Below, piece by piece: positions 1 to 64,000 of a stretch of DNA of 64,000 nucleotides (position 1 is the stretch's first letter; the number at the start of each line of letters is the position of its first letter). The notes under the pieces were generated by a model. It was given only the letters and a program-made list of their open reading frames with translations, ran no database searches and was not told the origin of the DNA. Source of the stretch: Pseudomonadales bacterium (GTDB taxonomy: Bacteria; Pseudomonadota; Gammaproteobacteria; Pseudomonadales; Pseudohongiellaceae); NCBI GenBank assembly GCA_023268635.1, contig JALQUB010000064.1:1-64000 (forward strand). Direction: 5' to 3'. Both the position numbers and the translations under genes were made by a program.

Positions 1-1
1 T

Positions 2-1936
2 CTAGCTCGCCGCCTGCGTCCGGCCGAAAAGGGCGACATCATCGCGCAATTGAGCGCAAAAGTCATCTACTGTCATCACCCCTAAGTCCTCACCCGAGCG
101 CGTACGAACCGCCACAGAGCCGGTTTCCAGCTCTTTGTCACCAACAACGAGAAGATATGGAACCTTCTGCATGGCATGCTCACGTATTTTGAAGCCCACT
201 TTCTCATTGCGTAGGTCGGCACTAATACGGAAACCTTCATCAGTCAGTCGAGCTTCAACTTCTCGGGCATAGTCAGCATGCTTATCTGTAATACCCATAA
301 TCACAACTTGCTCTGGTGCTAACCAAGTCGGCATGGCTCCGGCATAGTGTTCGATCAATACACCGATGAATCGTTCGAATGAGCCAAGAATTGCTCGGTG
401 GAGCATGACCGGTTCTTTCCGGCTGCTGTCCTCAGCGACATAGCTCGCGCCCAATCGTCCTGGCGTGTTGAAATCGACCTGTATGGTGCCGCATTGCATA
501 ATGCGTCCCATACAATCCTTTAATGAACATTCGATCTTCGGACCGTAAAACGCTCCCTCTCCAGGCACCAGCTCCCAAGGCAAACCGGTCGCATTCAAGG
601 CATCTTTGAGAGACTGTTCAGATTGATCCCAAATTTCATCAGAACCCACACGCTTTTCAGGTCGCGTTGACAGTCGGAGGATGACCTCATCGAAGCCAAA
701 ATCGCGATACACAGCGAAGAGTAGATTCATAAAGTCGGCAACTTCAGACTGAATTTGTTCTTCAGTACAGAATATGTGGCCATCGTCTTGCACGAAGGCG
801 CGCACACGCATCAATCCATGCATACTGCCCGAAGGCTCATAGCGATGACAGGAACCGAATTCGGCCAATCTCATAGGCAAATCACGGTAACTCTTCAAGC
901 CTTGATTGAACACCTGAATATGGCAAGGACAGTTCATTGGCTTGATAGCATAAAGACGACTTTCCGACTCAACACTAAACATCTCATCTGAGAACTTGGA
1001 AGCATGACCAGAGCGCTCCCATAGCGTGTAATCCACGAGCTGCGGGGTGTTAATCTCTAGGTAACCATTCTCATTCTGAACCCTGCGCATGTATTGCTGC
1101 ACAGCTTGATAGACACCCCAACCCTTCGGATGCCAGAACACCATGCCTGGCGCCTCTTCTTGAAAATGAAATAAATTTAGTTGCTTACCTAACTTACGGT
1201 GATCGCGCTTCTCAGCCTCTTCAATTCGCTGCAAGTATTGCTTGAGGTCTTTAGGTGAGGCCCAAGCCGTGCCGTAAACACGCTGCAACATTGCATTGTT
1301 GGAATCGCCTCGCCAATAAGCGCCGGCAACCGAGGTCAGCTTGAACGCTTTGAATTTATTCGTATTGGGCACATGTGGGCCACGGCATAAATCGATAAAA
1401 TCACCTTGCCGATAGAACGAGAGATCTTCATCGCCGGGTATGCTTTCAATAATTTCGACTTTATAGTCTTCGCCCATTTCACGGAACATGGCGATCGCTT
1501 CATCGCGCTTCATCACGGAGCGCTCAACCTCAAGCCCCTCTTTGACGATGTCGCTCATCACCTTCTCAATCGCCTCTAGATCCTCTGGAGTGAAAGCTCG
1601 CTCAAAGGCGAAATCGTAGAAGAAGCCATCTTCGATGACAGGTCCGATCGTGACTTGTGCTTTGGGGAATAATCTCTGAACGGCCTGCGCCATGAGATGA
1701 GCACAGCTATGGCGAATAATCTCTAGACCATCAGTATCTCGCTCGGTGATGATCGCAACTTCTGCGTCACGATCTACTAGCGTAGATAAGTCGACCAATT
1801 CACCATCTATTCGGCCGGCGAGAGCGGCCTTGGCAAGGCCTGCCCCTATAGATTCTGCGATTTGTCCGACGCTTAGCGCGGCGTCATATTGACGCTTACT
1901 GCCATCTGGCAGAGTAACTTCAGGCATGGGATTCAC
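2..1936 (-). CDS. thrS: Threonine--tRNA ligase
   Basis: 644-aa ORF with TGS domain start ([15 protein letters not shown]), [12 protein letters not shown], and class II aaRS motifs (RMAEFG-like [21 protein letters not shown]). Stop codon at the left window edge. Confidence 0.97.
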
Positions 1937-2014
1937 TTTTGGAAAGAGTTGTTCTTTGATTCTCTCTTCATAGGGATATTCCTATCGATATCTCTTAGGG
2001 AAGAGTCTGTAGAA

Positions 2015-2091
<77 letters not shown>

Positions 2092-2175
2092 ATTTCACCC
2101 TACAGAAAGGAAGGCGATTATACGGAACGTCTTACCGCTCTGTCGATGGTTTTCTAAGCTTTATCAGGGATTTTG

Positions 2176-4191
2176 CTAGGAAATCAGTCGACTCTTCAGC
2201 TCTGAGATGCGATCCCGTATTTGAGCAGCTTCTTCGAAGGCAAGGTTTTTTGCCTGCTCATACATTTGCCCTTCAAGGGTGGCAATCTCTTTCGCTATCG
2301 CGGCAGGGTCGTTGAAATCCAATTTTGCATAAGCTCCCGCCTTTTCAGCCACTCCGCGGCCCTTCGTTCGCTCACGGGTCGCCGGATTGGCGTAGGCTCC
2401 CTCCATCACATCAAGGATACGCTTATTGACTCCGGACGGAGTAATCCCATGCTCCTCATTAAAGGCGATCTGCACCGAGCGTCTCCGATCAGACTCTTCC
2501 ATAGCACGCTGCATCGAACCCGTCACATTGTCAGCGTAGAGGATCGCTTTACCATGAAGATTCCGCGCGGCTCGACCAATCGTCTGTATTAGAGATCGAT
2601 CTGAGCGCAAGAAGCCCTCCTTATCAGCATCTAGGATGGCGACTAGTGCCACTTCGGGTATATCCAATCCCTCTCTCAGCAGATTAATACCGACCAACAC
2701 ATCGAAATTCCCAAGCCGTAGATCCCGCAAAATTTCAGAGCGCTCTACGGTATCGATATCCGAATGTAAATAGCGTACACGGACCCCATGCTCGGCGAGA
2801 TAGTCGGTCAGGTCTTCTGCCATACGCTTGGTTAGTACCGTCACTAATACTCGCTCGCCATCCCCAGTCACTCGTGTGACTTCCGAGAGCAAATCATCGA
2901 CCTGGCTCACAGCAGGACGAACTTCAAGCTCAGGGTCGAGCAGACCGGTAGGCCTCACTACCTGCTCTACCCTACTCCCCTCGTGTTCCTCTTCATATTT
3001 CCCTGGCGTAGCAGAAACGAAGATGATCTGAGGCGTGAGATTTTCCCACTCTTCGAAACGAAGAGGCCTATTATCAAGCGCTGAAGGAAGGCGAAATCCG
3101 TATTCAACCAGCGTCTCCTTACGCGATCGGTCGCCTTTATACATGGCACCTAACTGAGGTATAGAAACATGAGATTCATCTGCGACCACGATAGCGTTTT
3201 CTGGCAAATAATCGTAGAGAGTGGGAGGCGGCTGTCCCGCGGGACGACCTGACAGATAGCGAGAATAATTCTCTATGCCATTGCAATAACCCAGTTCTTG
3301 GATCATCTCCAAGTCGAACTTGGTGCGCTGTTCCAATCGCTGCGCCTCCACGAGGCGGTTATTGGAATGCAAGAGTTCTAAACGTTCCTTAAGCTCTAAC
3401 TTAATGCTATCTAAAGCATTCAATAGCGTATCGCGAGGTGTCACATAATGGGATTTGGGGAACACAGTAAGCCTGGGAACTTCTTTCAATAGCGCTCCAG
3501 TAAGAGGATCGAAATACGAGAGCTTCTCAATTTCATCATCGAATAATTGTATCCGTATAGCATCTCTCTCAGATTCAGCGGGATAAATATCTATCACATC
3601 ACCGCGCACTCGATAGGTCGCTCGCTTCAGCTCCATGTCATTGCGTGTGTATTGCAGTTCGGCGAGCCGCTTCAATAATGTTCGTTGATCGATTCGATCG
3701 CCCCGATCGAGATGGACGACCATTTGTAAATAAGCTGCAGGATCGCCGAGACCATAAATAGCGGAGACCGTGGCGACTACAATCACATCCTCACGCTCCA
3801 TCAACGCCTTCGTGGCTGAGAGACGCATCTGTTCGATATGATCGTTGATGGAAGAATCTTTTTCGATAAAAAGGTCGGATGCGGGGACGTAAGCTTCCGG
3901 CTGATAATAGTCATAGTAAGAGACAAAATATTCGACAGCGTTGTTTGGAAAGAACTCCTTAAACTCGCCGTATAGCTGTGCTGCGAGGGTCTTATTGGGC
4001 GCCATAATCAGCGCCGGTCTTTGCGACTTTTCTATGACGTTAGCAATAGTGAAGGTTTTCCCTGATCCCGTTACGCCGAGCAGCGTCTGAGCCCTCAATC
4101 CATCCTCAAGCCCCTCCAATAAACCCTCTATTGCTTGGGGCTGATGGCCAGCGGGGTTGAACTGGGAGTGAATTTTGAATTTCTGAGCCAT
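2176..4191 (-). CDS. uvrB: UvrABC system protein B (excinuclease subunit B)
   Basis: Walker [30 protein letters not shown]-like [10 protein letters not shown]-terminal UVR motif. The likely start is [21 protein letters not shown] (ATG at 4191); the longer ORF to 4365 would overlap the tRNA-Asn. Confidence 0.96.
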
Positions 4192-4358
4192 AGGAGCGCT
4201 GCCTATAAAATTGCCTGAGTTGGCAACTATTGCGGAAATAGCCGCGTAGGGTACACTAGATGCGTATCTAGTGTGTAGGGAGTGTTGACCCCCGAAGCTT
4301 TTGTCATTAGTATACGCTCCGTTCGCCGCTACGGGATTCCCGTTTAGCGCACAGATGT

Positions 4359-4433
4359 TGCCCAATAGCTCAATGGTAGAGTAGTTGACTGTTAATCAAT
4401 TGGTTCCTGGTTCGAGTCCAGGTTGGGCAGCCA
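4359..4433 (+). tRNA. tRNA-Asn (GTT)
   Basis: TGCCCAATAGCTCAATGGTAGAGTAGTTGACTGTTAATCAATTGGTTCCTGGTTCGAGTCCAGGTTGGGCAGCCA. 7-bp acceptor stem, anticodon loop CTGTTAA, encoded CCA. Confidence 0.95.
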
Positions 4434-4628
4434 TTTTCTGCAAGACTCCAGCACATTCACTCGTTATTCCCTTTAAGTCTTCGCAATATACTTGCAGCCA
4501 TCACCACGCTGCCCTGATTACGCCATGCTGGTTTCAATGACTCATCTATTTTGAATAAATTCGAGTTAGGCTATAGTTGAATGCCAGTCCGATCCCATTA
4601 TTCAATATCAATCCACCCACAGGAGACC

Positions 4629-5255
4629 ATGATGCGATCACGCATTTACCCACTATTCAACGCATTCCTGAATAACCCCGCGAAACCATTTTTCGTTGCG
4701 CTCACGATCTTCCTTGGCTCTTTGACGCTGCCAAGTTTGGCGAACGCCCAAGACAACCCTGTTGTCGCCATCGAAACCAATAAAGGCATGATTAAAATTG
4801 AGTTATGGGCTGATAGAGCACCAATTTCAGCGGCGAACTTCCTGCGCTACACCGATGCGGGTTACTACGATGGGCTCATTTTCCACCGAGTTATTGATGG
4901 CTTCATGATTCAGGGGGGAGGGTTTGATCAAGACATGGTCCAAAAATCCACGTTCGAACAAATTAAAAATGAAGCGAGCGCCGCACTACCCAACAAACGT
5001 GGAACGCTCGCGATGGCGAGGACCAACGTTGTGGACAGCGCAACCAGTCAATTCTTCATCAATCTCGTGGACAATGACTTCCTGAACCACTCTGACGAAA
5101 CACCACGAGGCTTTGGCTACGCAGTATTCGGTGCAGTGATAGAGGGCATGGACATAGTCGATTCCATTGCCAAGGTGGCGACCGGGAATGCACGTGGCCA
5201 CCAGAATGTGCCTGTAGAACCAGTCATTATGTTGAGCGTTAAACGCGAACAATAG
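4629..5255 (+). CDS. Secreted peptidyl-prolyl cis-trans isomerase, cyclophilin type
   Basis: Signal-like N-terminus, then VVAIETNKGMIKIELWADRAPISAANFLRY, FHRVIDGFMIQGG, TSQFFINLVDN, FGYAVFGAVIEGMDIVDSI. ATG at 4629 preceded by AGGAGA. Confidence 0.92.
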   Translation: MMRSRIYPLFNAFLNNPAKPFFVALTIFLGSLTLPSLANAQDNPVVAIETNKGMIKIELWADRAPISAANFLRYTDAGYYDGLIFHRVIDGFMIQGGGFDQDMVQKSTFEQIKNEASAALPNKRGTLAMARTNVVDSATSQFFINLVDNDFLNHSDETPRGFGYAVFGAVIEGMDIVDSIAKVATGNARGHQNVPVEPVIMLSVKREQ

Positions 5256-5270
5256 ACCGAGCTATGGCGC

Positions 5271-7271
5271 TCACCGCCCTTTCGTTGAGCGTGAAGAAAA
5301 CAGCGGCGTTACTTTGGAATCATCCACTGACGCCGCTGCATTAGCAGCTAAATCACGCGCCTTTTCTTCCGCCACGGTGAGCTCCAATTCCAGGGAATCT
5401 GGATCGAAGCCCGCGACTGCAGCCATCAACACACGTCTTATTTCATCACTATCAGCCCGCTCACAAGCATCCGTCAAACGATCAAGCAATACAGTAAGCT
5501 CTCCCCACCCCAACGTTTCTTCTTCCGCACGCATAATTTTGGGATGGTCCGTTCCAGTGACTGATTCACCGATCAGCAACTCTTCATAGAGCTTCTCACC
5601 GGGCCTAAGACCCGTATACTCGATTGCAATATCACCGCGATAAGAATTCTCATCCCGAACATCATAGCCCATCAAATGAACCATCTTCTTGGCAAGATCC
5701 ACAATGCGTATAGGGTCGTGCATATCGAGGACGAAAACGTCTCCCCCCGTCGCCATAGATCCCGCTTGAATAACTAACTGCGCAGCCTCTTGAACAGTCA
5801 TGAAATATCGCGTCACCTCGGGGTGAGTTACGGTCACAGGGCCCCCGCGACTAATCTGACGACGGAACAAGGGAACAACAGAGCCAGAGGAGCCCAACAC
5901 ATTACCAAAACGCACCATACTGAAACGGGTCTTGGTTCCGCGTCCGGACATCGCCTGTAATACTTGTTCAGCGAAACGCTTGGTAGCCCCCATATAATTC
6001 GTTGGACGCACCGCCTTGTCGGTTGAAATGAAGACAAAATCGCTTACCAAAGAATCCTGTGCGGCTTGAGCAGTTGTTAGTGTGCCAAAAATATTATTGC
6101 GGACGCCTTCGACGACATTATTCTCCACCATGGGCACCTGTTTATAGGCCGCAACATGATAAACAGTTTCAATGCCGTAACGCCGCATCACATCTTTCAT
6201 GAAGCTCGCATTGGTGACCGAACCCAGTGCGGCGATCAGCTCAACATCGCAGTCCTTACCTTGTTCTACACTAATCAACTCGAGCTTAGCCAGAAGATCG
6301 CCCTCGAGTTCGTAAAGTCCGTACTCGAAGGAATCGAGAATGATTAGTCGCGCAGGATGGATGGCGAGTATCTGTCGACACAGCTCTGAACCAATAGATC
6401 CGGCGGCGCCGGTAACCAGCACCGAACGCCCCTTGATGCATGCATCAAGCAATTGAGGATCGGGCGGGACTATGTCCCTGCCGAGTAAATCTTCGATATC
6501 AATATCGCGAATTTCGTCGACACCCACTTTGCCTGAAACCATATCAAACAAATCAGGAACCGTTTTAACGTGTACAGGGAGATGCTCCAACTTATTGAGT
6601 ATCTCCTTACGCTCAGCATGAGTGGCAGAGGGTATTGCGAGCAATATTTGTCGAACAGAAAAAGATTCGACTAATTCGTAAAGTGAGTTTGGGCCATAGA
6701 CCCTAACGCCATGCACTGTACTGCCAAGCATCTTATGGCCATCATCAACGAATGCGACAGGCAGATATTGATCCCCACTTTGAAGTGCCGCAAGAAGCTG
6801 CATCCCGGAGCTTCCTGCACCATAAATAATAACCGGTTCTTTCGGGCGAAAGTTTTGAATGAGGCTGACAATGATTAGTTTCCCGAGCAGCCGCGACCCA
6901 CCCATGAAAAACAAAGCGAGCAACCAAAAAATGGGTAATATCGCTACCCTAGCCTCCCCCGCTGCAGATGAAAGGCCATAGGCAGCCGCAAGCAAACAGG
7001 TAGCGATGGTGACGCATTGTGCGATTAGAAGGCTAGATTGCAGCCCCATATAGAGTACTAAAACGCGATAGAGACCTAGCCTCACAAAGGCCAACAGGCT
7101 TAAAAGTAACGCGAAACCCAGAAAAATTAGAGTGCGCTGCTCCTGCTGGAATAGCTCATCGCCGGACAAGGCGAACGAGAATAGCAGTGCAAAGCTTAGC
7201 AACACGGCATCCCAACACCCAGTGATCGCGCGCTTCAATGGTCGAGAAATAGGTATCGAATAAACCTGCAT
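5271..7271 (-). CDS. Membrane-bound nucleoside-diphosphate-sugar 4,6-dehydratase/epimerase (CapD/WbpM/PglF-like)
   Basis: N-terminal transmembrane segments, two Rossmann regions (VIIYGAGSSGMQLL; VLVTGAAGSIGSELCRQI), FISTDKAVRPTNYMGATKR, and YTGLRPGEKLYEELL. Confidence 0.92.
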   Translation of the reverse strand: MQVYSIPISRPLKRAITGCWDAVLLSFALLFSFALSGDELFQQEQRTLIFLGFALLLSLLAFVRLGLYRVLVLYMGLQSSLLIAQCVTIATCLLAAAYGLSSAAGEARVAILPIFWLLALFFMGGSRLLGKLIIVSLIQNFRPKEPVIIYGAGSSGMQLLAALQSGDQYLPVAFVDDGHKMLGSTVHGVRVYGPNSLYELVESFSVRQILLAIPSATHAERKEILNKLEHLPVHVKTVPDLFDMVSGKVGVDEIRDIDIEDLLGRDIVPPDPQLLDACIKGRSVLVTGAAGSIGSELCRQILAIHPARLIILDSFEYGLYELEGDLLAKLELISVEQGKDCDVELIAALGSVTNASFMKDVMRRYGIETVYHVAAYKQVPMVENNVVEGVRNNIFGTLTTAQAAQDSLVSDFVFISTDKAVRPTNYMGATKRFAEQVLQAMSGRGTKTRFSMVRFGNVLGSSGSVVPLFRRQISRGGPVTVTHPEVTRYFMTVQEAAQLVIQAGSMATGGDVFVLDMHDPIRIVDLAKKMVHLMGYDVRDENSYRGDIAIEYTGLRPGEKLYEELLIGESVTGTDHPKIMRAEEETLGWGELTVLLDRLTDACERADSDEIRRVLMAAVAGFDPDSLELELTVAEEKARDLAANAAASVDDSKVTPLFSSRSTKGR

Positions 7272-7305
7272 TAACGTTCCTATAACAAAATAATGTTAAG
7301 GCTAC

Positions 7306-8376
7306 TTAGGACTGTAGCTCACACCGATCCGAACCCTGATTATCGTGCTCCAAACGTCCCGCACCCAGATAAACCGCATAGACCGACAATGGTAATAAAC
7401 CAATAATGGCGAATACTACACCTAATTGAGGAAAACTGCCCGCCAGCCACGCAAGAGGTAAAAGCCAAAAAATATCAATCAAGAGAACTCGTAGCACCAC
7501 ACGAGCGTGACTGCCCAGCGCACGAGACAGTATTTGATAGGCGTGTTGAGAATGGCCTTCATACCAGCGCGATCCATTCAACACCCTCGTAGCAAGAGTC
7601 ACACCTGTATCGACAATAAACACGCCCATCAACAGCAACCATGACCAGAGAGTAAGGCTGTTTACTGTTATCGTTTCGAGCGCGAGTAGCCCTATGGCAA
7701 AACCAATAAAGCCACTCCCAGAATCCCCCATAAACAACCTTGACGGCGCCCAATTCCAAAGCAGAAAACCTAATGCCGATCCTGCTAACACAACACTCAA
7801 TAAAATTACGAAGCGCTTGGCATCCTGACTCATGTTCAGACTAGCATTGCCTTCAGAATACAGAAGCAATACTGCGCAACCCAGCGCAACGAATAGCAAC
7901 TGAACAGCCGCCAAGCCATCAATGCCATCCATAAAGTTAGTGAGATTTACGAGCCAAACCAGTGACAAGGTCGCTAACAGGGAAAGCAGGAATGGATTAG
8001 AGATATTCCAAAATCCTAGTTCGATAACCGACGGCTTGTAGACCGCGACGGCCATCGCAGCAGCCAGAAAGTGCAACGGCAGACGAGCTCGCAATGAAAG
8101 AGATCGTGCATCATCAACAAATCCCACAATCAGCACGAATAAACAAGACGCAAAAGCTGGCCACATATCGATAGCATCGCCAGCTAGCATCCAAAAAATA
8201 GCGGTGAAGAAAAAAGGCACTGACAAGGCAATGCCTCCTCCAAGAGGTTTCGGGTGTTGATGGGCGCTGCGGGCGACTGGCGTATCGAGTAATCCAAACT
8301 TAGCCGCCATCATAACTATAAAGGCAGTAAGTGAGGCAACAGCTGTAAAGCTCAGTAGCATGGCTATGAGTAACAT
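7306..8376 (-). CDS. Undecaprenyl-phosphate sugar-1-phosphate transferase (MraY/WecA/WbpL-like family)
   Basis: Polytopic protein with HQHPKPLGGGIALSVP, NLTNFMDGIDGLA, LFMGDSGSGFIGF and EGHSQHAYQ motifs of the GT4/WecA family. Confidence 0.9.
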   Translation of the reverse strand: MLLIAMLLSFTAVASLTAFIVMMAAKFGLLDTPVARSAHQHPKPLGGGIALSVPFFFTAIFWMLAGDAIDMWPAFASCLFVLIVGFVDDARSLSLRARLPLHFLAAAMAVAVYKPSVIELGFWNISNPFLLSLLATLSLVWLVNLTNFMDGIDGLAAVQLLFVALGCAVLLLYSEGNASLNMSQDAKRFVILLSVVLAGSALGFLLWNWAPSRLFMGDSGSGFIGFAIGLLALETITVNSLTLWSWLLLMGVFIVDTGVTLATRVLNGSRWYEGHSQHAYQILSRALGSHARVVLRVLLIDIFWLLPLAWLAGSFPQLGVVFAIIGLLPLSVYAVYLGAGRLEHDNQGSDRCELQS

Positions 8377-8448
8377 GACATCAAGCCTCCCTGATCATCG
8401 CCCGCACAGCAGCGCTAAAACTGACACCCATAGTCACTGCCATAAAGA

Positions 8449-8823
8449 TTATTTGCTCTTCAGTTTATGCTCAGATTCTTGCTGCGTGGATAGCACTATG
8501 CGATGCCTATTTTTTTCAACAGTCGCCATACCAACACCCTTCACATCAGCTAACTCTTCTATCGCCACAAAATCCCCAAACATCTCACGATATCGAACGA
8601 TTTCTTGTGCTTTAACCAGCCCTATTCCTAGCAATCCCGCAGCGAGAGTATCAGCGTCTGCTGAATTGATATTCAGTATTACAGGCGTTGTTTCGGCTGG
8701 ATCACTCGCGTCGTTTTCTTGAGCCCACAGAGTGTTCAACCACAGGCCAGACAGCAACACTAAAAGCGCGCCCACTCGTCTGACAACGACCGAATAGGGC
8801 AACATCATTTGCACGTTCGTCAT
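8449..8823 (-). CDS. ComEA-like helix-hairpin-helix protein
   Basis: Signal-like N-terminus followed by VILNINSADADTLAAGLLGIGLVKAQEIVRYREMFGDFVAIEELADVKGVGMATVEKNR. Confidence 0.88.
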   Translation of the reverse strand: MTNVQMMLPYSVVVRRVGALLVLLSGLWLNTLWAQENDASDPAETTPVILNINSADADTLAAGLLGIGLVKAQEIVRYREMFGDFVAIEELADVKGVGMATVEKNRHRIVLSTQQESEHKLKSK

Positions 8824-8922
8824 ACCATTCTCCTTATCACTAAACTTTTAAGCAGTGAATTTTGATATTCACCACGAGGCGGTGAATACTGCCTCTGTCT
8901 TAAAAGTCTAGCAGGAGGTCGA

Positions 8923-9624
8923 CTAGGCGCTAGAAACTGCCTCATTAAATTCCAATAGAGAGGCCAATGGATCAGCAGATGCCGTAATAGGACGCCCTAC
9001 AACCAGATAATCGCTTCCATTGCTAATCGCTTCAGCAGGGCCTACAACACGTTTCTGATCTCCCAATGCATCTTCAGCCCGCCTAATCCCGGGCGTAACC
9101 AAGACAAAGTCTTCACCCAGCTGACTTCGAAGTGCAGCGGTTTCGGCAGCGGAACAAACCACACCATCGAGTCCCGCATCCGCGGTGAGTTGTGCCAGAC
9201 TAGACACCTGCTCTGCTGGGGCTCTATTAATACCGACTGCGGCCAAATCATCCGTCGACATACTCGTAAGTACTGTCACGGCAATTAGCAGAGGGCGCTC
9301 GTTCTCTGAATAATTGGCGAGTGAATTCTTCGCCGCCATGAGCATATCTCTACCACCCGACGCGTGCACATTCGTCATCCAAACTCCTAATTCAGCGGCG
9401 GCGGCGACAGCCTTCGCTACCGTATTAGGTATGTCATGAAATTTTAGATCCAGAAATACATCGAAGCCCCGCTCACCCAAGCCTCGCACGAGCTGAGGCC
9501 CGCAACGTGTAAAAAGCTCCTTCCCCACTTTGACTCGACACTGCTCCGGATCGAGCTGATCCACCAGACTCAAAGCCTTCGCCTCGGCGTCAAAGTCCAA
9601 TGCCACGATAATTCTACTCTTCAA
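8923..9624 (-). CDS. pyrF: Orotidine 5'-phosphate decarboxylase
   Basis: [78 protein letters not shown]. Confidence 0.96.
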
Positions 9625-9657
9625 TGTTGACTCCTTGCTCCGAGCAAATTCTCAATC

Positions 9658-9957
9658 TTATTTACTCTGATTTTCTTGGCCCGTTTGTACCTTCTCTAGC
9701 TTGGCCAACTTATTACGCAGACGTGAGATCTCAACTTTATTCAATAAACTAGTGAAGAGCCGCAGGCCTACCAACAGCCCCATCGCACAACCCAGCACAA
9801 ATGCCGATACAATCCAGAGACCTAGTGACTGCTCATTAGACACCCAGCGTCCAAAGGTGAGACTCACAGGTGAGCTATTAGCGCGCAAGAAAACAAGACT
9901 CAACACCAAGACGGCGAGTAAGAATAGTCCTGTCAGCAAATGTATGAGCTTGCGCAT
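9658..9957 (-). CDS. LapA-domain small membrane protein
   Basis: Two transmembrane helices, NSSPVSLTFGRW, C-terminal coiled coil; located between ihfB and pyrF. Confidence 0.75.
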   Translation of the reverse strand: MRKLIHLLTGLFLLAVLVLSLVFLRANSSPVSLTFGRWVSNEQSLGLWIVSAFVLGCAMGLLVGLRLFTSLLNKVEISRLRNKLAKLEKVQTGQENQSK

Positions 9958-10056
9958 GACAGCTCCCTTATTAACCTGTGTTTATTGTTAAGCCTATCGG
10001 CTATTCAGGCTGGCTCCTGAACAACGTCCAAGCCCTATTTAATGGTTCGATCAGGC

Positions 10057-10095
10057 AAAAAAAACGGCTAAATCTAGATGATTTTAGCCGTTTTT
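10057..10095 (-). terminator. Rho-independent (possibly bidirectional) terminator downstream of ihfB
   Basis: CGGCTAAA...TTTAGCCG stem flanked by A-tract and T-tract: aaaaaaaacggctaaatctagatgattttagccgttttt. Confidence 0.85.
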
Positions 10096-10123
10096 ATCTG
10101 CTTAAGCATGGGCAATCAGAATT

Positions 10124-10426
10124 CTAATACCCTTCTTGCATGCCTTTATTGACACGATCGCGTAATTCTTTGCCTGGCTTGAAATGGGGTACGTGCTTAC
10201 CGCTTAGCGCAACAGGGGCACCCGTCTTGGGGTTGCGTCCGATGCGCGGAACACGATAATGCAGCGAGAAACTTCCGAAACCACGAATCTCGATTCGCCC
10301 ACCATCGGACAGAACCTGAGACATAGTCTCGAGTATGCCTTTTACAGCCAGTTCAACATCTTTCGAAGAAAGTTGTGTTTGTTTACTCGCGATTCGTTCG
10401 ATGAGTTCTGATTTAGTCATAGCCAC
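10124..10426 (-). CDS. ihfB: Integration host factor subunit beta
   Basis: [61 protein letters not shown] family. Confidence 0.96.
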
Positions 10427-10510
10427 ACCTTAGTCACAAAATCTTATTCGAGCTTAGAATTATTATTTTCTTACACTGAATCCGTAAATTGGGGATACAA
10501 AATCCCTGGC

Positions 10511-10556
10511 TCCCTCTCAGATAACATCACGCTATTACGCGCCAGCCTGAGAGGGA
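10511..10556. repeat. Perfect 10-bp inverted repeat in the rpsA-ihfB intergenic region
   Basis: TCCCTCTCAG (10511-10520) and CTGAGAGGGA (10547-10556) with a 26-nt loop. Confidence 0.7.
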
Positions 10557-10572
10557 ACAACTCGGATTAAGC

Positions 10573-12249
10573 TTAGCTTTTTTCCATCTGAGCTTTGATC
10601 AGATCACCGATAGTGCCTGGTGAAACGTCAGCAGCTTCCTGGTTTTTGTGATCTTTAATCGCTGCACGTTCGTCATCGATTTCAATCGCTTTAACCGAAA
10701 GGCTGAGATTGCGCGTCTTGCGATCAACGTTCACGATCTTCGCTTCGACCTCATCACCTTCTTTGAGGACAGTGCGAGCATCTTCGACTTTTTCGCGGCC
10801 TAATTCAGAACCACGGAGATAGCCTTCGATGCCGTCAGCGATAGCAACAGAAGCGCCTTTAGCGTCAACCGCTGTTACCGTACCTTTGACAACACTGCCA
10901 CGCTCGTAATCAGAAGTGAAACTTGCGAATGGATCTTCGCTGAGTTGTTTAATACCCAAAGAAATACGCTCACGCTCTGAGTCTATAGACAGAATGACAG
11001 TCTCGATCTCATCGCCTTTCTTGTATTCGCGTACTGCTTCTTCGCCAGTCTCGTCCCAAGAAATATCAGACAAGTGGACGAGGCCATCAATATTGCCGTC
11101 AAGGCCAATGAAGATACCAAAATCAGTGATCGACTTGATAACACCAGAAATCTTATCGCCCTTCTGGAATTTCTCAGCAAAACCATCCCAAGGATTCTGG
11201 AAGCATTGCTTAATACCTAATGAAATGCGACGGCGCTCTTCGTCGATATCCAGTACCATGACATCAATTTCTTGACCAAGCTGTACAACTTTTGATGGGT
11301 GGATATTTTTATTCGTCCAATCCATTTCAGAAACGTGAACCAGCCCTTCAACACCTTCTTCCAGCTCTGCGAAACAACCGTAATCTGTCAGATTAGTCAC
11401 GACTGCCTTCACACGAGCGTTCTGAGGGTAACGACCTTTAATCGCCAACCATGGATCTTCACCCAATTGCTTGAGACCTAGTGATACACGGTTACGGTCG
11501 CGATCGTACTTAAGTACTTTAACGTCAATCTCGTCACCCACGTTTACGATTTCGCTTGGGTGCTTAATGCGCTTCCAAGACATATCTGTAATGTGGAGGA
11601 GACCATCAACGCCGCCTAGATCAACGAATGCGCCGTAGTCTGTAAGGTTTTTAACGATGCCTTTAACTGCCATACCTTCTTGAAGCTTGGCGAGCAACGC
11701 ATCACGCTCTTCAGTGCTCACTGATTCGAGAACCGCGCGACGAGAAACGACTACATTGTTACGCTTCTGATCGAGTTTAATGAGACGGAACTCAAGCTGC
11801 TGCCCTTCGAGATGTAGAGTGTCACGAACCGGTCGAACATCAACCAACGAGCCTGGTAAGAAGGCACGGATGTTGTTGAGATCAACAGTGAAGCCGCCCT
11901 TAACCTTGCCATTAATAACACCAGTGACGATGTCATTCTTTTCGTAGGCCGCTTCAAGCTCCATCCAAGACTCGGCACGCTTCGCTTTTTCACGTGAAAG
12001 CTTAGTAGCACCGAAACCATCTTCTACCGTTTCAAGTGCAACCTTAACGACGTTACCTACTTCGAGGGTGAAATTACCTTGCTCGTCTAGAAATTCTGAC
12101 TTTGCGATGACGCCTTCTGACTTGAGGCCAGCGTGAACTGTCACCCAATCGGAGTCTATGTCAATGACAGTGCCCGCGACGATGGCGCCAGGATTCATGT
12201 CTATTTCACTTAGACTCGCTTCAAATAATTCTGCAAAACTTTCGCTCAT
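10573..12249 (-). CDS. rpsA: 30S ribosomal protein S1
   Basis: 558 aa, multiple S1 repeats ([33 protein letters not shown] etc.); between cmk and ihfB. Confidence 0.97.
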
Positions 12250-12408
12250 TTTCTATTCCAAGATTGTGCTCATCGCCGGCCCAGCTCTCTGCGTGGGACC
12301 TCGATTCGCTACTCCGTATCCCAGCAACACGGGGCTATTACTAGATCCGACCCACTCGGCACCAATTCTGGTGATATACCAAGAGTCGACTAAAACAAAC
12401 TAATTCAA

Positions 12409-13101
12409 TTAGTTACTTAACTTTTCTCGCGTCAAACCTAGCACCTGAGACATAACATCCTCGATACTTAAATCTGTCGAGTCGATAATGATCGCATCTT
12501 CGGCAGGCTTTAACGGCGAAACGCTACGCTGCATGTCGCGCTCATCGCGTTCTTGCAGCTCGCGCAAAAGGGCGGGAAGAATAGCATCAATACCCTTAGC
12601 TATCAACTGCTTATATCGCCTCTCGGCACGCGCTTCTACGCTAGCAGTAAGATAGATTTTAAGGGGGGAATTAGGGAAAACCGTAGTCCCCATGTCGCGA
12701 CCATCCGCCACCAGTCCTTCGCCCTGCAGAAAATCCCGCTGACGCTGGAGGAGATTTGTACGAACGGCGGGGATGGCGGCGACTTGGGAGGCCAGTGCAC
12801 TCGCTTCATCTGTGCGAATTTGCAGACTCACATCATCCCCTGCGAGCCAAACCGACCCTTCTTGCCACGGCGCGGAATCATCGGGGCGTCCGAAGCTAAT
12901 GGGCAAATCGAGAGCCAACTGTGCGATGGCGTCAAAATCTTGCTCAGGATCCAAACCAGCGCGCTGCGACGCCAAACCCAAAACTCGATACAAAGCACCG
13001 CTATCCAGCAACGAATAACCCAACTCTTTCGCTAGGCGAGCGGCGATAGTCCCCTTCCCAGAGCCAGAAGGCCCATCAATGGCAATGACGCGCTCACTCA
13101 A
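12409..13101 (-). CDS. cmk: Cytidylate kinase
   Basis: VIAIDGPSGSGKGTIAARLAKELGYSLLDSGALYR; DGRDMGTTVFPNSPLKIYLTAS. Confidence 0.96.
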   Translation of the reverse strand: MSERVIAIDGPSGSGKGTIAARLAKELGYSLLDSGALYRVLGLASQRAGLDPEQDFDAIAQLALDLPISFGRPDDSAPWQEGSVWLAGDDVSLQIRTDEASALASQVAAIPAVRTNLLQRQRDFLQGEGLVADGRDMGTTVFPNSPLKIYLTASVEARAERRYKQLIAKGIDAILPALLRELQERDERDMQRSVSPLKPAEDAIIIDSTDLSIEDVMSQVLGLTREKLSN

Positions 13102-15349
13102 CCCGAATCTCCAATCCTAACTGCGCACTTAGCTCGACAAAGTTAGGGAAAGAGGTAGCGACATTCGCACAATCGCGAATAACAATAGGTTCAGAAGCTC
13201 GCAAACTCGCTACTGCGAATGCCATGGCAATACGGTGATCACCTTCAGATTGAATTTCCGCACCACGGAACACTGCGGATGGATCACCAACTATTCGAAT
13301 GCCATCACTAAATATCTCACTCTCAACACCGATGCTGTCTAATCCAGCCGCCATCGCAGCCAAGCGATCACTCTCCTTTACTCTAAGCTCTTCGGCTCCA
13401 CGGAGTAAGGTTTCCCCTTCAGCGACAGCGGCGGCGACGAATAATGCGGGAAACTCGTCGATTGCGAGGGGTATCTGATCTTCGGGAATCTCCACCCCTT
13501 TTAATTGGGCGAAGCGAATCTGTAGATCGGCGACTGGTTCTCCGCCGACGACTCGCTCATTTAGCACTTCTAAATCGGCGCCCATCATGCGCAAAATATT
13601 GATCACACCGATTCGCGTAGGATTAATTCCTACATGTTCGAGCAAGAGATCTGATCCGGGACTGATTGCGGCCGCGACAAGGAAAAAAGTTGCCGAGCTA
13701 ATATCACTCGGTACATCGATAGTCGTTGCTTTAAGCGAATGGCCACCACTCAAGCTCACAGTTTTGCCATCCGCGCTGCGCTCGATAGGATAGCCGAAAC
13801 CCTCCAGCATCCGCTCGGTGTGATCACGACATACCGCAGGCTCGCTTATTGTCGTCACTCCGTCCGCATAAAGACCTGCCAATAACAGGCAAGACTTCAC
13901 TTGCGCGCTTGCCATCGGCATTTCGTAGCTGATGCCTTTTAAACTAGCGGAAGAAATTTTGAGTGGCGGTGTTCCACCTGATTCACTCTCAATTTCCGCA
14001 CCCATCTTGCAAAGTGGCTCAACCACCCTAGCCATCGGGCGCTTGCTGAGTGACTCATCGCCCATTAATTCACTATTGAAATCCTGAGCAGAGAGTAGGC
14101 CGGCGAGAAGCCGCATAGCCGTGCCTGAATTACCCATATCCAGAGCCTTACGCGGCGCAGTTAGTCCATTTCGGCCCACACCTATAATGCTGAGCTTACC
14201 CTGCTCCGGCCCAACTATAGTAACTCCTAGCTCGCGGAAAGCAGCGACCGTTTTGAGCGCATCTTCTCCTTCCAGAAAACCACTGACTTCTGTGCGACCA
14301 TCGGCAATCGCCCCCAATATAATCGAACGATGAGAGATAGATTTATCACCGGGCACTCTCACCCTGCCAGCCACCTTAGGTATAGCTGCTCCGTGAGCTC
14401 CCGCTACGAATGTAACCGAATTTTGACTCATTTTTTTGTTCGCATCTAAATTATAATGATTGTTTAAGAACGCCTCACGCGTCGACTTTGCACCGCTAAA
14501 TTGCGCTTCCAGCCCAGCTGCCAAAGAACTTGGAGAGTCACCATCTAATCGTGTTTTCAGCGCTTGCAATGCTTCGATCATCGCCTGCAAGACGCGCGAG
14601 CTCGACGCCCTATTCGCCACAAAAATTTCGGCCCACATTTGCGGATCGCTTGAAGCCAAACGACTAAAATCTGCGAAGCCGCCAGCTGCGTATCGGAATA
14701 TGTCATCACTCGTTTCTTGCTTCGCTAAAACATCAACTATAGAGAAAGCGAGCAAATGAGGTAAATGGCTAGTGGCAGCCAAAACTTCATCGTGTCGAGT
14801 TACGGACATGGCCAACAAATTTGCGCCAAGCGCTCTCCACATAGCTGTGACAAGCCCCACTGAACATGCCGAATTTGTAGCCAAGGGCGTGAGAATCACA
14901 TTCCGGCCTAAAAACAGCTGCGGCGTAGACGCCTCATAGCCACTCTTCTCAGATCCTGCTATAGGATGACCAGGCACAAAACGTGAGGAAAAACTGTCAG
15001 CAAGGCTTTCTGCACTCGCTTGCACATTGCCTTTGACACTAGCCACGTCGGTTACGATAGCATTCTCATTACAAAGCTGCGCGATAGTCGGCAATAATTC
15101 AGCTGTCGCCAATGACGGCAAGGCCAACACAATGAGATCGGCTTCTGCACACAATTCAGACAGCTCGCCTATAGAATCAACGTCACCCGCTTCCTTCGCT
15201 GCTAGGAGCTGGGCATGATTGAGGTCGGATGCAATTATTCTCTGCGAGGGAATTTCGCGCTTAAGTCCTCGAGCAATCGATCCGCCGATAAGACCAAGCC
15301 CTACTATCAAAATAGTCTTCGATGCCAGTAGCGATGAAGCTGTCATCAT
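13094..15349 (-). CDS. Fused prephenate dehydrogenase / 3-phosphoshikimate 1-carboxyvinyltransferase
   Basis: N-terminal TyrA domain (ILIVGLGLIGGSIARGLK, GHPIAGSEKSGYEAS) followed by an AroA domain (VPGDKSISHRSIILGAIADG, MGNSGTAMRLLAGLL, KESDRLAAMAAGL). Confidence 0.95.
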   Translation of the reverse strand: MMTASSLLASKTILIVGLGLIGGSIARGLKREIPSQRIIASDLNHAQLLAAKEAGDVDSIGELSELCAEADLIVLALPSLATAELLPTIAQLCNENAIVTDVASVKGNVQASAESLADSFSSRFVPGHPIAGSEKSGYEASTPQLFLGRNVILTPLATNSACSVGLVTAMWRALGANLLAMSVTRHDEVLAATSHLPHLLAFSIVDVLAKQETSDDIFRYAAGGFADFSRLASSDPQMWAEIFVANRASSSRVLQAMIEALQALKTRLDGDSPSSLAAGLEAQFSGAKSTREAFLNNHYNLDANKKMSQNSVTFVAGAHGAAIPKVAGRVRVPGDKSISHRSIILGAIADGRTEVSGFLEGEDALKTVAAFRELGVTIVGPEQGKLSIIGVGRNGLTAPRKALDMGNSGTAMRLLAGLLSAQDFNSELMGDESLSKRPMARVVEPLCKMGAEIESESGGTPPLKISSASLKGISYEMPMASAQVKSCLLLAGLYADGVTTISEPAVCRDHTERMLEGFGYPIERSADGKTVSLSGGHSLKATTIDVPSDISSATFFLVAAAISPGSDLLLEHVGINPTRIGVINILRMMGADLEVLNERVVGGEPVADLQIRFAQLKGVEIPEDQIPLAIDEFPALFVAAAVAEGETLLRGAEELRVKESDRLAAMAAGLDSIGVESEIFSDGIRIVGDPSAVFRGAEIQSEGDHRIAMAFAVASLRASEPIVIRDCANVATSFPNFVELSAQLGLEIRVE

Positions 15350-16248
15350 GAACCCTCAGAAGCACTAGGCTGTCGCGCTGTCGCATAAGTCCCCAACACC
15401 CTTAATGAGGAAGTCTCCTCGCGCAACTTGGTCATTAAATTCTGAATGAGTGCATCATTAGAGAGATCGAGGCCACCTCGAATAAAATCAATAAAGAAAA
15501 CGTATTCCCACGCTCGTTGTTTCGAGGGGCGCGCCTCTATTTTAGATAGATCGATCTCTAGGGCATTGAACGGTTCAAGAATCCGGAATAATGCGCCGGG
15601 CTTATTATCCGTCGCAATCAAGATACTAGTCTTCAATTTGGAAGAACCTGCATTAGCTCTATCGGGCAAGCCTTGTCCGGGTTGCGACAGAATTAGAAAC
15701 CGTGTGCTGTTATGGCTGTGATCTTGAATCGAAGAGACAAGCACTTCTAGGCCATAAGTCTGTGCCGCGAATTCGCCTGCTATCGCCGCAACACCCTCTT
15801 CTTTCGTCGCGAGCACAGCTGCCTGTGCATTGCTCACACATTCTTTCAATGTGAGCGCGGGTAAATGCTTAGCGATCCATTGCCTACACTGAGCCAATGA
15901 CTGCTTATGAGAGGCTATGGTAGTTAGGCTGGAAAGCTTCGTACCTGGGGCAGCAAGCAGATTATGCTCAATCGGGATGACAATCTCTCCGACTATCTCA
16001 ACCGCAGCCTCGAGAAGGCAGTCTTGCGTATTGTTAACTGCACCTTCAGTAGAGTTTTCGACAGGAACGACACCGAATCGAACGTCGCCTCGCTCAACAC
16101 TCGCGAAGACATCTTCAATACTCGAATAGGATCGCATTTCCCAGGGCGTCTGCGAAGAAGTCTTGTGCGCAGCAAAGAATGTAATCGCAGCAGCATGTGA
16201 AAATGTGCCTTTAGGACCAAGAAATGCGACAGTTGAATCAATCGGCAT
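15346..16248 (-). CDS. pheA: Prephenate dehydratase (stand-alone, no chorismate mutase domain)
   Basis: Begins directly with [36 protein letters not shown] domain [29 protein letters not shown]. Confidence 0.93.
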
Positions 16249-18874
16249 CGTTCACGTCGGCAGCATTCACTTCTTCAGAGCCAATCTCTCCAGAAGCCTC
16301 CTGCGAAGCCTGTTCCGTTAAGTCAGTATCACGCGTTGGTTCGTCTGCTGGCTCATCGACACGCTCGAGACCCACCAACTTTTCGCCTTCCTTGAGTCGA
16401 ATCAGACGAACGCCCTGCGTATTACGACCTTGGACGGACACTTCCTCAACACGCGTACGAACCATCGTGCCCTTGCTTGAAATGAGCATGATTTCATCGC
16501 TGTCTGTTACTTGAACAGAACCCACCACAGCACCATTGCGCTCACTCGCCTGTATACCGATGACACCCTGACCACCTCGCCCACGCAACGGGAAGTCACT
16601 CGACTTGGTGCGCTTGCCGTAACCATTCTCACTCACAGTGAGGACCTGTTTATCGTCATCCGCAACCATCAAGGACACCATGCGCTGTCCTTCTTGTAAT
16701 CGAATGCCACGGACACCTCGCGCAGTTCGACCCATCGCTCGCACATCAGTCTCAGCAAAGCGAATGGTCTTGCCTGAACTACTCATCAGAATCAGATCAC
16801 GAGCGCCATCTGTTAATGCGGTGCCGACTAACTCATCGTTTTCGTCCAACTCGATTGCTCTAAGACCCACACTGCGTTGTCGCGCAAAATTTGCAAGAGG
16901 AGTCTTCTTCACCGTACCACTCGCGGTAGCCATAAACACGAACCAACCCTCGGTGTATTCTTTGACTGGGAGCATGCTCGTTATGCGCTCACCTTCTTCG
17001 AGAGGTAGGATATTCACAACAGGCTTACCGCGAGATGAACGGCTCGCAACAGGTATCATATAAACTTTCAGCCAATAGACCTTACCCTGACTGGTAAAGC
17101 ACAGCAGCGTGTCGTGCGTGCTCGCAACCAATAGGTGTTCAACTAGATCCTCGTCCTTCACCGCTGCAGCTGCTTTACCCATGCCGCCGCGACGCTGCGC
17201 CGCATAGTCTGATAGCGGTTGCGTCTTCGCATAGCCTGTCTTTGAGATCGTGACCACACGATCTTCCTCGGTAATGAGATCTTCCACAGTAAGATCCTGC
17301 TGCGTACCAACAATCTCAGTGCGACGCTCATCGCCATATTCGTTACGAACCTGCTCGAGCTCTTCTCGTACCACGCTTATTAAACGCGCTTGATTGCCGA
17401 GTATGTCGAGGTAATCAGCGATTTGCTCGAGCAATGCCTTGTAGTCATTGATAAGTTTTTCATGCTCCAAGCCGGTCAAGCGATGCAATCGCAATTCAAG
17501 TATCGCCTGCGCCTGTTCCTCGGAAAGACGATAATCTGCACCTTGCAATCCGTATTTCTCATCTAGCCCATCAGGTCGGCATGCATCCGCACCCACCTCA
17601 CCTAACATCGCTAACACGCTATCGGACTTCCAAGTGCGTTCAAGCAATTTGACCTTCGCCTCTGCTGAGCTCGGAGACGTTTTGATCAGCTCGATGACGG
17701 CATCGATGTTCGCGAGAGCTACCGCCAAGCCTTCCAAGATATGGCCACGATCACGCGCCTTACGAAGCAAGTAAGTGGTACGCCTAGAAACAACTTCGCG
17801 TCGATGACGAATAAATGCGTCGAGAATCTCACGCAGCGTCAATAATCGTGGCTGCCCATCAACCAAGGCAACCATATTTATACCGAACACATTCTGCATC
17901 TGAGTCTGGGCATAAAGATTGTTTAAAACCACATCTCCCATCTCGCCCCGACGGAGTTCAATTACAATTCGCAGCCCATCTTTGTCCGACTCGTCGCGGA
18001 GTTCACTAATGCCTTCGATCTTCTTTTCTTTGACAAGCTCGGCGATTTTTTCGATCAGACGAGCTTTGTTCACTTGATACGGGATCTCGGAGACCACAAT
18101 TGTTTGCTTCTGAGTTTTTTCATCAGTGAGCACTTCAGCTCGAGCGCGCATATAAATGCGCCCACGGCCGGTTTGGTAAGCCTGAATTATCCCAGCCTTG
18201 CCATTGATAATTCCCGCGGTGGGGAAATCTGGTCCTGAAATGTGCTCCATCAAGCCTTCAATGCCAATTTCAGGGTCATCAAGCAGGGCAATCGCCCCGC
18301 CTACGACTTCGGTCAGGTTGTGAGGGGGTATATTCGTCGCCATGCCCACGGCGATCCCGCTAGATCCGTTCACCAATAAATTTGGAATTTGCGCAGGCAA
18401 TACATCAGGAATTTGTTCTGTGCCGTCGTAATTAGGCGAAAAATCTACGGTCTCTTTATCTAAGTCAGCGAGAAGATCGTGAGCGATCTTCTCCATGCGA
18501 ATTTCCGTGTAGCGCATGGCCGCCGCAGAATCGCCATCGATAGAACCGAAGTTGCCTTGGCCATCGATCAATGGATAGCGCAGGGAAAAATCTTGAGCCA
18601 TACGGACGATCGTGTCATAGACTGCAGTATCGCCATGAGGATGATATTTACCGATGACATCACCGACAATTCTCGCGGATTTTTTATAGGGTTTGTTGTA
18701 ATCATTAGACAGGATATTCATGGCAAACAGAACGCGTCGATGGACGGGCTTGAGCCCATCTCGCACGTCAGGCAAGGCGCGCCCAACGATGACACTCATC
18801 GCATACGCGAGATACGATTCACGCATCTCACTCTCTAGCGCTACGGGTAGGACCTGTTTCGCGAACTCGCTCAT
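16238..18874 (-). CDS. gyrA: DNA gyrase subunit A
   Basis: [54 protein letters not shown]; GyrA-box [10 protein letters not shown]. Confidence 0.97.
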
Positions 18875-19119
18875 AAACTCGGCTTTCCTGCTCTGATTTT
18901 TTACTTATTTAGCTGCTTTCGATAACCCTTTATAGCGGCCATCTTCGGAATAGTTGTAAGACCTTTTCGCAAGCTATCAAGAGCTTGCGATTATAGCACA
19001 AGCACAGCCCTAAATGCCGACAATTAGCCCAATTCAAGCCTGAAAAAAGAAGCATCAAAGCGACAGCACTGCTGGCAGCGGTTATACTCCCGACTCGCCA
19101 AGCAATAGAGTTGAATTGA

Positions 19120-20484
19120 ATGAGTCCCCAAGAACGAATCACACCGGATCTCGCCATCTTCGCACGCTGGATAATCCCCGTTTACCCGACTCAGACCGTG
19201 CTGCAAGATCATGCCATTTTTGTGATAAATGGCCGCATCAGCCACCTACTACCCGCAGACCAGGCTAGAGAGCTGTTGGCCCCCGAAGCTGCCGACTCAA
19301 CGATTGAGCTCAGCCAGCACGCCCTGATTCCAGGCCTCATCAATGCCCACGGGCATGCCGCGATGTCACTATTACGCGGAATAGGTGACGACATGCCGCT
19401 AAAAGCTTGGCTTGAAGAGCGCATTTGGCCATTAGAGGGCAGCTTAGCCGACAAAGACTTTGTCAATGCCGGCGCCCGACTCGCCGCTGCCGAGATGATT
19501 TTCTCTGGGACAACTTGCTTCTCCGACAACTATTTCTTCCCCGAAGAAACCGCCAAAGTGGTCTTAGAGAGTAAGCTTCGCGTACAACTGGCCTGTCCCG
19601 TATTAGATTTCCCCACTCAATGGGCGCAGAACGCCGATGAGTACATCGAAAAGACAACGGCACTGCATGATGAATATCGCCACGACGACAGGATCCATGT
19701 CGCTTTCGGCCCACATTCTCCCTACTCTGTAGCGGATGCCGCACTACAAAGAATCGCTTCGTTAGCCGAAGAGCTGGATCTGGTCATCCATATGCACGTC
19801 CATGAAACCCAAGCCGAAGTGGACGCCGCTGAGGCGCAAGATGGCATTCGCCCTATCGCTAGATTGCATAAATTGGGTCTTTTATCACCGCGCTTCTTCT
19901 GTACTCACATGACCGCCCTCACTGAAGAGGAAATGTCACTGATAGGTGAATCCGGCACCCACGTCGCCCACTGTCCAGAGTCAAACCTTAAGTTAGCAAG
20001 CGGCTTCTGCGAGGTAGAGAAATTGCGAAATAAAGGGGTCAACATAGCACTAGGCACAGATGGTTGTGCCAGCAATAATGACCTAGACATGTTTTCCGAG
20101 ATGCGAACCGCAGCCCAACTGGCGAAGGCTGTTGCCAAGGATGCTACCGCCCTACCCGCGCACGCCGCTCTGGAAATGGCGACTCTTAATGGCGCCCGCG
20201 CCCTTGGCCTCGATACACTAATCGGGAGTCTCGAGGTTGGAAAGTTTGCCGACATGGCGGCAGTCGATCTGAGCGCTATCAATAGCCAGCCTCTCTACGA
20301 CGTCGTGTCGCACTTGGTATATTCGACACAGGCCAGCCAGGTGAGCGATGTATGGAGCGGCGGGCAAGCGCTTCTCCGTAACAGGAAGCTAATGACACTG
20401 AACCAAAGCGAAATAGAAGAATCTACAAAGAGCTGGCAACGACGAATCCATGCACACAGCCAAACTCAAGAGGCAGGCGCTTAG
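19120..20484 (+). CDS. TRZ/ATZ-family amidohydrolase (5-methylthioadenosine/S-adenosylhomocysteine deaminase-like)
   Basis: ALIPGLINAHGHAAMSLLRG, HMHVHETQAEV, LGTDGCASNNDLDMFSEMR; upstream of ubiG. Confidence 0.88.
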   Translation: MSPQERITPDLAIFARWIIPVYPTQTVLQDHAIFVINGRISHLLPADQARELLAPEAADSTIELSQHALIPGLINAHGHAAMSLLRGIGDDMPLKAWLEERIWPLEGSLADKDFVNAGARLAAAEMIFSGTTCFSDNYFFPEETAKVVLESKLRVQLACPVLDFPTQWAQNADEYIEKTTALHDEYRHDDRIHVAFGPHSPYSVADAALQRIASLAEELDLVIHMHVHETQAEVDAAEAQDGIRPIARLHKLGLLSPRFFCTHMTALTEEEMSLIGESGTHVAHCPESNLKLASGFCEVEKLRNKGVNIALGTDGCASNNDLDMFSEMRTAAQLAKAVAKDATALPAHAALEMATLNGARALGLDTLIGSLEVGKFADMAAVDLSAINSQPLYDVVSHLVYSTQASQVSDVWSGGQALLRNRKLMTLNQSEIEESTKSWQRRIHAHSQTQEAGA

Positions 20485-20487
20485 CAT

Positions 20488-21243
20488 ATGCAGCAGGACA
20501 CACAGATGAACAATGTTGATGAACTCGAAATCAAAAAGTTTGAAGCGCTCGCTGCGCGCTGGTGGGATCCAAATAGCGAATTCAAACCATTGCATGAAAT
20601 CAACCCGTTGCGAATGCGATTCTTAACGGAAAACGTGAATCTAGCAGGCAAACGTGTCGTCGATATTGGCTGCGGCGGAGGAATTCTCGCTGAAGCCATG
20701 GCTCGACAAGGCGCCAATGTTGTCGCTATAGACATGGCGGAAGCGTCACTTTCCGTCGCCCGATTACACCAACTAGAGAGCAAGCTCGACATTGATTACC
20801 GAAGAATTCCCGCTGAAGAGCTAGCAAAAGCAGAAGCCGGACAATTCGATGTGGTTACTTGTCTCGAAATGTTAGAGCACGTCCCAGATCCAAGCGCTAT
20901 TGTGAGCGCCTGTTACCAACTGGTAAAACCTGGGGGGCATGTGCTCTTCTCTACTATTAACCGCAATCCAAAGTCTTATTTATTTGCCGTATTAGGTGCG
21001 GAATACATTCTTAATCTATTGCCACGTGGAACCCACGATTACGCAAAATTTATTCGCCCATCCGAGCTCGCTAGTTGGGCTCGTGACGCAGGGCTCGAAT
21101 TACTACAGCAGCGAGGTATGAGCTACAACCTACTCAGCAAGCGCTATTCGTTGGGCAGTGATCTGGACGTAAATTACCTAGCCTATTATCGACGTCCGAC
21201 ACTTGAAGAAGAGACAACGCAGACCAAGAGCAGCGGCGAATGA
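20488..21243 (+). CDS. ubiG: Ubiquinone biosynthesis O-methyltransferase
   Basis: FEALAARWWDPNSEFKPLHEINPLRMRF, VVDIGCGGGILAEAMARQGANVVAID, CLEMLEHVPDP, STINRNPKSYLFAVLGAEYIL. Confidence 0.96.
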   Translation: MQQDTQMNNVDELEIKKFEALAARWWDPNSEFKPLHEINPLRMRFLTENVNLAGKRVVDIGCGGGILAEAMARQGANVVAIDMAEASLSVARLHQLESKLDIDYRRIPAEELAKAEAGQFDVVTCLEMLEHVPDPSAIVSACYQLVKPGGHVLFSTINRNPKSYLFAVLGAEYILNLLPRGTHDYAKFIRPSELASWARDAGLELLQQRGMSYNLLSKRYSLGSDLDVNYLAYYRRPTLEEETTQTKSSGE

Positions 21244-21932
21244 GTGAAGTTTTAGACACCTCAATTGAGTGCGCTTTATTCGATCTGGATGGAACGCTAA
21301 TTGATACAGCACCCGATTTTGTAATTGCGCTCAATAAGCTCCGTGCGGAGCAGGCACAAGCTCCAATCAATGAAGGCGTCATCACACGAACGGTTTCAGA
21401 TGGAGCCAAGGCGCTCGTTAAACTCGGTTTCGACCACGAGGAAGATTCGGCTGAGTTCAATGAACTCCATTCGCGCCTGCTCACTCTCTATTTAGAACAA
21501 ATCGAAGAGACCCAATCACGCCTCTATCCAGGCATTGACTCTCTCTTGGACGCTTTAGATTCGGCAGAAATCCCTTGGGGAATCGTCACAAACAAACCTC
21601 GTTTGTACGCAGTCGCTCTACTTTCTCGACTCGGCCTTCTAGAGCGCTGCCCAGTACTCGTGTGCCCCGATGACGTCACCGATAAGAAACCACATCCAGA
21701 ATCTCTCTTAGTCGCCCTACAAACCCTAGATCGAGACACTGAACGCTGTGTTTACTTCGGGGATCACTTACGTGACATGCAAGCAGCTAAGAATGCGGAC
21801 GTAATAGCCATCGCCGCAACTTATGGTTATCTCGCCGAAGGAGTCGAGCCAGCATCGTGGCCCGCTGACTTCATCCTCAGTCAACCTCAGCAGGCCATCA
21901 GCTTGCTCAACTTATTGAAATTCAGCCAATGA
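21240..21932 (+). CDS. HAD-family phosphatase (phosphoglycolate phosphatase / MupP-like)
   Basis: CALFDLDGTLIDTAPDF, GIVTNKPRLYA, VYFGDHLRDMQAAKNA; located between ubiG and a YciK-like SDR. Confidence 0.88.
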   Translation: MSEVLDTSIECALFDLDGTLIDTAPDFVIALNKLRAEQAQAPINEGVITRTVSDGAKALVKLGFDHEEDSAEFNELHSRLLTLYLEQIEETQSRLYPGIDSLLDALDSAEIPWGIVTNKPRLYAVALLSRLGLLERCPVLVCPDDVTDKKPHPESLLVALQTLDRDTERCVYFGDHLRDMQAAKNADVIAIAATYGYLAEGVEPASWPADFILSQPQQAISLLNLLKFSQ

Positions 21933-22684
21933 CCTTTGATTTAAATCCCGCAAACGACTGCCTCGCAGGCAAAACCATCCTCATCACTGGCGCCAGCGAT
22001 GGCATTGGCCGAGCACTCACAAAAGGCTTTTGCGAACACGGGGCCCACGTCATAGCACTCGGTCGCTCACAAGAGAAGCTAGAGGCCTTATTCGATGAAA
22101 TCGAGGCTTGCAGACCTGAAGCAATAACCATCCATCCTCTTGACCTCGCCACAGCACAAACTGAGGATTACAAACTTTTGGCCAATGCGCTTGATGAGCA
22201 ATTCAGCTCTCTAGATGGGCTCATACACAATGCCGCGTTGTTGGGCGCTCGCAGCCCTATCGAATTCTATCCTGACGGCGATTGGACGACGCTCATGCAA
22301 GTGAATGTCACTGCTGCCTTTGGGCTGACAAAGGCCCTGCTGCCCGCACTCGCGCGCTCAGAAGATTCGAGGCTCATATTTACCTCTTCGAGCGTGGGCC
22401 GCAAAGGCAGAGCATTCTGGGGCGCCTACGGAATTAGCAAATTTGCGGTTGAGGGCTTGATGCAGACGATAGCCGAAGAGGTTGGCAACATTAGCAACAT
22501 CAAGGTAATGAGTATTAATCCTGGGGGCACTCGGACTGCCATGCGCCGAGATGCTTACCCCGCAGAGGATCCGCAAACTCAGCCTACGGCGGAATCACTT
22601 CTCCCGGCATACCTCGCCCTTTTCAGTGCTGAGGGTCAAAAATTTCATGGGCAAGCTCTGGACGCGAGGAATCTCGAAGCTTAG
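21929..22684 (+). CDS. YciK-family short-chain oxidoreductase
   Basis: ILITGASDGIGRALTKGFCEHGAHVIALGRS, WGAYGISKFAVEGLMQTIAEE, INPGGTRTAMRRDAYPAEDP. Confidence 0.9.
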   Translation: MTFDLNPANDCLAGKTILITGASDGIGRALTKGFCEHGAHVIALGRSQEKLEALFDEIEACRPEAITIHPLDLATAQTEDYKLLANALDEQFSSLDGLIHNAALLGARSPIEFYPDGDWTTLMQVNVTAAFGLTKALLPALARSEDSRLIFTSSSVGRKGRAFWGAYGISKFAVEGLMQTIAEEVGNISNIKVMSINPGGTRTAMRRDAYPAEDPQTQPTAESLLPAYLALFSAEGQKFHGQALDARNLEA

Positions 22685-23478
22685 CGAGGTGCGGGTTCAG
22701 CCTCGCGTGGCTTTTCAATTTTCGGATAAGCCACTTTTAAGAGCTTCTCAAGATCTTTCTTGGATAGCTCCTGATACCGACCTTTCGTGACGGTACTAGG
22801 AATAAATAAGGGGCCGAACCGCACGCGCTTCAAACGACTCACCTTCACACCTTGGGATTCCCATAGTTTTCGCACTTCGCGATTACGACCTTCCATCACC
22901 ACGACGTGATACCACTGATTCACACCTTCTCCGCCGAAATGCTGAATATCGGTGAAGCGGCATAAATTACCATCAATGATTACCCCTTCGTGCATGCGAG
23001 CAACCATTTCCTTAGTAACATCGCCTAAGACTCTGACCGCATACTCGCGCTCTATCTGCGTGCTTGGATGCATCAATCGATTCGCGAGCTCACCATCAGT
23101 GGTAAACAACAGGAGTCCGCTGGTATTGATATCGAGACGACCGATAGCAACCCATCGACCGTGCTTAATAGGTGGCAAACGATCAAAAACCGTGGGCCTG
23201 CCTTCTGGATCCTTACGAGTACAGACTTGATCTTCCGGCTTATTATAAAGAATGACACGCCGCTCATGGCTTGCCTTAGTCTGCGCAGCCACTTTTTTCC
23301 CATCGACAACAATTTTGTCTTCATTGGTGACGCGGTCGCCAATTTTCGCAACTACCCCATTGACCTTGACGCGTCCCAGCTGAATCCAAGTTTCAGCCTC
23401 TCGACGCGAGGCAAATCCCGCCCGCGCCATAACTTTCTGGAGCTTTTCCGAATGATTGTCGTGGCTGTGTCCGGCCAT
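22681..23478 (-). CDS. rluB: 23S rRNA pseudouridine synthase, RluB-like
   Basis: S4 domain EKLQKVMARAGFASRREAETWI, GRLDINTSGLLLFTTDGELANRLMHPS, MEGRNREVRKLWESQG. Confidence 0.92.
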   Translation of the reverse strand: MAGHSHDNHSEKLQKVMARAGFASRREAETWIQLGRVKVNGVVAKIGDRVTNEDKIVVDGKKVAAQTKASHERRVILYNKPEDQVCTRKDPEGRPTVFDRLPPIKHGRWVAIGRLDINTSGLLLFTTDGELANRLMHPSTQIEREYAVRVLGDVTKEMVARMHEGVIIDGNLCRFTDIQHFGGEGVNQWYHVVVMEGRNREVRKLWESQGVKVSRLKRVRFGPLFIPSTVTKGRYQELSKKDLEKLLKVAYPKIEKPREAEPAPR

Positions 23479-23534
23479 GTTATTTACCTTTTGTTGGCGT
23501 CATCTGCGACGGCTAAATTGAAAGAGACAAGGCA

Positions 23535-24404
23535 CTACTCAGAATGAACGACTTCCTGTTCATCATCCTCATCATGGCGACCATTCAGATCGCGTTCGAG
23601 CGCTTCTAATGCATCATCTATTGCGGAAAGCTCTTCATCCACTACCGGCTCGTCTTCGAATTCTTCCTCATCATCCGTTGGCAAACCGTCGGGGTGGAGA
23701 ATTTCATCGAGCGGCTTTTGAGAAAGAGCGATCGCTTCTTCTTCGGCTAACAGTTCGGCCTTCTCAGCATCGGTGAGTTCTGTGCTAGCCTCATCGACCG
23801 CCTCTTCGGGCAATTCCAAGACCCGCGCCGCTGCGAGCTCCGCTTCGAAACCCAAGTCCTTAGCGCCACCGTCGATGTCTTTAATTTCCGCGAGTGCAGG
23901 CAACTGCTGCAGGCTCTCTAAATTAAAATAATCGAGAAATTGCTTTGTCGTCGCAAACATCGCTGGGCGACCGGGAACGTCGCGATGCCCAACAACTCGA
24001 ATCCACTCTCTATCCATCAATGTGCGAATGATATTCGAGCTAACAGCAACGCCTCGAATCTCTTCTATGTCGCCACGAGTTATTGGCTGCCTGTAAGCTA
24101 TGAGACCGAGTGTCTCAAGCAATGCCCTGGTATAGCGCGGCGGTCGCTCTTCCCAAAGCTTTCCGATCCACTCCGAAAGCTCCTGCTTAACTTGGAATCG
24201 GTATCCAGAAGCCACCTTTACCAATTCGAAACCTCGGTCATTACAATCTGCATCGATTCGCTCAAGCACCGAGAGCAGTTCTTCACTATCGGGTCGCTCA
24301 TCATCAGAGAATACTGCAGCAATACTGTCGAGTGACAACGGTCGACCCGCCGCCAACAACAATCCCTCGATGATCATTTTTACTTTGTTATCTACGTCAC
24401 TCAT
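23535..24404 (-). CDS. scpB: Segregation and condensation protein B
   Basis: IIEGLLLAAGRPLSLD, ALLETLGLIAYRQPITRGDIEEIRGVAVSSNIIRTLMDREWI, acidic C-terminal tail. Confidence 0.93.
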   Translation of the reverse strand: MSDVDNKVKMIIEGLLLAAGRPLSLDSIAAVFSDDERPDSEELLSVLERIDADCNDRGFELVKVASGYRFQVKQELSEWIGKLWEERPPRYTRALLETLGLIAYRQPITRGDIEEIRGVAVSSNIIRTLMDREWIRVVGHRDVPGRPAMFATTKQFLDYFNLESLQQLPALAEIKDIDGGAKDLGFEAELAAARVLELPEEAVDEASTELTDAEKAELLAEEEAIALSQKPLDEILHPDGLPTDDEEEFEDEPVVDEELSAIDDALEALERDLNGRHDEDDEQEVVHSE

Positions 24405-24451
24405 GCTTGCCGCGTTCCCATCGGTCTAGTTGCCAGCCCTGTCCGGACTAG

Positions 24452-25462
24452 TTAATCAAATTCGCTTTCCTGAATCTCACCACCGGATTGCAGTGCTCGC
24501 TCGGAAGCTCCCCGAGCTTTAATATGGATGGGCGCGAAAGGTTCAGCTTGAACGATCTCTATCATGCTTGCCTTTAACAACTCCATCATAGCGAGGAATG
24601 TAACAACCACACCCAGCCTACCCTCTTCGCGCAAAAGCAGCGAAATTAGCGGGACAAATTTCTGATCATTAATTCGCGCCAATAGCTCAGACATTTTCTC
24701 TCGAGTAGAAAGTGTTTCTAGCTGCACTTGGTGACTACCAAACATATCAGCACGTCTTAATACCTGAGCCAAGCTAATCAAGACGTCTTGAAGATCAACA
24801 TCCGGATCCGCCGACACCCTCTCGAGCTTAGGTGGCGCGGCAACTGCGCGATGGAAATCACGATCCATGCGTGGAATCTCATCTAAATCTTCTGCAGCTT
24901 TTTTGAATCGTTCGTATTCTTGGAGTCGGCGTATCAGCTCCATACGCGGATCCGCTTCTTCCGACTCCGCTTCCTCTTGACGAGGCAGAAGGATTTTCGA
25001 CTTGATCTCAGCGAGCATCGCCGCCATTACCAGATATTCTGCAGCGAGCTCGAATTGGCTAGACTCCATCAAATCAACATAAGCCATGTACTGATCCGTT
25101 ATCTCAGCAACATTAATGTTGAGAATATCGATATTCTGGCGCTTGATCAGATAGAGTAATAAATCGAGCGGACCCTGAAAGCTGTCGATTAAGATCTTTA
25201 GCGCGTCGGGTGGAATATAGAGATCTTTGGGGATTTCATTAAACGCTTCCCCATCCACTAAGGCGAAAGGGATCTGCTCTTTCAAGTTAGCACGAACCGC
25301 TTCCTCTGCGAGCAAGACGTCCTGATCGGTCACCGCTGTTTGGCTCGAGTCAACATCAGAGTCCATAGTCGAGTCGCCATCTAGCTGGCCATGCGTCGCT
25401 TGATTATTTGAGTTCTGGGTCAAACTTAGTGCTTCCTTATTAATACGATGAGCATAACCCAT
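24452..25462 (-). CDS. scpA: Segregation and condensation protein A
   Basis: FQGPLDLLLYLIKRQNIDILNINVAEITDQYMAYVD, AAEYLVMAAMLAEIKSKILLPR. Confidence 0.93.
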   Translation of the reverse strand: MGYAHRINKEALSLTQNSNNQATHGQLDGDSTMDSDVDSSQTAVTDQDVLLAEEAVRANLKEQIPFALVDGEAFNEIPKDLYIPPDALKILIDSFQGPLDLLLYLIKRQNIDILNINVAEITDQYMAYVDLMESSQFELAAEYLVMAAMLAEIKSKILLPRQEEAESEEADPRMELIRRLQEYERFKKAAEDLDEIPRMDRDFHRAVAAPPKLERVSADPDVDLQDVLISLAQVLRRADMFGSHQVQLETLSTREKMSELLARINDQKFVPLISLLLREEGRLGVVVTFLAMMELLKASMIEIVQAEPFAPIHIKARGASERALQSGGEIQESEFD

Positions 25463-25477
25463 CGACCGATCGCCTAA

Positions 25478-26713
25478 TTACCAACTCGTCAGGCCCATGG
25501 CGCTTCTTACATCGTGGAGTGTTTCTCTGGCAGACTCTCGCGCGGCTTCACAGCCCTCCGCGATAATCGACCGTACAACATCCGGATCTTTCTCATATTG
25601 CGCTGCACGCTGCTGTATTGGCTCGAGTTCAGCGGTAATCGCATTGCTTACAGGCTTTTTGCATTCTAAACAGCCGATGCCCGCACTCCGACACCCGGCG
25701 CTAGCCCACTCTTTCGTCTCCTCGTCAGAATAGACTTCATGAAGCTGCCATACCGGGCACTTGGCAGGATCACCCGGATCTGTCAGGCGCACTCTCGCCG
25801 GATCAGTTGGCATCGTACTAATTTTCTTTTCGATCAGCTCGAGAGGCTCGCGCAAGGTAATCGTATTTTCATAGGACTTAGACATTTTTTGCCCATCAAG
25901 GCCTGGCATCTTCGACGCCGGCGTGAGCAACGCTTGAGGTTCTGCCAGAATCATCTTCCCGCCCCCCTCAAGATAACCAAACAGACGTTCGCGATCGCCT
26001 AAGGAGATATTCTGTTGTTCCTTGAGCAAGGCTTGCGCTTTTTCTAAAGCCTCATGGTCACCCTGCTCCTGGAAAGCCGTTCGGAGATTCGAATAGAGTC
26101 TGGCAGATTTTTTGCCCATTTTGGCAATAGCTGCTTCTGCAGCTTCTTCGAATCCAGGCTCGCGACCATAGATGTGATTGAATCGACGCGCCGTCTCCCG
26201 TGTAAGCTCAACGTGAGCTACTTGGTCGGCACCAACGGGCACCAGTCCCGCACGGTAAATCAAAATATCCGCTGCCTGCAGTAACGGGTATCCTAAGAAA
26301 CCATAGGTGTCTAATTCTTTCTCATGAAGTTTTTCTTGCTGGTCTTTATAACTGGGCACTCTCTCTAACCAGCCCAGCGGGGTCAACATAGAAAGCAGCA
26401 AGTGTAATTCCGCGTGCTCCGGCACTCGCGACTGAACAAATAATGAAGCCGAACCCGGATTTACCCCCACGGCGAGCCAATCAATGACCATGTCCAGGAC
26501 ATTACTTTCAAAAATAGTGGCATCGCCATAATGGGTGGTCAGCGCATGCCAATCTGCAACGAAAAAGAAGCATTCGTACTCATGTTGCAACTTAACCCAG
26601 TTATTGAGCACACCGTGCATATGCCCTAAATGAAGCCGACCTGTGGGGCGCATGCCTGAAAGCACGCGTTGTTGAGAATCTACAGTGGACAATCCGCTCT
26701 CCAATTCAACCAA
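25478..26713 (-). CDS. trpS: Tryptophan--tRNA ligase
   Basis: VLSGMRPTGRLHLGHMHGVLNNWVKLQ, PVGADQVAHVELTRETARRFN, PGLDGQKMSKSYENTI. Confidence 0.95.
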   Translation of the reverse strand: MVELESGLSTVDSQQRVLSGMRPTGRLHLGHMHGVLNNWVKLQHEYECFFFVADWHALTTHYGDATIFESNVLDMVIDWLAVGVNPGSASLFVQSRVPEHAELHLLLSMLTPLGWLERVPSYKDQQEKLHEKELDTYGFLGYPLLQAADILIYRAGLVPVGADQVAHVELTRETARRFNHIYGREPGFEEAAEAAIAKMGKKSARLYSNLRTAFQEQGDHEALEKAQALLKEQQNISLGDRERLFGYLEGGGKMILAEPQALLTPASKMPGLDGQKMSKSYENTITLREPLELIEKKISTMPTDPARVRLTDPGDPAKCPVWQLHEVYSDEETKEWASAGCRSAGIGCLECKKPVSNAITAELEPIQQRAAQYEKDPDVVRSIIAEGCEAARESARETLHDVRSAMGLTSW

Positions 26714-26741
26714 TAGTGACGCTGAGTATACCGTTTCACAC

Positions 26742-27365
26742 TTACACTAGGAACTCGCTCGCGTCGCCACGACCTTCCCGCATCAGTACAGGCACACCCT
26801 CTGTCAGATCAAGCATGGTGGTTGCTGTATCACTACAGCTCCCACCATCGACGATGAGGTCCACCTGTTTACCTATCCGCTCTCGCATCTCATAGGGGTC
26901 TAACATCGGCGACTCCTCACCCGGAAGGATAAGGCTTGTCGTGAGCAATGGCTCGCCCATCTCAGCGAGGATAGCGATCGCAACGGGATTATCCGGCACT
27001 CGCAGACCGATAGTACGACGCTTGGGATGCATCAATCGCTTCGGCACTTCCGGACTAGCCTTCAATACGAAGGTAAAAGCGCCTGGCGTAAGCGCCTTGA
27101 GTATCCTGAAAGCGCTGTTGTTGACCTGTGCATAGACTGCTAATTCGGAGAGATCATTACACATCAGCGTGAAGTTGTGCTTGTCAGATAGCCCCCGAAG
27201 ACGCCGAATCCTCTCCAGCGCGGCCTTGTCTCCGAGATGACAACCCACCGCATACGTAGAGTCAGTCGGGTAGACGACCACCGCACCACCACGCAAGGCC
27301 TCGACTATGCGTCGAATTGACCTGCGATCGGGGTTTATGGGGTGAACTTCTAGGTATTCGCTCAT
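26742..27365 (-). CDS. YciO/YrdC/Sua5-family protein (threonylcarbamoyl-AMP synthase-like)
   Basis: ALRGGAVVVYPTDSTYAVGCHLGDKAALERIRRLRGL, KRRTIGLRVPDNPVAIAIL. Confidence 0.9.
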   Translation of the reverse strand: MSEYLEVHPINPDRRSIRRIVEALRGGAVVVYPTDSTYAVGCHLGDKAALERIRRLRGLSDKHNFTLMCNDLSELAVYAQVNNSAFRILKALTPGAFTFVLKASPEVPKRLMHPKRRTIGLRVPDNPVAIAILAEMGEPLLTTSLILPGEESPMLDPYEMRERIGKQVDLIVDGGSCSDTATTMLDLTEGVPVLMREGRGDASEFLV

Positions 27366-27478
27366 TCATCTCACTCTTCAAATGGCAATTCTACGCGATA
27401 TGCAGCACTTTGCGGAAACCTTTCTCGAAATGCTTTAACATCATCGTCCTCGTTCAGCGCCAGGAATTCCGCAGCCCA

Positions 27479-28078
27479 ATGAAACAGTTTTTCGACTACA
27501 TCCCTCTTATAGTCTTTTTTGTCGTTTGGAGTCTGGATCCGCGAGTTATTCAATTTGCGGGAATCGAGCATAGTGTAGGCGGCATTTTCAGCGCGGCAGA
27601 ATTTCTTCTGGCAACCTCCGTCTTGGTCTACGGCGCCCTTCTCGTTCAGCAAAGACGCCTCGACAAATTCCAGTGGATCACTTTCGCGGCTGTTGTGCTC
27701 TTCTGCATACCAACACTAATCTTTCGCAACATCGAATTTCTAAAGTGGAAAGCGCCCATCGTAAATTGGATTTTCGCGAGCGTCTTTCTAGGTTCACGAT
27801 ACTTCGGTGAGAAGCCTGCGATAGAACATATGATGGGGCATGCTATTCCAGCTCCGCGAGCAGTATGGCAGCGCCTAAACATTATCTGGGTTATCTACTT
27901 CATCATTCTCGGCGCGGTAAATCTGGCAGTCGCCCTGTTACTCAGCGAAGCACTGTGGATCAAATTCAAAGTATTTGGAAACCTAATCCTCACCTTTGGC
28001 TTCGTCTTCGCTCAGATGCCCATATTGGCTAAATATGTCGAAGCGCCTGACAAGGAAGCCGACAATACGCACTCCTAA
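27479..28078 (+). CDS. yciB: Inner membrane-spanning protein YciB / septation protein A family
   Basis: MKQFFDYIPLIVFFVVWSL start; LFRNIEFLKWKAPIVNWIFASVFLGSRYFGEKPAIEHMMG; in-frame ATG at 27479 is preferred over the longer ORF start. Confidence 0.92.
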   Translation: MKQFFDYIPLIVFFVVWSLDPRVIQFAGIEHSVGGIFSAAEFLLATSVLVYGALLVQQRRLDKFQWITFAAVVLFCIPTLIFRNIEFLKWKAPIVNWIFASVFLGSRYFGEKPAIEHMMGHAIPAPRAVWQRLNIIWVIYFIILGAVNLAVALLLSEALWIKFKVFGNLILTFGFVFAQMPILAKYVEAPDKEADNTHS

Positions 28079-28108
28079 TAATCCCACCATTTAGATTGAG
28101 GTCACATC

Positions 28109-28402
28109 ATGTTGTACAGCATAGTCAGTGAAGACATCGATAACAGCACGGAACGTCGAATGAGCGTTCGTCCCGCGCACTTGGAAAGACTTCAGGCCCT
28201 AGCCGATGCAGGGCGACTCATAGTTGCCGGCCCGAACCCTCTCGACCCAGCCGGTGGCATGGACGCAGGCTTCAGCGGTAGCATCGTCATCGCGGATTTT
28301 GAATCGCTGGACGCCGCCCAGGCATGGGCGGAAGCAGACCCTTATGTCGCCGCAGGCGTTTACGCCAATGTAAGCGTCAAAGCATTCAAGAAAGTTTTCT
28401 AG
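28109..28402 (+). CDS. yciI: YciI family protein
   Basis: [65 protein letters not shown]. Confidence 0.93.
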
Positions 28403-28405
28403 GTT

Positions 28406-28990
28406 CTAATTAAAGACAGGCGCAGCTTGCAAGTCGGGGAACTCCTGGTCCAACACAGTATTCCATTCCTGCAACTGCGTCGCCTTCCGCTGGAACAGTT
28501 TAGAATAGTCGCCCTCGATCCGTATAGACTCAATGACATCCTTGCGGCGTAAACTTTGCACAACCGGCATCCCCTCGATCACTTTGCCGAACACAGAATG
28601 CTTACCATTTAAATGTGCCGTTGCCAGGTGCGTGATAAAGAACTGACTCCCATCAGTACCCGGTCCTGAGTTTGCCATGGAAAGTATACCCGGCTGATTG
28701 TGTCGCAAGATGACCTCGCCCCTAAATCGGTAACCAGGCCCGCCGGTGCCGTCACCCAATGGGTCTCCTCCCTGCACCATAAAATTCTGCTCCCAACGAT
28801 GAAAGGTGAGACCATCGTAAAAACCACGCTCCGCAAGGTTTACAAAATTAGCTACCGTGGTCGGCGCAGCTCGGGCATTGAGCTCCGCAACAACAGTCCC
28901 CTTCGAAGTCGTTATGGTAGCCGTTAGCGTTTGTGCGCTAACCACCGATGCGAATAACAACGCGATCAATGCAACACTCACTCTAATCAA
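28406..28990 (-). CDS. Secreted cyclophilin-type peptidyl-prolyl isomerase
   Basis: Signal peptide, [78 protein letters not shown]. Confidence 0.92.
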
Positions 28991-29028
28991 AATTTTCTCC
29001 TGTATTGCCGCATGGCATTAAAAAGCGC

Positions 29029-29796
29029 TCAAATAGCGTAATCGAGAATAACTGGCGCATGGTCTGAGAAATTCTCATCACGATAGATGGATGCGCTCTG
29101 TGTTTTACTCGCCAGTTCAGGCGAGACAACATGATAGTCGAGTCGCCAGCCGACGTTTTTGGCTCGCGCCTGCCCTCGGTTCGACCACCAAGAATATTCA
29201 TCAGGCGATTGATTTACACACCTGAATGCATCGACAAAGCCCACCTCGTCGAATAGCTCATCTAACCAGGCACGCTCTTCCGGTAGAAAGCCCGAATTTT
29301 TCTGATTAGCCTTCCAATTACGAATATCTATCTCTTTATGGCATATGTTCCAGTCACCACACACAATGTAACGCCGCGAGTCCTGCGCAAGCTCCCTCAT
29401 ATAGCCCATAAAATACTCAAGGAATCTCATCTTACGTGCCTGTCTTTCATCGCCGCTGGAGCCCGACGGAAGATACAGCGATATAACGCTCAGATCGCCA
29501 AAGTCAGCTTGGATATAACGCCCTTCTGTATCAGCAATATCCAAGCCGATACCCTTGTGAATGCGATCGGGCTCCACTCGACTATAGATAGCAGTTCCCG
29601 AATACCCCTTCTTCTCAGCATCGAAATAATAGCAATGGTAGCCCTCAGGGCTAAACATCGGGTCAGTTAACTGATCGATTTGTGCCTTAGTCTCCTGCAG
29701 GCAAACCACATCAGCCGCCGTCGTAGGCAGCCAATCAAAAAAGCCCTTGCGCGCAGCTGCGCGAATGCCATTACAGTTCAGGGAAATAATTCTCAT
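29029..29796 (-). CDS. Exodeoxyribonuclease III family
   Basis: MRIISLNCNGIRAAARKGFFDWL, VVCLQETKAQ, CGDWNICHKEIDIRN, WRLDYHVVSPEL, FSDHAPVILDY. Confidence 0.94.
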   Translation of the reverse strand: MRIISLNCNGIRAAARKGFFDWLPTTAADVVCLQETKAQIDQLTDPMFSPEGYHCYYFDAEKKGYSGTAIYSRVEPDRIHKGIGLDIADTEGRYIQADFGDLSVISLYLPSGSSGDERQARKMRFLEYFMGYMRELAQDSRRYIVCGDWNICHKEIDIRNWKANQKNSGFLPEERAWLDELFDEVGFVDAFRCVNQSPDEYSWWSNRGQARAKNVGWRLDYHVVSPELASKTQSASIYRDENFSDHAPVILDYAI

Positions 29797-29897
29797 TAAT
29801 TAAAAATCTCTCGGCGCCTTAATTTTCCACCCTTCGCGTTGAAACTCCAATCGCACTGTAGACAGGAACAAAGGGGTATTTGGGCGAAGTGTTACCT

Positions 29898-29913
29898 TGT
29901 GACTCAGGTCACA
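29898..29913. promoter_or_regulatory. Perfect CRP/Vfr-type palindrome
   Basis: TGTGACTCAGGTCACA = TGTGA-N6-TCACA with both half-sites exact. Intergenic, about 100 bp upstream of the exodeoxyribonuclease III gene start and about 280 bp upstream of the 30195 sORF. Confidence 0.5.
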
Positions 29914-30095
29914 TTATCTCGTTTTAACAGTGTGTTAGCAGCTTTATTTCGAAAATTTGCCCATGCACCGACTCAAAACTGACACTTTCCAATAATTCTA
30001 ATATTATCTAACATATTGATTTTAAATGTAATTATTATTGACCGACTGGATTTCAGCACCAAAGGTAACAAAAACAAAATAAATACAAAAAAGTG

Positions 30096-30124
30096 TTACC
30101 AATTTCCCCGGATTGTGTTACTAT
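30096..30124 (+). promoter_or_regulatory. Candidate sigma70 promoter for the 37-aa sORF
   Basis: TTACCA - 17 bp - TACTAT (4/6 and 4/6 to consensus), about 70 bp upstream of the sORF start. Confidence 0.45.
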
Positions 30125-30194
30125 TCTTTTCGTTGCTGGATATGGAGGCGTTGGGCCCCACACTAAAGCAACACATCTGATCCAGGAGTAAGTC

Positions 30195-30308
30195 ATGAGC
30201 AACGCACTCAAAAGAGCGCGCCCTGTAGTTGAAGCCACAGTAGTCAGCGTCGCGTTAATCGTCGCCGCCATCTCTGTGCCTGCGGCCATCGTGCTCACCA
30301 GCGTCTAA
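30195..30308 (+). CDS. Small single-TM membrane protein, 37 aa (not in the supplied ORF list)
   Basis: ATG-led MSNALKRARPVVEATVVSVALIVAAISVPAAIVLTSV-stop; RBS-like CAGGAG about 8 nt upstream; positively charged N-terminus then a hydrophobic helix; followed by a strong same-strand terminator. Confidence 0.65.
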   Translation: MSNALKRARPVVEATVVSVALIVAAISVPAAIVLTSV

Positions 30309-30400
30309 ACGCTGGAAACCTAATTACCGCTCGCGAGCCGATAGCTCGAGAGCAATTGAATTTGTTCGACCCCCTGCAAGTGTTTTTCTGTGCATCTTCA

Positions 30401-30435
30401 ACACCAAATCCTCTCCGGATTTGGTGTTTTTTTTT
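30401..30435 (+). terminator. Strong rho-independent terminator after the 37-aa sORF
   Basis: ACACCAAATCC-TCTCC-GGATTTGGTGT, perfect 11-bp stem, 5-nt loop, followed by a run of Ts. Confidence 0.93.
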
Positions 30436-30443
30436 GGCTAAAA

Positions 30444-30941
30444 TTAAAGCTTATCAGCAAAATTACAGGGCTTATGCGCGCTGTCTAGCTGCTCGGCAAT
30501 AATCTTGTCCCACCCCGTAACACAGGCCCCAGGAGAGCCCGGCAAGCAAAATACGATCGTGCTATTAGCTATGCCCGCGAAGGCTCGTGATTGCACCGTT
30601 GAAGTCCCTATTTCGGCATACGAAAGTTGACGGAACAATTCCCCGAATCCGTCGATATCGACATCGAATAACAGCTTAATCGCCTTCTGAGTGTTATCCC
30701 TCGCAGTAAACCCAGTGCCACCAGTCAACAGAATTCCCTGAACTTCAGAATCGGCTATTAAGCGAGAAACTTCCGCGCGAAGTACGTAAACGTCATCAGG
30801 GACGATAGATTTATGAACGAGTCGATGGCCTGCAGCCACGAGCCTGTCTACTAAGACTTTGCCTGACTTATCCGTCTCTTCCGTTCGAGTATCCGACACC
30901 GTGATGACGGCAAGTTTTAGTTGTTTCGATTTCTCAGTCAT
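30444..30941 (-). CDS. moaB: Molybdenum cofactor biosynthesis protein B
   Basis: LAVITVSDTRTEETDKSGKVLVDRL, GILLTGGTGFTARDNT, CLPGSPGACVTGWDKII. Confidence 0.94.
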   Translation of the reverse strand: MTEKSKQLKLAVITVSDTRTEETDKSGKVLVDRLVAAGHRLVHKSIVPDDVYVLRAEVSRLIADSEVQGILLTGGTGFTARDNTQKAIKLLFDVDIDGFGELFRQLSYAEIGTSTVQSRAFAGIANSTIVFCLPGSPGACVTGWDKIIAEQLDSAHKPCNFADKL

Positions 30942-30982
30942 TCTCTAAACCGCCCTAATTCAAGCTAAACAGCCGCATTACC

Positions 30983-32020
30983 CTAGCCGCCCGTCATATT
31001 CATCAATCGCACGGGCTGCACACGATCTTTCTCATAGAAATAATGTCGCTCGGGTTTTAGTGCCATGGCCGCTACAATGGCGTCCCGCAACTTCGCTTCG
31101 GAGAAATCTTCAGAGCGAAGAATCGCGCGCAAATCCATCGAATGCTCATTCCCCAAACAAAGCAATAAGCGCCCCTCCACGGTTACCCTCACGCGATTGC
31201 AATCTTCACAAAAATTATGAGTGACCGGCGAGATGAACGCGATCCGCGAACGATAGCCTTTGACGTCTGAGTAACGCGATGGGCCAGCAGTCTTGGCTTC
31301 GCTATCAACAAGATCAAAATGCTCCGCCAACACACTACGAACCCATTCATTGCTGCAGGTAGTGTCTTCTCTAGCCTGATTTGAAGTTTCACCGAGGGGC
31401 ATTTCTTCGATAAACGCGATATCGATATCACGTTCTAGCGCATAGGTGGCGAGATCGATGACCTCGTCTTCGTTATACCCACGCATAATGACAGAATTAA
31501 GTTTAATCCTATCGAAGCCGGCGGCAATTGCAGCATCAATCCCAGACAAAACCCGATCCAACTTCCCCACCCGTGAAATTCGAAGGAAGCGATCCGGATC
31601 TAAACTATCAATACTGACATTGATGCGATTGACACCCGCTTCACGGAGAGCGATCGCAAACTTATCGAGTTGCGCCCCATTCGTGGTCAGAAGCAGCTCC
31701 TCTAAACCTGGCATCGCACCAAGCTCTTGAATCAGCTTCATGACGTCCTTACGCACCAAAGGCTCACCTCCGGTGAGCCTAATCTTGTTTACACCTAGGT
31801 CGACGAAGGCTTTGCCAACTAGATAAAGCTCTTCAAGACTCAACACGTCAGCCCGAGGGAGAAATGTCATGTCTTCCGTCATGCAATAAACACAGCGAAA
31901 ATCACAACGATCCGTGACAGACAGGCGAATGTAATCCACCTTGCGTCCGAATTTATCGATTAAGGCTGGGCTAGCATCTTGTTCACTGCCTATTTGTAAT
32001 TCATCGCTCATTGAAAGCAC
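30983..32020 (-). CDS. moaA: GTP 3',8-cyclase
   Basis: DKFGRKVDYIRLSVTDRCDFRCVYCM, RLTGGEPLVRKDV, C-terminal cluster HNFCEDCNRVRVTVEGRLLLCLG. Start may be at the internal MSDELQ. Confidence 0.95.
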   Translation of the reverse strand: MLSMSDELQIGSEQDASPALIDKFGRKVDYIRLSVTDRCDFRCVYCMTEDMTFLPRADVLSLEELYLVGKAFVDLGVNKIRLTGGEPLVRKDVMKLIQELGAMPGLEELLLTTNGAQLDKFAIALREAGVNRINVSIDSLDPDRFLRISRVGKLDRVLSGIDAAIAAGFDRIKLNSVIMRGYNEDEVIDLATYALERDIDIAFIEEMPLGETSNQAREDTTCSNEWVRSVLAEHFDLVDSEAKTAGPSRYSDVKGYRSRIAFISPVTHNFCEDCNRVRVTVEGRLLLCLGNEHSMDLRAILRSEDFSEAKLRDAIVAAMALKPERHYFYEKDRVQPVRLMNMTGG

Positions 32021-32134
32021 TCATTAGGCCAATCAATCCCTGATTCCATCAACCATGGGTTCGCACCGCTGGCACGCCCACTATACTCTATCTCGAGCTG
32101 CCATTGCAGGCACTTGCCAACTCCGCTAGGTGCT

Positions 32135-32794
32135 TCAAAACACTTCCACGATTAATAGCTGGACCGCGAGCCCTATCAATATAAAACCCATCACAGCATC
32201 GACTATCGGAGCTGCATTCCGCACCCGATCACGAATAGACTCTCGATCTATGAATAGCGACAGCCCTGCGAACCAAAGAAATGTCGCTAAGACAAGATAG
32301 CTTGCATAGAAGAGCTGTGCAGACAAAGGCGTTTGCGGATCAATGAGCACCGTAAACAATGCCAGGAAGAATAATGTGGCTTTAGGGTTCAAACCATTTG
32401 TCATAAAGCCGAGCAAGAACGCTTTATGCACAGCCATGCTCCCGAAGGCGACCTCAGCCACAGACAACTCATCGCCTCCTGCTCGAGGCTTCCGCTCACG
32501 CCAAATCACACGAGCACCACGCAGCGATTGCACTCCCAGATATAGCAGTAAGCAAGCCGCAACAATCTGCAAGACAGTTAGCGCCTCGGCGGAGCTCTTA
32601 ATAAGCACCGCCACCCCGAGTAAACAGTAGCTGATATGCAAAGCTATGCCTGCGCCCACGCCAGCGCTTGTCCAAATCCCCGTCCTACTGCCAAAACGCA
32701 AGGTCTGCCTTAGCACGATCGCGAAATCAGGACCCGGGGATGCCACTGCCAAAAAATGAGCAATAGCAATCACTGTAAATTCGGGCCAGTTCAT
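32135..32794 (-). CDS. LysE/RhtB-family amino acid exporter
   Basis: FLAVASPGPDFAIVLRQTLRFGSRTGIWTSAGVGAGIALHISYCLLGV; GLNPKATLFFLALF. Confidence 0.9.
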   Translation of the reverse strand: MNWPEFTVIAIAHFLAVASPGPDFAIVLRQTLRFGSRTGIWTSAGVGAGIALHISYCLLGVAVLIKSSAEALTVLQIVAACLLLYLGVQSLRGARVIWRERKPRAGGDELSVAEVAFGSMAVHKAFLLGFMTNGLNPKATLFFLALFTVLIDPQTPLSAQLFYASYLVLATFLWFAGLSLFIDRESIRDRVRNAAPIVDAVMGFILIGLAVQLLIVEVF

Positions 32795-32799
32795 GGAGC

Positions 32800-34029
32800 C
32801 TAATCGACGAGATCAGAGATGATGAGATTGATCTCAGCGTGCTGCCCGTTATGAGCGAATTTATCAGAGACCACTCGATAATCACCGGTTGCTGGGCTTG
32901 CCACTCCAGACCGAGAAACAAGGGCGGAAACAGATACCACCTCGGCTGAACTGAGATTGAAAGGGCCCACTGCTGAGTCATTATCCAGACTAATCATGAT
33001 CGGAAGATCCCCGACCCGGAGATCCAGCGCTGCGAGTGGAGGCATGCCCTCACGCTCAGCATTACGTACCGCAACAAAGACTCGCCAATCCGGATCTAGC
33101 TGGAGTCCTTCGGCGATCGCCAAATGGACATCGATCACCGGACCAGCAATCTCCTCACCATTTTCCTCGCGCAGTAGACGTTGCGCATTCGCAATTTCCG
33201 CCCGTAGAGCATCAGCCTCAGCAGAATTAGGATCGCTCTGAATGAGCAGCCTCCAATTCGAAATCGCCGTGGCATAATCACCTCGATTTTGCGCATCCGC
33301 CGCCAACAATTGAATGACCGCGATTTCGTTCGGATTAATCGCTTGAGCTTTAGCGATAATCTCTTCCAACTCGGTGCTAAATTCGAACTCGCTCTTAATA
33401 TAAAGAGCAAGCGCTGCCCGACCTAAGGCCAGAGCCTCATCGGGTTGACCTTGCAACCTTTCAGCAGCTTGCAAATAAGCTATTTGTGCTTCATTAAACA
33501 TTCCGAGGGTCGCAAAATTTTCGCCCAGAAAATACCAAGCCCAAGGCTTTTCGGTGTCTTCACGAACAACATTGCCTATGTCTACCACCAACTCAGAAGC
33601 AGCCTCTGCATTACCTTGAACCGCCAATGTGCGTTGGAATAATTCCATCAATTCCACATCTTCGATATAGCCCCATCGCTGATACAAGCTAACGGCAATA
33701 AGCGGTATGGCGATCGCTATACCTAGCGCAAGCAATTTGGTCATCGAGCTCAACTTAGTTGACGAGATAGAGTTTCTTCGCTCCAGATCGACATTGTCCA
33801 ACAAGCTCTGCTGCAATTCTCGTAGGAGCGCTGAATGCTCCTGATCCGTGATAAATCCAGATCGCAGCTCCGTGGCTAATTCCTGTTCCCGCTCCGCAAA
33901 AACGCGGATGTTCTCTGCTCGTTGCGAATCGATCTCACTATGATCGAATCCCCGCGTCCGCAACAGAGGGACGAGAACAAAAGCAATTGCAATGCTGGCG
34001 AGCGAAATCGCCAATATCCAAAACAACAT
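32800..34029 (-). CDS. ccmI: Cytochrome c-type biogenesis protein CcmI
   Basis: N-terminal TM, second TM after an ELQ-rich region, TPR region, position at the end of the ccm operon. Confidence 0.88.
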   Translation of the reverse strand: MLFWILAISLASIAIAFVLVPLLRTRGFDHSEIDSQRAENIRVFAEREQELATELRSGFITDQEHSALLRELQQSLLDNVDLERRNSISSTKLSSMTKLLALGIAIAIPLIAVSLYQRWGYIEDVELMELFQRTLAVQGNAEAASELVVDIGNVVREDTEKPWAWYFLGENFATLGMFNEAQIAYLQAAERLQGQPDEALALGRAALALYIKSEFEFSTELEEIIAKAQAINPNEIAVIQLLAADAQNRGDYATAISNWRLLIQSDPNSAEADALRAEIANAQRLLREENGEEIAGPVIDVHLAIAEGLQLDPDWRVFVAVRNAEREGMPPLAALDLRVGDLPIMISLDNDSAVGPFNLSSAEVVSVSALVSRSGVASPATGDYRVVSDKFAHNGQHAEINLIISDLVD

Positions 34030-34063
34030 AGTAGTCCTATTGCACGCCTATCTATAAGCCGCG

Positions 34064-34603
34064 CTAATTTTTGTCTTCAGTTTGATCGGTTGCCGATTGT
34101 TGCGCTCTGCTTTCGGCGAGGAGATTTTCTAGGCGACGCCGGTCATCCCCATCCAGCTCATCACTGACTTGTACACTATTTAGCTTGCCCGCCTTGCGCC
34201 AAATATTGATGAGCACGATGGCACCTAGCAGTAAAAACAGGAGAGGTCCGAACCAGAGCAAAACCGTCTGACTCGTTAATCTGGGCTTATAAAAAATAAA
34301 ATCCCCATAACGGTCAAACATAAACTGCTCAATCTCTTCGTCGCTCATCCCTTCAACAATCATCCGATGAACTTCACGCCGCAGATCTTCAGCGACACCA
34401 CCTGTTGATCCCGACAAACTGGTGTTCTGACACATGGGACAACGGAATTCATCCGAAAGCTTCCGGAAGCGTTTCTGCTGTTCGGCACTCTCGAATTCAA
34501 AAGTATCGACCTGCGCATAGGCATCGGGTAGGCCCATACCAATGAATGCCACCAGAGATAGAAACAGGATTGTGCGAGGCGCTATCTGTTTCAGAAGACT
34601 CAT
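34064..34603 (-). CDS. ccmH: Cytochrome c-type biogenesis protein CcmH
   Basis: FRCPMCQNTSLSGS, DEEIEQFMFDRYGDFIFYKPRL. Confidence 0.95.
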   Translation of the reverse strand: MSLLKQIAPRTILFLSLVAFIGMGLPDAYAQVDTFEFESAEQQKRFRKLSDEFRCPMCQNTSLSGSTGGVAEDLRREVHRMIVEGMSDEEIEQFMFDRYGDFIFYKPRLTSQTVLLWFGPLLFLLLGAIVLINIWRKAGKLNSVQVSDELDGDDRRRLENLLAESRAQQSATDQTEDKN

Positions 34604-35139
34604 CGCGCAGCCTCTTCCGAGCGCAACTCAGCAATCGCAGGCTCGAATACTTCGCGCCAGACTTGCTCATCAAGCACGCTCACATGACGATATCGGATTA
34701 CGCCATTGCTATCGACGAGATAGGTCTCAGGCGCACCATAAACGCCGAGATCTATACCAAACCGCCCAGATTCGTCGAGAATACTAAATTCAAAAGGATT
34801 GCCATTGTCTTCGAGCCAATTCAGAGCGAGCTGCTGCTGATCGCGATAATTTACCCCTACTATGGGTATTTCACCGCTTTCCTTTAATCGCATGAACGTT
34901 GGATGCTCCACCAAACAAGGGAGGCAGTAGCTACCCCAAACATTCAATAGGAACGGCTCTTTAGGCAGCAACTCATTGTTTACCGAAACATCATCAACTG
35001 TCGTCAACTCGAACGCTGGCATGGGTTTATCAATAAGCATCGATGGCAATTCTTTGCTATCGAGATAAAGCCCACGCCACATTACGACTGCGAGAATGAG
35101 AAATGCCGCCACGGGCAAAAAAGCCATTAACCTGTTCAC
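34600..35139 (-). CDS. ccmG: Thiol:disulfide interchange protein CcmG/DsbE
   Basis: Membrane anchor, LLNVWGSYCLPCLVEHPTFMRL, GVYGAPETYLVDSNGVIRYRHVS. The active site is CLPC. Confidence 0.93.
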   Translation of the reverse strand: MNRLMAFLPVAAFLILAVVMWRGLYLDSKELPSMLIDKPMPAFELTTVDDVSVNNELLPKEPFLLNVWGSYCLPCLVEHPTFMRLKESGEIPIVGVNYRDQQQLALNWLEDNGNPFEFSILDESGRFGIDLGVYGAPETYLVDSNGVIRYRHVSVLDEQVWREVFEPAIAELRSEEAAR

Positions 35140-37145
35140 TAGTTGGCCTCCCCTACTAACGCAGAATTATTCTTATCGCCTTCCTGCATATAACTCGAAG
35201 TCGATTCCACTTTCGCGACTCGACGGTATCGCCTATCGGCAGCTGAAATAAAACCAGCGAAGAGCATCATGAGTGCGCCGAGCCAAACCCATCGAACAAA
35301 GGGTTTGACATAAATTGTCATCGACCAGGCATCATTGCCGCGCTCCTCTCCCAATGTCACGAACAAGTCTCGCAGGAACCCAGCATCAATCGCCATTTCT
35401 GTCGACGGCGTGCCACTCGCGATATAAAGTCTTCGCTCCGGATGCAGCTCCTTAAAAAACTCACCGTCGTGGTATACCTGAATCGTCACCTCCACACCTC
35501 GGAAATTTTGACCAGAAATCGCTTCCGCTCCGATGAATTCAAATTCGTAGGCGCCGAGTGATGTTCGCTCTCCTGGCCCAAGCAGCACGCTCTTCTCTTG
35601 AGAGTAAATAGTAGTTAGCGCAGCACCAATCACGATCACGGCCACGCCCAGGTGTGCCAACTGCATGCCGTAATAGCTGAAAGTTAAACTGCGCAACCCC
35701 GCTGCAATCGTTTTCTTATTTGCGATCTTATTGTGAACATCTTTCATAGCCGCAAGCACAATCCAGACAGCTAACGCCACGGCCAGGGTAGCGCTTAAGC
35801 TGAATTCGAAAGTGAGCAATAATGGTAAGAGGACGCCCAAAATGACACTCGCAATCGCGACCAGCCCTAGTTGCTTAACGAGATACATCCCTGATGTTTT
35901 TTTCCAGCGAGATATGGGACCGATAGCCAAGACAAGTACTAACAATGACATGAGAGGAACAAATATCGCATTGAAATACGGCGGTCCAATTGAAATCAGA
36001 TCGTCAGTGATTGCCTGATAGACCATCGGGAATAATGTCCCGAGAAACACAGAGGCAGCGGCAACAACCAGAATAAGATTATTTACCAGCAACAACATCT
36101 CTCGTGACAATATTCCAAAGCCAAACCGACCACGAAGCAATGGCGCTCTAATTGCATAAAGCAATAAAGAGCCACCTATCGATAGAGTCAGTATGCCTAA
36201 GATGAATATACCTCGCTCTGGATCAGTCGCAAATGCGTGCACCGAAGTCAACAAACCAGAACGCGTGATGAAGGTGCCCAGCAAACTCCCAGCAAACGCG
36301 AGAATAGCGAGCATGACAGTCCAACTCTTGAAAATGCCACGCTTCTCGGTAACTGCCAGCGAATGGATTAACGCTGTTCCAAACAACCAAGTGATTAGGG
36401 GCGGATTTTCAACGGGGTCCCAGGCCCACCAGCCACCCCAACCCAACTCGTAATATGCCCACCAGCTACCTAAAGCGATACCTAAAGTTAAGATACCCCA
36501 AGCCACATTCGCCCACGGCCGACACCAGCGTGCCCAGGCGGCGTCCAAGCGACCACTTAACAAGGCGGCCATCGCAAACGCAAAAACCACAGAGAAACCT
36601 ACATACCCCATATACAGAGTCGGCGGGTGCACAATAAAACCGAAATCCTGGAGCGCGGAATTAAGATCCGCACCGTCTGCTGGAGGCAGCGGAACTGTGC
36701 GGTCGAACGGATTTGAAGTGGCCAACAAAAACAGCAAATAACCAACGCAGAGCAATCCTAAGACTGCGAGGACACGAGCGACAAATTCTATAGGCATGCT
36801 TCGACTATAGAAGGCGACTGTGAGCATCCAGCCCGACAGCATGAACGTCCATAGAAGAAATGACCCCTCATGACCACCCCACACCGCGGTTAATTTATAG
36901 CGAAGCGGTAATAAACTATTCGAGTGCTGCTGCACATAGCTTACGGAAAAATCATCGACTGCGAACGAATAGGTCAGCAACACATAAGCAAGACAGATGA
37001 ACACAAAAATGCCCGCCACTAAGGGACGGGCAAGATTCATGAACCTAAGATCGCCTTTTGCTGCGCCTACCAAAGGCAAAACGCCTAGCAGCATGCAGAG
37101 ACAAAGTGCGAGTATGAGGGCGAAATGGCCTAGTTCGGGAAGCAA
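35139..37145 (-). CDS. ccmF: Cytochrome c-type biogenesis protein CcmF
   Basis: KLTAVWGGHEGSFLLWTFMLSGW, GWGGWWAWDPVENPPLITWLFGTALIHSL. Confidence 0.96.
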   Translation of the reverse strand: MLPELGHFALILALCLCMLLGVLPLVGAAKGDLRFMNLARPLVAGIFVFICLAYVLLTYSFAVDDFSVSYVQQHSNSLLPLRYKLTAVWGGHEGSFLLWTFMLSGWMLTVAFYSRSMPIEFVARVLAVLGLLCVGYLLFLLATSNPFDRTVPLPPADGADLNSALQDFGFIVHPPTLYMGYVGFSVVFAFAMAALLSGRLDAAWARWCRPWANVAWGILTLGIALGSWWAYYELGWGGWWAWDPVENPPLITWLFGTALIHSLAVTEKRGIFKSWTVMLAILAFAGSLLGTFITRSGLLTSVHAFATDPERGIFILGILTLSIGGSLLLYAIRAPLLRGRFGFGILSREMLLLVNNLILVVAAASVFLGTLFPMVYQAITDDLISIGPPYFNAIFVPLMSLLVLVLAIGPISRWKKTSGMYLVKQLGLVAIASVILGVLLPLLLTFEFSLSATLAVALAVWIVLAAMKDVHNKIANKKTIAAGLRSLTFSYYGMQLAHLGVAVIVIGAALTTIYSQEKSVLLGPGERTSLGAYEFEFIGAEAISGQNFRGVEVTIQVYHDGEFFKELHPERRLYIASGTPSTEMAIDAGFLRDLFVTLGEERGNDAWSMTIYVKPFVRWVWLGALMMLFAGFISAADRRYRRVAKVESTSSYMQEGDKNNSALVGEAN

Positions 37146-37203
37146 TGTTTCCTACCTCGGTGTCAAGCACCTTAATCAATTTCGCTGTAGGTAAATGCGC
37201 GAC

Positions 37204-37674
37204 TTATCGCCCGCCGCCTTCACCCAATGACATATGATTCTCTGCACTGGCACCCGAGGCATCTAGTGCAGCTTTCACTTCAGGCGACATGTAATTTTCG
37301 TCATGTTTCGCTAAGACCTTGCTGGCCTGAAAAACACCTCGATCATCCACGATACCTTCGGCAACTATTCCTTGCCCCTCTCGAAACAGGTCGGGGAGGA
37401 TGCCGACGTAATGTATCGGCACCTCACTGGCGAAGTCTGTAGTGACAAAATTAACGCTTAGCGTGCCATCCTCTCGCACAATAGAACCATCTTTTACCAT
37501 ACCACCGATCCGGAAATGCTGACCATCTGGCACTTCGCCCTCAGCAACCTGAGTTGGGGTAAAAAACATATTAATATTCTGCGAAAGCGCGTAGAGCGTT
37601 AGCCCCACAGCTACACTTAAGCCGAACGCGATGAAAAGAATAATGCCTAGCCTTTTTCGTCGATGCGGTTTCAT
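37204..37674 (-). CDS. ccmE: Cytochrome c maturation heme chaperone CcmE
   Basis: RIGGMVKDGSIVRE, VLAKHDENYMSPEV (HxxxY heme-binding site). Confidence 0.96.
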   Translation of the reverse strand: MKPHRRKRLGIILFIAFGLSVAVGLTLYALSQNINMFFTPTQVAEGEVPDGQHFRIGGMVKDGSIVREDGTLSVNFVTTDFASEVPIHYVGILPDLFREGQGIVAEGIVDDRGVFQASKVLAKHDENYMSPEVKAALDASGASAENHMSLGEGGGR

Positions 37675-37925
37675 GAATTCCCCTCCGCCTCTTCCAATTT
37701 GTGGCGCCCAGCAGAATTCACTTCAGCACCATGCGCTTGTTCCGCTAGAGTCTGTCGACGCTTTAAGTCTCTGATTAAAGACTTTCTTCGCAGCACGGGG
37801 ACATAAAGATTCACCGTGATAAACACGACAAACAATCCATAGACTGCCCAGACGTTAAAAGAATATCCGCCCATGTCCAGAAACTCAGCAAAACTGTCGA
37901 ACTGGATCCCGCTGATCAAGTCCAT
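37671..37925 (-). CDS. ccmD: Heme exporter protein CcmD
   Basis: FDSFAEFLDMGGYSFNVWAVYGL, single TM, between ccmC and ccmE. Confidence 0.92.
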   Translation of the reverse strand: MDLISGIQFDSFAEFLDMGGYSFNVWAVYGLFVVFITVNLYVPVLRRKSLIRDLKRRQTLAEQAHGAEVNSAGRHKLEEAEGNS

Positions 37926-37927
37926 AA

Positions 37928-38686
37928 CTATCCTCTTCCCGATTTAGTGTCAGCCAGCAACTCTTGCACCCACAGCGCCTTGCGCTCTCGCTGCAAAATC
38001 TCATTACGCGTGGACAGAATTAGACTGACGCTTAGGAATAAATAAACACCTAAAATCATGAGAGCGGTAGCAATCCAAAATTCAGGGCCATTCGCGCTAC
38101 CCGACTCCATAGACACAGGGCTAGCGGGCTGATGCAGGGTATTCCACCATTCGACGGAATATTTAATAACCACCACATTGATACATCCCACTATGGAGAG
38201 CAATGCACAAGCTTTTGCGGCCTTCTCACTGTCTTCGAGTGCTGACCGCAAAGAAACCACCCCGAGCAATAGGAAAAACTGAAATAGCATAGAAACAAGC
38301 CGGCTATCGCTCCATTCCCACCAAGTACCCCAGCTAACGCTTCCCCAGAGAGAGCCTGTCGCCAATGTGATGAACGAGAACCACGCGCCCAGCGCTGCCG
38401 CATTCTTCGCAACCATGTCGGCGAGCTTCATTTTCCAGACCAGCGTGATCGTTCCGGCAACGGCCATTAACGGGAAGAACGCCAGTGACGTACCAGCTAC
38501 CGCCACATGCACCACCAAGATTCGCGAGGTATAGCCTTGCTGATAATCAGGCGGAAGGTAAAGCAACGCCCAAATCGTAGCGACACCGAGGGTGAGTACC
38601 ATCGCAGCGGTTAGCCAAGGCAACCACTTCGTGGAGAGCTCATAGAACCACTTAGGTGAGCCTAATTTTGCAAACCATAACCACAT
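37928..38686 (-). CDS. ccmC: Heme exporter protein CcmC
   Basis: RILVVHVAVAGTSL, GSLWGSVSWGTWWEWSDSRLVSMLFQFFLLLG, SVEWWNTLHQPASP. Confidence 0.96.
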   Translation of the reverse strand: MWLWFAKLGSPKWFYELSTKWLPWLTAAMVLTLGVATIWALLYLPPDYQQGYTSRILVVHVAVAGTSLAFFPLMAVAGTITLVWKMKLADMVAKNAAALGAWFSFITLATGSLWGSVSWGTWWEWSDSRLVSMLFQFFLLLGVVSLRSALEDSEKAAKACALLSIVGCINVVVIKYSVEWWNTLHQPASPVSMESGSANGPEFWIATALMILGVYLFLSVSLILSTRNEILQRERKALWVQELLADTKSGRG

Positions 38687-38868
38687 TCTTACTATCCTTA
38701 AAGCGCTTCAGCAACTTCAGTGCCAAATGCCGGCATCTATGACCATTATTTACCGCGTACTATACCATGCGCAATGCGCGCAAGGCGCGGCATTACTCGC
38801 TAAATAGTGATTAGTTGTCACATCATAGGTGGCCGCTAACTACGTAATTGGACCCGTGGTAAACCCGC

Positions 38869-39567
38869 TTAACTTACGCTAATTCGCAAGGCTGCTGCTG
38901 ACGTGAGCGGTGCCAAACTGAGAGACCCCGCCAAAATGGCCAACATCAATGCCAAATAGCCCCCTGCAGGTAGGCCCGCGGCGCTCGATTGCACAGCAAG
39001 CGTGCCAAATATGAGTACCGGCACGCTAAATGGCAGAGTTATCACAGCCAATATCAATCCCCGACTACCAAGCCCAACGGTTAACGCAACGGCAATCGAA
39101 CCGATAAGGCTCAACGTGGGCGTCCCTATCAGAAGCGACAGGAGCAGCGTCAAATAGGAATCTCCAGGGAGCTTTAACATATAAGCCAGCAGGGGCGAGG
39201 CAATCACCACTGGCAAGCCGCTCACTATCCAGTGAGCGATGTTTTTGGCTAGCACCAAGAAAAACAGAGGATGGGGGCTGAGTAACAACATCTCCAAGGA
39301 GCCGTCTTCGAAGTCAGCCCGAAACAGACTATCCATAGACAGCATTGCGGACAATAACACCGCGATCCAAATCACTCCCGCAGCAATCTCGGCCAACTTC
39401 GTAGGTTCCGGGCTAATCGCAAGCGGAAATAAGGAGACGACAATGACGAAGAACATGAATGGATTCACAATGTCGTTTTTGCGCTTAAATGCGATCAGCA
39501 AATCACGTTTCAGGGTCAGTGCGAACGCCGACCACGTGGAGGGTTTGTTCAGAGCCGTTGAGTCCAT
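38869..39567 (-). CDS. ccmB: Heme exporter protein CcmB
   Basis: LTLKRDLLIAFKRKNDIVNPFMFFVIVVSLFPLAISPEP, LFRADFEDGSLEMLLLSPHPL. Confidence 0.95.
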   Translation of the reverse strand: MDSTALNKPSTWSAFALTLKRDLLIAFKRKNDIVNPFMFFVIVVSLFPLAISPEPTKLAEIAAGVIWIAVLLSAMLSMDSLFRADFEDGSLEMLLLSPHPLFFLVLAKNIAHWIVSGLPVVIASPLLAYMLKLPGDSYLTLLLSLLIGTPTLSLIGSIAVALTVGLGSRGLILAVITLPFSVPVLIFGTLAVQSSAAGLPAGGYLALMLAILAGSLSLAPLTSAAALRISVS

Positions 39568-39573
39568 GGTCTG

Positions 39574-40275
39574 CTACCCTAATGTGAGTCGCTGAAGCTT
39601 GGGCAATTCAAGCTTATGATGTGTTGTCACGATGACTGCCCCACCCTTCTCCGCGTGATCGGCCAAGGTCTGCTCGAGCCTCGCCACCGCATCGACATCG
39701 AGCGTGGTAAACGGCTCATCGAGAACCCAAAGCGTCGCAGGACTCAGTCGCAATCTGGCAAGCGACACCCGTTGCTGCTGGCCCGCGCTCAATGTGTAAC
39801 AGGGGGATTCTTCAAATCCTCGCAGGCCTACATCGGACAATGCCTTCATTAACTCCGCTTCGCTCACCTTGACTTGCAAGCCAGCAGACCAACGCAAATT
39901 TTCCAGGGGGCTCAACACCTTATTCACGCCGACGCGATGCCCCAAATACAGCAAGTCTGCTGCAAAAGCCTCTGACTGCTCACTCCGATCAAATCCGCGC
40001 CAACGGATCTGCCCTTCGAAACCATCATTCAAGCCGCAAATAATTCTCAACAGGGTAGTCTTGCCGCTGCCATTACTGCCAGCGATCTGCAAAGCGCTAC
40101 CGGGATTTATGGCGAAAGATAGCGCAGAAAACAACAACCGCTCATCACGCTCACAACGAAGGTTGCACACCTCGAAGAGAGGCGAATTATCGGGGGTATG
40201 CTGGAAGCTAGTGTCTGTCATCATCTGTCTCACCACGCGGGCGGGCAGCATAGCGCGGCAAGACGCTATTGCCAA
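39574..40275 (-). CDS. ccmA: Cytochrome c biogenesis ATP-binding export protein CcmA
   Basis: IAGSNGSGKTTLLRIICGL, YTLSAGQQQRVSLARL, LWVLDEPFTTLD. Confidence 0.95.
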   Translation of the reverse strand: MAIASCRAMLPARVVRQMMTDTSFQHTPDNSPLFEVCNLRCERDERLLFSALSFAINPGSALQIAGSNGSGKTTLLRIICGLNDGFEGQIRWRGFDRSEQSEAFAADLLYLGHRVGVNKVLSPLENLRWSAGLQVKVSEAELMKALSDVGLRGFEESPCYTLSAGQQQRVSLARLRLSPATLWVLDEPFTTLDVDAVARLEQTLADHAEKGGAVIVTTHHKLELPKLQRLTLG

Positions 40276-40311
40276 ATTCGACGCGAATACCGCCCCAGCG
40301 ATAAGTTCAGA

Positions 40312-41073
40312 TTAACGCCAATCAGCGAGACGAGAACGCAGACGCATGGCGGCCTGACTGTGGATCTGACTGACTCGGCTCTCGCTAACCCCGATTACTT
40401 CGCCTATCTCCTTTAGATTAAGCTCTTCATCATAGTAGAGTGCGAGAACCAGCTTCTCTCTCGGAGGGAGATTATCGATAGCTCGAGCAAGATGTTCTTT
40501 GAAGGTCGCACGCTGAAGTCCATCACAAGGACCTGGAAGCTCCCCTGCAGCGAGCTCGATCGCTGAGTCGTCGCCTTCCATAATGTCATCGAAGCTGAAT
40601 AAACGACTGCCGCTGGCATCCTGCAAAATTGCATAATAAGAATTTAGATCAATGTCCATTTCTTTTGCGATGTCTTGATCTTTGGCATCTTTACCGGTTC
40701 GCGCTTCAATAGCTTTGATGGCTTCGGCGACCTTCCGAGATTTTCGGTGTACAGAACGCGGCGCCCAATCCCCCTTGCGAACCTCATCGAGCATAGAGCC
40801 CCGGATACGTATGCCTGCGTACGTTTCAAAACTCGCGCCTTTAGAGATGTCGTATTTTTTTGCCGCCTCCAACAAACCGATCATGCCTGACTGCACCAAA
40901 TCGTCTACCAATACGCTGGCCGGCATGCGCAGCAACAAGTGATGGGCTATGCGCTTCACAAGCGGAGCATATTTCTCGACTACCGCGCTCATATTGGCGT
41001 CGCTGGCTTCCCCGTTCGGAAGCACATCCTCAAAAACTTTGGCCTCTGTGCCTTCAGACATTCCTAACCCCAC
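40312..41073 (-). CDS. fliA: RNA polymerase sigma factor FliA (sigma-28 family)
   Basis: YAPLVKRIAHHLLLRMPASVLVDDLVQSGMIGLLEAAKKYD, YAGIRIRGSMLDEVRKGDWAPRSVHRKSR, LNLKEIGEVIGVSESRVSQIHSQA. Confidence 0.94.
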   Translation of the reverse strand: MGLGMSEGTEAKVFEDVLPNGEASDANMSAVVEKYAPLVKRIAHHLLLRMPASVLVDDLVQSGMIGLLEAAKKYDISKGASFETYAGIRIRGSMLDEVRKGDWAPRSVHRKSRKVAEAIKAIEARTGKDAKDQDIAKEMDIDLNSYYAILQDASGSRLFSFDDIMEGDDSAIELAAGELPGPCDGLQRATFKEHLARAIDNLPPREKLVLALYYDEELNLKEIGEVIGVSESRVSQIHSQAAMRLRSRLADWR

Positions 41074-41623
41074 CCCTGATTTATTATTCTGCTGTGTTAC
41101 TTCTGACTAGCTAAACTTCTTCCCAATTCAGGCGATGACACTCCTGTTGGGCCAAGCAATGTCTTCTACTTGCCTAGTGAGGGAGAAGGAGCAAATAGCG
41201 TGCCAAACTCAAAATTTTTCTAAGGATTTCTCTGCCGTAGTTGATTAGGCAGATTGCTATTGAGGCATATCCAGTGCTAGCAACAGCGTATTAGGCGCTT
41301 TAGCTTAGGGGTAAGACAGCGCTTCGCTTTCGCAACTCGATCTTCAATGGAAATAAATGCGAAGAAAAGTCGCAAACAAGACAATAGATCACAGTAGTTA
41401 GTTAAAGTGGTTTCTAGATAGTGGTAGACCCAGGGCGAGCCAATCACCATCAATTCAACAATGAAATACTCGCTAAGCAGAGCGAGATCAATGGGTTTAC
41501 AGGCGAGACGAAAATAAAATTGCCGACCACCGCGATCTCACGCGGATCGAGACTGCTGCGACAACTTCCCGTCAAAATATCGGTTTATCGTCAAGTCTTC
41601 GCATAGGGTTTGTCAAAAATCCG

Positions 41624-42193
41624 TTATGCCCGAGGTGGAGTGACACCGGTCTGCCCCATGTATTTACCCCCTCGCTGTTTATAGGTGGTCTCGCACTGTT
41701 CATCTGATTGATAGAACAGCATTTGTGCCACCCCTTCGTTCGCGTAAATTTTGGCGGGAAGAGTCGTGGTATTTGAAAATTCGAGGGTCACATGACCCTC
41801 CCACTCAGGCTCGAGCGGGGTCACATTCACGATAATGCCGCACCGGGCATAGGTTGATTTACCCAAACAAATAGTGAGCACATCTTTGGGGATGCGGAAA
41901 TATTCTACCGTGCGAGCCAACGCGAATGAGTTCGGGGGTATGATGCAATAAGGCTCGTCAATTGAAACGAAACTCGATTCATCAAAATTCTTAGGGTCGA
42001 CAACGCTTGTCGTGTGAACGTTGGTAAATATCTTAAACTCTGTCGCACAACGCACGTCATAACCATAACTCGACGTACCATAAGAAATCACCTTCTGCTC
42101 GCCCACATATCGGACTTGCTCAGGTTCAAATGGCTCAATCATGCCCTGCTCTCGGGCCATCTGGCGAATCCACCTGTCCGATTTAATACTCAT
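41624..42193 (-). CDS. dcd: dCTP deaminase
   Basis: [67 protein letters not shown]. Confidence 0.96.
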
Positions 42194-42463
42194 GAAGTCA
42201 AATCCTGCGCTCTAATTGATTAATATTTGACGGCACACTCGCGCTGCCTCTAGCGACCAAACCTAATTCGTATCGGCCGGCGCCGATGATAGCTGAACCC
42301 CTCATCCACGCAAGCTAAACACATGTCTTACGCTAGGATGTGCTGAAAGTCGGCAGGTTTTCGCGTATGCTTAGCGGCTTATTTCACACGAGCAAAGCTG
42401 AAAATTCAATCGAGCTCGAAGACTTGGCCGATGGCGGCAGATATAGATATTAGAGGAGCAGTC

Positions 42464-42628
42464 ATGCGGAAGTGGCAGTGTTTAGTCTGTAGTTTTGTCT
42501 ATGAGGAAGCACTTGGCTTACCCGACGATGGCATCGCGCCAGGAACTAGTTGGGACGACATCCCTGACGACTGGATGTGCCCTGAATGCGGAGTAGGGAA
42601 AGAAGACTTCGAAATGGTCGAAATCTAA
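42464..42628 (+). CDS. Rubredoxin
   Basis: [54 protein letters not shown] with CxxC...CPxC; ATG at 42464 preceded by GAGGAG. Confidence 0.95.
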
Positions 42629-42689
42629 GCAGTGCTCGACATCTAAATCAGTCGCACAATCTACCACATCAATCGAAAAGGAATACCAG

Positions 42690-44747
42690 GTGAACCCACG
42701 CAAGATCCTCGTCACTAGCGCTCTCCCCTATGCGAACGGGGACCTACATCTAGGACACCTGCTTGAGGCGGTCCAAACGGATATTTGGGTGCGCCTCCAA
42801 AAAATGCGCGGCCACGACTGCGTCTACGTGTGCGCAGACGATGCGCACGGTACCGCAATAATGCTCAGCGCAGAACGTCAGGGAATTAGCCCGGAGCAAC
42901 TTATCGATAAAGTAAACGCAGCGCACCAAGCTGATTACGCAGGATTTCACATTGCGTTCGATAATTTCCATTCCACACACTCCGCCGAAAACCAAAAATT
43001 CTCTGAGTCGATTTACCAAGCGTTGGAAGCAAACGGTCATATAGAACGCCGCAGCATCAGACAGCTTTTTGACCCAGAAAAAGAGCTATTCTTAGCCGAC
43101 CGCTACGTCAAAGGGACTTGCCCCAAGTGCAAAACTCCAGAGCAATACGGTGATAATTGCGAAAGCTGTGGTTCCACATACAGCCCCTCCGAATTGATAG
43201 ATCCAACATCCACCATTTCTGGGGCCACACCGATCGAGAAAGAATCGGAACATTTTTTCTTCGATCTTCCACAGTTTAAAGACATGCTAAAGCAATGGAC
43301 ACGAAGCGGAACATTGCAGGACGCGGTCGCCAATAAGCTATCAGAGTGGCTCGATGACGAATTGCAACAATGGGATATCAGTCGGGACGCGCCTTATTTT
43401 GGCTTCGAAATCCCAGGAGCCCCAGGCAAATACTTCTACGTTTGGCTTGATGCTCCAATTGGGTATATGGCGAGCTTTGACAATCTCTGCGCTCGCACCA
43501 AATACGACTTCAATGATTATTGGGACAAAGACTCAAGCGCCGAACTCTACCACTTCATAGGCAAGGACATCGTAAACTTTCATACGCTGTTCTGGCCCGC
43601 CATGTTGACTAGTGCCGGCTATCGTACACCTACCGCAGTTTTCGTACACGGATTTCTTACCGTCGATGGCACCAAGATGTCTAAGTCTCGAGGAACGTTC
43701 ATTAACGCCCGTACCTATTTAGACAATCTTGATCCTGAATATCTTCGATATTATCTGGCGGCTAAGCTTTCGAATGGAGTCGACGATCTCGACCTTAATT
43801 TCGAAGATTTCACCGCCCGTGTTAATTCGGATCTAGTCGGCAAAGTCGTCAATATTGCGAGTCGCTGCTCTGGGTTTATCAGCAAAGGCTTCGAGGGAAT
43901 GTTAGCGAATGAGTTGGATGACCCTGCGCTGCTGGTCTCGATGCAGGCAGCGAGCGAAGAGATTGCAGCGCACTTTGAGAAGCGCGAATACTCTAAAGCG
44001 ATCCGCCTCATCATGACACTTGCCGATGCCGCGAATCAGTACATCAACGATAAACAGCCATGGGTGGTCGCAAAGTCAGAGCCAGGCTCAGATACACTTC
44101 AACAAATTTGCACAACAGGCATCAACGCGTTCCGAATACTGATCTGCTATTTAAAGCCAGTACTCCCCGCCATGGCCAAGAAAGCAGAACAATTCTTAAA
44201 TATAGAACCGCTCAGCTGGGAGGGCTCTCAATCAGTCCTACTCAAGCATCAAATTTCTGTCTTCAAGCCACTAATGACTCGTGTTGAACCGGAAAAAATC
44301 ACCGCAATGGTTGAAAGCACTCGAGCCGCCTATGAGGCATCCATCTCATCAGAAAACGAGACAAGTCCAGTGAGTACACAAGAAAACGAATCTCCTTTTG
44401 CGCCAGAAATCCAGTTCGCTGATTTCGCCAAGGTCGATCTACGCATCGCGCGTATCGCAACTGCCGAGCACGTTGAGGGCGCAGATAAATTACTAAAGCT
44501 CACCTTAGACCTAGGCAAAGATTCCGCTAACCAGCCCATAGTGCGCACCGTATTCTCAGGCATCAAATCAGCGTATAAGCCCGAAGATTTAGAAGGCATG
44601 CTCACCGTCGTCGTCGCCAATCTCGCCCCACGCAAGATGAAATTTGGTTTATCGGAAGGCATGGTGTTGGCAGCAGGACCGGGTAAAGACGAGCTGTGGC
44701 TACTCGAACCGCACACTGGCGCCCAGCCTGGCATGCAGGTCACTTAA
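42690..44747 (+). CDS. metG: Methionine--tRNA ligase
   Basis: GTG start; [26 protein letters not shown], zinc knuckle [31 protein letters not shown]-terminal tRNA-binding domain. Confidence 0.97.
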
Positions 44748-44779
44748 TTCAGGACAGCGACAGAGCCAAGAGGATTACT

Positions 44780-46318
44780 ATGCGACTCCCAATCAGCTCA
44801 CTCTGTGAGATCAAGAAGTTTAATAGCCGCATCATTGCTTTGCTCATCTTGATCGGCGGCACACTAGTTAGCGTGCCGAGCAGCGCTCAACGCGCGGAGC
44901 TGGAGGCCATCCAGGATTCCGTCGTTAAGATCTATACAACTCAAGCGGAGCCCGATTATTTCACGCCGTGGCGCCTACTCACGCCACGACAATCGAGCGG
45001 ATCTGGCTCGGTGATTTCCGGTAATCGAATTCTCACCAACGCCCATGTCGTCGCCAATGCTAGTTATATTCAAGCGCAAAAACACAATGATCCCAAGCGT
45101 TACCTCGCTCACGTCGAGTTTGTATCCCATGAAGCCGACCTCGCTTTAATCAGCGTCGACGACAATACTTTCTTCGACGATCTAGAACCCCTAGCCATCG
45201 CCGACTTACCCGAACCACAGCAAGAAGTGTCTGTGTACGGTTATCCGATGGGTGGCAAATCACTCAGCATCACCAAAGGCATACTGTCGCGAGTCGAGCA
45301 GCAGGTCTATGCACACGCAGGCTCTTATTTATTAGCCGGCCAAATAGATGCCGCGATCAATCCAGGAAACAGCGGCGGCCCCGTTATCGTTGATAGAGAA
45401 ATCATCGGCGTGGTTATGCAGGCGAACAGCGGCGGTAGGTCTGAAAACTTGGGCTATTTCGTTCCTCCCAGCATCATTCGCCACGTATTGACCGATGCAG
45501 ACGATGGCAGACATGACGGCTTTCCCGACCTAGGTTTTCGCACGCAAACTCTCGATAGTCCTGCCGCGAAGTCCGCCTACAAACTGAGCGAAGATCAAGA
45601 TGGCGTATTGGTGATCAAGGTATTCGATGATTCACCCGCATACGGCGTCATTCGCGAAGACGATGTCATTGTTCGAATCGATGACTACGACATCGCCGAG
45701 GATGGCAGCATAAAGTTATCCGAAGACCTACAGACTGACTACAAGCACGCGATTGACCTGCATCATGTTGGTGAAAGCGTGAGCCTTCTTCTCGTGCGTC
45801 AGGGCAAGTTATTAGACATCAAAATAGATGCACAACAGGCTAGGGACAGTTACAGCCTAGTCACTGGCGAACGTTTCGATAGAGTTCCAGAGTACGTGAT
45901 TTATGGCGGCGTATTATTCGTGCCACTGAATATGAACTTGATTAAGCGCTGGGGTAACGATTGGAGCCGTTCAGCGCCCGTAAGTTTACTGCAGGCACGT
46001 AATGAGTGGAGCTCACCAGAACGAAGCCAACTGGTAGTTGCACTGCAAGTCCTCGCGGCCGACGTAAATCTCGGCTATCACGAATGGCGCAACTGGATTG
46101 TTGACTCAATTAACGGAATGCCTATTCGCGACTTCGCACACTTTGCCGAATTGCTCTCTCAGAACAACAAAGAAGATGTCATCTTTGAAAATAAAAACGG
46201 ATATCAGATGGTCATCAACCACGCCGCAGCTCTGGCTGCCGAAGAGGAAATCCTGCGCCGTTACCGTATTCCTTCCGCGCGCTCAGAGGCCATGACGACG
46301 GAGAGCCTTGCCCCATGA
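44780..46318 (+). CDS. Trypsin-like S1C serine protease with PDZ domain(s), Deg-like
   Basis: Signal-like N-terminus from ATG 44780; triad H in ILTNAHVV, D in HEADLALI, S in NPGNSGGPV; PDZ region VIKVFDDSPAYGVIREDDVIVRIDDYDI; second C-terminal domain YVIYGGVLFVPLNMNLIK resembling Deg-type PDZ2. Confidence 0.85.
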   Translation: MRLPISSLCEIKKFNSRIIALLILIGGTLVSVPSSAQRAELEAIQDSVVKIYTTQAEPDYFTPWRLLTPRQSSGSGSVISGNRILTNAHVVANASYIQAQKHNDPKRYLAHVEFVSHEADLALISVDDNTFFDDLEPLAIADLPEPQQEVSVYGYPMGGKSLSITKGILSRVEQQVYAHAGSYLLAGQIDAAINPGNSGGPVIVDREIIGVVMQANSGGRSENLGYFVPPSIIRHVLTDADDGRHDGFPDLGFRTQTLDSPAAKSAYKLSEDQDGVLVIKVFDDSPAYGVIREDDVIVRIDDYDIAEDGSIKLSEDLQTDYKHAIDLHHVGESVSLLLVRQGKLLDIKIDAQQARDSYSLVTGERFDRVPEYVIYGGVLFVPLNMNLIKRWGNDWSRSAPVSLLQARNEWSSPERSQLVVALQVLAADVNLGYHEWRNWIVDSINGMPIRDFAHFAELLSQNNKEDVIFENKNGYQMVINHAAALAAEEEILRRYRIPSARSEAMTTESLAP

Positions 46319-46872
46319 ATCTACTGCTAACGAGTTGCGGCATTGCTGCTATCGTCGTTGGCCTGATCCGTTCGAGCGCGTCGCGAAACTTGGTGCATCT
46401 TATCGGCCCCTATTACGCGGCACTAATCGGCGCAGGCTTAATAGGCGCTACGATAAGCAGTAGCTCTCCTCTTCTGTTGTCACTCATTGTCAGTACAATC
46501 TCGATATTCGTTGTTCAGCATCTATTCCTTCGTTCACTGCGGGCTAAACCCTTACAGCTTCGCCAATTACGGCACGAGCATTTAGCGTCAACAGTGGTCG
46601 CGTTGATTGCCACACTGGGCAGCACGATTACCAACAATTGGCCAAATTCCTTTCTACTCAGCATCATTTTTTGCATCGCCTCATCGCTCACATTTTATTT
46701 ACTCGTGTTAGGGCTCGCCGTGTTCCGAGAAGAGTCTCGATTGCGCTATGCAGCCGCACAAACTCTTCGCCGCGACACTTGGCGTACTGATCTTTTTGAC
46801 AATGCGAGGACGCTGCTCGCCCTCTCCATTGTTGCACTCTGCTTAGCAGCGCTCTCGGGAGTACTGCAGTAA
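46315..46872 (+). CDS. RnfA/RsxA-like integral membrane protein (divergent)
   Basis: About six hydrophobic helices, position before rnfB, tail LVLGLAVFREESRL...ALSIVALCLAALSGVL comparable to the RnfA tail. The typical LGLCPFMG and TNCAVLG cysteine motifs are not seen. Confidence 0.55.
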   Translation: MNLLLTSCGIAAIVVGLIRSSASRNLVHLIGPYYAALIGAGLIGATISSSSPLLLSLIVSTISIFVVQHLFLRSLRAKPLQLRQLRHEHLASTVVALIATLGSTITNNWPNSFLLSIIFCIASSLTFYLLVLGLAVFREESRLRYAAAQTLRRDTWRTDLFDNARTLLALSIVALCLAALSGVLQ

Positions 46873-47348
46873 TGTTCAAGGTATTCGCAATGCAGTCTAA
46901 ACAGGAAGCTGCAATCGAAGAGATCAACGCACTACTGCCTCAGACCCAATGCGGGCAATGTGGATACTTAGGCTGCCGCCCCTATGCAGAGGCAATGCTT
47001 AACGGCGAATTGACTAATTTGTGCCCTCCCGGGGGAGAAATCACTGGCCGTCGGCTTGCGCGTCTTCTGAATGAAAACTACCTCCCGCTCAATCCGGCAC
47101 ATGCCACAGCCCTCTCTCTTTCTGTTGCGGTGATTCGAGAAGCCGAGTGTATTGGTTGCACCAAATGCATCCAGGCCTGCCCCACCGATGCCATCATGGG
47201 TGCATCGAAGCGCATGCACAGTATTATCGAAAGTGAATGCAACGGTTGCGATCTCTGCATCGAACCTTGCCCTGTGGACTGTATCGAGCTAGCACCGCGG
47301 ATCGACCAGGATGCAAACAAGATGCGAAAACTCGGAGGTCGACCTTGA
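46872..47348 (+). CDS. rnfB: Ion-translocating oxidoreductase complex subunit B, soluble form
   Basis: INALLPQTQCGQCGYLGCRPYAEAM..LCPPGG, ECIGCTKCIQACPTDAIMGASKRMHSIIESECNGCDLCIEPCPVDCIEL; no N-terminal TM helix. Confidence 0.92.
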   Translation: MFKVFAMQSKQEAAIEEINALLPQTQCGQCGYLGCRPYAEAMLNGELTNLCPPGGEITGRRLARLLNENYLPLNPAHATALSLSVAVIREAECIGCTKCIQACPTDAIMGASKRMHSIIESECNGCDLCIEPCPVDCIELAPRIDQDANKMRKLGGRP

Positions 47349-47887
47349 GCACTTCGATGCAACAAAGCGACACCGACGGCATAGGCTGCACTTATTGCCG
47401 TCGTTGCGATGAAGCATGCCCTAAAGCCTTAGAGACCGGCAGGCTAATCTCACTCATCACTCTCGTTGGCACACCCTCGAATTGGAGCACAACGCAAGCA
47501 GAGCGACTGGATGATTTGCAAGCCTCTGAATTAGATCAGTGTGACGACTGCGGGGCTTGCACCTTGGTTTGCCCGAGTCGATTAGCGCTCGATAGTATCT
47601 TACAAACGGGCAAGGCATTGCTGGCCGCAGAATCGGAGGAACGCAATTCAAGCAGCTATTGGAGACATCGTTTCGAGAGAAGACAGCTGCGTGTTGCGAA
47701 AGCGCGACTCGAGAAAAGAGTGAGACCTAACGCCGAAAAGCATGTGACAAAAATCGCCACAGCTAAACCCGACAGCACTGGCTTTTCTCGAGCTTCCGCG
47801 CAGCAGGACATCGCAGCCGCCGTAGCACGCGTCAAGGCAAAGCGGGCATCACTGACAACTTCAGATCGAGTTGGAGAGAAAAAATAG
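47345..47887 (+). CDS. Truncated RnfC-like protein (ferredoxin domain and Lys/Arg/Ala-rich tail only)
   Basis: TTG start at 47345 with GGAGG about 7 nt upstream, overlapping the rnfB stop; CTYCRRCDEACPKALETGRLISLI...CDDCGACTLVCPSRLALDSILQTGKA...RFERRQLRVAKARLEKR...DIAAAVARVKAKRA matches the C-terminal organisation of RnfC. Confidence 0.75.
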   Translation: MSTSMQQSDTDGIGCTYCRRCDEACPKALETGRLISLITLVGTPSNWSTTQAERLDDLQASELDQCDDCGACTLVCPSRLALDSILQTGKALLAAESEERNSSSYWRHRFERRQLRVAKARLEKRVRPNAEKHVTKIATAKPDSTGFSRASAQQDIAAAVARVKAKRASLTTSDRVGEKK

Positions 47888-49071
47888 TGCGACACGGAAA
47901 TCATTTAGCTCATAGCCGACAAATGGCGCTTGCGATGACAATTCCGTGTATCGTATTGGCCCTGCGGCTCGGAGATCAACTGAATATAGTGGCACTGGGC
48001 TTCTTTGCAAGCCTTGTTATCTCGCAATTAAGCCACCTGGCGCGCTTCTTTTTTTTGCAATCCGGCGAATCATTGCCGATGATCGATATCCGAAAACTAT
48101 TCTATGCATCGCTCATTAGCGTAGTCATCATACTGATCGTCGGCGCGGAGTTTAACGCAATGACGACAGCACTGCTCTGTACACTGAGCAGCCTACTCGC
48201 CTTCCTCTGCATCCAACCCCTGTTCGGGAACATAAATTCAGGGACGCTCAGCTTGGCGCCGGCCGCCATTGTGCTTAGTCTCTCGTTAATAAAAATCGTC
48301 GGCATCGAAATGCCTATTGCCAAACCCACATCGAGTTTTGACACTGGGCAGTTAATTCAAGCATTCGCTTTAGCAATGGCGTCAACATGGCTTTGCTATA
48401 TCGGCTTGCTGCGTTGGCGCGTAATCGCCGGCTTTTTAGTGACTGCTGTTCCCGTGCTAACGCTGCTTTTCATGCTTTCTCCTTCGCATCAAAGCGGCGA
48501 CGCCTATTCCGCATGGCTAGTCGCTCAATTATACGCGCTCGCTTTAATGCCCATTTTATTAGCAATCATCGACACCGCCCCCGCCGACAAATCTCAGGCG
48601 TGGTTCTCAGGTTTCTTCGCAGGCCTACTACACGCCCCGTTGAGCTTCGACTACAACCCAATCTTCGCCCTGCTCATAGCAACGCTCATTATTGGCTTTA
48701 CCACGCCGCTCAATGAGCATGTAAAGAGAAAATATAAACGAATTAGCAGGCCAGATTACTGGTCTATCCGGTCCGACATCATTGCGACTACGCTTATCCA
48801 TGGCGCATTGGTTGCAATTAGTTTCGGCACATTTTTCTCGACGCCTCCCTTCTTGACTGGCTCAAGAAGCATCAGCCATTTGCTGCTAATGAGCTGCGCG
48901 TTGCTCACCGCGTCGATACTTAACATGATTTACGCGATAAGCATTCAGCCCCATCTATTAAGACGGCGACGAAAATTGAACGAGCGTCAGCATCAGATTC
49001 TTGAGGAAGATGACCAATTGATCATCCGCGCTCGCGTCACCGGCGCTCTACATCCGACCGATAAAGAGTGA
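47887..49071 (+). CDS. RnfD-like integral membrane protein (divergent, with C-terminal extension)
   Basis: GTG start; collinear with RnfD, e.g. LRWRVIAGFLVTAVPVLTLLFMLSP and IIDTAPADKSQAWFSGFFAGLLHAPLSFDYNPIFALLIATLIIGFTTPLNEHVKRKYKR, comparable to the TDPVTAS..RGRLIFGALAGLL..GGYPDGVAFAVLLAN...PLIDYYTRPR region. Confidence 0.65.
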   Translation: MRHGNHLAHSRQMALAMTIPCIVLALRLGDQLNIVALGFFASLVISQLSHLARFFFLQSGESLPMIDIRKLFYASLISVVIILIVGAEFNAMTTALLCTLSSLLAFLCIQPLFGNINSGTLSLAPAAIVLSLSLIKIVGIEMPIAKPTSSFDTGQLIQAFALAMASTWLCYIGLLRWRVIAGFLVTAVPVLTLLFMLSPSHQSGDAYSAWLVAQLYALALMPILLAIIDTAPADKSQAWFSGFFAGLLHAPLSFDYNPIFALLIATLIIGFTTPLNEHVKRKYKRISRPDYWSIRSDIIATTLIHGALVAISFGTFFSTPPFLTGSRSISHLLLMSCALLTASILNMIYAISIQPHLLRRRRKLNERQHQILEEDDQLIIRARVTGALHPTDKE

Positions 49072-49092
49072 CGGTTTTCTTAGGGGAGTATT

Positions 49093-49728
49093 ATGAACAA
49101 ACTCAAACGCACTGAGATATTTTCGCGCCTCCGAAGTGAAAACCCACAGCCGCAGACTGAGTTACACTATACATCCCCATTTGAATTATTAATTGCCGTG
49201 ATGCTTTCCGCCCAATCTACAGACGTTGGGGTTAATAAAGCGACAGCAAAGTTATTCCCGCATGCCAATACCCCTGAGGCCATTCTTGCACTCGGTGTTT
49301 CGGGTCTAAAGGAGTACATCAAGACTATTGGTCTGTTTAATACCAAGGCGGCGAATGTCATAAAGACTTGCGAAATTTTACTCAAACAGCACGGAGGCGA
49401 GGTTCCAGCGACACGAGAAGAGCTAGAAGCACTCCCCGGGGTCGGGCGTAAGACGGCCAATGTGATTTTAAATACTGCCTTTAGACAGATAGCGATGGCC
49501 GTCGACACGCACATTTTTCGCGTCTCCAACCGCACCGGCATCGCGCCTGGCAAAACCGTTCTAGCTGTTGAAAAGAAATTAGTGAAACTCGTACCGGAAG
49601 AATTTTTACTGGACGCACACCATTGGCTCATTTTGCATGGGCGCTATGTGTGCTTAGCGCGCAAGCCCCGTTGTGGGGCTTGCACGATCGAAGACCTCTG
49701 CGAATATAAGCAGAAAACGAGCGATTAG
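49093..49728 (+). CDS. nth: Endonuclease III
   Basis: [55 protein letters not shown]-terminal [17 protein letters not shown] cluster. Confidence 0.97.
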
Positions 49729-50942
49729 TGGCTCGTTCGCCCTTTACGCGCAGCGATTCTTAATCGAAGGGCGTTAAGCTTAATAAAACCTGCCGCATCC
49801 TTCTGGTCGTACGCACCGTCGTCGTCTTCGAATGTCGCTATGCTCTCATCGAACAATGAGTCGGCCGATTCTCGACCAACGACGATCACATTGCCTTTGT
49901 AGAGTTTCAGACGCACGCGGCCATTCACGAAACGCTGAGATTCATCGATTAAAGCCTGCAGAGCGACACGCTCTGGCGAGAACCAGTAGCCGTTGTAGAC
50001 CAATGATGCATAACGAGGCATTAGCTCATCTTTTAAGTGGGCTAATTCGCGATCCATCGTTAAGGACTCAATCGCTCTATGCGCTTTCAGCATTACGGTG
50101 CCGCCTGGTGTCTCATAGCAGCCTCGTGACTTCATGCCCACATAGCGGTTCTCGACGATATCGGCGCGACCTATGCCATTGGCGCCAGCAAGCTTGTTGA
50201 GCGTTTCCAATACATTAGCAGGCGTCATCTCTACGCCATCAACCGCGGTAATATCGCCCTTCACATAATCCAACTCGACATAAGTCGGAGTCTCGGGTGC
50301 TGCTTCTGGAGAGACACTCCACAACCACATTGACTCTTCCGGCTCCGCCGCTGGATCTTCGAGCACGTCACCTTCATAGGAAATATGCAGCAGGTTAGCG
50401 TCCATCGAATAAGGCGATTTCGTTCCGCGCTTTTTCTCAACGGCAATATCATGTTCGGCACAATAGGCCAGCAACTTTTCACGCGAGTTTAAATCCCATT
50501 CCCGCCAAGGCGCGATAACTTCAATTCCGGGAGCGAGAGCATAGGCTGACAGCTCAAATCGAACCTGATCATTTCCTTTGCCTGTCGCACCATGCGAAAT
50601 AGCATCCGCACCGGTTTCTTGAGCAATCTCTACAAGCCTTTTAGCGATTAAGGGACGAGCAATAGAAGTACCTAACAAGTACTCGCCTTCGTACAGAGCA
50701 TTCGCACGAAACATCGGATACACATAGTCGCGTACAAATTCTTCGCGCAGGTCTTCGATGAAGATCTCCTTAATACCCATCGCCTGCGCTTTTGCTCGAG
50801 CAGGCTCAACTTCGCCGCCCTGACCAACATCTGCAGTAAATGTGACGACTTCGCAGCCGTAGGTTTCGGTGAGCCACCTTGCGATCACAGAGGTATCCAA
50901 GCCACCTGAATAGGCCAATACGACCTTTTTAATTTCCGACAT
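49725..50942 (-). CDS. argG: Argininosuccinate synthase
   Basis: [65 protein letters not shown]. Confidence 0.97.
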
Positions 50943-51177
50943 TCTCCAACTCCTAAATCGGCGTAAAGCAAGAGCCCACGCCTGCCATGTGCTACTGTAT
51001 CAATCCAGTTAGTCCTACATTCTACCACCACTGACCGTGACATTCTGCTCTACAAGCGGCCTGAAGCATGACTTTTAGCCCTCGAACGCCGAAGAACATT
51101 TAGCTCACGCCCCTATTCCGCTACAATGCCCTCCAACTCGCTTATGGCCACTGCCTTTACAGACGAAGCCTTAGACT

Positions 51178-52221
51178 ATGAATTCAGACATGCAATTCAC
51201 CATTGACCAGCCTGATGACTGGCATATTCATCTCCGCGATGACGAAGCTCTCGCGACGACGGTCAATCATTGCGCTCGCCAATTCGCCCGCGCGATTGTC
51301 ATGCCTAATCTGAAGCCCCCCGTGACAACGCTAGATGCTGCCACCGCGTATCGAGAGAGAATTCTTGCTCATAGACCCGAGAATAGTAATTTCGATCCCC
51401 TGATGACGCTTTATCTCACCGACAATCTCGCACCGAATGAAGTGGAGAAAGCATATGCTAGCGGCATAGTCCATGCGGTGAAATATTATCCAGCCGGAGC
51501 GACCACCAACTCTGATTCTGGCGTTTCGAAAATGGATGCCGTCATGCCAGTCCTCGAACGCATGGCTAAAATTGGCATGCCGCTCCTGATTCATGGCGAG
51601 GTTACCGACGATGAGATCGATATCTTTGATCGCGAGCAAACGTTCATCGACACGTTACTCGCCCCATTGTGCGAGCGATTACCCACGCTTAAAATCGTTT
51701 TAGAGCACATCACGACTGAACAAGCTGTTGAGTTTGTAAGCTCAGCCCACGCGGGTGTAGCAGCCACAATTACAGCACACCATCTGCTTTTCAATCGCAA
51801 TCATTTATTAGCGGGGGGCGTGCGACCTCATTATTATTGCCTTCCCATTCTCAAGAGAAACTCTCACCAAGAAGCCCTGATTAAGGCAGCGACGAGTGGC
51901 AATCCGAAATTCTTCCTGGGTACCGACTCCGCACCCCACGCGCGCCGGCACAAAGAAACCGCTTGTGGTTGCGCTGGCATCTACACCGCAGCCGCTGCCA
52001 TTGAGCTCTACGCTGAAATTTTCGAAACAGCAGGAGCACTCGATAGATTAGAGGGATTCGCAAGTCACCATGGCCCAGACTTCTACGGCCTGCCCCGTAA
52101 CAAAGGGAAAATCACCCTGTCTAAAACCGCTTGGCGTATGCCGGAGAGCTTCAAACTCGGCGAAGAAGACCTCATCCCCCTACGAGCCGGCGAAAATCTC
52201 GCTTGGCGAGTCATCGAATGA
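51178..52221 (+). CDS. pyrC: Dihydroorotase
   Basis: [62 protein letters not shown]. Confidence 0.97.
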
Positions 52222-52232
52222 TAGAGCATTGA

Positions 52233-52907
52233 ATGAGCAACCCTATAGACGACTACTTAAGTGAGGAAGAGGCAGAAGCTACAGCTGCGAGCGCAGCTCT
52301 CATGGTGGAGCGCTTTCGCGGGTATTTACCAGTAATACTCGACGTTGAAACTGGCGGATTCAATTCCGAAACGGATGCAATGCTGGAAGTCGGTGCCGTG
52401 ATACCTTGCTTCAATGCTGCGGGAGAACTAGAAACGGAGCAGACTTTTTTCCAACGAATCATCCCTTTTGATGGCGCCAACATAGAAGAAGCCGCTCTCA
52501 AATTCACCGGCATTGATCCCTACCACCCGTTACGAATAGCACGCCCCGAAAAAGACGTCATGAATAGCCTGTTTTCTGTGATCCGACAGGCTATGAAAGC
52601 GAATGGCTGTAAGCGCGCGGTCCTCGTCGGCCATAACGCTCATTTCGATCACGGGTTTATCAATGCGGCTAGTGAGCGGCACAACATCAAGCGCAATCCG
52701 TTCCACCCCTTCTCAAGCTTCGACACAGCGACCTTGAGTGGACTTGCCTTCGGACAGACAGTACTCGCTAGAGCATGCGAGTGCGCAGGAATAGATTTCG
52801 ATAATAAAGAGGCACACTCAGCTCGCTACGACGCGGCGAAAACAGCCGAGCTATTCTATGAGATTGTCAACCGCTGGCAACGACTAGGAGGCTGGCCTCT
52901 GGGCTAG
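52233..52907 (+). CDS. rnt: Ribonuclease T
   Basis: RFRGYLPVILDVETGGFNSETDAMLEVGAV, LVGHNAHFDHGFINAA, HSARYDAAKTAELFYEIV. Confidence 0.95.
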   Translation: MSNPIDDYLSEEEAEATAASAALMVERFRGYLPVILDVETGGFNSETDAMLEVGAVIPCFNAAGELETEQTFFQRIIPFDGANIEEAALKFTGIDPYHPLRIARPEKDVMNSLFSVIRQAMKANGCKRAVLVGHNAHFDHGFINAASERHNIKRNPFHPFSSFDTATLSGLAFGQTVLARACECAGIDFDNKEAHSARYDAAKTAELFYEIVNRWQRLGGWPLG

Positions 52908-52917
52908 CGACGAATAC

Positions 52918-53235
52918 TCATTCGACTTCTACACTATCGATAAGGCTCTGCAGCTCTCCATTTTCATACATTTCGACAATAATATCGCAGCCCCCAACGA
53001 GCTCACCGTTCACAAATAGTTGTGGGAATGTTGGCCAATTCGAGACGCTAGGGAGCGTTGCTCTGATTTCCGGATTTGCCAAAATATCAACAAACGCGAA
53101 CTTCTTGCCACAGGCCATAAGTAGCTGGGACGCTTGCGAGGAGAAACCACACTGAGGAGCATCGGGGTTGCCCTTCATATATATCAGAATGGGATTAGCG
53201 GCGATTTGATCGTTGATAGTCTGTTCTGTGCTCAT
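52918..53235 (-). CDS. grxD: Monothiol glutaredoxin, Grx4 family
   Basis: NPILIYMKGNPDAPQCGFSSQASQLL, SNWPTFPQLFVNGELVGGCDIIVEMYENGEL. Confidence 0.96.
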   Translation of the reverse strand: MSTEQTINDQIAANPILIYMKGNPDAPQCGFSSQASQLLMACGKKFAFVDILANPEIRATLPSVSNWPTFPQLFVNGELVGGCDIIVEMYENGELQSLIDSVEVE

Positions 53236-53555
53236 GAGTGTTTCCTAGATTCGCTATTCGGAGAAAGTGTCGCGTTAGGTGTTCGAACTAAAGCAAGATT
53301 TTACCTCTAAACACGTCGCCATGTAAGTTGAGCCAGCTAATCTTATGCGCGATAAGCCCCCTCCCGGCATTTCAATAGTTCGCACATCTCCGAGCACCAA
53401 ATAGAAGATCGCTAATCGGCTGGCAAACAATTTTCATTCAGTTGGGTCCACAGTGATTAAATTGCCTCGTGGCAGTCCTATCGTTAGAATGCCCCATCCT
53501 GAGCTTCCATTATAGCGTTAAGCACTCAACTCGGATTTCTAAAGGTTAATTAGCC

Positions 53556-54452
53556 ATGAGCTGTAGACATTTCCTCACTCTTCAAGACATTAGCGCAAGC
53601 GAGTTCAAACAAATTATCGCGCGCGCTATGGAATTGAAGAACTCACCACAGCTGGCAACACGAGCAGAGGGCAAAACGCTGGCGCTGATATTCGAAAAAT
53701 CGTCTACTCGAACTCGAGTTGCCTTCGAGGTCGCCATGAATCAACTAGGAGGAAGCGCACTCTTTTTGTCGAGCAATGATTCACAGCTAGGCCGAGGCGA
53801 ACCAGTAGAGGATACGGCACGCGTCTTGTCACGCATGGTGGACTGCGTAGCAATCCGAACCTTTGATCACGCGATGCTTAGCAAATTCGCGGCGCACTCC
53901 TCTGTGCCCGTGATTAATGCACTGACCGACGACTATCACCCCTGCCAGTTACTCGCCGATATGCAGACTTACTTCGAGCATCGCGGAGACATTAGCGGTA
54001 AGCGTGTCACGTGGATCGGTGATGGCAATAATATGTGCCACTCTTATATCAACGCCGCCGCATTACTAGACTTCGAATTACGCATTGCCTGCCCAAACGG
54101 GTTCGAACCAAATGCTGAACTCATGGCGAAGCATGCATCAAGGGTTACCCTCTGCAGTACGCCGGAGGAAGCGGTTACAGGTACTAGCCTCGTAGTGACC
54201 GATGTATGGGCCTCTATGGGGCAAGAATCCGAGCAGTCGGAGCGCCTCGCGCGCTTTGATGGCTTTCAAGTCAATGCCGAGTTAATGGCACACGCCGCCT
54301 CAGATGCTCTCTTTATGCATTGCTTACCAGCACACCGCGGTGAGGAAGTGAGTGCAGAGCTTCTCGATGGCGCCGAGTCAGTCGTATGGGATGAGGCCGA
54401 GAATAGAATGCACTCACAGAAAGCGCTTCTAGAATTGCTCTTAAACGGTTAG
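53556..54452 (+). CDS. argF: Ornithine carbamoyltransferase
   Basis: [77 protein letters not shown]. Confidence 0.97.
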
Positions 54453-54621
54453 TTCACAAGGCGCTATGGACGCGAATTTCGCGCCCATACGCGAAATAGC
54501 GTACTACTACATATTGTGTTTGGCCCCACAGCAAGGGAATGCGATGTTTTAATCAGTAATTATCCGTTTATTTAATTTATAAATCAGATAGTTAAGGCAA
54601 TTCTAGGCAAAAGCTCACCCC

Positions 54622-54745
54622 TGTTGGTATCGAATAGCCAGCCACCCAAATCACCAAGGTGCGTCCCTATGCACCAGTCTCACCCTATACCAACACTCGC
54701 CTCCAGATACGATCGATAAAACAACATTCCAGTGGGTGGTGGCTA
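54622..54745. repeat. Cluster of inverted repeats downstream of argF
   Basis: TGTTGGTAT (54622-54630) / ATACCAACA (54687-54695), perfect; TAGCCAGCCACCCA (from about 54635) / TGGGTGGTGGCTA (54733-54745), one-base indel. Confidence 0.5.
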
Positions 54746-55074
54746 CTCGCCATTTCCGATTTCAAACTAAGCTTCCAGCCACTTAGCCATAAGCTGAATT
54801 ACTCACCGCGCCTTGGTTTAATCCATTCATCAATTCCACAACAAGAATGCATAAATCTGCACTTCAGAATATTGACCAAATAGGTCTCGTTAGGCCGATT
54901 AACAGGGCCAACCCCGCTTACTTTAGTTTTACGTGTCGCTGATATCTAAGCTACATCGCTCCATCGAGTCTCAAACCACGCTTCATTGCATTTTCCTGTC
55001 CTTAATCGTCACAATTAACGACTTACAAGCCCTTTAAAAACGTGGGACGAAAAATAGCGCTTTGTCGCTGCACT

Positions 55075-55083
55075 TATCCACAG
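55075..55083 (+). promoter_or_regulatory. Consensus DnaA box upstream of nrdA
   Basis: TTATCCACA, exact. Confidence 0.5.
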
Positions 55084-55718
55084 ACTGTCCACATCGCACA
55101 AACAGTTATTACCCTTGCAATTGTCTAGATTACTCACTATCTTGTGTGGCCTAATTAAAAAAACCCTATATATCGTTGTGCATGGCTTGCGAATAGGTTA
55201 TTTTCACTGCCTAAACTCGTGATGGAAAAACGCTGATTAAGGGGTTTGAAAGGCGCTAGGTAGCAGCTGAAAAAGAGAGAATGCCCACACAATCACCGAG
55301 ATATGCATGGCAAACGTGCTCAATAAGCATCAACTAAAGAACTCTGCATAAGGGCGGCCTCGCAATCAGCCAGAGCAGTCAAAAAAGGGCGATACCGGGT
55401 CCATACAGGTACTAAATCGGTCAGATTTGTAACTAGTCAGACAACTAGTCAACGCTAAGGGGGAACGAACTAGCTTCACGACAGCTTGAACATTGAAAAA
55501 TGCACAGCCGGTCAGCGAGCAAGCTGATAAATCATCAGATCGCGCCGCGTGTATCGCAAGCAGACTCAACAAACCCTCTTCAATTTTAACCTGGTGATTT
55601 CTCGCTATCCGCGAGAAGTCTAGGAAGCCCGCTACGCTTCCTTTGATGCGTAGCAAACAGAGTGATATTTAGTGAAATATTATTTATTTTGCTAAATAGC
55701 TAAAGTGTTTCGACCAAA

Positions 55719-55734
55719 ACACTATATATAGTAT
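55719..55734. promoter_or_regulatory. NrdR box upstream of nrdA
   Basis: ACACTATATATAGTAT, 15/16 to the palindrome ACACTATATATAGTGT; about 180 bp upstream of nrdA. Confidence 0.75.
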
Positions 55735-55912
55735 GTGGCACTAAAAATTCGCATAAGCAAGCGAAGGCCAATTAGCTCACAGATAGGGTGAGCGAATCAG
55801 GATTCCGGCAGTTTTTCTGCCCTCAAGTAGTAAGCAGTGGCACGAAAACCAACAGCATAAGAACGAATAAAAACCTATAAGTATCAAGGCACAGATAAAA
55901 TCGGAGCGCCAA

Positions 55913-58765
55913 ATGCAGATCGATGCACAACCCACCGCTAGCGCCAACCCAGCGCCATCACCTTCAATAGCAACACCTTCTCCCGCAGCGACAGCGCCAG
56001 GTCAATTACGAGTCATAAAACGTAATGGTGCCGTGGTTGGCTATGACGACTCCAAAATCAGTGTTGCAATCACCAAGGCATATCTCGAAGTAGAGGGTGG
56101 TAATGCAGCAGATTCGACTCGTATCCACGAGTCTGTCGCACAGCTCGCCAGACAAATTACCGAAATTTTCGCAAGGCGAATGCCATCGGGCGGAACGATC
56201 CATATCGAGGATATTCAAGATCAGGTCGAGCTAGCGCTCATGCGTAGCGGCGAGCACAAGGTGGCACGCAGCTATGTCATCTATCGTGCCGAACATGAAC
56301 GCCTACGCCAGCAGAAGCGCGACGTCGAAATTGACAAAGAAGCACTGATTAATATCACACTCGACAATGGCGAGCAGGCTCCGCTCGACGCCCAACGACT
56401 GCGTATTGTCATCGACGAGGCATGTGAAGGTCTGGAAGGTGTCTCTGCCGACGCTATCTACAAAGAAACACTCAAGAACCTCTACCCCGGCGTGAAAATG
56501 AGCGATGTTCGCACCTCGCTTGTTATGTGCGCACGCACCATGGTTGAGAAAGATCCTAATTATTCTTATGTGACAGCGCGTCTACTCATGGATACCGTAC
56601 GATCGGAAGCGCTGAGTTTCCTCGGTATAGCAGAAGCAGCCACACAATCGGAGATGCATTATCGTTATGCAGCAACACTCAAACCCTATATTGAGAAAGG
56701 TGTTGAGCTGGGGCTGCTATCACCCCACTTACTAGAATACGATCTCGGCAAATTAGGCCAGGCCTTACAAGCCGATCGTGACCAGCAGTTCACCTATTTA
56801 GGATTGCAAACCCTCTACGACCGCTACTTTATTCATAGCAACGACATACGATTCGAGTTACCGCAAGTCTTCTTCATGCGCGTCGCCATGGGACTCGCCA
56901 CCAATGAAGAGAATCGCGAAGACAGGGCTATTGAGTTCTACAACTTGCTATCCAGCTTCGACTACATGGTTTCGACGCCTCAGTTATTCAACTCTGGCAC
57001 TCTACGCCCGCAGCTGTCGTCTTGCTTCTTAACCACAGTCCCCGACGATCTTCATGGGATCTATTCAGCGATTCGCGACAACGCCATGCTCTCTAAATGG
57101 GCTGGCGGTCTTGGCAATGACTGGACTCCAGTTCGAGCTCTTGGCGCCCATATTAAAGGTACCAACGGCAAGTCACAGGGCATCGTTCCCTTCCTAAAGG
57201 TTGTCAATGACACCGCCGTCGCGGTCAACCAAGGCGGCAAGCGCAAGGGGGCTGTTTGCTCATACTTAGAAACTTGGCACCTCGACATTGAAGAATTTCT
57301 CGAACTTCGCAAGAACACAGGTGATGAGCGTCGCCGTGCACACGATATGAACACAGCGAATTGGATTCCCGACCTTTTCATGAAGCGCGTCTTCAATGAT
57401 CAAGAGTGGACGCTCTTCTCGCCTAACAATGTTCCCGAGCTGCATGACTTACACGGTGTCGCATTCGAAGAAAAATACGTCGAATACGAGCGCAAAGCAG
57501 CAGCGGGTGAAATTGAGGTTTACAAGACTGTCCGAGCCGCCGATCTGTGGCGCAAAATGATCTCGATGCTGTTCGAAACTGGACACCCATGGATCACTTT
57601 CAAAGATGCTTGCAACGTGCGTTCACCTCAGCAGCACATTGGTACGATACATTCATCGAACCTGTGCACCGAGATTACGCTCAATACAAATAAAGACGAG
57701 ATTGCTGTTTGCAACCTCGGCTCCATCAATCTCGTCAACCATGTCAATGAGAATGGTCTGGACAAGGAGAAACTTAAAAAGACGGTGACCACGGCTGTTC
57801 GCATGCTCGACAACGTCATCGATATTAACTACTACTCTGTGCCGCAGGCTGAAAACTCCAATTTGAAGCACCGCCCCATAGGCATGGGCATCATGGGCTT
57901 CCAGGATGCGCTCTACGCTCAACGCATCGCCTACTCTTCAGAGCAAGCAGTAGAATTTGCAGACGTTTCCATGGAAGTAATCAGCTATTACGCTCTCAGC
58001 GCTTCCAGCGACTTAGCAGTAGAGCGTGGCCGCTATCAAACATTTGAGGGCTCACTCTGGGATCAGGGCATCTTGCCTATCGACTCACTGCAGCTACTCC
58101 ATGAAGCCCGCGGCGTCGACTTCCTCGACATCAATATGGATCAACGCCTCGATTGGGATAGCCTGCGCAATAAGATTAAGCAGGACGGAATGCGCAATTC
58201 AAACGTCCTAGCCATCGCTCCCACAGCGACGATCGCTAACATTAGCGGCGTTTCGCAATCCATAGAGCCGACTTACCAAAACCTCTATGTGAAATCGAAT
58301 CTGTCGGGCGAATTTACAGTCGTTAACCCTTTCCTTGTGCGCGACTTGAAACAGGCAGGTCTCTGGGACAGCGTCATGGTAAACGATCTCAAATACTACG
58401 AAGGTAGTGTCCAGAAGATAGATCGCATCCCCGATGAGATAAAACAAATTTATGCTACGGCATTCGAGATCGAGCCTCGCTGGATAGTCGATGCTGCAAG
58501 CCGACGCCAGAAATGGATTGACCAAGCGCAATCGCTCAACCTCTATGTCGCCGGTGCTAGCGGTAAGAAGTTGGACATCACTTACAAGATGGCATGGTTA
58601 CGTGGATTAAAAACGACTTACTATCTCCGCGCACTCGCCGCAACAACGACAGAGAAGTCGACTGTCTCAGACATGAGCCTGAATAAGGTGTCTGCCGAAC
58701 CAACAGCGGCACCGGTTCCGAAGGCTTGCTCATTAGATGATCCTGATTGTGAGGCTTGCCAATAG
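55913..58765 (+). CDS. nrdA: Ribonucleoside-diphosphate reductase class Ia, alpha subunit
   Basis: ATP-cone RVIKRNGAVVGYDDSKISVAITKAYLEVEG, PQLFNSGTLRPQLSSCFL, CTEITLNTNKDEIAVCNLGSINL, C-terminal CSLDDPDCEACQ. Confidence 0.97.
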   Translation: MQIDAQPTASANPAPSPSIATPSPAATAPGQLRVIKRNGAVVGYDDSKISVAITKAYLEVEGGNAADSTRIHESVAQLARQITEIFARRMPSGGTIHIEDIQDQVELALMRSGEHKVARSYVIYRAEHERLRQQKRDVEIDKEALINITLDNGEQAPLDAQRLRIVIDEACEGLEGVSADAIYKETLKNLYPGVKMSDVRTSLVMCARTMVEKDPNYSYVTARLLMDTVRSEALSFLGIAEAATQSEMHYRYAATLKPYIEKGVELGLLSPHLLEYDLGKLGQALQADRDQQFTYLGLQTLYDRYFIHSNDIRFELPQVFFMRVAMGLATNEENREDRAIEFYNLLSSFDYMVSTPQLFNSGTLRPQLSSCFLTTVPDDLHGIYSAIRDNAMLSKWAGGLGNDWTPVRALGAHIKGTNGKSQGIVPFLKVVNDTAVAVNQGGKRKGAVCSYLETWHLDIEEFLELRKNTGDERRRAHDMNTANWIPDLFMKRVFNDQEWTLFSPNNVPELHDLHGVAFEEKYVEYERKAAAGEIEVYKTVRAADLWRKMISMLFETGHPWITFKDACNVRSPQQHIGTIHSSNLCTEITLNTNKDEIAVCNLGSINLVNHVNENGLDKEKLKKTVTTAVRMLDNVIDINYYSVPQAENSNLKHRPIGMGIMGFQDALYAQRIAYSSEQAVEFADVSMEVISYYALSASSDLAVERGRYQTFEGSLWDQGILPIDSLQLLHEARGVDFLDINMDQRLDWDSLRNKIKQDGMRNSNVLAIAPTATIANISGVSQSIEPTYQNLYVKSNLSGEFTVVNPFLVRDLKQAGLWDSVMVNDLKYYEGSVQKIDRIPDEIKQIYATAFEIEPRWIVDAASRRQKWIDQAQSLNLYVAGASGKKLDITYKMAWLRGLKTTYYLRALAATTTEKSTVSDMSLNKVSAEPTAAPVPKACSLDDPDCEACQ

Positions 58766-58857
58766 GAACATGGCAAGCCTGCCAAGATTAGAAACAAAGA
58801 AATAATAGAAAGCTAAAAGTGCGACGAGAATTCGCACAGGAAGAGGAAGTGCAGATT

Positions 58858-60120
58858 ATGTTGTCATGGGACGAATTCGATAAAGAGCCAACAGCCTCCA
58901 CCGGCGCCCCTGTAGCGGTACCGGAAACGGTCACTAGCGCCGCTGCTAGCAAACCAATCGAGCAAGCGGCTCCTACGGCGTCAGTCGAAACCCCTGATGC
59001 TAGCGAAGCGATGTCGTCGGACAACGATGCACTCCGAAGAGCAAAGCAGGCCGTAGAGGCTCTAGATGCAAGCTCTGGCATTGAAGAGCTCGAAGGCACT
59101 GCCAACCGCGTGGCCGTAGACGATAAAGCGATGATCAATTGTCGTGCAGACCTGAATCAGCTAGTCCCATTCAAATATGATTGGGCGTGGCAGAAGTATC
59201 TTGATGGTTGTGCGAATCATTGGATGCCGCAAGAAGTTAATATGAACGCAGATATCGCTTTGTGGAAAAACCCACAAGGGCTAACCGCGGATGAGAGACT
59301 GATCGTTAAACGCAACCTTGGTTTCTTCTCAACTGCGGACTCGCTTGTTGCGAACAATCTCGTTCTCGCAATTTATCGCCTCATTACCAACCCAGAATGT
59401 CGTCAATACATCCTCAGGCAGGCGTTCGAAGAAGCGATTCATACGCACGCTTATCAATATTGCATCGAATCACTCTCGATGGATGAGGGTGAAATTTTCA
59501 ATATGTACCATGAGGTTCCATCGGTTGCTAAGAAGGCTTCGTGGGGACTGAAATATACACAGGAACTCAGCGACCCGAATTTCACCACGGGAACAATTGA
59601 AAAGGATCAGACGCTACTTAAGAATCTCATCGCATTCTACTGCTGCCTGGAAGGGATTTTCTTCTACTGTGGCTTCACGCAGATTCTCTCCATGGGTCGT
59701 CGCAACAAGATGACCGGAACTTCCGAGCAATTTCAATACATTCTGCGCGATGAATCCATGCACCTGAACTTCGGTATCGACATGATCAATCAGATCAAGT
59801 TCGAAAATCCTCAGATCTGGACCGATGAATTCAAGCAAACCGCGACGCAAATGATCTTGGAGGCGACTCAACTAGAAATCGAATACGCACGTGACACCAT
59901 GCCTCGCGGCGTGCTCGGCATGAATGCGTCTATGATGGAAGAATATCTCCAATTCATCGCAAATCGACGCCTCATTCAAATTGGTCTCCCAGCGCAATTC
60001 GTTGGCGTTGAAAATCCATTCCCATGGATGTCCGAAATCATGGATCTACGTAAAGAAAAGAACTTCTTTGAAACACGCGTCATCGAGTACCAAACTGGCG
60101 GAGCCTTGTCTTGGGACTAG
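58858..60120 (+). CDS. nrdB: Ribonucleoside-diphosphate reductase class Ia, beta subunit
   Basis: [11 protein letters not shown] start; [53 protein letters not shown]. Confidence 0.96.
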
Positions 60121-60170
60121 CTTCGAACTAATTCAAGCCCTCTGCATAACAGCGAATTAAGGGAGATCGC

Positions 60171-60485
60171 GTGAGCGAGAAGAAGAAAGACACAACGGAT
60201 GTGGCAGGTGATTCGCCAGAGAAAACCCTGCTGACCTTAGACCAGTTAAGCCAAACTATTGACGTCATGTCTAGCGTGGTCAATCGCTTGCGTTCACACC
60301 TCAGTGAGCAATTAAACGTTGCTCGTTCAGAGCAACAAACTAAAACGCAACCCGTTGAGCACACCGCAAACACTACTCAGGAAAAAGATTCCGCGCAGGA
60401 TCAAGGCCCTCGCTTCATCGTAGAAATTCACAGTGACAAGGAAGCAGAATCACTCCCCCTCGATTCGCCCAAAATCTTACACTGA
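60171..60485 (+). CDS. Conserved-hypothetical-like small protein downstream of nrdB
   Basis: GTG start with GGGAG upstream; 104 aa, helical TLDQLSQTIDVMSSVVNRLRSHLSEQL core, charged flanks; same strand as nrdAB. Confidence 0.65.
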   Translation: MSEKKKDTTDVAGDSPEKTLLTLDQLSQTIDVMSSVVNRLRSHLSEQLNVARSEQQTKTQPVEHTANTTQEKDSAQDQGPRFIVEIHSDKEAESLPLDSPKILH

Positions 60486-60538
60486 CACTTCTATCGAGCG
60501 TAATTCCTGTCGGGTAGCGCCCACGTAAGAGCGATTGG

Positions 60539-61177
60539 ATGGCACAGCGAGCAAGCTCAACAATTCTTGATTCCCAGCTACCAGTAGGAGCGCTCGTTCT
60601 AGCGGCCGGGTACAGTCGACGCTTTGGCGGTGATAAATTACTCGCGCCACTTCCTGGCAAGCAACAGCTCACTGTCTTTAAACAGATGCTCGACCGCCTG
60701 AGCCTTGCACTCGATGACATCCTCATCGTCACAAGACCCGCACTCTACGGCACACTTCTTGAATATGTGGAGTCGACCAAAATCCAACGACCTAGTTGTC
60801 AAATTTCGATACTCAGCTTTGATGGCTCATCCGATGGTATGGGCGCGAGCTTAGCATTCGCCGCACGGCATGTGCCCAACTGGAGAGCTGCTCTGGTCTG
60901 CCTGGCCGACATGCCAAACATACAAACGGACAGCTACTCTCAAATACTCACTGCCTCGTCACGGGATAAAATTGTGCTTCCTACCTATGAAGGAAAGCGA
61001 GGACATCCAGTAGCGTTTGGCGCGGACTTCTTTGACGAACTCAGAGCACTACATGGTGACCAAGGAGCGCGCGATCTGCTCACCAAACATAGTGGCCAGA
61101 TAACTACGCTGCAACTGAATGATAGCGGTATACTCTTCGATATCGATACACCGACCGACTTACAAAGGCAGTCATGA
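60539..61177 (+). CDS. MobA-like/MocA-family nucleotidyltransferase
   Basis: VGALVLAAGYSRRFGGDKLLAPLPGK, MGASLAFAARHVPNWRAALVCLADMPNI, TYEGKRGHPVAFG. Confidence 0.88.
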   Translation: MAQRASSTILDSQLPVGALVLAAGYSRRFGGDKLLAPLPGKQQLTVFKQMLDRLSLALDDILIVTRPALYGTLLEYVESTKIQRPSCQISILSFDGSSDGMGASLAFAARHVPNWRAALVCLADMPNIQTDSYSQILTASSRDKIVLPTYEGKRGHPVAFGADFFDELRALHGDQGARDLLTKHSGQITTLQLNDSGILFDIDTPTDLQRQS

Positions 61178-62028
61178 ACCTAATTTACTGCTCCCACATT
61201 CGCGCCATCCTTTTTAGCAGCACCCTCAGCCTGCTCGTTAATTTCACTGCGCACGCGGACGAAGCTAGTGCCCGCGCGTTAATGAGCAACCCCAACAACC
61301 CTCTGGTCGCACTTTTTTCGGCAAAAGGGGCAATCTACATAGAACTCCACCGCACTCAAGCGCCGAAGAATATTGCACGACTCATTGAGCTCATCGAAGG
61401 CAAGCATCGCTTCCCCGACTCCGACATCCAGTCGCGATATTATGATCAGACTCAATTCTACGAGAGCATCCCTAATAGCCGACTTCGCACGGGTGCAGCT
61501 GCATTCAATCGGTTCGGATTAATACCCTCCGCTCTCGAAGAAGAAATAGATTCCACCTCTCTCGGGTTAGAACAACGACCCCTGCTTAATGATGCAGGAG
61601 AAGTAGACTCTCATTTAGCTATCGACTCGCGCGAGGCCTTCGACGAAACAATCCTCGCACCGCTCTATGCGAGCCTCGGTATTGAAAACGCCAGTCAAGC
61701 CGCCGCGAATGCGCCAGCAGTCATGGAGCAATTGCGGGCGATGTCAGTGGCCGATGCGCTTGAAAATCTAGGCCATCGTTTTACTCAGGGATTAGGGACA
61801 CCAATGCTGCTCCGCGGCGATGTCGCGTTGAGTTCTAGTCCAGCCGGAGTTGCCAGCACCGAATTGATAATTCTGTTAGAAGACAGCCCCTGGCTAGACG
61901 GCCAGGTCACTGCAATAGGTTCTATAGTAGAAGGCCTTAATATAGCGGATGCCATCAGCGAGACAGAGGTAGCACCCGACTTGAACATCAATCAAGCTAC
62001 TGCTATTTACTCATTAAGGGTATTGTAA
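61174..62028 (+). CDS. Divergent cyclophilin-like secreted protein
   Basis: Signal-like start; VALFSAKGAIYIELHRTQAPKNIARLIELIEG...YYDQTQFYESIPNSRLRTGAAAFN and ELIILLEDSPWLDGQVTAIGSIVEGLNIADAIS are collinear with cyclophilin; large insertions. Confidence 0.7.
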   Translation: MNLIYCSHIRAILFSSTLSLLVNFTAHADEASARALMSNPNNPLVALFSAKGAIYIELHRTQAPKNIARLIELIEGKHRFPDSDIQSRYYDQTQFYESIPNSRLRTGAAAFNRFGLIPSALEEEIDSTSLGLEQRPLLNDAGEVDSHLAIDSREAFDETILAPLYASLGIENASQAAANAPAVMEQLRAMSVADALENLGHRFTQGLGTPMLLRGDVALSSSPAGVASTELIILLEDSPWLDGQVTAIGSIVEGLNIADAISETEVAPDLNINQATAIYSLRVL

Positions 62029-62070
62029 TTAACATCTTCTTAGCTGCTAATAAGCTAGAAGGAGAGCACG

Positions 62071-62238
62071 ATGTCAAAAAAGAAAAAAGGGAATTCTAAG
62101 CAAGGAACCTATGCCCTTAGCATCACGATGGGACTTGTCTTAGGCTTTGGCTTGGGCATTATATTCCAGCAAATAGCGATCACTAGCCTCGTAGGTGCTG
62201 CAGCGGGATATCTAGTCGCACACAAACTCGTCGCTTAA
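62071..62238 (+). CDS. Small membrane protein, 55 aa (not in the supplied ORF list)
   Basis: MSKKKKGNSKQGTYALSITMGLVLGFGLGIIFQQIAITSLVGAAAGYLVAHKLVA; GGAG RBS about 8 nt upstream; Lys-rich head and Gly-rich TM helices. Confidence 0.6.
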   Translation: MSKKKKGNSKQGTYALSITMGLVLGFGLGIIFQQIAITSLVGAAAGYLVAHKLVA

Positions 62239-62249
62239 CAGAGAATCGT

Positions 62250-64000
62250 TTAAGCGAGGAGCTCTAGCCTATACGGCGGCAATGACTCCAATATCGTCTT
62301 GCCGTAGCGCTGAATGGCTAAGCGCTCATCGAAAATAGTGATTTTGCCTTGATCTTTCTCATTCCTGAGTAACCGCCCCGTTGCTTGAACCAATTTGAAC
62401 GCCGCATCCGGGACAGTCAAAGTCATGAACGGATTCAGACCCTGCTGCTCTATCCACTTCGATAGCGTCATTTCTATCGGCTCATTGGGCACTGCAAACG
62501 GTATCTTTGCGATTAAAACGTGTGTGCAGTAATCGCCGGGAAGATCTACGCCTTCCGCGAAACTCGCCAGACCAAAAATGAGACTTCCCTCACCTTCATC
62601 GATTCGCTGACGGTGATAATTCAACAATTGTGATTTTTGGTAGTCATCCTGACATAAAACCCTATCTCGCCATTCCAATGGTAATTGCTCCAGCACGTCC
62701 AGCATTTGCCGCCGGCTACTAAATAGCATGAGCGATCCCGCGTTGGGATCTACCAGGTCGGGAATCGCCTCTGCGATATAGTCAGTATGGTCCCGCACAT
62801 TCGAAGGCAAGCAATTCATCTTCGGCACCGTGAGTGTCGCCGCTTCCGAGAACTTGAACGGGCTCAAAATGCGCAAATATTGAGTGTTATCCGGGAGCCC
62901 AGCACGCATTTTTAACATAGAGAACTCCCCTAAGGCCGAGAGTGTTGCCGATGTAAGCACTGCACCAGCACACTGCCCCCAGAGTCTTTCTTGCAGCGTG
63001 TCTGCTGCAAGCACGGGGCTCGTCGCTACGGTTATATCGGGAAATGCATCACTAGGATTGTAAGTCAGCCAACGGGCATTGGGCGCGCTTCCGCTTGGAT
63101 CACGCTGGGCGTAATTTGACCATAAACTCAAGTTCGCCTCAGCTCTTTGCTGCGCGGTTCCAACTATGCCGAACCATTGCTCCGCTAGCTGCCGTCGCTC
63201 AGGGGCCCCTCCGTCCTCCAAGGACTCTTTTAACTCATCAACAATAGACTGTAGTCCTGTTGAGAATCGCGCAAAGAGCGTCGCCATATTCTGCGCGACA
63301 GCGATGATCTCCTCAGGAGCAACCCCTAATTCAAAAGCATACTGGATCCTATCTTCATAACCATCCCCACCGCCTGCCGTCTCGACTAGCTGCTCAAGTA
63401 ACAGCCACGCAACATCGAGCTCAGTGCGCAGCCCCACACAAAGCGTGCACATTGACTGCAGTCTTGTCGAATCCAGGAACTCATCGTCCGCCACACCCTT
63501 CAGCAGCTTTTCTGCTTTTTCTAGCCAGTTCGAAGTAGATTTTATCCGCGTCATTGATGCAAAGTGGTTATTACTCTTGAGCGGTAAATGATGTGCTTCG
63601 TCGAAGACATAGAGACAGTCCTCTGGCTCTGGAAGAATGACGCCCCCGCCTAAAGCCAAATCAGCGAGCACTAAGTCGTGATTCGTAACTATGCAATCAG
63701 CATTCGTAATAGAATCTCGAGCTTTGTAGAAACTGCAGTGCCGAAAATTGCTGCACTTGGCGCCCATGCATTGAGAATTATCGACGGTCAGGGGCCGCCA
63801 ATTTTCTTCTGTGATTAGACTGGGCCAAGTATCGCGATCCCCATCCCACTTGCCACTGCTTACCGAGTCCAATAACTGCTCGTAGAGTGCGCGATCTCCG
63901 CCATTGCCAGCGCTCACGTCATCGCCATACAAATCCATCATAGCCTGCATTGAGTCACTGCCGCTGAGCAGCATATCTAGTTTAGACAAACACAGATAAC
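62250..64000 (-). CDS. DinG-family ATP-dependent DNA helicase (partial; N-terminus outside the window)
   Basis: FeS-cysteine region CMGAKCSNFRHCSFYKARDSITNADCIVTNHDLVLADLAL, DEAHHLP, SRRQMLDVLEQLP, FGLASFAEGVDLPGDYCTHVLIAKIPFAVP, ATGRLLRNEKDQG. The frame stays open to the window edge (YLCLSKLDML). Confidence 0.93.
   Translation of the reverse strand, partial: YLCLSKLDMLLSGSDSMQAMMDLYGDDVSAGNGGDRALYEQLLDSVSSGKWDGDRDTWPSLITEENWRPLTVDNSQCMGAKCSNFRHCSFYKARDSITNADCIVTNHDLVLADLALGGGVILPEPEDCLYVFDEAHHLPLKSNNHFASMTRIKSTSNWLEKAEKLLKGVADDEFLDSTRLQSMCTLCVGLRTELDVAWLLLEQLVETAGGGDGYEDRIQYAFELGVAPEEIIAVAQNMATLFARFSTGLQSIVDELKESLEDGGAPERRQLAEQWFGIVGTAQQRAEANLSLWSNYAQRDPSGSAPNARWLTYNPSDAFPDITVATSPVLAADTLQERLWGQCAGAVLTSATLSALGEFSMLKMRAGLPDNTQYLRILSPFKFSEAATLTVPKMNCLPSNVRDHTDYIAEAIPDLVDPNAGSLMLFSSRRQMLDVLEQLPLEWRDRVLCQDDYQKSQLLNYHRQRIDEGEGSLIFGLASFAEGVDLPGDYCTHVLIAKIPFAVPNEPIEMTLSKWIEQQGLNPFMTLTVPDAAFKLVQATGRLLRNEKDQGKITIFDERLAIQRYGKTILESLPPYRLELLA

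Follow-up and report, generated by a model that had tools for sequence, protein, structure and literature searches.

A short ORF for a predicted membrane protein between xth and moaB

The locus lies in a window, by which we mean the whole 64-kb stretch of DNA that was analyzed, and is built around a 37-aa ORF. As can be seen in Table 1, this ORF is preceded by candidate regulatory sites, a promoter and a hairpin in the 5' UTR, and followed by a second hairpin and an intrinsic terminator. The first-pass annotation had placed it between two convergent-side neighbors, which is correct for moaB, whereas xth is divergent. It had also described a 37-aa ORF with a good ribosome-binding site, and this is borne out since the frame opens with an ATG behind a well-placed AGGAG. 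Short ORFs are in general common in the window; this one is the sole ATG ORF of 30-60 aa in its entire length that combines a Shine-Dalgarno sequence with a strongly hydrophobic 19-residue stretch.

Table 1. Positions of genes and sequence features at the microprotein locus (window coordinates)
Feature	Position	Strand	Remarks
xth, exodeoxyribonuclease III, divergent neighbor	29029..29796	-	TIGR00633, E 1e-83
Distal GTTAC box adjoining CRP site	29887..29896	+	
Perfect CRP-type site TGTGACTCAGGTCACA	29898..29913	.	219 nt upstream of -10 end
GTTAC box at -35 position	30091..30100	+	22 bp from GTTAC of -10 element
Extended -10 element TGTGTTACTAT (TRTG-n-TACNAT)	30114..30124	+	Conserved in 64 loci; arrangement unique in genome
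5' UTR hairpin GTTGCT...AGCAAC	30132..30172	+	Conserved among six closest relatives
Shine-Dalgarno AGGAG	30184..30188	+	6 nt before ATG; conserved in alignment of relatives
37-aa single-helix membrane protein ORF (predicted)	30195..30308, including stop	+	Coding conservation, hydropathy, helix 3-36
3' UTR hairpin GCTCGCGAGC...GCTCGAGAGC	30329..30353	+	Where relatives have mini-ORF hairpin
Intrinsic terminator, 12-pair stem and T-run	30400..30434	+	Stem 30400-30428
moaB, molybdenum cofactor protein B, convergent neighbor	30444..30941	-	TIGR02667, E 3e-75

AlphaFold models the product as one helix with a pLDDT of 93, and its KD19 hydropathy reaches a maximum of 2.74 at residues 16-34. On evolutionary and predicted evidence, it thus has the size (<50 codons) and the one hydrophobic helix of membrane-spanning length that define small single-span membrane proteins. 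Searches of Pfam, NCBIfam, PHROG and PDB with the protein returned no match, in line with the first reading of this DNA, in which no family had been recognized. Relatives are also absent from viral contigs, and a phage origin was rejected on that ground.

Coding conservation and distribution

Homologues are present in 71 of the 84 genomes of the genus. In most of the remaining members moaB is missing or lies at a contig edge, so that these absences do not establish genuine loss. The contig search was run with a closer subset of sequences, the broader alignment being too diverse, and the genomes compared are mostly metagenome-assembled, all of the evidence being comparative. In nearly all genomes the gene is single copy and it is strictly syntenic, homologues in the genus sitting between xth and moaB with few exceptions. 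These neighbors are housekeeping genes, their adjacency probably only marks vertical inheritance, and no partner gene was found to co-occur with the microprotein gene. One copy is located outside the xth/moaB site (genome G019, L028 1405-1786) and is followed there by a 53-aa protein, MYEQNLQHSAVNFTEKNADPRLTELRRRTEARLDVRRITLEIDAFFEKKSSTD, without a family match. Genome G016 carries a second, diverged copy, MIVRKIIKNSRLIIEAILVSTGFLIISLVVPAVIVYSVI, elsewhere (L147 1476-1595, minus strand), and the apparent second copy in G033 adjoins a second moaA-moaB-xth set, perhaps through contamination.

The alignment of relatives displays the signature of a protein-coding sequence. Variation is much greater at third codon positions than at the other two (pS 0.67 vs pN 0.19), with entropies of 0.62, 0.34 and 1.5 at codon positions 1, 2 and 3. 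Length is fixed at 36-37 codons, indels and internal stops are absent, and the coding frame is interrupted in 0 of 46 sequences, while the other two same-strand frames contain stops in 46/46 and 25/46. Among 45 distinct intact sequences, Met1, Glu13, Ala14, Ala25, Pro29 and Ile32 are invariant, and Ser18 is nearly so. The codon-conservation check proposed at first pass therefore comes out on the side of a protein and, together with the single predicted helix and the conserved synteny, supports the membrane microprotein that had been proposed. Comparison shows that selection acts at the protein level, translation being judged from this evolutionary evidence, and by the same measure ORF 30195-30308 is a real, previously undescribed protein gene.

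As for distribution, the homologues fall in the OM182/Pseudohongiella lineage, which we take to be the family Pseudohongiellaceae. Sister genera carry, at the same site and behind the same promoter, single-helix ORFs, 33-38 codons long, whose alignment with the ORF of the main genus is poor but which share with it a common architecture and an invariant proline ~8 residues from the end. Because these ORFs are syntenic and have the same promoter, the locus is, as judged from sequence, one that spans the OM182/Pseudohongiella family. A search of the order for the correctly spaced promoter pattern found promoter and matching microprotein together only in this family, and a profile search outside it gave nothing convincing. 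In G079, which belongs to another family of the order, the pattern also picked up an unrelated tandem array (L118 ~1500) built of the 21-bp unit TGTTACGATTACGCCGCTAGT. The host lineage comprises ocean bacteria known mostly from metagenome-assembled genomes, and a membrane microprotein found across it joins the small genes liable to be overlooked when annotation relies on similarity.

Promoter and upstream sites

The promoter core, TGTTAC-N16-TGTTAC-N-AT, occurs once in the genome in this arrangement and can be read as a TRTGn-extended -10 element with a GTTAC box at -35. Both elements rank with the best-conserved bases of the 64 loci, and TTAC-TTAC pairs spaced by 22 were observed 55 times vs 0.7 expected. 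A generic promoter scan missed this promoter. Its -10 element lies 70 nt from the ATG, and the promoter first proposed about 70 bp upstream is thereby confirmed. In many relatives the -10 element is followed by GCGCCCCGY, as in Escherichia coli tyrT, a likeness that suggests a stable-RNA-type promoter in those genomes. Most relatives have a GC-rich discriminator, which makes a strong promoter plausible; against the abundant mRNA suggested at first pass stand the codon adaptation of the ORF, which is not raised, and the lack of such a discriminator in the window copy.

Further upstream, at ~70-80 and 230-267 nt, TTAC-TTAC pairs at 10 bp are over-represented (35 vs 0.5 expected). The upstream region of E. 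coli ompF has the same 10-bp spacing, in TTTACTTTTGGTTACATATT, an OmpR site. CRP sites with at most one mismatch are found in 24 of the 64 loci and are perfect in 19, window included, compared with 0 of 1280 shuffles; the distance from the site to the -10 element downstream is 200-240 nt in nearly all of these 24 loci, and 57 nt in one. We infer from sequence that the regulators binding these candidate sites would be OmpR-like and CRP. The window copy has just one distal GTTAC box upstream, and TCTTTTCGT in place of GCGCCCCGY, hence no GC-rich discriminator, and both points count against the reading that we favor below.

In the segment 29887-29913, within the interval between xth and the ORF, GTTAC box(es) and a CRP site form a conserved composite whose distance to the microprotein promoter is more constant than that to xth. 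A position of about -220 is unusually distant for activation, and the composite may belong to a further transcript that has escaped detection.

Terminator, hairpins and possible RNA-level constraint

The terminator begins 91 nt past the stop codon. That there is a terminator some 90 bp downstream had been noted at first pass and holds, although its stem has 12 pairs rather than the 11 bp reported. With an extended -10 promoter and a terminator of its own, the gene would give a transcript ~300 nt long, with a predicted start at about 30131 and a predicted end at about 30434. Folding of the whole transcript gives z = -3.1, and the 5' UTR hairpin alone has an energy not below that of shuffled sequences (z -0.79). 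In the window's own clade it is the 5' UTR that is conserved, and not the 3' UTR. Strong covariation was not found in the 3' hairpin, since in its two alternative registers 98 and 20 of 500 shuffles attained the covariation score, and Rfam holds no match to the transcript near the gathering score.

Two observations concern the RNA itself. In moderately close pairs, the ORF shows ~3-5x less change at synonymous sites than xth and moaB do, mainly in one or two clades; high translation was rejected as the cause, the codon adaptation of the ORF being ordinary and not raised. In addition, in one sub-lineage (L024, L030, L097, L099 and L101) the protein decays, with a 10-nt deletion and a lost stop in G018 (L030) and a weaker hydrophobicity of the product in L097, L099 and L101, while the 3' hairpin, a 12-nt spacer and the terminator stay nearly invariant. 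A broken frame with a preserved RNA had been named at first pass as the mark of an sRNA; it is seen in this sub-lineage only and does not make the window copy an sRNA. Because the protein can decay while the RNA end stays, and because synonymous sites are slow without raised codon adaptation, the RNA may have a role of its own, which goes beyond what was first proposed.

Possible role of the microprotein

We consider it somewhat more probable than not that the locus is a stand-alone gene for an accessory single-span inner-membrane protein, which packs against a partner, is regulated via the envelope and is encoded on a short mRNA that may have a dual function. In favor of this reading are the presence and synteny of the gene across the genus, its substitution pattern and invariant positions, the modeled helix, the sister-genus ORFs, the promoter boxes and CRP sites, and the spacing shared with ompF. 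For a product whose coding is shown by comparison, we infer insertion in the membrane with the Lys/Arg-rich N terminus staying in the cytoplasm, and a span of residues ~12-36 that would be bent at the invariant Pro29. Glu13, Ala14, Ser18, Ala25, Pro29 and Ile32 would pack against a larger membrane protein, the activity of which the microprotein would adjust. Expression would be tuned by an OmpR-type response regulator through the tandem GTTAC boxes, and distally by CRP. The invariant residues and promoter boxes are direct handles for mutagenesis. Several points count against an accessory protein: the lack of a co-occurring partner gene, the sub-lineage that lost the protein and kept the RNA end, the codon adaptation, and a conserved helix face that was rejected, being suggestive at most (p = 0.09).

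Our working model, which is not a family assignment, is AcrZ, a 49-aa E. coli protein that serves as an accessory helix of the AcrB pump, requires a bend at a mid-helix proline for AcrB binding, and is oriented with its N terminus out and its C terminus in, with a cytoplasmic tail (PMC7267776). The microprotein is likewise predicted to be a short single-helix membrane protein with a mid-helix proline. However, the charged N terminus of the microprotein predicts the opposite topology, it has no tail, and no AcrZ-family sequence match was found in Pfam, NCBIfam or PDB.

The main rival, which we regard as possible if rather doubtful, is a dual-function RNA that would encode the microprotein and also, in the manner of an Hfq-type regulatory RNA, act by way of the 3' hairpin, the spacer and the terminator. 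A small ORF under protein selection agrees with it, as does the folding of the whole transcript, but no seed sequence is common to the clades and no described RNA family was matched. The slow synonymous sites point the same way, with the reservation that they come mainly from one or two clades. The RNA end that outlives the protein is likewise in its favor, but a terminator would be conserved for termination anyway, the 3' hairpin covaries weakly, and the window's clade does not conserve the 3' UTR. A precedent is VcdRP of Vibrio cholerae, which combines a 29-aa protein, VcdP, that binds citrate synthase with a base-pairing RNA (PMC8672173). It resembles our transcript in being short, in its small ORF, its link to CRP and the evidence of RNA-level constraint, and differs in that the microprotein is a predicted membrane helix and its transcript has neither a recognized base-pairing segment nor an Rfam match.

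A pure small RNA with an incidental ORF is very improbable. The compact promoter-terminator layout and the few genomes in which the RNA end outlasts the frame would suit it, but codon-type substitution, constant length, a stop-free frame and the conserved Shine-Dalgarno sequence and ATG refute it for most of the genus. Genus-wide conservation likewise refutes a chance ORF in an intergenic region, a reading that the frequency of short ORFs in the window might invite and to which we give next to no credence. Size, single helix and hydrophobicity would be compatible with depolarization of the membrane upon induction, as by a stress peptide or a type I toxin, and YohP, a small stress-induced membrane protein of E. 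coli, does dissipate the membrane potential (PMC12719787). We nevertheless think such a function unlikely, given a single-copy, strictly syntenic and vertically inherited gene without a multicopy or mobile pattern or viral relatives. With YohP and other small membrane proteins of E. coli, the microprotein shares a length under 50 aa, a predicted place in the membrane and the lack of a catalytic domain, a likeness of size and kind.

A mini-ORF that ends at the terminator

Most of the genus has an ATG 20-25 nt past the main stop, nearly always with a good Shine-Dalgarno sequence. In 29 of 30 distinct sequences the frame that it opens is closed after 9-11 codons, whereas stops in the other frames scatter, and the in-frame stop usually abuts the terminator stem. 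A mini-ORF of 9-11 codons is found in all 12 independent lineages that have the downstream ATG (12/12; binomial tail 1e-12). Its peptide is not conserved past the first residues, and its start lies within a predicted hairpin with weak covariation. The window species has the hairpin only, without the start codon or mini-ORF.

One tentative explanation, which we rate as rather unlikely, is that the transcript of the OM182/Pseudohongiella family has a dual function, encoding the microprotein and then, in most lineages of the genus, a translationally coupled mini-ORF, and that what is functional is translation as far as the terminator, or else the end of the RNA. Conservation would then bear on the start, the length and the placing of the stop against the base of the terminator, and not on the peptide. 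A mini-ORF that ends at a terminator is an unusual arrangement, through which the role of end-of-transcript translation could become testable.

In some sister-genus loci, the first small ORF is followed by a second, longer one of 37-45 aa, such as MIDQISHESAGVLMLNMLAVTLFLALPAWTVFTASAL. These ORFs, found ~270 nt after the promoter in L123, at 1302-1421 in L109 and from 1272 onward in L098 (moaB-minus orientation), may have a relationship with the mini-ORF found in the main genus.
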